Below are positions 1 to 35,524 of a DNA stretch of 35,524 nt, piece by piece (position 1 is the first letter of the stretch; the number at the start of each line of letters is the position of its first letter). Both the position numbers and the translations under genes were made by a program. The notes under the pieces were generated by a model. That model searched no databases. It was not told the origin of the DNA and saw only the letters and a list, made by a program, of their open reading frames with translations. Origin of the DNA: Gemmatimonadaceae bacterium (GTDB lineage Bacteria > Gemmatimonadota > Gemmatimonadetes > Gemmatimonadales > Gemmatimonadaceae); contig JACCWE010000081.1 in the NCBI GenBank assembly GCA_013697785.1, positions 1 to 35,524 of the forward strand. Reading direction: 5' to 3'.

Positions 1-2
1 GC

Positions 3-416
3 GCGGAGCCAAGCGCGCGCGCCGTTCGTTTCTACGTGTCGACGGGGCTGCTCGACCATCCGGACGGCACGGGCACGGCGGCGACCTACGGCTATCGCCA
101 CCTGCTGCAGCTCCTCTTCATCAAGATCCGCCAGCGCGAAGGGCTGACGCTCGAGAAGATCAAGCTCGAGGTCACAGGACTCACGGGCGATGCCCTCGAG
201 CGCCGCGTCGCCTCATCCCTGGCGCCGGCACTAGGCGCGCGCGCAGACGGCGTCGTCGCCGACAACGGCGCGCACGACGCCGTCTGGCATCGCGTGATCG
301 TCGCCGAGGGAATAGAGCTCCACGTGCGCGACGACTCTCCGGCATCGAGCGAGGAGGCGGTGGTCGCGATGCGCGAAGCGGTGCGGGCGGCGCTGGGGCG
401 GGCGGATATCCGGTAG
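3..416 (+). CDS. MerR-family-type transcriptional regulator, 5'-truncated
   Basis: The reading frame is open to the left edge of the window, so the N-terminus is missing. The first visible residues read AEPSARAVRFYVSTGLLDHP. The RFYVSTGLL segment followed by a Y-G-Y-R-H-L stretch and a leucine/isoleucine-rich helix matches the second half of the MerR winged-helix DNA-binding domain (typical pattern: R-Y-Y-x-x-x-G-L-L ... Y ... L ... I). About 137 residues are visible. The remainder is an alanine/valine-rich C-terminal part without cysteines that would suggest metal sensing. An apparent GTG start at 36 would cut the HTH in half, so I reject it. The gene converges on lhr, with a palindromic repeat in the gap. 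Regulator class is fairly sure; ligand and targets are unknown. Confidence 0.65.
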   Translation, partial: AEPSARAVRFYVSTGLLDHPDGTGTAATYGYRHLLQLLFIKIRQREGLTLEKIKLEVTGLTGDALERRVASSLAPALGARADGVVADNGAHDAVWHRVIVAEGIELHVRDDSPASSEEAVVAMREAVRAALGRADIR

Positions 417-448
417 GGAGCAGTGCCAGCTACTGCGAACTGCGATCA

Positions 449-538
449 CGGATCGAACCAATAAAAACGAATCGAACCCGACGCGGCGAGAGAGTCTCTC
501 TCGTACATGATTCGATCGGTCGTTATTGGTTTGATCCG
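449..538. repeat. 90-bp palindromic element, copy 1
   Basis: This intergenic element has imperfect 28-bp terminal inverted repeats: the left arm starts CGGATCGAACCAATAA and the right arm ends TTATTGGTTTGATCCG, with about 23 of 28 positions pairing. The centre carries a short self-complementary tract, CGAGAGAG/CTCTCTCG. A second copy at 11929-12018 has the same length and orientation and is about 88% identical by hand alignment (79/90). It lies in the tail-to-tail gap between the MerR-like gene and lhr, 19 bases from the lhr stop. It resembles a REP/MITE-type dispersed palindrome and could fold into a long hairpin in either transcript. No open frame inside. Confidence 0.8.
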
Positions 539-557
539 TATACAGCCGTTGACACCG

Positions 558-3500
558 CTAAACCCTGTAAAACACCAACCCCCCAGTCGCCCTCCGCCAC
601 CCACCATCCATAATGGCCTCGACGTGGGTGCTCGCCCCCGCAGCCTCGCCATTCACGGTATCGATGTGCGGATCGCGCGCCGCGCGTGCGCCCGCGGGAG
701 TCCCTCGGCTCAGATATTCGCCGAGCAGCTTCGCGGCCTCCGTGACATCGGCATCGGATGCATCGCCCGCGATCGAGATGCGCTTTCCGCGCGACTCCGC
801 GTTCATGATCACATCGCCGCGACGCGTGAGCAGCAGCGCACCGGCGCCGCGCGGTCGCACGAGCGATCCCTTTGCGATCGACTCGAGCGCGAGCGTATAC
901 GGATTCGCGGGATCGGCCGCCGCCATCACGATCATCGGCGCCTCCGCATCGAGATCCGGCTGCGCGCGAAGCCGCTCCACCGCTTCCGGCAGCGCAAATT
1001 GCGCACCCCCCAACCCCTCCACGAAATATCCGCGTCGCACCTCGCCGCGATACTCGAGGCGCTTGAGCTCACGGTAGATCGCGCGCCACGACACCGGCGG
1101 GCGCTCGCGCCGCCACCAGTCGCGCGTGACGATCGCATAGCGGTCGAGCCACTGCCGCGCGATCTGCTCCGCGTGCTCCTCCTCATCTGGACGCACGCCC
1201 CACGTTCCCGGCGTGCGCAGCAGCGACCATCGGCCCACCCACGCCGCCTGCGGTCCCGGGAGATCCGGCCGGCGCCACTTCGGCAGCCTCCGCTGGCTCG
1301 GCGGCCGCGAATACACCGGGCGTCCCGGCGACGCCTCGAAGCTCGCGGGAAGCCAGCGCGTCGGATCCTGCGCCGAGTGCGCGCCGACGCCGCGCGAGCG
1401 CCCAGGCACCGATCGCGTGCGCACGATCTCGCGCAGCGCCTCGACGGTGTCGTTGGTCGCGAGCGACGCCGCCGACAGCTCGCGCAGCGCATCGCGCACC
1501 GAGAGCGATGAGAATTCCGTCGCCGCCTGAATGTCCGCGATGAACGATGCGCCGTACTTCTCGAGCGCGTCGCGCACCGCGATCGCGTTCGGCGTCAGCG
1601 GCGACTCATCTTCGGCGTCGAGCCAGATCGCGCCTTCGCCGCGCGGAAAGAAGCGCACGCTCGAGAGCGTCGGCACCGACGTCGGATCGGGCTTGCTCCC
1701 GCCCGCCCACACGATCGAGCCACCGGTCGCGATCTGGGCGAGCCACGCGGGCTCGTAGCGGTCCATCCGCGCGGGGATGATATCGCGCTCCCATGCGGCA
1801 GGCGCGCGCGGAAGGCCCGTCATCTGCGCGAGGATCGCGCTCACGCCGCTTGCGCCGTCGAGGTGCTCGCGCGGATCGAGATGCTGCCAGCGTTGGAGAA
1901 ATGCGGCGAAGGTCGCGAGATCGACCGCCTGGATCTGTTTGCGCAGCGCGGCGAGCGCACGATTGCGCGCGAGCTCGACCACGCGCCGCGTCGCCCACTC
2001 CGGCTCCTCGAGCTCGCGGCGGAATTTCCCGCGCACGAGCTTCCCGTTCTCCTCCCATTCATCGATGCGCTTCCCGATCCACGCCGCATCCCACCCGTAT
2101 CGCGCCTCGACCTCGCGCACCGTCACCGGTCCCGCGAGCGCCAGCCATCGCGCGAGAATCTCGCGCCGCGCCACCTTTGGCTCGAGCACGACGTTCCGCA
2201 TCGCGACCGGAATCACATCCTCGGCATCGCGCTCCACCATCGTCGCGCCAGCTCGCACGCGCGCAATGATCTCCGGCGCACGCGCGGCCGCGTAGCGCCC
2301 GATCGACTCCGTCAGCACCACGCGCCACTCGATTCTCGCATCGCCCGCGTTCGCGAGCCCGAACGGAATCGCGAGCGCGCGCCTCGCATCGAACAACTCC
2401 GCCACGGGATCGCTCGCGCCGAGCCATCCATTCGCGTCCGCCACGCGCGCGCGCAGCTCCTCCACGCTCAGATCGCCGGCGCGATCGAGCAGCACCGCCA
2501 GCTCATCCGCCGTGCGCGCTCTCCTTCCCTCCGCTGTTCCGCGTCGCTCCGCCAGCAGCTGCTCGATCGCCTCGAGCGTCCCCTCGTCCGCGCCCTCCGT
2601 CCCCATCACCTCGTCGAGCAGCCCGCGATCGATCGACAACAGCGCCGCCTGTCGCTCCGCCCTCGGCGTGTCGTCGCCATAGAGCCAATCCATCACGAAG
2701 CCGAACTGCAAGCTCGCCGCGAATGGCGACGCGCGATCCGTCTCAACACTTCGAATTGCGATGCGGCCTGCCGAAATAGAATCGAGCACGTCCCGAAGCG
2801 CGGCCATGTCGAACGCGTCCTGCAACACCTCGCGATACGTCTCGACCAGAATCGGGAAGCTCGGAAAGCGCCGCACCGCATCGAGCAGGTCCAGCGCCTT
2901 GAGCCGCTGCAGCCACAGCGGCATCCGCCGCTTCGGAGACCCGCGCGGGAGCAGCAGTGCGCGCGCTGCGTTCATCCGGAAGCGCGCGCCGAACAACGAC
3001 GTGCTCCCGACCTCATCCATCACGCGCGTCTCCGCCTCTTCGGCCGAGAGATGCATGAGCGCGGACAGCGGCGCCGCTCCACCGAGATTCGGCAGCCGCA
3101 GCATGATACCGTCGTCAGTCGTCTGCACCTGCACCTCCATTCCCGGGAGCGCCTCGCGCACGCGCTGCGCGAGCGCCATCCCCCACGGCGCATTCACGCG
3201 TCCACCGAACACCGAGTGCAGGATGATGCGAAGCGCACCCATCTCGTCGCGAAACTGTTCGATGACGAGAGTGCGGTCGTCGGGCACCACCCCGGTCGAA
3301 GCCCGCTGCTCGGCGATGTACGAGCGCAGGGACTGCGCGCACGCGGCATCGACACCGTACCGCGCCTCGAGTCCGGCGTTCACCGAATCGTCATCGATAT
3401 CCACCGCCGAGAGCTGTCGCCGCAGCTCGCCCACGCGATGACTCAGCGGCACGCTCCGCGTCGAGAACTCTCCGTGCCAGAAAGGCATCCGCGCCGGCGC

Positions 3501-5210
3501 ACCCGGCGCCGGCGACACGATGACGCGATCGTGCTCGATCGAGCCTATCCGCCAGGTCGCGGAGCCGAGCTGAAAGACATCGCCCACGCGCGACTCGTGC
3601 ACGAACTCCTCATCGAGCTCGCCCAGTCGCGTGCGATCGGCGAGGTTCACGGTGTAGAGCCCGCGATCGGGAATCGTCCCGCCCGAGATCACCGCCATCA
3701 TCCGCGATGCGCGCGTCCCCGCCAGCCGGTCGTTCACGCGATCCCACGTCATCCGGGGCTCGAGCTCCGCCGAGAGCTCCGACGAATACTTTCCCGAGAG
3801 CATCGAGAGCACCTCGTCGAACACGGTGCGCGTGAGACGGTGATACGGATACGCGCGCCGGATGAGCGCGAACGCGTCGCCCGCGGTCCAGTCGTCGACG
3901 CTCACCATCGCGACGATGCTCTGCGCGAGCACATCGAGCGAATTCTGAATCGCGCGAGTCGGCTCGACGTCGCCTGCGCGCATCGCTTCCACGATTGCCG
4001 CGCTCTCGACGAGATCATCGCGAAACGTCGGAATCAAAACACCCTTGCTCACCGCGCCGAGGTTGTGCCCCGCGCGCCCCACTCGCTGCAGCCCCGCACT
4101 CACGCGCTTGGGACTCTGCAGCTGGATCACGAGATCCACCGATCCGATGTCGATCCCCAGCTCCAGCGAGCTCGTAGAGATCAGCGCCGGCAGCTCGCCG
4201 GCCTTCAAGGCCCGCTCGAGCTCGAACCTCCGCTCGCGCGCCAGCGATCCGTGATAGGGACGAGCGATCTGCTCCTCCGCCAGCGCATTCACCCGCGCCG
4301 CGATTCGCTCCGCCTGCGCGCGGTTGTTCACGAACACCAAAGTCGTTTTCGACTGCCGGATGTATTTGAGCACGAGCTCCGCCACCGCGGGCCACACGCT
4401 TCCGCCCACCTCGCCGAGGTCCGGCACCGGCGACACCACGCTCAGCTCCATCGCTTTCACGAGCCCGCAGTCCACGATCGTCACCGGCCGAAACTCCGCC
4501 GCCGCGCTCCCCGGCTCGCTCCCGCTAACCGCCTTCATCCCGCCGAGAAAGTGCGCCACCTCCTCGAGCGGCCGCTGCGTCGCCGAGAGTCCGATGCGCT
4601 GCACGGGCGTCTCCACCAGCATCTCGAGCCGTTCCAGCGTCAGCGCGAGATGCGCCCCGCGCTTCGTCCCCGCAACCGCATGGATCTCGTCGAGGATCAC
4701 CGCCCGCGCCGTGCCGAACATCCCGCGCCCCTTGAGGCTCGTCAGCAGAATGTTCAGCGACTCCGGCGTCGTAATCAGAATGTGCGGCGACTTCCGGAGC
4801 ATTCGCGCGCGCGCCGACGCCGGCGTGTCCCCCGTCCGCACGCCGATCCGTATCTCCGGAAACTCCTTCCCTGCCGCCTCGAAGCGAGCGCGCAGCTCAG
4901 CGAGCGGCTGCTCGAGATTCCGCTGCACGTCGTTGCCGAGCGCCTTGAGCGGCGAGATATAGAGAATCTGCACCGCGTTCGGCAGCGGCGACTCGAGCCC
5001 GCGCACGATGAGCTGGTTGAGCTCCCACATGAACGCCGCGAGTGTCTTTCCCGTCCCCGTTGGCGCGAGAATCAGTGCATGCTCGCCACTCGCAATCGCC
5101 GGCCACCCAAGCCGCTGCGGCTCACTCGGCGCCCCGAACCGCTCGGCGAACCACGCGCGAACGATCGGATGGAACGAGACGAGCGGACCTTTTGATGAGC
5201 GGCGCGGCAT
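558..5210 (-). CDS. lhr: Lhr-type ATP-dependent DNA helicase (large helicase-related protein)
   Basis: A 1550-residue superfamily 2 helicase, close to the length of E. coli Lhr (about 1540). Visible motifs are a Q-motif-like segment PQRLGWPAI, Walker A APTGTGKT (residues 49-56, Lys55), TTPESL (148-153), the DEIH box (174-177) and SAT (209-211). The second RecA domain contains STSSLELGIDIG and QRVGRAGH. The long C-terminal half follows the Lhr pattern of a winged-helix/beta-barrel core plus Lhr-specific extension. Lhr proteins are 3'-to-5' translocases linked to DNA repair (for example mitomycin C tolerance in mycobacteria). The gene starts 26 bases after the PLD-like gene and may be cotranscribed with it. 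ATG at 5210 is chosen because it lies just before the Q motif; no convincing ribosome site is visible. Confidence 0.95.
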   Translation of the reverse strand: MPRRSSKGPLVSFHPIVRAWFAERFGAPSEPQRLGWPAIASGEHALILAPTGTGKTLAAFMWELNQLIVRGLESPLPNAVQILYISPLKALGNDVQRNLEQPLAELRARFEAAGKEFPEIRIGVRTGDTPASARARMLRKSPHILITTPESLNILLTSLKGRGMFGTARAVILDEIHAVAGTKRGAHLALTLERLEMLVETPVQRIGLSATQRPLEEVAHFLGGMKAVSGSEPGSAAAEFRPVTIVDCGLVKAMELSVVSPVPDLGEVGGSVWPAVAELVLKYIRQSKTTLVFVNNRAQAERIAARVNALAEEQIARPYHGSLARERRFELERALKAGELPALISTSSLELGIDIGSVDLVIQLQSPKRVSAGLQRVGRAGHNLGAVSKGVLIPTFRDDLVESAAIVEAMRAGDVEPTRAIQNSLDVLAQSIVAMVSVDDWTAGDAFALIRRAYPYHRLTRTVFDEVLSMLSGKYSSELSAELEPRMTWDRVNDRLAGTRASRMMAVISGGTIPDRGLYTVNLADRTRLGELDEEFVHESRVGDVFQLGSATWRIGSIEHDRVIVSPAPGAPARMPFWHGEFSTRSVPLSHRVGELRRQLSAVDIDDDSVNAGLEARYGVDAACAQSLRSYIAEQRASTGVVPDDRTLVIEQFRDEMGALRIILHSVFGGRVNAPWGMALAQRVREALPGMEVQVQTTDDGIMLRLPNLGGAAPLSALMHLSAEEAETRVMDEVGSTSLFGARFRMNAARALLLPRGSPKRRMPLWLQRLKALDLLDAVRRFPSFPILVETYREVLQDAFDMAALRDVLDSISAGRIAIRSVETDRASPFAASLQFGFVMDWLYGDDTPRAERQAALLSIDRGLLDEVMGTEGADEGTLEAIEQLLAERRGTAEGRRARTADELAVLLDRAGDLSVEELRARVADANGWLGASDPVAELFDARRALAIPFGLANAGDARIEWRVVLTESIGRYAAARAPEIIARVRAGATMVERDAEDVIPVAMRNVVLEPKVARREILARWLALAGPVTVREVEARYGWDAAWIGKRIDEWEENGKLVRGKFRRELEEPEWATRRVVELARNRALAALRKQIQAVDLATFAAFLQRWQHLDPREHLDGASGVSAILAQMTGLPRAPAAWERDIIPARMDRYEPAWLAQIATGGSIVWAGGSKPDPTSVPTLSSVRFFPRGEGAIWLDAEDESPLTPNAIAVRDALEKYGASFIADIQAATEFSSLSVRDALRELSAASLATNDTVEALREIVRTRSVPGRSRGVGAHSAQDPTRWLPASFEASPGRPVYSRPPSQRRLPKWRRPDLPGPQAAWVGRWSLLRTPGTWGVRPDEEEHAEQIARQWLDRYAIVTRDWWRRERPPVSWRAIYRELKRLEYRGEVRRGYFVEGLGGAQFALPEAVERLRAQPDLDAEAPMIVMAAADPANPYTLALESIAKGSLVRPRGAGALLLTRRGDVIMNAESRGKRISIAGDASDADVTEAAKLLGEYLSRGTPAGARAARDPHIDTVNGEAAGASTHVEAIMDGGWRRATGGLVFYRV

Positions 5211-5236
5211 GAGCGAAAGTTACGCCGCGCCGGAAT

Positions 5237-6583
5237 CTACAGCAGCCGCGCCATCGCGGATGAACCGAGCTCGCACATCCGCTGCCACAGCCCGCGCTTC
5301 TCAAACTCGGCGATCGTGATCTCCTTCGAATACTTCAGATCATTCAGAAAGACCGAGTCGAGGACCGCAGCCGTCGGTGCATCGAGGACGTTGAGATTCG
5401 CTTCGTTATTGAAGACCATCGACCGGTTGTCGAAGTTCATCGAGCCGATGCTGGACCAGAGCCCGTCCGCCACGAGCGTCTTCGCATGCATCATCGTCGG
5501 CGCGAACTCCCAGATGCGCACCCCGCCCTTCAGGAGGTCACTGTACTGCTTGCGCCCCGCGTACCGGGTGATCTTGACGTCGGTTGCGGTGCCGACGGTC
5601 AGAATTCGCACATCGACGCCGCGTTTGGCGGCCTCAATGAGCAACTGCTTGAAATCGTAGTTCGGCACGAAATACGAGTTCGCGATGTACAACCGTTTCC
5701 TCGCGCCGGCGATACTGAGTGCGAGAAAACGCTCGGCAGGCGTACTCCCGATATTCGGCTGTGCGTCGAGTAGCCCCGCAGTGGTCGCCGGCTCGTCCTT
5801 CAATGGCTCCTTCGGAAAATACTTCTCACCGGTGAGCAGCGTCCCGGTGGCCTCCACCCATCCGTCCGCAAACGTAGACTGTAGCCGCGACACGGCGGGT
5901 CCGGTGAAGCGCACGTCCGTGTCGCGCCACTGGTCCTTCGTGTGACCGTTGCCGAACCACTTGTCGGCAATTCCAAAACCTCCGGTGAATCCGATGCGGC
6001 CATCGATCACGATCGCGCGGACGTGCGAGCGGTTTTGCAGCTTCTGCAGCGCGTACCAGCGTACCGGGCGGAAAACCGCGATTTGCACGCCGGCCGCCTT
6101 CAGCTGGTCCACGTACTCCTTTTTCATCTTCTGCCCGCCGAACGCATCGGTGAGCATATGAATCGCGACACCGTGCTGCGCCCGCTCCCGAAGGATCGCC
6201 GACAGCGTGTCCGCCATACTGCCGGGCTCGAAATAGTACATCTGCAGCGTGATCGTCTCCTTCGCGTCGCGCAGCTCCTTCCAGATCGCCGGATACGTCT
6301 GCTCCCCGTTGAACAGCACCGTGACGTGGTTGCCGTCGGTAAGATGCGTGCCCGTGAACATCTCCATCGTGCGCACGAACAGCGAATCGCCGACCTGCGG
6401 AGCTGCACGACCAACTCCCTGCAAGCGCGACAAATGCGCGCCGTGCAGCGTAAACTCCATTCCGATGATCGTGAACACGATCAGCAGCAACGCGCCTGCA
6501 GTGAGCATCACCTTCTCGAGCATGGAACGCTTCGAGTCGCTCCCGGGGTTGGCCGACTTCGCGCGGCTGGTCGTCTTTTTCAT
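5237..6583 (-). CDS. Membrane-anchored phospholipase D / cardiolipin synthase-like protein
   Basis: The protein has an N-terminal basic segment, one transmembrane helix (around LTAGALLLIVFTIIGM) and two PLD repeats. The second HKD motif is canonical (MMHAKTLVAD, ending in SIGSMNFDNRS). The first reads SHVRAIVIDGRIGFTGG, so the usual lysine of HxK is arginine (H187, R189, D194 counted from this start). Cardiolipin synthases and related PLD-fold transferases join phosphatidyl groups at the membrane; this single-helix form with a large soluble part fits that class, but the exact reaction is not proven. I prefer ATG at 6583 (MKKTTSRAKS). A GTG at 6652 would add 23 residues resembling no membrane signal and approach the divergent RepA-like gene. 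lhr follows 26 bases downstream. Confidence 0.85.
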   Translation of the reverse strand: MKKTTSRAKSANPGSDSKRSMLEKVMLTAGALLLIVFTIIGMEFTLHGAHLSRLQGVGRAAPQVGDSLFVRTMEMFTGTHLTDGNHVTVLFNGEQTYPAIWKELRDAKETITLQMYYFEPGSMADTLSAILRERAQHGVAIHMLTDAFGGQKMKKEYVDQLKAAGVQIAVFRPVRWYALQKLQNRSHVRAIVIDGRIGFTGGFGIADKWFGNGHTKDQWRDTDVRFTGPAVSRLQSTFADGWVEATGTLLTGEKYFPKEPLKDEPATTAGLLDAQPNIGSTPAERFLALSIAGARKRLYIANSYFVPNYDFKQLLIEAAKRGVDVRILTVGTATDVKITRYAGRKQYSDLLKGGVRIWEFAPTMMHAKTLVADGLWSSIGSMNFDNRSMVFNNEANLNVLDAPTAAVLDSVFLNDLKYSKEITIAEFEKRGLWQRMCELGSSAMARLL

Positions 6584-6663
6584 GGTCACTGCCCATGCAA
6601 GGCTGACGCCGCACTGTGCGAGCGCCTTGCTCACCCCGCATCGCCAGTCCACCTTTCCCGAAC

Positions 6664-7518
6664 ATGGTTCTCGCCTCGCGACGCCGAACGGCTGCGCGGA
6701 CGATCGCGCTCGACCGGTCGCTCGAAACGCTTCCGATGTTTCGGCTCAGTGATTCCGCGGACGACTCGGCAATCACTTATCTGCCGCCTGCGGGCGGCCG
6801 ATGGCGCGTCCTCCCGAGTCCCGGCGATCGCCTCCCCGGCACCTTCGACCAGGATGTCTACGTCGAGCTCTGGCGACGCTACGAAGAGGCGGGCTCGCCG
6901 GGCGACGGAATGGTCTCGTTCACGCTCCACGCCTTTCTCCGCTCGATCGGCCGACGCGTCGACGGTCGCACCTACGAACAGCTCCGCTCGGCCCTCGCGC
7001 GTCTCCAGCACACCACCCTCGAGTCACAGCAGGCGTACTTCGACGGCACCCTCCACACCGTCGTCGACGCGCGCTTCAGCATGCTCACCAATGTCCTGAT
7101 CGAGCGGCGGCGCTTCGCCGACCGCGATCAACTCGGGCTCTTTTCGGCATTTCCGGCGTCCGAGCCGGGTGAGGCGCAGGTCACGATGTCGCCCGTCGCC
7201 CGCGCCAACATCGCCGCTGGACACACGGTTCTCCTCTCGGCCGCCCAGTACATGGCGCTCTCGTCGCCGGTCGCGCGCCGCCTCTATCGGCTCTTCGAAG
7301 TCGCCCACGAGGAAGGCTCGGACCGCTGGCGGGTTACGCTGGCGCACCTGGCCGAACAGCTTCCCCTCGCGCAGCGTTATCCATCGCACCTTCAGCGCGT
7401 CTTGCAACCAGCACATGAAATGTTGATTGCAGCTGGCCTCTTGCGCGAAGTGACCGTGCAGCAGCAGATGCGTGAGTGGTATGTTGAATACACCCTCCTC
7501 GACCGGGCTCATGCTTAG
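6664..7518 (+). CDS. RepA-like replication initiator protein A family protein
   Basis: About 284 residues. The region MVSFTLHAFLRSIGRRV, followed by YEQLRSALARLQHTTLES, a one-strand insertion and a later helix-rich winged-helix half, matches the plasmid replication initiator protein A family (Pfam RPA, PF10134). Members of that family bind origin DNA through tandem winged helices. No parA/parB gene and no iteron array are visible, so the gene is probably a chromosomal relative with an unknown, possibly regulatory, role. Start codons at 6616, 6664 (ATG) and 6736 (ATG, MFRLSDSADD) are all possible and none has a good Shine-Dalgarno. The divergent start of the PLD-like gene makes 6664 or 6736 more likely than 6616. 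Family assignment is good; function is inference. Confidence 0.72.
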   Translation: MVLASRRRTAARTIALDRSLETLPMFRLSDSADDSAITYLPPAGGRWRVLPSPGDRLPGTFDQDVYVELWRRYEEAGSPGDGMVSFTLHAFLRSIGRRVDGRTYEQLRSALARLQHTTLESQQAYFDGTLHTVVDARFSMLTNVLIERRRFADRDQLGLFSAFPASEPGEAQVTMSPVARANIAAGHTVLLSAAQYMALSSPVARRLYRLFEVAHEEGSDRWRVTLAHLAEQLPLAQRYPSHLQRVLQPAHEMLIAAGLLREVTVQQQMREWYVEYTLLDRAHA

Positions 7519-7575
7519 CGTGAGCCGAGTTATTGCGGTGCCGAAGATCATAAACCCTACATCGGAGTGCTCGTC

Positions 7576-7770
7576 ATGGCCACAAAGCTCGAAAAGACCC
7601 TGAAGCGTGAGATCGACATCGACGGTGCGGCCTATATGGTCGCGATCTCACCCGATGGAGTAAAGCTCACGCAGAAAGGCTTCCGCAAAGGCCCCGAGCT
7701 CACTTGGAAGCAGATTCTCGTGAGCGGTGGCGGCGCGACGCAGTCCGGAAGCGAAGGCGGCGGGGAGTAG
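7576..7770 (+). CDS. Small conserved protein of unknown function
   Basis: This is a 64-residue protein starting MATKLEKTLKREIDIDG. It has a compact pattern of strands (AYMVAISPDGVKLTQKG, then ELTWKQILV) and a flexible glycine/serine tail. Similar short proteins with the layout K-x-L-K-R-E-I-x-I-D-G ... G-x-K-L-T-x-K-G are common in proteobacteria and relatives, but I know no function for them. ATG at 7576 is preferred over GTG at 7567 because a GGAG ribosome site (7564-7567) lies 8 bases upstream. It stands alone between the RepA-like gene and ctpA on the same strand. Confidence 0.75.
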   Translation: MATKLEKTLKREIDIDGAAYMVAISPDGVKLTQKGFRKGPELTWKQILVSGGGATQSGSEGGGE

Positions 7771-7863
7771 GCTCCGCCGCGAATCCGCGCGAGTGAGACG
7801 GGAACTATCTCCTCGCGCTATCGTATTTCAGGGAACACCAGCTGTTCCCCATTCCAGGTATTT

Positions 7864-9468
7864 ATGTCTCGAATCCGTACCGCGGCGCTGCTTGGCGTAA
7901 TAGCGCTGCCGATCGTCATCGGCGGTGCCGCCATCGAGCGGCAATCCACCCGTGACGGCGCCCACGTGTTCGACCAGGTGCTCTCGCTCGTCAGCGAGCG
8001 CTTCGTCGACACGCTCCAGCAGAATCAGCTCTTCGAGAAGGCCGCGCGCGGTCTCGTGCAGCAACTCGATGACCCATACTCGGAGCTCTACACCCCCGCG
8101 CAGCTCAAGCGCTTCTCCACCGTCGCCACCGGCAAATACGGCGGCATCGGAATGCAGATCGAGCAGCAGGAAGGCGCAATCGTCGTCGTTCGCGTCTTCG
8201 ATCACACGCCAGCCGAGCAGGCAGGCGTCGGAGAGGGCGATCGCATCGTCGGCATCGATACGGCATCCACGCGCGGCTGGACGTCGCAGCAGGTATCCGA
8301 CGTCCTCGTCGGCACGATCGGCACGAAGGTGAAGGTGAAGTTCGCCCGCCCGGGTATCGCTCAAGCCATCGAGCATTCGTTCGTCCGAGCCGAGATCCAC
8401 GTTCCCGCCGTGCCGTATGCGATCATGCTCGACAACAAGATCGCCTACGTCCCGCTTCAGCAGTTCAGCGAGAATTCCGCTGCGGAGCTTCGCGGCAACG
8501 TCTATCGCCTGCTGCACGAAGGCGCGAGGGGAATCGTGCTCGACCTCCGCAGCGATCCGGGCGGCATCCTCGATCAGGGGCTCGATATCGCGGATCTCTT
8601 CCTCGCGAATGGTCAGACGATCGCGAGCGTCCGCACGCGCACCGGTCCGCCGCAGGTGTTCAACACGCACGGCGGACAGCACGTCGCCGACGTGCCGCTC
8701 GTCGTTCTCGTCGACGGCTACTCCGCATCGGCGAGTGAGATCGTCACCGGCGCGCTGCAGGACCACGATCGCGCGCTCGTCGTCGGCACCACGTCGTTCG
8801 GCAAGGGACTCGTGCAGACGGTCTTTCCTCTCGACGGCGGCTGGGCGATGAAGCTCACCACTGGCAAGTGGTATACGCCGTCGGGCCGCTCGATTCAGAA
8901 GAACCGCAAGCACATCGATCCCGACTCCGCCGTCGGCGCGGTCGCGAGCCAGGACTCGAAGCCCGACTCGCTCGAGCAGGACTCCGTGAAGAAACACCGC
9001 CCGCAGTACAAGAGCGACGCGGGCCGCACGATCTACGGCGGCGGCGGCGTCACGCCGGACATCATCGTCGCAGAAGACACGGTGACGACGGCCGAGCAGG
9101 ACTTTGCGAAGTCGGTCGCGCCGAAATTCCCGGCGCTGCGCGGCGTGCTCTACACCTACTCCTTCGAGCTGAAGGATCACGTGACGAAGGACTTCACCGT
9201 GAAGCCCGAGTGGCGGGATGAGCTCTACAAGCGTCTCGAAGCCGCGAAGATCGTGACGGATCGTAAGGGCTATGACGCCGCGACTCCGCTCGTCAACCGC
9301 TGGCTCTCGCAACAGGTCGCTCGTCTCGCCTTCGGCGATTCCACCGCGTTTCGCCGCACCGTCGTCGACGATCCCCAGCTGCGCAAGGCGCTCGAAATGC
9401 TCCGCAAGGGACAGACGCAGAAGGACCTCTTCTCGATCGCCCGCACCGACGCAACACCGGGTCATTAG
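7864..9468 (+). CDS. ctpA: Carboxy-terminal processing protease, S41 family (CtpA/Prc type)
   Basis: A 534-residue exported protease with an N-terminal hydrophobic anchor (residues 7-23), then the S41 N-terminal helical part, a PDZ domain opening with YGGIGMQI (92-99) and containing GVGEGDRIVGID, and the catalytic domain. The catalytic serine is predicted as Ser289 within SASASEI and the general base as Lys314 within SFGKGLVQ. The 25-residue spacing equals that of the known Ser-Lys dyads of Prc and D1-processing peptidase. Such periplasmic enzymes trim C-termini of envelope proteins and can degrade peptidoglycan hydrolases. The stretch after the protease core is longer than in minimal CtpA. 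The TolB-like lipoprotein gene follows after 9 bases, suggesting cotranscription. Confidence 0.93.
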   Translation: MSRIRTAALLGVIALPIVIGGAAIERQSTRDGAHVFDQVLSLVSERFVDTLQQNQLFEKAARGLVQQLDDPYSELYTPAQLKRFSTVATGKYGGIGMQIEQQEGAIVVVRVFDHTPAEQAGVGEGDRIVGIDTASTRGWTSQQVSDVLVGTIGTKVKVKFARPGIAQAIEHSFVRAEIHVPAVPYAIMLDNKIAYVPLQQFSENSAAELRGNVYRLLHEGARGIVLDLRSDPGGILDQGLDIADLFLANGQTIASVRTRTGPPQVFNTHGGQHVADVPLVVLVDGYSASASEIVTGALQDHDRALVVGTTSFGKGLVQTVFPLDGGWAMKLTTGKWYTPSGRSIQKNRKHIDPDSAVGAVASQDSKPDSLEQDSVKKHRPQYKSDAGRTIYGGGGVTPDIIVAEDTVTTAEQDFAKSVAPKFPALRGVLYTYSFELKDHVTKDFTVKPEWRDELYKRLEAAKIVTDRKGYDAATPLVNRWLSQQVARLAFGDSTAFRRTVVDDPQLRKALEMLRKGQTQKDLFSIARTDATPGH

Positions 9469-9477
9469 CTTTCCGGA

Positions 9478-10548
9478 ATGCGAAACGCACGTGAGGTAAT
9501 CACCGTGGCCACGCTCGTGGCCGCGGTTGCTTGTCACAGCGGCGCAGCCCACCCCGCCCAGCCCGCCCCCGCTCCCGGCACTGCCCCTCGCGCCGCCGAG
9601 CCGCACCTCGCCAACATCCGCCAGCTCACGCACGGCGGCGAAAATGCCGAGGCGTACTTCAGCACCGACGGTAAGAAGCTGATCTTTCAGAGCACGCGCG
9701 ACGAGCGGAGCTGCGATCAGGAGTACGTCATGAATACCGACGGCTCCGCGCAGCGCCGCATCTCCGACGGCACCGGCAAGACGACCTGCGGCTACTTCTT
9801 CGGCTATAACACGAAGGTCTTCTACGCCTCCACGCGCGCCGCCGACAGCGCATGCCCCAAGCGCCCCGACCCGTCCAAGGGCTATGTGTGGGGACTGGAC
9901 AAGTACGACATCTACACTGCCAACCCGGACGGCAGCGGCACGCAGCGCCTCACGAAGAACGGCGTCTACACGGCCGAGGGAACGCTTTCACCCGACGGCA
10001 AGACGATCGTCTTCACGTCGCTCAAGGATGGCGATCTCGAGATCTACACGATGAACGTCGACGGCACGGACGTCCGCAGGCTGACGAACGCGCCGGGCTA
10101 CGACGGCGGCCCCTTCTTCTCCCCCGACGGCAAGCGGATCGTCTATCGCGCCTATCACCCCACCGACTCCACCGAGCTGGCGCAGTACCGCGACCTCCTC
10201 CAGCAGTCGATCGTGCGGCCAAACAAGATGGAGATCTGGGTGATGAACGCCGACGGCAGCAACCAGCACCAGATCACGCATCTGGGCGGTGCCAACTTCG
10301 CTCCGTTCTTCACACCCGACGGGAAGCGCATCATCTTCTCGTCCAACTACACTAATCCGCACAGTGGCGAGTTCGATCTCTACCTGATCAACGACGACGG
10401 GAGCGCGCTCGAGCCGGTGACCACCGCGGCCGGCTTCGACGGCTTTCCGCAGTTCAGCCCCGACGGCAAGCATCTCGTCTTCGCATCGAGCCGCAATGCC
10501 ACCGGCGAACATCAGCTGGACCTGTTCATGGCAGACTGGAAGCCCTGA
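9478..10548 (+). CDS. TolB-like WD40/PD40 beta-propeller lipoprotein
   Basis: A 356-residue protein with a lipoprotein signal (LVAAVAC, acylated Cys19), a proline/alanine linker, and repeated PD40 blades. The blades are recognisable from recurring FSTDGKKLIF, LSPDGKTIVFTS, FSPDGKRIVY, FTPDGKRIIFSS and FSPDGKHLVFASS, alternating with Y-x-x-N-x-D-G-S/T segments. These are the signature of TolB-type six-bladed propellers. TolB itself is a soluble periplasmic partner of Pal; a lipid-anchored paralogue like this is probably an envelope binding protein of unknown ligand. It begins 9 bases after ctpA and is followed 33 bases later by the SPFH gene. An internal DSACPKRPDP loop interrupts one blade. 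Fold is sure, role is not. Confidence 0.88.
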   Translation: MRNAREVITVATLVAAVACHSGAAHPAQPAPAPGTAPRAAEPHLANIRQLTHGGENAEAYFSTDGKKLIFQSTRDERSCDQEYVMNTDGSAQRRISDGTGKTTCGYFFGYNTKVFYASTRAADSACPKRPDPSKGYVWGLDKYDIYTANPDGSGTQRLTKNGVYTAEGTLSPDGKTIVFTSLKDGDLEIYTMNVDGTDVRRLTNAPGYDGGPFFSPDGKRIVYRAYHPTDSTELAQYRDLLQQSIVRPNKMEIWVMNADGSNQHQITHLGGANFAPFFTPDGKRIIFSSNYTNPHSGEFDLYLINDDGSALEPVTTAAGFDGFPQFSPDGKHLVFASSRNATGEHQLDLFMADWKP

Positions 10549-10581
10549 TCGCGAACGTCTGACCGCCAACGAGGAGCACCG

Positions 10582-11682
10582 ATGCTTGGGCTTGTCGCAC
10601 TCATCATCATCGCATTCATAGCCGCCTTCACCATTGCCTCCACGGTCAAGATCATCGGACAGGCCGAGGTCATGGTGATCGAGCGGTGGGGACGCTTCAA
10701 TCGCATCGCGCGCTCGGGATTGAACGTCCTGATCCCGTACATGGAAAAGGGAAAGACGATCGACGTCCGCTACTTCGAGGCGGATCCGGGCGGGGTCAAG
10801 CGCGTCACCTCCGGCTCGACGTCGCGCATCGATCTTCGCGAGCAGGTGCTGAGCTTTCCGAAGCAGCCGGTGATCACGAAGGACAACGTCACGATCGACA
10901 TCGACGCGGTGCTCTACTATCGCATCGCCGATCCGCAAAAGGCCGCGTACGCGATTCAGAATCTTCCCTTCGCGCTCGAGACGCTCACGCGCACGACGCT
11001 CCGAAACATCGTCGGCGACATCGAGCTCGATCAGACGCTCGCGAGTCGCGACATGATCAACAAGCGCATGCGCGACACGATCGAGGAGGCATCGATCGGC
11101 TGGGGCGTCGACGTTACGCGCGTCGAGCTGCAGGCGATCGAGCCGCCGCGCGACATCCAGCAGTCGATGGAGCTGCAGATGCGCGCCGAGCGCGAGCGAC
11201 GCGCCGCGGTGACGAACGCCGAGGCATCGAAGCGCGCCGCGATCCTCGAGGCCGAGGGCGTACAGCAGTCGCAGGTCAGTCGCGCGCAGGGTGAGTCGGA
11301 GGCGGCGGTACTCCGCGCGAAGGGACTCGCCACGGCGCGCATGGCGATGGCGGAGGCCGAGGCGCAGGCGATCTCGCGCATCGCCTCCTCGCTCCCCGAG
11401 GGCCAGGCCGCGATGTACCTGCTGGGCATGAAGTATCTCGAGGCGCTCCCGCAGCTCACGCAGGGCAAGGGCACGACGATCTTCCTCCCCGCGGAAGCCG
11501 CAGGCGTCATGGGCGCGCTCGGCGGTATCCGCGAGCTGCTCGTGCGCTCGTCGGGCGACGTCGCACCGGGCGCACCCGCGCGCGGCGCCGCGCAGTCACC
11601 GCCGCCGCGGATAGCGCCACCGACGATCACGCCGGCCTACGTGCCGCCGCCGATCCCCGACTCCGACCCGGACAAAAAGTAG
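10582..11682 (+). CDS. SPFH/Band 7 (stomatin/slipin-like) membrane protein
   Basis: A 366-residue protein with one N-terminal transmembrane segment (residues 2-22), then the SPFH domain starting QAEVMVIERWGRFNR and containing GLNVLIPYMEK and DNVTIDIDAVLYYRI. A long alanine/glutamate/arginine helix with QMRAERERRAAVTNAEASK follows, as in QmcA/slipin oligomerisation coiled coils. The proline-rich C-terminal tail is atypical. Family members form ring-like membrane scaffolds that organise microdomains and proteases. A GAGGAG ribosome site precedes ATG 10582. The usual partner NfeD is not adjacent; a zinc-ribbon protein starts 2 bases after the stop instead. Confidence 0.92.
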   Translation: MLGLVALIIIAFIAAFTIASTVKIIGQAEVMVIERWGRFNRIARSGLNVLIPYMEKGKTIDVRYFEADPGGVKRVTSGSTSRIDLREQVLSFPKQPVITKDNVTIDIDAVLYYRIADPQKAAYAIQNLPFALETLTRTTLRNIVGDIELDQTLASRDMINKRMRDTIEEASIGWGVDVTRVELQAIEPPRDIQQSMELQMRAERERRAAVTNAEASKRAAILEAEGVQQSQVSRAQGESEAAVLRAKGLATARMAMAEAEAQAISRIASSLPEGQAAMYLLGMKYLEALPQLTQGKGTTIFLPAEAAGVMGALGGIRELLVRSSGDVAPGAPARGAAQSPPPRIAPPTITPAYVPPPIPDSDPDKK

Positions 11683-11684
11683 AC

Positions 11685-11912
11685 GTGGCCAGAATCACTC
11701 GTGACCGCGCCGAGCGAATCGCGCGCAGCCATGCCTGCGAGAATTGCGGCGAGTACAGCTACAAAAAGCTCACCGTGAAGCCGGCTTCGAAGGAGCAGCG
11801 CGAAGGCGTCGACGTGGCCTGGATCGCGTCGAAAACCTGCGGCGTCTGCGGCGCCATCCACGAAATGGGCATCGACTCAGAAGGCGAGATCGTGTTCGGG
11901 GGAGATTCCTGA
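11685..11912 (+). CDS. Small zinc-ribbon protein, translationally linked to the SPFH gene
   Basis: A 75-residue protein starting at GTG, only 2 bases after the slipin stop. It carries two CxxC pairs, CENC (Cys18, Cys21) and CGVC (Cys52, Cys55), spaced 31 residues apart, as in a zinc ribbon or knuckle. No signal peptide or membrane segment is present, so it should be cytosolic. I do not recognise a named family. The tight spacing suggests cotranscription and perhaps coupled translation with the SPFH protein. The first copy-2 repeat base follows 16 bases after its stop. Confidence 0.7.
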   Translation: MARITRDRAERIARSHACENCGEYSYKKLTVKPASKEQREGVDVAWIASKTCGVCGAIHEMGIDSEGEIVFGGDS

Positions 11913-11928
11913 CGGCGAACGGCGGACA

Positions 11929-12018
11929 CGAATCAACCCAATAAAGAACAATCGAACCCGACGCGGCGAGAGAATCTCACCCGTACAAGATTCGATCGGT
12001 TGTTATTGGTTTGATCCG
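11929..12018. repeat. 90-bp palindromic element, copy 2
   Basis: Second copy of the element at 449-538, equal length and same orientation. The central block ATCGAACCCGACGCGGCGAG and the right arm TTCGATCGGT ... GTTATTGGTTTGATCCG are almost unchanged, while the left arm and the inner tract carry most of the roughly 11 differences. About 22 of 28 terminal positions can pair. Weaker similarity continues about 14 bases further left (GCGAAC...CACG). Like copy 1 it lies in a tail-to-tail gap, 16 bases after the zinc-ribbon gene and 27 bases before the stop of the phosphodiesterase gene. Confidence 0.8.
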
Positions 12019-12045
12019 TGCACGGAGTATGCAGTTCCCTGCTTC

Positions 12046-13302
12046 CTACCGCAGCGCCCCCGCAAACGGCGCGATCGTCCCATCGTTCGGCGCGGGAGTT
12101 ACGCCCAGCAGGCGCGCCAGCAGCGAATAGACATCGACGTTCGGGAACGCATCGATCGTCGTTCCCGCCTTGAAGTCGGGACCGTGCGCGACGAACAGCG
12201 CGCGCATGTCGAGGTTCGCGTTGTCGTAGCCGTGCTCCCCCAGCACATCCAACTGCCTGCCGTGCCGCCACGCGATCATCCAGCCAGGATCCGTCACGGC
12301 AACAATGGGCGTGATGCGCGGATTGGTGCCGTAGTGCAGCCGCGCGGGAATGTCCCCCTTCTTCCACGCCGTCACGTGCGGCAGCTTCTTCAACTTCACG
12401 AGCAGCGCATCGTTGTCGCCATCGCGCGCGCTGATCGAAAGGTTCGGCGACAGCGTCACGACCTTCACGCGCGCTGAGTCGACGACATCATCGAGATACA
12501 CGACATTCGCGGTCGAGATGAGCGCCATTCCGTGATCGGCGACCACGACGATGTCGACACTGTCGTACATCCCGCGCCTCTCCAGTCCGCGCACGAGTCG
12601 CGCGAGCGCACTGTCGACGCGGAGCACTGCCTGCTTCGCCTGCGGCGCATCGGGGCCGTACCTGTGCCCCTGCGTATCCGGCTCCTCGAAGTACCCCATC
12701 ACGAGCCGCGGACGCTCGGCCACCGGCAGATCGAGCCACGCGAGCAATGTGTCGACGCGCGCGGTGAAGGGAATTCCGTGGTCGTACGAGTGCCAGCGCG
12801 AGGGGCGCACGCCGGCGATCGGCGCATCGGATCCCACCCAGAACATCGTGGCGGAGAGCACCCCCTGCTTCGTCGCCGTCACCCAGATCGGCTCGCCGCC
12901 CCACCAGTACGACTCGTGCGCGATCGGCTTCTTGTACTCGAACGCACTGTCGTGCGCGGGATCGAAGAAGCGGTTGTTGACCATCCCCGAGTGGTCCGGG
13001 TAGAGTCCCGTCGCGAGCGTATAGAAGTTCGGGAAGGTGATCGTCGGAAAGCTCGGGATCATCCCCCGCGAGCCGACACCGCTGCGCGCGAGCGCGTGGA
13101 GTGCAGGCGCCGAGTCGGCGTCGAGATAGCGCTTGGCGAAACCATCGAAGCCCAGCACGATCACCGTGCGCGCATGCGAGCGCGGTGCAGGCGCCGGCGC
13201 CGGCGCGCCGTGACAAGCCGCGATGAGCACGATCGCAAGAGCGCCGAACGCGCCTCGCAGGAATTCTCTTGAATTCAAGATATTATTTCCGATTGAGAAC
13301 AA
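12046..13302 (-). CDS. Nucleotide pyrophosphatase/phosphodiesterase (ENPP-like) lipoprotein
   Basis: A 418-residue protein with a lipoprotein signal (AIVLIAAC, Cys30) and the alkaline phosphatase-superfamily fold of ENPP enzymes. Predicted metal ligands are Asp53 in LGFDGF, Asp and His in EEPDTQGHRYGP, Asp-His in VADHGM and His in GEHGYDN. The predicted nucleophile is Thr89 in PTITFPN, and Asn110 sits 21 residues later as in human ENPP1 (Thr256/Asn277). Such enzymes cleave phosphodiester or pyrophosphate bonds in nucleotides or lipids outside the cytoplasm; substrate here is unknown. The start is a TTG at 13302, chosen because GGGAGGG at the 3' end of the upstream gene sits at the right distance. 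The upstream lipoprotein gene ends 4 bases before, so the two form an operon. Confidence 0.9.
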   Translation of the reverse strand: MFSIGNNILNSREFLRGAFGALAIVLIAACHGAPAPAPAPRSHARTVIVLGFDGFAKRYLDADSAPALHALARSGVGSRGMIPSFPTITFPNFYTLATGLYPDHSGMVNNRFFDPAHDSAFEYKKPIAHESYWWGGEPIWVTATKQGVLSATMFWVGSDAPIAGVRPSRWHSYDHGIPFTARVDTLLAWLDLPVAERPRLVMGYFEEPDTQGHRYGPDAPQAKQAVLRVDSALARLVRGLERRGMYDSVDIVVVADHGMALISTANVVYLDDVVDSARVKVVTLSPNLSISARDGDNDALLVKLKKLPHVTAWKKGDIPARLHYGTNPRITPIVAVTDPGWMIAWRHGRQLDVLGEHGYDNANLDMRALFVAHGPDFKAGTTIDAFPNVDVYSLLARLLGVTPAPNDGTIAPFAGALR

Positions 13303-13306
13303 CCGA

Positions 13307-14074
13307 TCACTCCCTCCCCATCAACGCATGCTCCCCACTCACCTCGTACCACAGCCGCCGCCGCCGCCGCTGCTCCCAGGGCCAGTACGGCTTGTGCGCG
13401 TAGCGCTTCCCGAACACCGCCGTCAGCAGCGAATCGGGATCCGCGGTGCGCCCGATCGCCGTCAGTCGCGCGCCGAGTACGATCGGACGCGTGAACTCCT
13501 GGTAGCGCGCGAACGAGTGGCAGAAGCAGAGCGGTCCCTCGCTCGAGAAGCGCCCGAATACGAGATCGGGAAAGACATACGTCATGGCGTAGAAGAGCTC
13601 GAGCGACTTGCCGCGCGGAAGCTCCGAGGCCTCGGTGCCGCGCGGAAGCGATCCGTGCTTTCCCCATTGCACGTTCACGCCAAGCTCCCCCTTGCCACGC
13701 CAGTTAGCATGAAGGATGTCCCCGTGCCAGTAAGTCCAGATGTCGGTGGGGGCATTGGTCGCGTCATAGCCCACCCACAGCTCCTCCTCGTCGGCACCCT
13801 GCGAGAAGGGGGACCAGCGGGCGGCGATGTCGTGACGGTAGGTCAGGTAGTAGGCAATTACACGCCTCGAAGGGTGTAAAACCGCTACCGTTCGCTCCAG
13901 CGGGAACGATTCGTCCCGCTGGAGGTATAGAATAGGCGCTAAATCCCTCGCGAGTACGGCGAGGGAATCGTTTTGCGAGAGGGAGTCGGGAAGTGCTGGA
14001 GGCAGCGCCGGGAAGTGTGTTCGTGGCCCGCAGGCGGCCATGAGGGCGGTTAGAATTGTCAAAACCCCCAACAC
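13307..14074 (-). CDS. Lipoprotein of unknown function
   Basis: From the preferred GTG start at 14074 the protein has 255 residues and begins with a lipoprotein signal, VLTILTALMAACG, so it should be lipid-anchored. The mature part is tryptophan/tyrosine-rich, with LAPILYLQRDESFPLER, RVIAYYLTYRHD, DIWTYWHGDILHANW and CFCHSF. The opening 'APILYLQRDE' vaguely recalls Vps62-related proteins, but this is too weak for a call. The frame is open back to 14335, yet that extension would overlap the zinc-ribbon gene on the other strand and bury the signal peptide, so I reject it. TTG at 14062 (with GGAG upstream) is an alternative start. It is cotranscribed with the ENPP-like gene. Confidence 0.6.
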   Translation of the reverse strand: MLGVLTILTALMAACGPRTHFPALPPALPDSLSQNDSLAVLARDLAPILYLQRDESFPLERTVAVLHPSRRVIAYYLTYRHDIAARWSPFSQGADEEELWVGYDATNAPTDIWTYWHGDILHANWRGKGELGVNVQWGKHGSLPRGTEASELPRGKSLELFYAMTYVFPDLVFGRFSSEGPLCFCHSFARYQEFTRPIVLGARLTAIGRTADPDSLLTAVFGKRYAHKPYWPWEQRRRRRLWYEVSGEHALMGRE

Positions 14075-14185
14075 TCCTCTGCTTTGCAGCGTTCTGTCCC
14101 GTATCGGCCGCCTCCGGCCGTGCGAGATAGTGCATTCGATCGTCTCCTGTAATAGCGGAGACTCGTTGAGACTTTGGAGGGGTTC

Positions 14186-14395
14186 ATGCGAAAGCCACGT
14201 CCTGCCACGTACAATCCTGCGCAAGCGTTGCAGCTCATCGCGAACGATCGCACCGGCGCTCCACTCAGCTGCCCATCGTGCTCCGGGCCGATTCTTCGGG
14301 ATCCCGATCAGGTGCCCCCCATCCCCCGCTCTCACGTCACGCTCCGCTGTTCGAGCTGCGGACGTATAGCCCGGTACATAGCCGGAGCCGCCTGA
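14186..14395 (+). CDS. Small zinc-ribbon protein of unknown function
   Basis: A 69-residue protein with four cysteines in two pairs, CPSC (Cys29, Cys32) and CSSC (Cys55, Cys58), the second followed by GR, typical of a zinc ribbon. The N-terminus is basic (MRKPRP). A strong GGAGG site (14176-14180) lies 5 bases before ATG 14186, which decides the start over the TTG at 14174. It is divergent from the lipoprotein gene, and the 111-base gap between them should hold both promoters. Role unknown; nucleic-acid binding is possible. Confidence 0.6.
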   Translation: MRKPRPATYNPAQALQLIANDRTGAPLSCPSCSGPILRDPDQVPPIPRSHVTLRCSSCGRIARYIAGAA

Positions 14396-14614
14396 GTCAC
14401 CGCTTGCTTCATTAGTTTCGTTCGATCAGCGGTACTTCTCAGCATCTCGCGGGTGTGGCCCAAATTATGAGATATGATCTAGTTACCATCGGAATCATCT
14501 GTTTAGATTTCGATACATTCTAGATCGTTCGGTCTTCAGCGGCAAATGTTTCTGCCATCGGGTCGGACGATTAGTACAACAGTTCTAGCCCCACAGGGGA
14601 GAGGGTAAGGTACC
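14396..14614 (+). promoter_or_regulatory. AT-rich upstream/leader region of the cold-shock gene
   Basis: This stretch is clearly richer in A and T than the surrounding coding DNA. A TATGAT hexamer at 14473-14478 is a candidate -10 box, without a good -35; it would give a leader of about 130 bases. A 7-bp inverted repeat, GATCTAG (14476-14482) and CTAGATC (14520-14526), overlaps that box. Close to the start codon, CCCC (14589-14592) can pair with GGGG (14596-14599), just before the GAGGG ribosome site at 14601-14605. Long structured leaders that respond to temperature are known for csp genes; the structure here is inferred from pairing by eye. Confidence 0.45.
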
Positions 14615-14821
14615 ATGGCACGCATCACCGGCACCGTGAAGTGGTTCAACGACGCGAAGGGCTTCGGTTTCATCTCCCGTGAGGGCGGCCCCGATGTTTT
14701 CGTCCACTTCAGCGCCATCACCGGCAACGGCTTCAAGTCGCTCGCCGAAGGCGATCAGGTCGAGTTCGAAATCGTTCAGGGACAGAAGGGTCCTCAGGCC
14801 GCCGACGTTCAGAAGGTCTGA
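14615..14821 (+). CDS. Cold-shock domain protein (CspA family)
   Basis: A 68-residue protein of standard CspA length. It begins [16 protein letters not shown] and contains RNP1 (KGFGFI, residues 15-20) and RNP2 (VFVHF, 28-32), the two motifs that stack on single-stranded RNA and DNA. Such proteins melt secondary structure in mRNA and are often induced by cold or growth changes. The gene is monocistronic: it has its own AT-rich leader and a strong intrinsic terminator directly downstream. Confidence 0.96.
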
Positions 14822-14841
14822 GATCCCAGCTTCAGTCAAAG

Positions 14842-14873
14842 AGAGTCCCAGCATTGCTGGGGCTCTTTTTTTT
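14842..14873 (+). terminator. Intrinsic terminator of the cold-shock gene
   Basis: An 11-bp stem, AGAGTCCCAGC (14842-14852) with GCTGGGGCTCT (14856-14866), contains one T-G wobble and a 3-base loop. It is followed by a run of eight T (14866-14873). It starts 20 bases after the csp stop codon. Confidence 0.92.
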
Positions 14874-14971
14874 GCCTCCGATCTCCCCCGATTCGCACCT
14901 CCAATCGGCACCGCTCTTGCCCTTAGCCCCTCCTCCGCGGCACTGCTCGCTCGATTCTCCAGGAGTTCACG

Positions 14972-15856
14972 ATGGCTTCGATCTGGAAGGGCTCACTCTC
15001 CTTCGGTCTCGTCAGCATCCCCGTCGAAGTGCGCACCGCCATTCAGGGCGATCACATCTCCTTCCGCATGCTCCATCAAGACGACCACACTCCGATCAAA
15101 TACGAGCGCGTCTCCTCGACGACCGGCGATCCAGTCCCTTGGAGCGAGATCGTCAAAGGCTACGAATACTCGAAAGACAAATACGTCATCATCACCGACG
15201 ACGATTTCAAGGAAGCTGCCGTCGAGGCGTCGAAGACACTCGAGATCGTCGACTTCGTTCAGGAAACGGAAATCGATCCGCGCTACTTCGAAACCCCCTA
15301 CTTCCTCGTTCCATCCAAAGGCGGGGAAAAAGCCTACGCCCTCCTCCGCGAAGCGATCCGCAAGACAGGCACGGTCGGCATCGGCAAGATCATCATGCGT
15401 CAGAAGCAGCATCTCGCCGGCATCCGCGTCGTCGACGAAGCACTGATCCTCGAGATCATGCGCTTCGCCAATGAGCTGATCGACCCCGATACACTCAGCC
15501 TCCCGAGCACCAGCCTCGTGCGACCACAGGAGTTGCACATGGCCGAGCAGCTGGTGACGAGTCTCGCCGAGTCGTTCGATCCGACCAAGTACGCCGATGA
15601 GTACCGCAACAATCTCATGCGCGTGATACACGCGAAGATGAAGGGGAAGAAAGCGAATCTGAAACCGGAGGCCGGCGCCGAGCGGGACACGCAGGTCATC
15701 GATCTCATGCAGCGGCTTCGCGAGAGCCTCGACGGCGGAAAGAAGAAAGGCAGCGTGCGCTCTGGTCCCAGCGCTGCCGCCGCTCGCGAGCGCAAATCCG
15801 CATCGAAATCGAAAGCCGCGAAGACGGGCAAGCGCGCCAAACGCAAAACGGCGTAG
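14972..15856 (+). CDS. ku: Ku protein, DNA end-binding factor of non-homologous end joining
   Basis: A 294-residue bacterial Ku. It starts MASIWKGSLSFGLVSIPVE, the typical Ku opening, and contains MLHQDDHTPIKYERVSS, Y-F-E-T-P-Y-F, and MRQKQHLAGIR, characteristic of the Ku bridge and barrel. Bacterial Ku forms a homodimeric ring on double-strand ends and recruits LigD. The C-terminus from about residue 255 is a lysine/alanine/serine-rich tail (SASKSKAAKTGKRAKRKTA); such tails add DNA contacts in mycobacterial Ku. ATG 14972 has AGGAG upstream. ligD begins 9 bases after the stop, so both are one transcriptional unit. Confidence 0.96.
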   Translation: MASIWKGSLSFGLVSIPVEVRTAIQGDHISFRMLHQDDHTPIKYERVSSTTGDPVPWSEIVKGYEYSKDKYVIITDDDFKEAAVEASKTLEIVDFVQETEIDPRYFETPYFLVPSKGGEKAYALLREAIRKTGTVGIGKIIMRQKQHLAGIRVVDEALILEIMRFANELIDPDTLSLPSTSLVRPQELHMAEQLVTSLAESFDPTKYADEYRNNLMRVIHAKMKGKKANLKPEAGAERDTQVIDLMQRLRESLDGGKKKGSVRSGPSAAAARERKSASKSKAAKTGKRAKRKTA

Positions 15857-15865
15857 CCGCGACCC

Positions 15866-18754
15866 ATGGCCGAACGCGCAAAGCCGGCAGTACGCCAGAA
15901 GCTCTCCGAGTACCGCCACAAGCGCGACTTCTCGAAGACCGCCGAGCCATCCGGCGACGAGGAGCGCGCCAACAAGAAAAAGAAGGCGCTCGTCTTCGTC
16001 ATCCAGAAGCACGCGGCGAGCCACCTCCACTTCGACTTCCGCCTCGAGCTCGATGGCGTGATGAAGAGTTGGGCGGTGCCCAAGGGCCCGAGCTACGATC
16101 CCGCCGTCAAGCGCCTCGCGATGCAGGTCGAGGATCATCCGATCGACTACAACACCTTCGAAGGGACGATCCCGCAGGGCGAGTATGGAGGTGGCACGGT
16201 CATGCTCTGGGACCGAGGCACCTACACCTCCGCGCTCGACGAGAACGACCCGATCCCCGCACTCCACAAAGGGTACGCGAAGGGCGATCTCAAGATCCTC
16301 ATGCACGGCGAGCGCATGCACGGCTCGTGGGTGCTCGTCCGCACGCGCCGCGGCTCCGACGAGAAGCCGCAGTGGCTCCTCATCAAGCATCGCGATGAAT
16401 TCTCCGAGCCCGGCTCCGACATCGTCGCCGATGAGATGACGTCGGTCGTCTCGGGACGCACGATGGACGAGATCGCGGCGAACAAAAAGAAGAAAGTGTG
16501 GCACTCCAACCGCGCGCCGAAATCCGCGCCGCCTGCCGAGGCGCCAACGCCGAAGCGAGCGGCGCCCGCGCGCAAAGTCGCCACACCCTCCGCCGCATCC
16601 CGCGCCGCCTCCGCCAAAGCACTCGGCGCCGGCGCCCTCGATCCCATGCTCGCCTCCGTTGGCACCGACATCCCGGACGGCAGCGACTGGACCTTCGAGC
16701 CGAAATACGACGGCATTCGCGTGCTCGCCTACGCCACGCCCGATGCGGCGCGGCTCGTCACGCGCAACGGGAAGGACAAGACCGCGCAATTCCCCGGCAT
16801 CGCCGAGGCGGTGCGCAAGGTGGCCTCACGCGGCCGCCGCGCGATCGTGCTCGACGGAGAGGTCGTCGCCCTTCACGACGGCGCCCCCGCGCGCTTCCAG
16901 GAACTGCAGCAGCGCATGCACGTGAAAGACGCGCGCGCGATTGCAGGCTACGAGACGAGCGCGCCCGTCGCGCTCATGGCCTTCGACATCCTCCTCGACG
17001 GCGACTCGGTCCTCGTCCACGAGCCGTGGACGAAGCGGCGCGCACATCTCGAGAAGCGTCTCGCGAAGCACGCGTCGAAAGAGCTGCGCCTCACGGAGTC
17101 GGACATCGACGACGGACGCGAGATGCTCGCGCGCGCGCGCGCCGACGGCTGGGAAGGGATCATCGCCAAGCGCGTCGATGCGCCGTATCAACCCGGCGCT
17201 CGCTCGCGCGACTGGCTCAAGCTCAAGCTCGAATTTCGGCAGGAGTTCGTCGTCGGCGGCTGGACGGAGCCGCGCAACACGCGCCAGCACATCGGCGCAC
17301 TGCTCCTGGGCTACTACGACCACGGTCGCCTGATCTACGCCGGCAACATGGGGGGCGGCTTCGACAATGCGGGGCTCGCGGAGATGTACGACGCGCTCGC
17401 GCCGTCCGAACGAAAGTCCTCGCCCTTCGAAGAGACGCCCCGCCCGCGCGAGCCGGTGCACTGGGTGACGCCGAAGGTCGTCGTCGAGGTGAAGTTCAAC
17501 GAGTGGACGACGGACGGTAAGCTGCGCCAGCCGATCTACGTCGGCACGCGCGACGACAAGGATCCGCGCACGGTGAAACGCGAGGGGGCGAGCGTGCAGA
17601 AAGCTGCGAAGAAAAAAGCGGCGCCGAAAAAAGCGGCGAGGAAAAAGGCGGCGAAGAAAGTCGTGCGCGGGGCTACGCGAAAGAGCGTCGGCGCGTCGGC
17701 GAAGAAGAGCGCGCCGGTGAAGAAGGCATCAGTCGCGAAGAAATCCGCGGCGAAAAAGTCGAAGAAAGCCGCGGCTCGCATCCCGACGTCCTCCGCCCCC
17801 GCCGGATCCGTCGAGCAGCAGCTCGTCGCGATACAAACCGACTCTGGCGATGGTGAGCTCGAGATCAAGCGTGGCGTCTCGCTTCACGTCTCGAGCCTCG
17901 ACAAGGTCTACTTCCCGGGCGATGGCTTCACGAAGGGCGACATCATGCGCTACTACGCGCGCGTCGCCCCGCAGATCCTGCCGACGATCGCCGATCGCCC
18001 TCTCGTCCTCAAGCGCACCCCCGAGGGGATCACGGGCGAAGTCTTCTTTCAGCAGAAGCCGCCGCAGCACGTGCCACCGGTCATTCGCGTCGAGACCGTC
18101 GTCAACGACGACGGTGAGAGTGCGGAGCGAATCGTCGGCGGCGATCTCGCGACGCTGCTCTACACGTCGCAAATCGGCTGCGTCTCCGTCGACCCATGGC
18201 ACTCGCGCGTCGGATCGCTCGACGCGATGGACTACACGATTCTCGATCTCGACCCAGGCCCGCGCGCGACCTTCGAGCGCGTCGTCGAGGTCGCGCAGTG
18301 GGTGAAGGCCGAGCTCGATGCGCACGGGCTCAAGGCCGCACTCAAGACCTCGGGCTCGCGCGGGCTGCACATCGCCATCCCCCTCCCCGCTCGCACTCCC
18401 TACGAAGCCGGGCTGCTGCTCGCTCAACTGATCGCGACGCGCGTCGCGGAAGAACATCCGAAGGACGCGACGGTCGAGCGCTCCGTGAAGGCCCGACCGC
18501 CGGCGGCGATCTACGTCGACTACCTGCAGAACGTGAAGGGAAAATCGGTCGCCGGCGCATACTGCATTCGCGCACGCGACGGCGCGACGGTTTCGACCCC
18601 CCTCCAGTGGAAAGAGTTGAATGCGTCACTGGACCCGCACGAGCACACCATCGAGACGGTCCCCGCGAGAATCGTAAAGCTAGGCGACATATGGAGTTCC
18701 GCACTCAAAACGAGGAATACGGCCGCCGCCGTTCGAGCCGCGGCTGACCGATAG
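15866..18754 (+). CDS. ligD: Multifunctional DNA ligase LigD (PE-LIG-POL order)
   Basis: A 962-residue end-joining enzyme. The N-terminal 3'-phosphoesterase domain (about 40-190) shows QKHAASHLHFDFRLELDG with predicted active residues His49, His55, Asp57, Arg59 and His91. The ATP-dependent ligase domain (about 260-570) carries the adenylated lysine in EPKYDGIR (Lys280) and later ligase motifs such as EGIIAKR and WLKLK. The C-terminal primase/polymerase domain (about 665-955) carries Asp794 and Asp796 in LDLDP and SGSRGLHI. The order matches Pseudomonas LigD, not mycobacterial LigD (POL-PE-LIG). Between ligase and polymerase lies a roughly 60-residue Lys/Ala-rich linker (about 572-640) with many KKAA and AKKS units. 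Together with Ku it processes and seals double-strand breaks. Confidence 0.97.
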   Translation: MAERAKPAVRQKLSEYRHKRDFSKTAEPSGDEERANKKKKALVFVIQKHAASHLHFDFRLELDGVMKSWAVPKGPSYDPAVKRLAMQVEDHPIDYNTFEGTIPQGEYGGGTVMLWDRGTYTSALDENDPIPALHKGYAKGDLKILMHGERMHGSWVLVRTRRGSDEKPQWLLIKHRDEFSEPGSDIVADEMTSVVSGRTMDEIAANKKKKVWHSNRAPKSAPPAEAPTPKRAAPARKVATPSAASRAASAKALGAGALDPMLASVGTDIPDGSDWTFEPKYDGIRVLAYATPDAARLVTRNGKDKTAQFPGIAEAVRKVASRGRRAIVLDGEVVALHDGAPARFQELQQRMHVKDARAIAGYETSAPVALMAFDILLDGDSVLVHEPWTKRRAHLEKRLAKHASKELRLTESDIDDGREMLARARADGWEGIIAKRVDAPYQPGARSRDWLKLKLEFRQEFVVGGWTEPRNTRQHIGALLLGYYDHGRLIYAGNMGGGFDNAGLAEMYDALAPSERKSSPFEETPRPREPVHWVTPKVVVEVKFNEWTTDGKLRQPIYVGTRDDKDPRTVKREGASVQKAAKKKAAPKKAARKKAAKKVVRGATRKSVGASAKKSAPVKKASVAKKSAAKKSKKAAARIPTSSAPAGSVEQQLVAIQTDSGDGELEIKRGVSLHVSSLDKVYFPGDGFTKGDIMRYYARVAPQILPTIADRPLVLKRTPEGITGEVFFQQKPPQHVPPVIRVETVVNDDGESAERIVGGDLATLLYTSQIGCVSVDPWHSRVGSLDAMDYTILDLDPGPRATFERVVEVAQWVKAELDAHGLKAALKTSGSRGLHIAIPLPARTPYEAGLLLAQLIATRVAEEHPKDATVERSVKARPPAAIYVDYLQNVKGKSVAGAYCIRARDGATVSTPLQWKELNASLDPHEHTIETVPARIVKLGDIWSSALKTRNTAAAVRAAADR

Positions 18755-18778
18755 ACTCCTGAATCGTCCTTTTCTTGG

Positions 18779-19387
18779 ATGGTTCTCATTTGGATCCGCC
18801 GCATCGTCGCGGTTGGGGCGCTCGCCAGCGCCATGATCACACCGAAGCTGGAAGCGCAGTCCACAGCGCGCTCCCAGCCCTCGGTGCACGTCGCCGGGGT
18901 CGTCGATGGCAGCACCGTCGTCGAGACCGCACGACGCTATCTGGGCGTGCGCTACGTGCTCGGAGGAACGACTCCGAATGCGTTCGACTGCTCGGGCTTC
19001 ATTCGCTACGTCTTCGCGCTCCATGGCCTCCCCATGCCGCGCACGGCGCACGAGCAGGCCGCCTATGGTATGGCACCCGATGAGAAGAATCTCGAGCCCG
19101 GCGATCTGCTCTTTTTCTACGGCGGACGCGGCGCGCAGCACATCGCGATGTACATAGGCGGTGACTCGATCATCCACGCCTCGAGCAGCGGTCATCGCGT
19201 CATGCTCGCTCGACTCTCCGGCACCGGCACACACAGAACCTGGTTCGGTCAACGTCTAATCGCCGTTCGCCGTGTATTACCAGCGGTCGGAACCTTCGAC
19301 CTTCCTGCTTCGTTGGCAATTCCCGACCCCTTCGGCGGAAGCTCAGCCGACATGGCGTTCGCCCCTTCTGCACCGCTGATCTACTGA
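18779..19387 (+). CDS. NlpC/P60-family cell-wall peptidase, exported
   Basis: A 202-residue protein with an N-terminal signal sequence (IWIRRIVAVGALASAM, likely cleaved after LEAQ). The NlpC/P60 catalytic domain begins at ETARRYLGVRYVLGG and has Cys71 in FDCSGF, His121 in QHIAMYIG and His133 in IIHASSSG as the expected Cys-His-His set. Such enzymes cut peptide stems of peptidoglycan, usually gamma-D-Glu to diamino acid. There is no SH3 or LysM domain. It lies 24 bases after ligD, and its stop overlaps the next ATG (TGATG), so translation of the next gene is probably coupled. Confidence 0.92.
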   Translation: MVLIWIRRIVAVGALASAMITPKLEAQSTARSQPSVHVAGVVDGSTVVETARRYLGVRYVLGGTTPNAFDCSGFIRYVFALHGLPMPRTAHEQAAYGMAPDEKNLEPGDLLFFYGGRGAQHIAMYIGGDSIIHASSSGHRVMLARLSGTGTHRTWFGQRLIAVRRVLPAVGTFDLPASLAIPDPFGGSSADMAFAPSAPLIY

Positions 19388-19722
19388 TGGCTAGCGACGC
19401 GAACGAAACGGACGGCGACCAGACCAAAATGGAAGATCCCGTGCTGCTCTACAGCCGAGGATTGCCCGGTGGCGGAGTCGTGACCATCGAAGCGGTGTCG
19501 AAGGAGACGCCGGAAGTCATCGCGCGCATCTCGGTCGAGCGCCGCATCGATCCGCAGCGCCGCGACGGTCACGAGCCGCCGGTGATCGCCGAGGCACAGG
19601 CGCCAACGCAGTCGACGGCATTCAAGGAGCTCTACCAGATCGCCTCCGACAACGTCGCCGTCGCCCGCGGCCTGATCCAGTGGCAAGCCCGCCGCCGCGA
19701 CGACCCCGAAGCCGAGCCCTGA
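19387..19722 (+). CDS. Protein of unknown function coupled to the NlpC/P60 gene
   Basis: A 111-residue protein, acidic at the N-terminus (MASDANETDGDQTKMEDP) with a strand-rich centre (GGVVTIEAVSKET, VIARISVERRID) and a predicted helix near the C-terminus (AFKELYQIASDNVAVARGLIQW). No signal peptide, membrane segment or cysteine. I do not recognise a family. The ATG shares its A with the TGA stop of the peptidase gene, so it is translated from the same message. A strong hairpin follows its stop. Confidence 0.65.
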   Translation: MASDANETDGDQTKMEDPVLLYSRGLPGGGVVTIEAVSKETPEVIARISVERRIDPQRRDGHEPPVIAEAQAPTQSTAFKELYQIASDNVAVARGLIQWQARRRDDPEAEP

Positions 19723-19745
19723 TCGCTGGCCGTCGAACACGAAAC

Positions 19746-19785
19746 GAGAAGGCTCCCGGCGCAATGTCGGGAGCCTTCTCCGTTT
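19746..19785. terminator. Hairpin between convergent genes, probable terminator
   Basis: A perfect 13-bp stem, GAGAAGGCTCCCG (19746-19758) with CGGGAGCCTTCTC (19768-19780), has a 9-base loop. It is followed on the plus strand by the weakly T-rich CGTTTG. It lies in the 92-base gap between tail-to-tail genes and could stop transcription from both sides, although neither side has a long T run. Confidence 0.7.
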
Positions 19786-19814
19786 GTCCCCCAACGTTCC
19801 CCGTGCTTTATCTC

Positions 19815-20183
19815 TCAGGCTCGATAGCGATTGAGCGGACGATAGTCACGTACAGCCGATGTCGCGGCCAGAGCGCGCAGCACTTCGTCTTCCACCGAAT
19901 GAAGCTCCCGGGCACGCACCGTCGCGACTCGTGCAGGGCGATCGGGGTACGTCAACGAAGCGAGCCGCACGAGGAGCCGCGCGGATCCCGTTCCGGTGAG
20001 CATGTCCTCCGACACCAGACGAGCGACGACTGTGATCTGCCAGCGAGTGCCGTCATCGAGCGTGACGACGCGAGCCGCTTCCTCAGGCTCGGCCGGACTC
20101 ATCTCCGGCGCGCCGGTCCCGGCTTCCCCGCGCTCGGCGCTGGGAAGAGGAGGGGTCCGGCGAATGTTGCGGAAAGCGCCCAT
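19815..20183 (-). CDS. Small protein of unknown function
   Basis: A 122-residue protein starting MGAFRNIRRTPPLPS, with a proline/glutamate-rich first third and then a strand-rich part (RVVTLDDGTRWQITVVARL, SARLLVRLASLT) and a helix (SVEDEVLRALAA). No signal peptide or cysteines. I do not recognise a family. GGGAG lies 5 bases before ATG 20183, which decides this start; the frame is open further upstream to 20264, but that adds a cysteine-containing stretch across the AT-rich promoter region. It follows the NrtR-like gene on the same strand after 105 bases. Confidence 0.62.
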   Translation of the reverse strand: MGAFRNIRRTPPLPSAERGEAGTGAPEMSPAEPEEAARVVTLDDGTRWQITVVARLVSEDMLTGTGSARLLVRLASLTYPDRPARVATVRARELHSVEDEVLRALAATSAVRDYRPLNRYRA

Positions 20184-20211
20184 GGTGGCTCCCTTAGTTC
20201 TTAGGCACATC

Positions 20212-20238
20212 TTGCAACTATAAAATACCTGTTTGCAA
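20212..20238. promoter_or_regulatory. Paired TTGCAA palindromes flanking an AT-rich core, possible operator
   Basis: Two identical palindromic hexamers TTGCAA start at 20212 and 20233, exactly 21 bases apart (two helical turns), and enclose the core CTATAAAATACCTGT. This lies 29 bases upstream of the start of the 122-residue gene, where its promoter is expected. A good sigma70 pair with normal spacing is not evident. Reading it as an operator is inference. Confidence 0.35.
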
Positions 20239-20288
20239 AACATGTTCCCTGGCGGGGCCGTCAAGGTCGCGTCACAACTGTGCGACGA

Positions 20289-20972
20289 CTACACGCCGAA
20301 GCGCACCCCTCGCCGTCCGCCGCGCCGCTTCTTCGGCGCATATCGGAATAATTGCGCGGGGCGCCCACGTCCTTCGGTCCGCCATTCGTCGGTAGGCTCC
20401 ACCAGCCACGCCGCGTGCAACGACCGGCGGAAGGATGCCTTGTGCAGCCGGCGTCCAAGCAGCAGCTCGTAGATCGCCTGCAGCTGCGTGAGCGTGAATG
20501 TCTGCGGCAGCAGATGAAAGGCGATCGGCCCCTGATCGAGCCGCGCACGAAGCGACGCCACTACCCCCTCCAGCATCCCGCGCTGCCGCGGCGGCAGCGG
20601 CGGCAGGTCATCCACCGCGTGCCAGCTTGCCTCTCCCTCGAATGCCTCCCCGGTCTCCGCGTCTATCAGCGCGAGAAATGCCACCGACAGCTCCCCGCCC
20701 GACGGGTGCCGCTTCCCGTCGCCGAACGCGGCGACCTGCTCGACGAGCGTGGACGTCCGGCCGAGCGTCTTGCGCGCCAGCTTCGCCGCCCCCTCGTCGA
20801 TCGTTTCGTCCGGCTTGAGCGGGCGCCAGGGGAGCTGCCATCTTTCCCTCGACTTCGCGGGGGCACGCTCGAGCAGCACCATGAGGCTGCGCCCGCTCGG
20901 CGCGAGGATGACGACATCGATCGACGGGGCGACGCGCGCGGAAGGGCGCGTATGAGCGGTGCGAGGGGACAT
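20289..20972 (-). CDS. NrtR-like regulator: degenerate Nudix domain plus winged helix
   Basis: A 227-residue protein. Residues about 15-140 form a Nudix fold (IDVVILAPSGRSLMVLLERA, then WQLPWRPLKPDETIDEGAAKLARKTLG), but the Nudix box lacks the catalytic glutamates: the expected R-E-x-x-E-E-x-G reads ARKTLG. Residues about 155-220 form a winged helix (FTLTQLQAIYELLLGRRL, then FRRSL and RGRPAQLFRY) as in NrtR. NrtR proteins sense NAD metabolites such as ADP-ribose and control NAD-related genes; none of these is nearby, so its targets are elsewhere or different. It lies 31 bases after the GH3 gene on the same strand. The start lacks a ribosome site, and TAAATA close to ATG 20972 would allow a leaderless message. 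Confidence 0.82.
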   Translation of the reverse strand: MSPRTAHTRPSARVAPSIDVVILAPSGRSLMVLLERAPAKSRERWQLPWRPLKPDETIDEGAAKLARKTLGRTSTLVEQVAAFGDGKRHPSGGELSVAFLALIDAETGEAFEGEASWHAVDDLPPLPPRQRGMLEGVVASLRARLDQGPIAFHLLPQTFTLTQLQAIYELLLGRRLHKASFRRSLHAAWLVEPTDEWRTEGRGRPAQLFRYAPKKRRGGRRGVRFGV

Positions 20973-21003
20973 TCGAATTATTTAGTCGCGCGGTGCTACT
21001 AAT

Positions 21004-22827
21004 TCAAGGTCTCTGCGGGGATTCCGGAATCGTGATGGGAAGCTTCCCCGTCATCTTCGTCGCCCCTAGCAGCGCGCGCGCCGCGGCCGCCTGCGACACC
21101 GGAAACCCGCCCCACGCCACCACATATGCGCCCGCGTCCGGAATCTGCTGCAGGAAATATGGATTCCCGAACGCGATCACGATCGGATGCTCCTTCCGCT
21201 TGGTCAGTTCCTCGATGAAGTCCACGAAGGACTTCGGCGCGTCGACGGTCGTCACGGACGAGCTGTGCGCGACGTACGAGCTCACCAGGATCACGTCGGC
21301 CGAGTCCGCAATCGCAAAGAGATGGAAGAAGTCGGGGCGCTCGTCGTCCGCGCTCACGTACTCGGGACGGAGCGCGGGAAACTCCCTCCGCAGCTCGGCG
21401 TCGAAGGTGACCCCCGCGCCGAGGTCCGCGCGATGCGCGTACGTCACGGAAAGAATCCGCGCGCCCTTGTTGAGATGGCCGAGCGGAAGCTGGTGCGCGC
21501 TGTCGCGCACGAGCGTGATCGAGCGCTCGGCCGCGCTGCGCGCGACGACGGCATTCGCGGAGTCCCCCACTACCTCCCGCGCGCGGTCGAGATCGACGAA
21601 GCGCGCGGTGCGGAGCCCCACCTTCGCCTTCGCCGCCAGAATCCGACGCATCGACTCATCCAGCCGCCCTTCGGTGTACTTCCCGCTCTTCACCCCTGCG
21701 ACCACCGCGTCGATCGTCTGCGCGACATCCTGCGGCTGCAGCAGCACGTCGGCGCCCGCCGCCACCGCCATCTGCGACGCGTTCACTGCGCCGTACGTGT
21801 CGAGCACCGCGCGCATGTCCATCGCGTCCGAGATCACGAGCCCGTGAAAATGCATCTCGTCGCGCAGGAGCGACGTCAGCACGTTGTGCGACAGAGTTCC
21901 CGGCGCGCCGCTCGAGTCGAGTGCCGGCATCGAGCCGTGAAAGGTCATAATCGCGCCGACCCCCGCCTTCACCGCGCTGTTGAACGGCACGAGCTCCACG
22001 CTGTCGAGCCGCGCGCGCGACACGCGCACCACCGGCAGCGCGAGATGCGAGTTGGTGCCGGTGTCGCCGTGCCCGGGAAAGTGCTTTCCCGTCGCGATCA
22101 TTCCGTTCTCCTGCACGCCGCGGATGAACGCCGCGCCAAGCTTCGCCACGAGTGCCGGCTCCTCGCCGAACGAGCGCGTGCTGATGACGGGATTCGCAGG
22201 ATTGTTGTTGACGTCGAGAATCGGCGAGAAGTCGATGTGGAAGCCGAGAGCGCGCCCCTCGATCGCGGTTACACGCCCCTGCTCGTACGCGAGCATCGTG
22301 TCGCGTGTCGCGCCGACCGCCATCTCCGGCGGGAAAAGCACGGCGCCGCCGAGGTCGATCCCGTTGGGGAGAAAATATCCGCCGCGAGCGCGATAGCCCG
22401 CGCCGAACTCGAGGTCGCCGCCCACGATCAGCGGCAGGGCGCTCATCCGCTGCAGCGAATTCAGCTTCGCCGCGATCTCGAGCGGCGACCCAACGCTCAT
22501 GATCAGCCCGCCGACGTGCTGCTGCGTGATCCAGCCGGTGATCTTCCGCCATTGCGGCGAGTCGCCGCTCACGTAGTCGCCGAAGAGCTGTGGCCATACC
22601 ATCTGCGCGGCCTTGTCGCGGATCGTCATGCGCGCGAGCTCGCAATCGACCCACGCGGAGTCGCTCGTTGCGTCGCACGGCGATGGCTGTGCGTAGCTCG
22701 CGGCCGCAGGCGCCGGTCGCATCGCATCCGTCTTCGCGCTGGCCGACGAACATGCCGCGATCAATACCACGGCCGAGACGAGCGCGCGCGGTAAATGTGC
22801 TGCGTGCTCCCGCCTCGCCGTGCTCAC
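21004..22827 (-). CDS. Glycoside hydrolase family 3 lipoprotein (beta-N-acetylhexosaminidase type)
   Basis: A 607-residue protein with a lipoprotein signal (ALVSAVVLIAAC). The family 3 barrel shows DLEFGAG, DFSPILDVNNNP, TRSFGE and GKHFPGHGDT, the last being the NagZ-type His-Asp loop. The nucleophile is predicted as Asp334 in VISDAMDM. A C-terminal alpha/beta sandwich domain (about 440-607) follows, which single-domain cytosolic NagZ lacks. Likely substrates are GlcNAc-MurNAc fragments of peptidoglycan or other beta-GlcNAc glycans, acted on at the envelope. GTG at 22827 overlaps the TGA of the upstream yggX-like gene (GTGA), so translation is coupled. The frame stays open to 23091, but that part lies inside the yggX-like gene and is rejected. 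Confidence 0.9.
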   Translation of the reverse strand: MSTARREHAAHLPRALVSAVVLIAACSSASAKTDAMRPAPAAASYAQPSPCDATSDSAWVDCELARMTIRDKAAQMVWPQLFGDYVSGDSPQWRKITGWITQQHVGGLIMSVGSPLEIAAKLNSLQRMSALPLIVGGDLEFGAGYRARGGYFLPNGIDLGGAVLFPPEMAVGATRDTMLAYEQGRVTAIEGRALGFHIDFSPILDVNNNPANPVISTRSFGEEPALVAKLGAAFIRGVQENGMIATGKHFPGHGDTGTNSHLALPVVRVSRARLDSVELVPFNSAVKAGVGAIMTFHGSMPALDSSGAPGTLSHNVLTSLLRDEMHFHGLVISDAMDMRAVLDTYGAVNASQMAVAAGADVLLQPQDVAQTIDAVVAGVKSGKYTEGRLDESMRRILAAKAKVGLRTARFVDLDRAREVVGDSANAVVARSAAERSITLVRDSAHQLPLGHLNKGARILSVTYAHRADLGAGVTFDAELRREFPALRPEYVSADDERPDFFHLFAIADSADVILVSSYVAHSSSVTTVDAPKSFVDFIEELTKRKEHPIVIAFGNPYFLQQIPDAGAYVVAWGGFPVSQAAAARALLGATKMTGKLPITIPESPQRP

Positions 22828-23108
22828 CAGTTGATCGTACCCTGCTTGGTCGTGTCGACCTGCTCTTCTTCCTTCCCGGTCTTGAACAGGAACGTGTCCA
22901 TGTTCTTCGTCAGGAACGCTCGCGCCTGCGGATCCATCAGATTGAGCCCATAGTGGTTGATCAGCATCGTCTGCTGCTTCAGCCACAGCTTCCAGCACTC
23001 GCTGCAGATCTCGTCCTTCGCGCGCGCGCCGAGCGGCCCGGGGAGCGGTGGACGCTCGAGCCCCTCGCGCGTGTTGCCACAGCGAGTGCACGTCACAACT
23101 TCAGCCAT
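22824..23108 (-). CDS. YggX-like Fe(2+)-trafficking / oxidative damage protection protein, four-Cys variant
   Basis: A 94-residue protein. The segment ICSECWKLWLKQQTMLIN, with HYGLNLMDPQARAFL and MDTFLF, matches the conserved core of YggX (E/A-x-W-x-x-W-x-x-x-Q-T-M-L-I-N), a small protein that protects Fe-S enzymes in enterobacteria. Unlike E. coli YggX, which has one N-terminal cysteine, this one has two pairs: CTRC (Cys7, Cys10) and CSEC (Cys35, Cys38), suggesting a bound metal ion. It lies 30 bases after the desaturase gene and overlaps the GH3 gene by 4 bases, the middle gene of a three-gene unit. YggX-fold assignment is good; the metal site is inference. Confidence 0.85.
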   Translation of the reverse strand: MAEVVTCTRCGNTREGLERPPLPGPLGARAKDEICSECWKLWLKQQTMLINHYGLNLMDPQARAFLTKNMDTFLFKTGKEEEQVDTTKQGTINW

Positions 23109-23138
23109 CAGTCTTCTCGAAAGCGGGGTCGCGCGCGC

Positions 23139-23888
23139 TCAGGCGCGCGCGTAGCGGATCTTGGCCAGTCGCACCGCGGCCAGCATGCGAATGTAGACCC
23201 AGCCGATGTCGAACTCGTACCACTTTGCAGCGAAGCGGGCGGAGTGCGGATCGGCGTGATGATTGTTGTGAAGCTCCTCGCCTCCCAGCCAGATCGCGAT
23301 CGGCGAGATGTTGCGGCTCTCATCCTTCACGTCGTAGTTGCGATATCCCACCGCGTGCCCGACGCCGTTGATGATTCCCGCGGCCCAGAACGGAATCCAG
23401 AGCATCTGCACGCCCCACACGAGTGGCCCGATGTAGAAGCCGAAGAGATACACGTCGATCACGAGCATCACGAGGATGCCGAGCCAGTTGAGGCGCGCGA
23501 GAACGTGGCGCTCGAGCCAGTCGTTCGGGGTCCCCTTTCCGTACTTCTCCAGGATGCCCGGCTGGCGAACCGCCTGACGATAATAAAACGCGCCCTTGAG
23601 GATGATCTCGCGCAGCCCTTCCATGACGGGGGAATGCGGATCGCCCTCACGGTCGGCGAACGCATGGTGCTTCCGGTGGCACGCCACCCATTCCTGCGTC
23701 ACGATCGACGTCGACAGCCAGAGCCACACACGCATCGGGATCTCGGCCAGCTTGCTGAACGTCACTCCGCGATGCGTCTGCGCGCGATGCAGAAAGAGCG
23801 TGACGCACACGTTGGTGAGATGGCCGGCGACGACCACGAAGAGCACCGGCTTCCACCAGTGCGTCGCCCACATTGCAAATCCTGGCAT
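23139..23888 (-). CDS. Membrane fatty-acid desaturase (acyl-CoA/acyl-lipid delta-9 type)
   Basis: A 249-residue integral membrane diiron enzyme. The three histidine boxes are HRAQTH (residues 34-39), HRKHH (71-75) and HNNHH (207-211); His178 in GVGHAVGYRN is a further typical ligand. Hydrophobic segments near residues 13-33, 52-65 and 132-175 fit the hairpin topology of stearoyl-CoA desaturases. These enzymes use O2 and electrons to introduce a cis double bond, and adjust membrane fluidity. AGGA lies 4 bases before ATG 23888. It heads the unit desaturase-yggX-GH3. The aerobic reaction implies an oxygen-using organism. Confidence 0.93.
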   Translation of the reverse strand: MPGFAMWATHWWKPVLFVVVAGHLTNVCVTLFLHRAQTHRGVTFSKLAEIPMRVWLWLSTSIVTQEWVACHRKHHAFADREGDPHSPVMEGLREIILKGAFYYRQAVRQPGILEKYGKGTPNDWLERHVLARLNWLGILVMLVIDVYLFGFYIGPLVWGVQMLWIPFWAAGIINGVGHAVGYRNYDVKDESRNISPIAIWLGGEELHNNHHADPHSARFAAKWYEFDIGWVYIRMLAAVRLAKIRYARA

Positions 23889-23985
23889 TGCATCCTGACT
23901 CGAAGATGGGAAGCGAAAAACCGTCGCACGTAATCTACTGCGTGCGAGCTATTCGGGCCACTTCCCGGCGCCCGATCCACACAGG

Positions 23986-26070
23986 CTATGGCTGTGGGGA
24001 CAATGAAGTTACGAGCCCTCCGGCCGACACCAATCCCGGCTTGTCGCCGCTCGGCGCGCTCCCCCACGTATCGTTTGACGAGTTGAAATCGGGAACGGTA
24101 CCGTCGGGCCAGAGCCGCGCTCCCGCGAGCGGCGCGCGAACCGGGATCGTGGCGGTGTACTGGTCGCCGAGATACCAGATGTCGACCGGGAGCTTTACGT
24201 CCTGCGTCGAGCCATCCGAGAGCTTGAGGCGCAGCTCCACCGGAAACGGAATCGACGTGTGCTTCCTGAGCTGCACCTGCGCGAGATGGCGACCGTCGCT
24301 CGAGATCGTCGACGCGCTGTCGATGCCGATGTCGAGCACATCGTTCGTGTAGAAGAAGCCTCGCCAGAACCAGGCGAGATCCTGCCCCGCCGAGCTTTCG
24401 ATCGAGCGGAAGAAGTCCGCTGGCGTAGGATGCTTGAACGCCCAGGCCGCGGTGTACTCCTTGAACGCCTGATCGAACGTCGCGCGCCCCACCACGTGAT
24501 TCCGAAGCGCGAGCAGCACGGCGCCCGGCTTCCGATACCCGATCGTGCCGAGCGCGCCCGGAGGCACGCGATCGGGCGGCGTCATGAGCGGACGCTGCTC
24601 GCCAGCCAACACCGTCGACTCCCATTCGCCAACGTAGAGCGGCCACAGCGGATGCTTCGGAAAGCGCTGCTCGTTCGAGAAGGTGTTGATGTACGTGTTG
24701 AATCCTTCATCCATCCACGCGTACCGACGCTCGTTCGAGCCGACGATCATCGGGAACCACTCATGCCCGTGCTCGTGGTCGAGCGTGCCGAAGACGCCGT
24801 TCGGATCCGTCTCCTGCGTCGCATAGTTCACGAACACGATCATCGGATACTCCATTCCGCCAACCGGCCCTGCCACCGATGTCGCCTGCGGATACGGGAA
24901 CGGATACACGAGCTGCGAGTACGTCCGAATCGTCCACTGCGTCTCTTCGGCCGCGCGAGTCCACTCCGCGCCCGCCTTCGGCCACTCGTAGTACGCCTGC
25001 GTCACGACCCCCTTCCAGCTCGTCGCGTCCCAGCGGAAGTCGGGGGCGCCGGCCCACGCCACATCGCGCACATGCTGCGCCCGGAAGCGCCACGTCTTCG
25101 TCCCCGATGTCGCGACGGGCTTCGACTCGCCTTCGGTGATGATGCGGATCACCGTGTCGCTGCGCGCCGCGCTCGCGAGGCGCGACCGCTGCGCCGCGGT
25201 GAGCACGTCCTGCGGATTCTGGAGGATGCCGCTCCCGGCGACGACGTAGCCCGCAGGCACTGTCACCGCGAAGTCGATGTCGCCGTATTCGAGATAGAAC
25301 TCGCCCTGTCCGAGATACTGATCGGTGTTCCAGCCACGAAGGTCGTCGTAGACGTCGACGCGCGGATACCACTGGGCGATCTCGTACAGCGGACCGTCGC
25401 GCGCCATCCGGTCGGAGCCGTGCTCGGGCACCGCGAACGAATAGTCCATCGCGATCGTCACCTTGCCGCCGTGCGGCGTCAGCGGCTCGACGAGATTCAC
25501 GCGCATCTGCGTCCCGTGGACCTCGGAAGCGGCGCGCGCGCCGTTCGTGACGAGATTCTGAATCGAGTAGCCGCCCTCGAAGCCGCGGTCACCGAAGCGC
25601 GTATCGTCGGGAAAGAGCGCGGAGCCATCGCTGCCGCTCTTGTAGAGATTCTGGTCGAGCTGCATCCAGACGTAGCGCAGCGTATCGGGCGAGTTGTTCG
25701 TGTACGCGAGCGACATGTGTGCCTTGATCATGTGGCGCGCCGTGTCGAGCGTCGCCGCGATGTCGTAGTCCGCGCGCTGCTGCCAGTAGTCGGGTCCCGG
25801 ACGGCCGCTCGCGCTTCGCACGCGCGTGGCGGGCGGCCAGTCCATGCGATCGAGACGAGCGAACGGATCCGGGCGCGTCTGCGTCCGCGGCTCGTGCACA
25901 CCCTGCGTCGCCTGCACCACGGTCACCGGCAGCGACTCCACCCGAACCGGCGCCGGCACTGGAGACGCCGAGCGCGCTGGATGAGATACGGGCGAGCATG
26001 CGGCGACAGTCGCGACCGCGAGCAGAACGAGAACACGCACTGGATACCTGACCAGAAATGAGGATTTCAT
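23986..26070 (-). CDS. M1-family metallopeptidase, lipoprotein
   Basis: A 694-residue protein from ATG 26070, opening with MKSSFLVRYPVRVLVLL and a lipobox ending VAAC. A proline/valine-rich linker leads to the M1 N-terminal saddle domain and then the catalytic domain. The zinc site is HEHGH (His432, Glu433, His436) followed after 18 residues by Glu455 in WMDEGFNTY, the exact M1 pattern. The substrate-anchoring GxMEN motif appears as GGMEYP. Such enzymes remove N-terminal amino acids, here probably at the outer membrane or periplasm. The frame is open upstream to 26184, but the lipoprotein signal and the divergent gene at 26172 favour 26070. The desaturase gene starts upstream in genome order on the same strand, 97 bases away from this stop. 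Confidence 0.92.
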   Translation of the reverse strand: MKSSFLVRYPVRVLVLLAVATVAACSPVSHPARSASPVPAPVRVESLPVTVVQATQGVHEPRTQTRPDPFARLDRMDWPPATRVRSASGRPGPDYWQQRADYDIAATLDTARHMIKAHMSLAYTNNSPDTLRYVWMQLDQNLYKSGSDGSALFPDDTRFGDRGFEGGYSIQNLVTNGARAASEVHGTQMRVNLVEPLTPHGGKVTIAMDYSFAVPEHGSDRMARDGPLYEIAQWYPRVDVYDDLRGWNTDQYLGQGEFYLEYGDIDFAVTVPAGYVVAGSGILQNPQDVLTAAQRSRLASAARSDTVIRIITEGESKPVATSGTKTWRFRAQHVRDVAWAGAPDFRWDATSWKGVVTQAYYEWPKAGAEWTRAAEETQWTIRTYSQLVYPFPYPQATSVAGPVGGMEYPMIVFVNYATQETDPNGVFGTLDHEHGHEWFPMIVGSNERRYAWMDEGFNTYINTFSNEQRFPKHPLWPLYVGEWESTVLAGEQRPLMTPPDRVPPGALGTIGYRKPGAVLLALRNHVVGRATFDQAFKEYTAAWAFKHPTPADFFRSIESSAGQDLAWFWRGFFYTNDVLDIGIDSASTISSDGRHLAQVQLRKHTSIPFPVELRLKLSDGSTQDVKLPVDIWYLGDQYTATIPVRAPLAGARLWPDGTVPDFNSSNDTWGSAPSGDKPGLVSAGGLVTSLSPQP

Positions 26071-26171
26071 ACCGACGGCGAACAATTTAGCGAGGCGCAC
26101 GTTGGGGCACGCCCGACCTTGCACGCCCCGGACCACTTGCTGGCGCACTCGCGCTTCCGTAGCGTCACTGC

Positions 26172-27305
26172 GTGACAACGACATCCCCCCGCCCGCGCGC
26201 CGCGATGCTCACGGGCCGCGCGACCGCCGCCGGCACCGCACGCTACGGGGCACGCGCGGCAGCGAAGCTCGCTGCCGACTACCTCCGCCCGCTCACGCAC
26301 GACGGCGTTCTCGTCTCCTCGATCGGGCTCGGCAGTTACCTCGGCGAGTGCGACGAAGCCGATGACATCCGATACGCCGATACCGCCCACCACGCGCTCG
26401 CCACGGGGATCAATCTGTTGGACACCGCGATCAACTATCGGTGCCAGCGATCGGAGCGCTCCTTTGGGAAAGCGCTGTCGCGTGCGGTTCGGATGGAGAC
26501 CGCCGCGCGCGACGAGATCATAGTGTGCACCAAGGGCGGCTACATCCCGCTCGATGGCACGCAGCCGGCCACGCGCGAGGAATATCAGGAATACGTGAAG
26601 CGCGAGTACATCGACTCCGGAATTCTGCGCGCCGATGAGATCGTCGCAGGCGGGCACTGCCTCTCACCAGCCTTTCTCGCCGATCAGATCTCACGAAGCC
26701 GCGCGAACCTCGGCATCGAGACGATCGATCTCTACTATCTGCACAACCCGGAGCAGCAGCTCGATGCCGTCGATGAGCCGGAGCTGCAATCGCGCCTTCG
26801 CTCGGCCTTCGAGCTGCTCGAGCAGCGATGCGCCGCCGGCGAGATCGGCGGCTACGGATGCGCGACGTGGAACGGGCTCCGCACGGCGCCGGGCGAGCGC
26901 GGGCACCTGAGTCTCGCGATGCTCGTGCAGACGGCGAGGGAAGTCGGCGGTACCGACCATCACTTTCAGGCGGTACAGCTTCCGGTCAACCTTGCGCTCA
27001 ACGAAGCCGTGCGCACGCCCACGCAGCGCATCGACGATCGCGAGCTCACCGTGCTCGAAGCCGCATCGGAGCTCGGCGTCGCGGTCGTGGCCAGCGCGAC
27101 GCTCCTTCAGGCGAAGCTCGCGAGCAAGCTCCCGCAGCAGATGCGCGAGGCGCTTCCGGGGCTCACCACCGATGCGCAGCGCGCAATCGCCTTCGTGCGG
27201 GGCCTCCCGGTAATCGCGAGTGCGCTGGTCGGCATGCGCAGCGCGGGCCACGTACGCGAAAACCTGGGCGCCGCCCGCGCGAGCAACTCTGCGCTCAGTG
27301 CGTAG
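26172..27305 (+). CDS. Aldo/keto reductase family protein
   Basis: A 377-residue protein with the AKR (TIM-barrel) catalytic set: Asp84 and Tyr89 in LLDTAINYR, Lys121 in VCTKGGY and His191 in YYLHNPE. The NADPH-site region near ASELGVAVVASATLLQ and the C-terminal PVIASALVGMRS agree. It is longer than typical AKRs (about 320) because of an N-terminal alanine/arginine-rich stretch and an insert after Lys121 (PLDGTQPATREEYQEYVKRE). Such enzymes reduce aldehydes or ketones with NADPH in the cytosol; substrate unknown. It starts with GTG, divergent from the M1 peptidase; the 101-base gap should carry both promoters. Confidence 0.9.
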   Translation: MTTTSPRPRAAMLTGRATAAGTARYGARAAAKLAADYLRPLTHDGVLVSSIGLGSYLGECDEADDIRYADTAHHALATGINLLDTAINYRCQRSERSFGKALSRAVRMETAARDEIIVCTKGGYIPLDGTQPATREEYQEYVKREYIDSGILRADEIVAGGHCLSPAFLADQISRSRANLGIETIDLYYLHNPEQQLDAVDEPELQSRLRSAFELLEQRCAAGEIGGYGCATWNGLRTAPGERGHLSLAMLVQTAREVGGTDHHFQAVQLPVNLALNEAVRTPTQRIDDRELTVLEAASELGVAVVASATLLQAKLASKLPQQMREALPGLTTDAQRAIAFVRGLPVIASALVGMRSAGHVRENLGAARASNSALSA

Positions 27306-27352
27306 CGAGTAGGGAGGGAAGAACGCCGCTTGTTCTCCATCGCAGCGGTTGA

Positions 27353-28576
27353 CTACCGACTTCGCGTATCCGCGCTCTGCGCCCCCGTAATCCCCGCCTC
27401 GCTCCCCGCACCAAGCGTCAGGATCGTCACCTCGGCGCGGGCGCCGATGCGGAAGGGGATTCCCCAGTAGTTGGTTCCGGGGCTCACGTACAGCAGCGAG
27501 TCGCCGAGGCGGTACGCTCCCATCGCGTACTCGAGAAAGAGATTGGCGAGACTCCATCCTTTTCGATTGATTGAGAGCTGGCCCCAGTGCGTGTGCCCGC
27601 TCAGCGTCAACGGCACACCCGCCGCGGAGAACGGCGGCCACAGAGCGGGATTGTGCGCGAGCACGATCGTGAACATCCCCTGCGGAATTCCCGCAAGCGT
27701 CGCGGCAATGTCCGGCGCGGGAACGGTCGGCGCCGCCCGATGTCCGGCTGCCGGATCGCCCGTCCCCGCCACGGCGAGCTTCGTTCCCCGATGCTCGACG
27801 ATTCGGCTCTCGTTCACCAGCGTCGTGTGCGCGAGCGCGCGCAGGCGCGGTAGCACGTCGTCCCACCCCGCGTACACCTCGTGATTCCCGGCTACGATGT
27901 AGACGCCAAGGGGTGCGCTGAGATCGCCGAGCGCCTCGGCGTAGAGTGAGACGTCGAGTGCGTAGTCGTCGATGAGATCGCCGGCGACAGCGATGATATC
28001 GGGCTTCGCGGCGCGGACCGCGGCCGCGACGCTCGCGAGATGCGCGCGCGAGCTGTGCGGTCCGATGTGCGTGTCGCAGAGCTGCGCGATCCGGAGCCCT
28101 TCGAGCGAAGGCGGAAGTGAAGGAAGCGTCACGGACAGCTGTGTGACCACGAGCTTTCGCGAGCCGGAGTAGCCGCTCGCACCGAGCACGAAATACACGG
28201 CCGCGATGATCTCGATACCAATGCGCCCCGCCGCACCCGCGGCGCCGAACGGGAGACCGGCAAGGGCGGCGATCCCTCCGCCAACGGCGGCAAGCAGCAG
28301 GAGCAGCTGCGCGTACCACATTGGGCGGAACACGAACAACCGGACGGCCTTTCCGGGATAGTGCCCCGCTCCGCGACTCCGGAAGAACACCGCGAGCGGG
28401 AGCACCGTGAGAACGAATAAAGCGGCGGCTATCGTGCGCCAGCCGCCCACGACCGGCGCGAGCAGCACGCCGACGATCACCCAGCTCCCTACGAACATCG
28501 ACAGCGCCACCGTGAGCGCGACACGCTGCCCGCGCACGAGCGCGGCGCGCGCGCCGGAGGGTCGCTCAGCGCTCAT
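27353..28576 (-). CDS. Membrane-bound calcineurin-like metallophosphoesterase (YkuE/YaeI type)
   Basis: A 407-residue protein. The N-terminal 135 residues hold about four hydrophobic helices (roughly 19-42, 48-65, 87-107, 118-136). The phosphoesterase domain starts at LRIAQLCDTHIGP with metal ligands Asp168 and His170, then Asp200 in AGDLIDD, Asn231-His232 in GNHEV, His in LAHNP and GHTHWGQ. The pattern matches YaeI/YkuE-like enzymes, some of which cleave lipid or nucleotide phosphoesters at the membrane. Asparagine and tryptophan in TNYWGIPFRIG are typical of this subfamily. The unknown lipoprotein gene upstream ends 24 bases before its start, so the two may be cotranscribed. Confidence 0.9.
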   Translation of the reverse strand: MSAERPSGARAALVRGQRVALTVALSMFVGSWVIVGVLLAPVVGGWRTIAAALFVLTVLPLAVFFRSRGAGHYPGKAVRLFVFRPMWYAQLLLLLAAVGGGIAALAGLPFGAAGAAGRIGIEIIAAVYFVLGASGYSGSRKLVVTQLSVTLPSLPPSLEGLRIAQLCDTHIGPHSSRAHLASVAAAVRAAKPDIIAVAGDLIDDYALDVSLYAEALGDLSAPLGVYIVAGNHEVYAGWDDVLPRLRALAHTTLVNESRIVEHRGTKLAVAGTGDPAAGHRAAPTVPAPDIAATLAGIPQGMFTIVLAHNPALWPPFSAAGVPLTLSGHTHWGQLSINRKGWSLANLFLEYAMGAYRLGDSLLYVSPGTNYWGIPFRIGARAEVTILTLGAGSEAGITGAQSADTRSR

Positions 28577-28600
28577 GCGAGCCCTCCGGCGCCACTACTG

Positions 28601-29335
28601 CTACTTCGAAATCTCGAGCGGCGTGACCGACACGTGCAGATTGTGGTTGACGCGAATTCCCGCGATGCCGTCCGTCGGAAATTTCGATTTCGGAACCGCC
28701 GTCACGAGGTTGCCGTCCATCATGAAATGCACTGTGTCCGGCGCGACGTGCACGCTCAGCTTGTACGTCGCCTTCCCGCTCGCATCCTCTTTCGGCACTT
28801 TCGGGCTCGCAGTCCAGTCGACGACCGTGCTCGTTTTCTCGCCGTCGCGCGTCTTGATCAGATACTCGCCCGTGCCGCGCACGATGAAGTAGCCGTACTT
28901 GACCTTCTTGGGATCGGTGAGGTTGGAGCCGCCGAGAAAGACGCCGAACGCCTCGGGATGCTTGGGCTTCTCGAGCTGGGTGATCGTCGTCGAGATCTTG
29001 TACTCGCCCCTGGCGCTGTCCTTCGCGGCGAAGGTGATGTGAGCGGGGCCCGTCTGGATCTCCCAGCTGCCCGCGTTCGCCGTGTATTTCACGTCCGTGA
29101 TCTTCGCGTCATCATGATCGGTGACGCCCGTGTAGCCGGCCGGGACGCCGGTGCCGCCGGTCGACTTATCGGCGTCCATCTTCATGCCGCCCATCTTCAT
29201 CCCCGTGTCGGCGGCAGCCGGGGTGGGTGCCGCGACGGCGACCGGGGCCGCCGTGTCGGCTGGCGCCGCATCCGACTTCCCCTTGGCGCATGCGGCCACC
29301 AGGACGAGCGCAGTCAAAGAACAGATTTTCTTCAC
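28601..29335 (-). CDS. Lipoprotein of unknown function with Met-rich linker
   Basis: A 244-residue protein from GTG 29335 (preceded by AAGGAG), with signal VKKICSLTALVLVAAC. The mature N-terminus is an alanine/proline linker followed by a methionine-rich patch (GMKMGGMKMDADKS). The rest is strand-rich: SWEIQTGPAHITFAAKD, EYKISTTITQL, GVFLGGSNL, YGYFIVRGTGEYLIK, and HFMMDGNLVTAV ending in GIAGIRVNHNLHV. This order resembles concanavalin-like jelly-roll domains of the DUF1080 type, but I am not certain. The longer frame to 29392 is rejected because it would bury the signal. Confidence 0.7.
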   Translation of the reverse strand: MKKICSLTALVLVAACAKGKSDAAPADTAAPVAVAAPTPAAADTGMKMGGMKMDADKSTGGTGVPAGYTGVTDHDDAKITDVKYTANAGSWEIQTGPAHITFAAKDSARGEYKISTTITQLEKPKHPEAFGVFLGGSNLTDPKKVKYGYFIVRGTGEYLIKTRDGEKTSTVVDWTASPKVPKEDASGKATYKLSVHVAPDTVHFMMDGNLVTAVPKSKFPTDGIAGIRVNHNLHVSVTPLEISK

Positions 29336-29547
29336 CGGGTTTCTCCTTCCAAGAGTGATAGAGCCGTTCGGAATATATGTGAGCGCGTGCAACAGGACTC
29401 ATCCTGCGTCTGGCGTGGCGACCCGCGTCAGCGCATACTCACTGCGTAGCCTGGTCGCGTGCACTGCCGTACATGCTCGCGCCCGGAAATTGCCGTGAAG
29501 GCTGCCCAGTGCAGCGGTCAACTATTTCATCACGCGGAGCACAACGT

Positions 29548-29973
29548 ATGGCGACCAGGAAAAAATCGGCTCGTAAATCGAGTGCGCGAAAGAAGGGCGC
29601 GACGAAGAAGAAGAGCGCTACCAAAAAGCGCACGGCGAAAAAGAGCAGCGCTCGTCGCAGCGGTGGACCGCGCACGAAGAGCTCCATGAAGAAAGCCACG
29701 CGCAAGCTAGCGAGAAAGGCGACGAAGAAAGTGACGAGGAAAGCGGCGAAGAAGGCCGTGAAGAAAGCGGTCAGGAGTGCGAAGAAGGCCGTCACGCCGA
29801 AGAAGAAGCGTCCTGCCAAGCGCAAACAGTCCACGGTCGCGCGCGTGAAGCGTGTCGCCTCCGAAGTCGGCACGCAGGCGATGGACGCCGGCAAGAGCAT
29901 CGTCGACGAGGCGAAGAGCATCGGCAGCAGCGTCTACGAATTCACCTCCGACGCCATCGACAAGATTACCTGA
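29548..29973 (+). CDS. Histone H1-like basic DNA-binding protein
   Basis: A 141-residue, extremely basic protein from ATG 29548 (GGAG 8 bases upstream). Residues 1-95 consist almost entirely of lysine, arginine, alanine, serine and threonine in units such as KKAVKKAVRSAKKA and ATKKVTRKAAKK, as in eukaryotic H1 tails and bacterial Hc1/AlgP-type proteins. The last 45 residues (VASEVGTQAMDAGKSIVDEAK, split by a likely amphipathic helix) are less basic and may mediate dimerisation. Likely a nucleoid-binding protein that compacts DNA non-specifically. It stands alone, divergent from the preceding lipoprotein gene, with a terminator after its stop. Confidence 0.82.
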   Translation: MATRKKSARKSSARKKGATKKKSATKKRTAKKSSARRSGGPRTKSSMKKATRKLARKATKKVTRKAAKKAVKKAVRSAKKAVTPKKKRPAKRKQSTVARVKRVASEVGTQAMDAGKSIVDEAKSIGSSVYEFTSDAIDKIT

Positions 29974-30001
29974 GCCGCGTCGCACCATACGATCCGCGAT
30001 C

Positions 30002-30028
30002 GGGGACAGCGCTATGCTGTCCCCTTTT
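30002..30028 (+). terminator. Intrinsic terminator of the H1-like gene
   Basis: A perfect 9-bp stem GGGGACAGC (30002-30010) with GCTGTCCCC (30016-30024) and a 5-base loop is followed by TTTT. It lies 29 bases after the H1-like stop. Most of the structure lies inside the last codons of the opposing alpha/beta hydrolase gene, whose stop is at 30012-30014. Confidence 0.82.
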
Positions 30029-30938
30029 CGTTTCCGCTCCTCACGCCATCGAGAAAGTCGATCACGAGCGCCGCCACCTTCTCGCGGCAGAAATCCACGG
30101 TGAGCACGTGCCCGCATCCGCTCAGCATCTCGAGCCGCTTCGTGCTCGCGCCGATCGAGGCGAATGCGCGTGCTGCAACCGCCGGCGTGATGCGATTGTC
30201 CTCCTTCGACTGCACGTAAAGCGTCGGCGCAGTAACGCGATGCAGCGAGACGCGCGCCGCATCGGCTGCGCGCACGAGCTCGCGCACCAGCTGCGGAGTC
30301 GTCGCGCCGTACGCGAGCGCCTCCGCCCGCGCCGCCGGATCGTGGATCGACTGCGCGCCGTCGCCTCCCACATACGGCATCACCGCGCCGATCGCCGGCG
30401 CCGCATGCGTCAGCACCCGCAGCCACGGCGGCGTATCGAGATACGGCGCGAGCAGCACCAGCGCCGCGAGCTCGGGGTCGTCCGCTGCAATGCGCGCCGC
30501 AAGCGCGCCGCCCAGCGAGAGCCCCACCAACGCCACCCTCGTGTGCCGCGCCCGCATCGACGCATGCGCCCGGCGCGCCTCCACCAGCCACTCGCCCCCC
30601 TTGGACTTCGCGAATTCCGCGAGCGTGCGGCCGTGACCCGGAAGGAGCGGTGCATCGACATCGTAGCCGCGATCCCGTAGCGCGCGCGCGAGCGCCGCGA
30701 CGGTTTGCGGCGTGTCTCCAAAGCCGTGGAGCAGCACAACGCCCATCGACGCACCATCTGCCTCGAGAGCGAGCGGCTCAGCTCCACGGATGATGCCGGC
30801 GGGCCCGGTTGGGAATCGCGCGCCCACACGAAGTTCGTACCGCTTGCGCTGCCCCACACTCCACAGCCACATCGCGAGCACGAGCACCACCAGTGCGGCG
30901 ACCGCCGACACGAACGCGAGCATCAACAGGGACGGCAT
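30012..30938 (-). CDS. Alpha/beta hydrolase (carboxylesterase / monoacylglycerol lipase type), membrane-anchored
   Basis: A 308-residue protein. An N-terminal transmembrane helix (about residues 5-27) precedes an alpha/beta hydrolase domain with oxyanion motif LLHGFGDT (69-76), nucleophile elbow VGLSLGG (Ser141), an acid in SKEDNRITP and the catalytic His in SGCGHVLTVD. The HGFGDT, LPGHG and GLSLGG set is typical of Est30-like carboxylesterases and bacterial monoacylglycerol lipases. The domain probably faces the periplasm or membrane surface and hydrolyses small esters or glycerides. It ends over the terminator of the convergent H1-like gene. Confidence 0.88.
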   Translation of the reverse strand: MPSLLMLAFVSAVAALVVLVLAMWLWSVGQRKRYELRVGARFPTGPAGIIRGAEPLALEADGASMGVVLLHGFGDTPQTVAALARALRDRGYDVDAPLLPGHGRTLAEFAKSKGGEWLVEARRAHASMRARHTRVALVGLSLGGALAARIAADDPELAALVLLAPYLDTPPWLRVLTHAAPAIGAVMPYVGGDGAQSIHDPAARAEALAYGATTPQLVRELVRAADAARVSLHRVTAPTLYVQSKEDNRITPAVAARAFASIGASTKRLEMLSGCGHVLTVDFCREKVAALVIDFLDGVRSGNEKGTA

Positions 30939-30960
30939 CAGCGGCGAAGCTCGAGGGGCG

Positions 30961-31004
30961 CAAAAGAAACGGGGGCGGAAGCGCGAAGGCTACCGTCCCC
31001 CGTT
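30961..31004 (-). terminator. Intrinsic terminator, probably for homoserine kinase transcript
   Basis: Read on the minus strand, AACGGGGG pairs with CCCCCGTT (8 bp, extended by CGG/CCG after a one-base bulge) and is followed by TCTTTT. It lies between the thrB stop and the start of the alpha/beta hydrolase gene in the 219-base gap and would separate the two units. Nothing else is visible in that gap. Confidence 0.72.
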
Positions 31005-31157
31005 CTCGCATCCCCCCCACGAGGACGCAAAACTTTTACTTCGATGTCTGCACCGGCTCGCGTCCCCAGCGCTTCCCCGGCACGTCTCATCTCTCGCCGA
31101 ACACTCTTAGCAACTCCCGCGCCGCGGCGCTTTTCGCCCGCCATCGACTCGATACGC

Positions 31158-32090
31158 TCAGGGTACGACGTGGAAGCCCTTCACTCGCTGCGCGCTCGTG
31201 AACGCCACCGCGCTCACCCCCGTCAGCTGCCACGCATGAGCCATCGCGGCACCCACCGCGTCCGCCTTCTCCGTTTTCGTCACCGCCAGCATGGATGAGC
31301 CCGCACCACTCAGCGTCGCCCCGATCGCGCCCGCTTCGATCGCCGCCGCCGCCACCGCGTCGTAACCCCGCACGAGACGCCGCCGATGCGGAATGTGCAG
31401 CACATCGTCCAGCGCAGCCGCGAGCATATCCTCATCCGCAGTCGCCAGTCCGCGCACCAGCGCCGCTCCCTTCGCCGCCGCGCTCACCGCCGTCACGTGC
31501 GGCACCACATTCGGCAGCGCGGCCCGCGCGCGCTTCGTCTCCAGCACGAACTCCGGTACGGCAAACACGAATGCCAGCGACGCATGCACGTCGAGTGGCG
31601 ACACGATCACCTTCCCCGCATGCGTGAGCGCCAGCGTCGCCCCGCCGAACACCGACGGACACACGTTATCCGGATGCCCCTCCAGAGCCGTCCCCACCTC
31701 CGCGATCCCGAACTTATCGAGCCCGAGCTTCAGCATCTCGTTCGCAAGCGCCGCCCCGGCAACGAACGCCGCCGCAGACGACCCGAGCCCGCGACCAACC
31801 GGAATCTCCGACGTCGCGTGGAAGCGCAGCCGCTCCGGCACCGCGATCTTCTTCGCCCCCACTGCCGCACGAAAAGCGACATAGATCGCGTCCTGCGAGT
31901 TGCGCGTGCCAAGCGATGTCAGCGTCCCCTCGCGCACGAACCCGGGCTCCGCCGGCTCGCCCTCGGCCCCCTGTCGCACCGAAACGGTGAGCCACCTGTC
32001 TACCGCGATACCCACGCAGTCGAAACCTCCGCCCACATTTGCGGCGGAGGCGGGGACACGTACGGTGGCGATGCTCGCGGAGTCAGTCAC
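31158..32090 (-). CDS. thrB: Homoserine kinase
   Basis: A 310-residue GHMP-family kinase of normal length. It starts ATVRVPASAANVGGGFDCVG, the typical homoserine-kinase opening, and has the ATP-binding GHMP motif PVGRGLGSSAA (97-107), then GHPDNVCPSVFGG and the C-terminal GATLSGAGSSMLA. The enzyme phosphorylates homoserine with ATP as the penultimate step of threonine synthesis, in the cytosol. No other threonine gene is adjacent here (thrC and hom are not in the window). A terminator-like hairpin lies about 150 bases beyond its stop. Confidence 0.95.
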   Translation of the reverse strand: MTDSASIATVRVPASAANVGGGFDCVGIAVDRWLTVSVRQGAEGEPAEPGFVREGTLTSLGTRNSQDAIYVAFRAAVGAKKIAVPERLRFHATSEIPVGRGLGSSAAAFVAGAALANEMLKLGLDKFGIAEVGTALEGHPDNVCPSVFGGATLALTHAGKVIVSPLDVHASLAFVFAVPEFVLETKRARAALPNVVPHVTAVSAAAKGAALVRGLATADEDMLAAALDDVLHIPHRRRLVRGYDAVAAAAIEAGAIGATLSGAGSSMLAVTKTEKADAVGAAMAHAWQLTGVSAVAFTSAQRVKGFHVVP

Positions 32091-32146
32091 GCGTGAAGGC
32101 TAACGGCGCACCTCAACTCCGTGAAGCGCGCGACGAAGCACGTCGA

Positions 32147-32881
32147 TCAGGCCTCGCGCCTGATCTCGGGCGACGAGATCGCACCCTGGTCGAAATTGCC
32201 GAGCGATGTGCGAGCGGCAGGAGCGAGACGCGCGACGAGTTTGTCGAGATCCGAGATATACAGTCCACCGCCCTCGCGCCGCACGAGCCCCTCTGCGCAC
32301 AATCGACCCAGCACCAGCGAGATCGATTCGCGCGTCGCGCCAACGAGCTCGCCGAGCAGTCGCCGCGATACGGGCGGAGCGGCCGCGGCCGCTCGCCGGT
32401 CGTGGCTCTGCGCGAGGCGCACGAGCGACGCAATCAGCCGCTGTTCCACCGTCAGCATCGCATGCTGACCGAACTTCACCAGCAGCGCCGTTCGCTCGGC
32501 CATGATCTGCCGCAAAAGGATCAGTGCGGTGGCTGGTTGCTCGCGAAGCATGGAGCTGAAGCGCGCTGAGCTGAGGTGCAGCGTCTCGCTCTCTTCCTCG
32601 GCGCGGGCCTGGCTCGCATAAACAGCTGATCCCTCGAGCCCCTCGCCACCGAACGTCTCGCCACAGGTCGCCACCCATGGAACGAAGCTCCGACCGGCGC
32701 CCACCTGATTGCGCAGCACAACCTGCCCCCGAAGCACCAAAAAGATCCCGTCAGCGGCCGTTCCCTGCTCGTAGATCGTGAATCCAGAGGGCCAAGACGT
32801 CTGGGCGCCGTATGCGGCAATATGATCCCGTTGCTCGCGAGGCACCCGTGTTATTTCTTTCATGAGGACGGTCGATGCCAT
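32147..32881 (-). CDS. Crp/Fnr-family transcriptional regulator
   Basis: A 244-residue protein from ATG 32881. The N-terminal cyclic-nucleotide-binding-type beta roll shows FTIYEQGTAADGIFLVLRGQVVL and GETFGGEG, the latter replacing the phosphate-binding cassette. The C-terminal HTH shows SRRLLGELVGATRESISLVLGRL, matching the Crp/Fnr recognition helix. No cysteine cluster typical of Fnr is present at the N-terminus of the chosen start, so direct oxygen sensing by Fe-S is unlikely; a CooA/DNR- or cAMP-like ligand is possible. ATG 32863 is an alternative start. It is divergent from the [FeFe]-hydrogenase-like gene, with about 70 bases between starts. Confidence 0.9.
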   Translation of the reverse strand: MASTVLMKEITRVPREQRDHIAAYGAQTSWPSGFTIYEQGTAADGIFLVLRGQVVLRNQVGAGRSFVPWVATCGETFGGEGLEGSAVYASQARAEEESETLHLSSARFSSMLREQPATALILLRQIMAERTALLVKFGQHAMLTVEQRLIASLVRLAQSHDRRAAAAAPPVSRRLLGELVGATRESISLVLGRLCAEGLVRREGGGLYISDLDKLVARLAPAARTSLGNFDQGAISSPEIRREA

Positions 32882-32951
32882 GGGACACCCGATTTGCTGA
32901 ACAAGGCACGTCGGCAACCATGCCGCATGTCATAGCGTAGTCAAGCAATGT

Positions 32952-34370
32952 ATGGGCCGTAAAGTGAGCGGGCACAGCGGCTTCCCAACTCGTGATGTCC
33001 ACCCAATGTCGAGCACCTCGCGCGCGATGGCGGAAGACGGGACGCCGTTTATCATCCTCGGCGCCGACGCCGTGTTGGCAGCTCTGCCGGCCTCGCCGGT
33101 CCAGCTCGCGCACGCATGCCACCTGCTCGGTTTCCAGCTGGCCGCCCCTGCCACCTGGGGCGACGAGCTCATCGCTGAGAGCTGTCTTGATCAGCTCGCT
33201 GACTACGAGCATCAGGCGGCAGTGATGTGTAGCTGTCCCCTCGTCACCGAACGGCTGACGCGTGCCAGCATGATGCTCGAGCCGTTCATGCTCACCTTCG
33301 TTTCGCCGCCCGTAGCGACCGCGCGCTACATCCGCGCGGCTTTCAGCGGCCAAGCGCTGCACATCACGTATGCCGGCGCGTGCCCCGGCGCCGCAGACGA
33401 CTCGATCGACGCGCGCATCACGCCCGCCGAGCTTCTCGAGGCGTTCGCCGAGCGCGCAATCGTCCTCGGCGCACAGCCCAATCACTTCGACGCCCTCGTC
33501 CCGCTCGATCGGCGGCGCTTCTACTCACTCCCCGGCGGCGTTCCCACGCGCGACCACGTCGAGCGCGCCGCCGGACGCTCGTTCATCGAGGTTACAGGTG
33601 ACGATGTCGTGCTCGAGCTCACGCAGCAACTCATCGAGCAGACGCCGGCGCTCCTCGACATCGCGGTACCGCTCGGCTGCGCCTGCGCCGGCGCCGGCGA
33701 GCACGCCATGCGCGGAAATGTGCGCGCCGGGCTGCTGACCCTCGAGCCGCCACGCGCACGAACGCATGTAATCGACCAGTCGCTGCACCTCGACGTGACG
33801 CAGTCGCTGGTCGAGCTGTGCGAGCTCCACATGGGCAGCGTCGACAGCGCCGAGGAGCCGGCAGCGCTCGAGGTGCATCTCGCGGCGGATTCTGCGCCTG
33901 CACCGGAAGAACCGATGATCGAGATCGATGTCACGGGTGTCGACGTCATCGATGTCGCGAGCATGGATGTCGCGAGCATAGACGCGAAGCCCATCGAGAT
34001 CGAGATCGAGCTGCCCCCGGAGATCGCGTCCACGAATCACGCCGTGATTCCCGCTCCGCGCAAACGCCCCGTCGTCTCGCGCGCGCCCGCATCGATCCCG
34101 CGTTACGCGAATGCGCGCGGCGAGTTGGTCCCTCGCGCATCGCTCGCCGTGCTGCGCCGAGCACTGGCGCGCATCGCGAAGCGGAAGGCGCGGAGGCAGC
34201 CGAAGGTCGAGCGCGGACGTCGCGAGCGCGCGATGGAGATTCACGATGGACTCGTGCGCACGACGCCGCGCACTCCACGCTCGCTCGCGATCGCGGGCAG
34301 CGCCGATCTTCCGCGCCCGGTGCCGCCGCCCCCCGCGCGCCATCGCCCGCGCACGATGATGGAGCTGTAG
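32952..34370 (+). CDS. Putative [FeFe]-hydrogenase large-subunit-like (H-cluster-domain) protein, degenerate
   Basis: A 472-residue protein. Residues about 33-260 follow, in order, the landmarks of the [FeFe]-hydrogenase C-terminal domain: SPVQLAHACHLLGFQ, WGDELIAES, CSCPLV (Cys93, Cys95; canonical T-S-C-C-P), TFVSPPVATARYIR, ITYAGACPGAADD (Cys144; canonical G-P-C-x-A-K-K-x-E), ITPAELLEAFAERAI, RRRFYSLPGG, FIEVTGDDVVLELTQQL and GCACAGAG (Cys243, Cys245; canonical C-x-x-x-C-x-G-G). The co-linear match is what identifies it; L2 lysine and part of L3 are lost. No N-terminal ferredoxin domain is present. Residues 320-355 are an acidic/hydrophobic stretch with repeated D-V/I units, followed by a basic tail. 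Nar1/sensor-type function is more likely than H2 turnover. Divergent from a Crp/Fnr regulator. Start at 33006 is also possible. Confidence 0.6.
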   Translation: MGRKVSGHSGFPTRDVHPMSSTSRAMAEDGTPFIILGADAVLAALPASPVQLAHACHLLGFQLAAPATWGDELIAESCLDQLADYEHQAAVMCSCPLVTERLTRASMMLEPFMLTFVSPPVATARYIRAAFSGQALHITYAGACPGAADDSIDARITPAELLEAFAERAIVLGAQPNHFDALVPLDRRRFYSLPGGVPTRDHVERAAGRSFIEVTGDDVVLELTQQLIEQTPALLDIAVPLGCACAGAGEHAMRGNVRAGLLTLEPPRARTHVIDQSLHLDVTQSLVELCELHMGSVDSAEEPAALEVHLAADSAPAPEEPMIEIDVTGVDVIDVASMDVASIDAKPIEIEIELPPEIASTNHAVIPAPRKRPVVSRAPASIPRYANARGELVPRASLAVLRRALARIAKRKARRQPKVERGRRERAMEIHDGLVRTTPRTPRSLAIAGSADLPRPVPPPPARHRPRTMMEL

Positions 34371-34374
34371 CGAG

Positions 34375-35001
34375 CTAGAGGTTCAGCGCCTCGCGCGCAC
34401 CGGTGATCACGAATTGCGTCGCGACCGCGGCGAGCAACAGCCCCATGATGCGCGTCATGACGCGAATCCCCGTCTGTCCCATCAGGCTCACGAGCCGGTC
34501 ACCAGCGCGCAGCGTCAGCCAGCAGATCACCGCGGTGAGCCACACCGATCCATACACGGCGACGTTCTCCACCAGCGTGTGCGACTGACCTGAGAGCACC
34601 ATCACCGTCGAGATCGCGCCCGGCCCCGCGAGCATCGGCATCGCGAGCGGTGTGACCGCGACATCTTCCTTTTCCTGCCCTTCCACGATCTCCTCGGTGC
34701 TCTCCTGCGTCGTGCGCTCACCGCGCAGCATGTCCATCGCCACCAGCCAGAGGATCAATCCGCCGGCGATGCGGAACGCCGGCAGCGTGATTCCGAAGAC
34801 TTTGAAGATCCCCGTTCCCGCAATACCGAACACCGTCATCAGCAGGCCGGCAGCGATGCACGCGCGGAACGCGGTCCTGTGCCGCTGCTCCACCGACTGC
34901 CCCTGCGTGATGACGAGGTACGTCGGGATCACGGCCACCGGATCGACGATGAACAGCAGCGACGTGAAGGTGACGAGCGTAAACTGCAGATAGGTCATCA
35001 T
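34375..35001 (-). CDS. MarC-family integral membrane protein
   Basis: A 208-residue protein with six hydrophobic segments. The MarC/NAAT signature is clear: FIVDPVAVIPTYL (Asp20) in the first repeat and MLAGPGAISTVM in the second, plus the C-terminal TRIMGLLLAAVATQFVI. A charged cytosolic loop (about 93-115, RTTQESTEEIVEGQEKED) separates the two repeats. MarC proteins are membrane proteins with poorly known transport roles; some archaeal relatives carry neutral amino acids. The ATG overlaps the stop of the Smr-domain gene (ATGA), so the two are translationally coupled. Confidence 0.9.
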   Translation of the reverse strand: MMTYLQFTLVTFTSLLFIVDPVAVIPTYLVITQGQSVEQRHRTAFRACIAAGLLMTVFGIAGTGIFKVFGITLPAFRIAGGLILWLVAMDMLRGERTTQESTEEIVEGQEKEDVAVTPLAMPMLAGPGAISTVMVLSGQSHTLVENVAVYGSVWLTAVICWLTLRAGDRLVSLMGQTGIRVMTRIMGLLLAAVATQFVITGAREALNL

Positions 35002-35524
35002 CGGTCGTCGAGCTCGTGCAGCGCGGCCTCGAGCATCTCGCGCAGCCGCTCCTCGCGATCTGGCCCCTCGGGCACTCCCGCTGCGACGGTTCCGAACTGC
35101 GCCAGCATCTCCTGCTCAATGAAGGCCGGCGTCGCCTCGACGCCGAGCTCCTCGATCGATCGCTTCGCGAGGCGGCGCAGGGTTGCGCGCGTATCGGGCT
35201 CGAGCGCCGCGAGCGCCGCTGGATCCCGTGGCGGCGAATCGTGAGGATTGCGCGCGCGCTGCGGAGCGTCGCGCAGCGCGCTCAGCTTCGCGAACGTCAC
35301 GACGAACGAGCCGGGCGTGTGCTCGAGTACCTCGGCGAGCACGCCGCGCCGGCGGAGCGATGCGAGCAGCTGCACGATCGCCTCGCGCACCACCGACACA
35401 CCATCGGGACTATTGTTGCCGCGCCCGGTGATGACGAGCGCCTCTTTCGCGCGATTCAACTGCCGCTCGCGCAGCCAGTTCTCCGCGCGCCGGAGCGCCT
35501 CCTCACGCGACGGATGGTGGGTGC
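34998..35524 (-). CDS. Smr-domain protein, 5'-truncated at the window edge
   Basis: The frame is open to the right edge, so the N-terminus is missing; 174 residues are visible. The first visible residues, THHPSREEALRRAENWL, followed by LNRAKEALVITGRGNNSP and VLEHTPGSFVVTFA, match a C-terminal Smr (MutS-related) domain with its D-L-H-x and T-G-x-G motifs; Smr domains nick or cleave DNA or RNA. A helical tail of about 100 residues after the domain (ATLRRLAKRSIEELGVEATP) has no clear homologue. TTG at 35459 is not the real start since it would cut the Smr domain. It overlaps the MarC start by 4 bases. Confidence 0.75.
   Translation of the reverse strand, partial: THHPSREEALRRAENWLRERQLNRAKEALVITGRGNNSPDGVSVVREAIVQLLASLRRRGVLAEVLEHTPGSFVVTFAKLSALRDAPQRARNPHDSPPRDPAALAALEPDTRATLRRLAKRSIEELGVEATPAFIEQEMLAQFGTVAAGVPEGPDREERLREMLEAALHELDDR

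Follow-up and report, generated by a model that had tools for sequence, protein, structure and literature searches.

H-domains of [FeFe]-hydrogenases contain a cubane together with a diiron site, the latter made by HydE, HydF and HydG, and in the sensory HydS proteins the H-domain is paired with FeS and signalling parts. A Cx2Cx4Cx16C FeS motif has been described for HydS groups C and D (PMC8163306); the route by which sensory HydS proteins signal is unproven (PMC13104023). Fusions of PF02906 to other signalling outputs are already known, for example in sigma-54 activators of Clostridiales (PMC6615313), and the fold also occurs in Nar1, which has lost the H-cluster, retains eight cysteines and an N-terminal cluster region, and has a role in Fe-S assembly (PMC12991071). 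Neither an H-domain of the kind that we report here nor the clade to which it belongs is described in the literature searched, which did not extend to most subscription journals.

The stretch of DNA that we analysed (35,524 nucleotides, hereafter the window) is one complete contig of a Gemmatimonadota genome (G000:C76; 3.8 Mb). Besides the gene discussed below, we observed in it a LigD-type DNA ligase that combines phosphoesterase, ligase and polymerase domains (15866-18754) and, on the minus strand, a large Lhr-type helicase of ~1550 aa (558-5207). The original prediction had placed near the end of the window a degenerate H-domain without a ferredoxin module, and we assign the following features to this gene, numbering its cysteines in the 472-aa reading:

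32952-34370, plus strand: open reading frame as first called, intact, 472-aa reading
33006..34370, plus strand: hydrogenase-like protein in its likeliest reading, from the ATG at M19 of that frame, 454 aa
33036..33776, plus strand: divergent [FeFe]-hydrogenase H-domain, residues 29-275 (PF02906, profile, AlphaFold, Foldseek)
33228..33236, plus strand: motif L1, C93-S-C95 before P96 (CSCPL), with C95 as the ligand-position cysteine
33381..33383, plus strand: cysteine C144 of motif L2 (GACPG), K-K-x-E lost
33678..33686, plus strand: motif L3, C243-A-C245 (GCACAG), C-x-C replacing C-x-x-x-C
33777..34367, plus strand: low-complexity tail, rich in P/A and charge (hydropathy scan; no membrane helix in the window's genus at this locus)

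Against PF02906 (Fe_hyd_lg_C) the window protein alone scores 19 bits (E 0.0012), matches just the first two thirds of the model and stays below the curated cut-off of 22.1, although same-clade relatives attain as much as 34.7 bits and several exceed the cut-off. Relatives in the sister family reach 78 bits. A search of the PDB with the window protein as a single sequence gave no match, and a profile built from 39 relatives matched [FeFe]-hydrogenases only. The AlphaFold model obtained on this 39-sequence alignment is confident (pLDDT 93.2, pTM 0.91), and Foldseek found 35 matches for it in the PDB at E<=0.001, all of them [FeFe]-hydrogenases, with a best E of 2.3e-7 and TM-scores of 0.61-0.71 by query length. 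The model of a sister domain (A2) was weak (pLDDT 76) and was left out of our conclusions. That the protein has the H-domain fold, as first proposed, is well supported. Relatives occur in 34 of 60 related genomes by sequence search and in 115 of 395 genomes across the phylum by profile search; a genome-contig scan with the window protein returned one near relative only, the sole outside match being a Gemmatimonadetes MAG.

To compare the cysteines we used an alignment of 113 relatives, which we sorted under family-level codes of our own (f1, f2, f7, f9 and f11); f1, the window's family, contributes 35 of them, and f2 is its sister. The motifs CSCPL, GACPG and GCACAG, the three of the nine predicted landmarks that we checked individually, lie where they had been predicted, and both of the alterations attributed to them are seen in the alignment: L2 reads CPGAADDS and does not match C-x-x-K-K-x-E, and the C-x-C of L3 does not match the C-x-x-x-C spacing of canonical H-cluster ligands. 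Cys95, Cys144, Cys243 and Cys245 are each invariant in the f1 sequences (35/35) and align with ancestral Fe-S ligand positions, in agreement with the idea that cysteines were retained where cluster ligands had been. In the model, the ligand-position cysteines (model residues 67, 116, 215 and 217) fall, by the DSSP string, in a loop or at a helix start after a core strand. Such a placement would be consistent with one pocket common to all four, for which the confident model and the hydrogenase-only fold matches give no more than indirect support. C93 is kept in 32 of the 35 members of the C-x-C clade, a signature that forms a single clade with an SH-aLRT of 99 in a tree of relatives that includes long branches. 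The domain is under purifying selection, with dN of 0.07-0.15 vs dS of 0.78-0.96 among four congeners, most of whose differences sit at codon position 3. The single-domain span first given to the protein has to be shortened, as its last ~195 residues are the low-complexity tail and lie outside the fold. Across f1, 21 of 35 sequences have a membrane helix, placed at most ~18 residues from the C-terminus in 15 of those, and 11 of 35, none of them from the window's genus, share a 'PRAYVARR'-like motif in the tail.

The relatives differ widely in architecture. Family f11, a distant and deep branch, has canonical motifs (TCP- or SCP-type, PCIAKK with its C-I-A-K-K kept, and LCCNGC-type); one of its proteins combines ferredoxin, H-domain, FeS part and histidine kinase, and is encoded next to a canonical hydrogenase scoring 316 bits against PF02906. 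The f2 proteins are built as ferredoxin (Fer4), H-domain, FeS (PF04060, a C-x2-C-x4-C-x16-C) and GGDEF, and their motifs come in two forms, either STCP / GVCL / CEGC or STDP without the cysteine pair of the third motif. At the f2 loci, including L021:1174-2979, the cysteine set is gone in roughly half, and the remaining architecture is intact in L022 and L029. All motif cysteines are missing from f7 and f9. The f1 proteins have lost the Fer4, FeS and output (GGDEF or kinase) modules and gained low-complexity tails; consistent with the predicted absence of a ferredoxin module, a domain search of the window protein found no Fer4, FeS, PAS or GGDEF domain. Over the whole alignment all four cysteines are present in 64 of 113 relatives, and none of the 113 has the L1 cysteine without the L3 pair or the reverse; the other 49 lack both, 7 of these retaining the L2 cysteine. 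Since two separate losses of the set suffice on the tree, this joint behaviour is only suggestive and statistically not strong. Because the domain persists without cysteines in part of f2 and in f7 and f9, the fold must have some role that does not depend on a cluster. The f2 proteins may be read, from their sequences, as carrying an H-domain-derived input to c-di-GMP signalling.

The expected lack of maturases is borne out for HydF and HydG across the window's genome, where we found no HydG and, for HydF, only unrelated GTPases below the cut-off. HydG was present in both f11 genomes tested and in none of 15 genomes of f1, f2, f7 and f9. An oxygen-using organism had been suggested as well, and the genome has two genes for haem-copper oxidase subunit I, a subunit encoded in 16 of the 17 genomes checked. 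That the window protein performs no H2 chemistry is well supported.

Upstream of the gene, two further features bear on its start and on its possible regulation:

32147..32881, minus strand: CRP-family regulator, divergent from the hydrogenase-like gene (PF00027 and PF13545; synteny; alignment)
32945..32959, plus strand: conserved intergenic DNA motif of 15 bases, GCAATGTATGGGCCG, likely an operator or promoter element of the divergent CRP-like gene

The gene order alpha/beta hydrolase, homoserine kinase or ThiF-like, CRP-like, hydrogenase-like, M28 peptidase or MarC, and Smr-like is kept, and the CRP-like gene diverges from the hydrogenase-like gene in 12 of the neighbourhoods analysed. In several genomes this locus is present but lacks the hydrogenase-like gene, and several others have the latter without a CRP-like neighbour. 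The exact intergenic motif occurs only once in its own genome. It was found at all 13 loci with a CRP-like neighbour (at least 13 of 16 positions) and was weaker at all 15 without one; the scoring consensus was drawn from the same loci, which makes the within-set scores partly circular and leaves the low scores at the 15 other loci unaffected. In several genera of the window's family the motif GCAATGTNYGGGCCG (15 bases) lies upstream of the CRP-like gene, often followed by TTGACA. We discarded the view that the motif is specific to the hydrogenase-like gene, since three of seven genomes without that gene still carry the motif 5' of their CRP-like gene (13-14 of 16 positions). For this reason we assign it to the CRP-like gene, of which it is probably the promoter or operator, and make no claim about regulation of the hydrogenase-like gene. 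The conserved motif overlaps the start first proposed, 32952, and relatives show no conservation of the 18 residues that precede M19, so 33006 is the likelier start on sequence grounds and 32952 probably lies upstream of the gene.

A paralogue is encoded elsewhere in the same genome (L033:4652-6655, contig C48 of G000); it has a membrane helix in its interior and ends in a long tail. It lies directly downstream of SCO1 and CtaG, both of oxidase assembly, with a CRP-like gene further upstream. More generally, the copper-related genes SCO1, CtaG and a sulfocyanin-like gene adjoin paralogues.

The repurposed hydrogenase fold of the original prediction is supported by profile, model and fold matches alike. 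As to its present use, we favour, with middling confidence, a stand-alone H-domain, reduced from sensory HydS-like proteins, whose simple Fe-S cluster would let it report redox or oxygen state. Such a protein, descended from the sensory [FeFe]-hydrogenase type, would be unable to build the H-cluster and would instead bind one ordinary Fe-S cluster, [4Fe-4S] being favoured, through Cys95, Cys144 and Cys243-x-Cys245 in the old H-cluster pocket. A change in the redox state of this cluster, or loss of the cluster when O2 or NO is present, would alter the shape of the domain, and the flexible tail, membrane-anchored in many relatives, would pass this change on to a partner. With the maturases missing, the pocket should accept nothing but an ordinary Fe-S cluster or some other metal, and because the hydrogen-handling parts are lost yet the four cysteines never vary, a plain iron-sulfur cluster serving a sensor or a scaffold is probable. 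Judged by its residues, the protein quite likely binds such a cluster; for a sensing role we consider the case evenly balanced. Readout of the cluster by a partner is favoured because the four ligand-position cysteines are invariant under purifying selection in an aerobic organism. Also on the side of sensing are the sister proteins, which are signalling proteins, the loss or retention of cysteines as a set, the divergent CRP-like gene, and the paralogue with SCO1, CtaG and a CRP-like gene nearby. Against it stand the non-canonical L3 spacing, the mere two loss events, the persistence of cysteine-free domains, the loss of the GGDEF or kinase output, and the fact that the gene and its CRP-like neighbour are not always together. 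On a wider scale, we put forward more tentatively that in one bacterial clade the H-domain may have become a redox sensor of aerobes, holding an Fe-S cluster but no H-cluster, with a novel C-x-C arrangement of ligands and in many cases a membrane anchor in its tail. The sister families would represent stages of this change, first complete sensors with the cysteines and later ones without them.

The same cysteines could also serve an Fe-S carrier or scaffold which, like a bacterial Nar1/IOP1, hands a transient cluster to clients and senses nothing. Four conserved ligands and a long flexible tail are compatible with this, the paralogue adjoins oxidase assembly factors, and Nar1 itself is a hydrogenase fold that acts in Fe-S assembly without an H-cluster (PMC12991071). 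Nevertheless, the window protein lacks the eight cysteines and the N-terminal cluster region of Nar1, its nearest relatives are signalling proteins rather than assembly factors, and no Fe-S assembly genes were seen in the conserved neighbourhood, which leaves the carrier unlikely. We regard as likewise unlikely a structural, zinc or copper site, in which the four cysteines would bind a metal other than Fe-S or form a disulfide and the domain would be a protein-interaction module. A C-x-C together with two lone cysteines would be able to bind Zn or Cu, paralogues have copper-related genes as neighbours, and related domains persist without cysteines, but the cysteines occupy by alignment the ancestral positions of Fe-S ligands. 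A cryptic but genuine H2-responsive sensor with an H-cluster would agree with descent from a HydS-type fold, and is very improbable given a genome that is aerobic and has neither HydF nor HydG, together with the lost L2 lysines and the altered L3 spacing. Finally, a pseudogene or decaying remnant, to which the loss of modules and motif parts relative to the sisters might point, is scarcely credible for a widespread gene of the family with an intact ORF and cysteines invariant in 35/35, and is contradicted by dN far below dS in the four congeners.

If our preferred reading of a reduced H-domain with an ordinary cluster is true, it provides a bacterial counterpart of the Nar1 story, in which aerobes gave the hydrogenase fold a different use, and a natural series for the conversion of a hydrogen enzyme into a sensor. 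The series within Gemmatimonadota runs from a canonical sensor with HydG, through ferredoxin-H-domain-GGDEF proteins with or without the cysteine set, to the stand-alone C-x-C domain, and makes it possible to test where in the fold signalling resides and what served hydrogen chemistry alone. Moreover, such proteins could be mislabelled as hydrogenases and inflate the H2 metabolism predicted from environmental metagenomes. Repurposing of the fold is itself already known; what is new here is a repurposed hydrogenase fold with a bacterial evolutionary series showing how it came about.

Compared with known systems, the window protein is homologous to PF02906 by profile and by fold, even though its own score is below the curated cut-off. 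It has the H-domain fold in common with HydS groups C (TmHydS) and D (TamHydS), whose N-terminal two-cluster ferredoxin, C-terminal Cx2Cx4Cx16C FeS region and signalling output are in turn common to the sister family f2. HydS proteins carry the H-cluster, whereas the window protein has lost K-K-x-E and all accessory domains, reads C-x-C at L3 and comes from a genome without HydF and HydG. The eukaryotic Nar1/IOP1/NARF proteins are likewise a repurposed hydrogenase fold without an H-cluster in an aerobic setting. Nar1 has eight cysteines, whereas in the window's clade only C95, C144, C243 and C245 are invariant, and C93 nearly so; unlike Nar1, this clade has no known assembly partner, is bacterial and has signalling proteins as its relatives.
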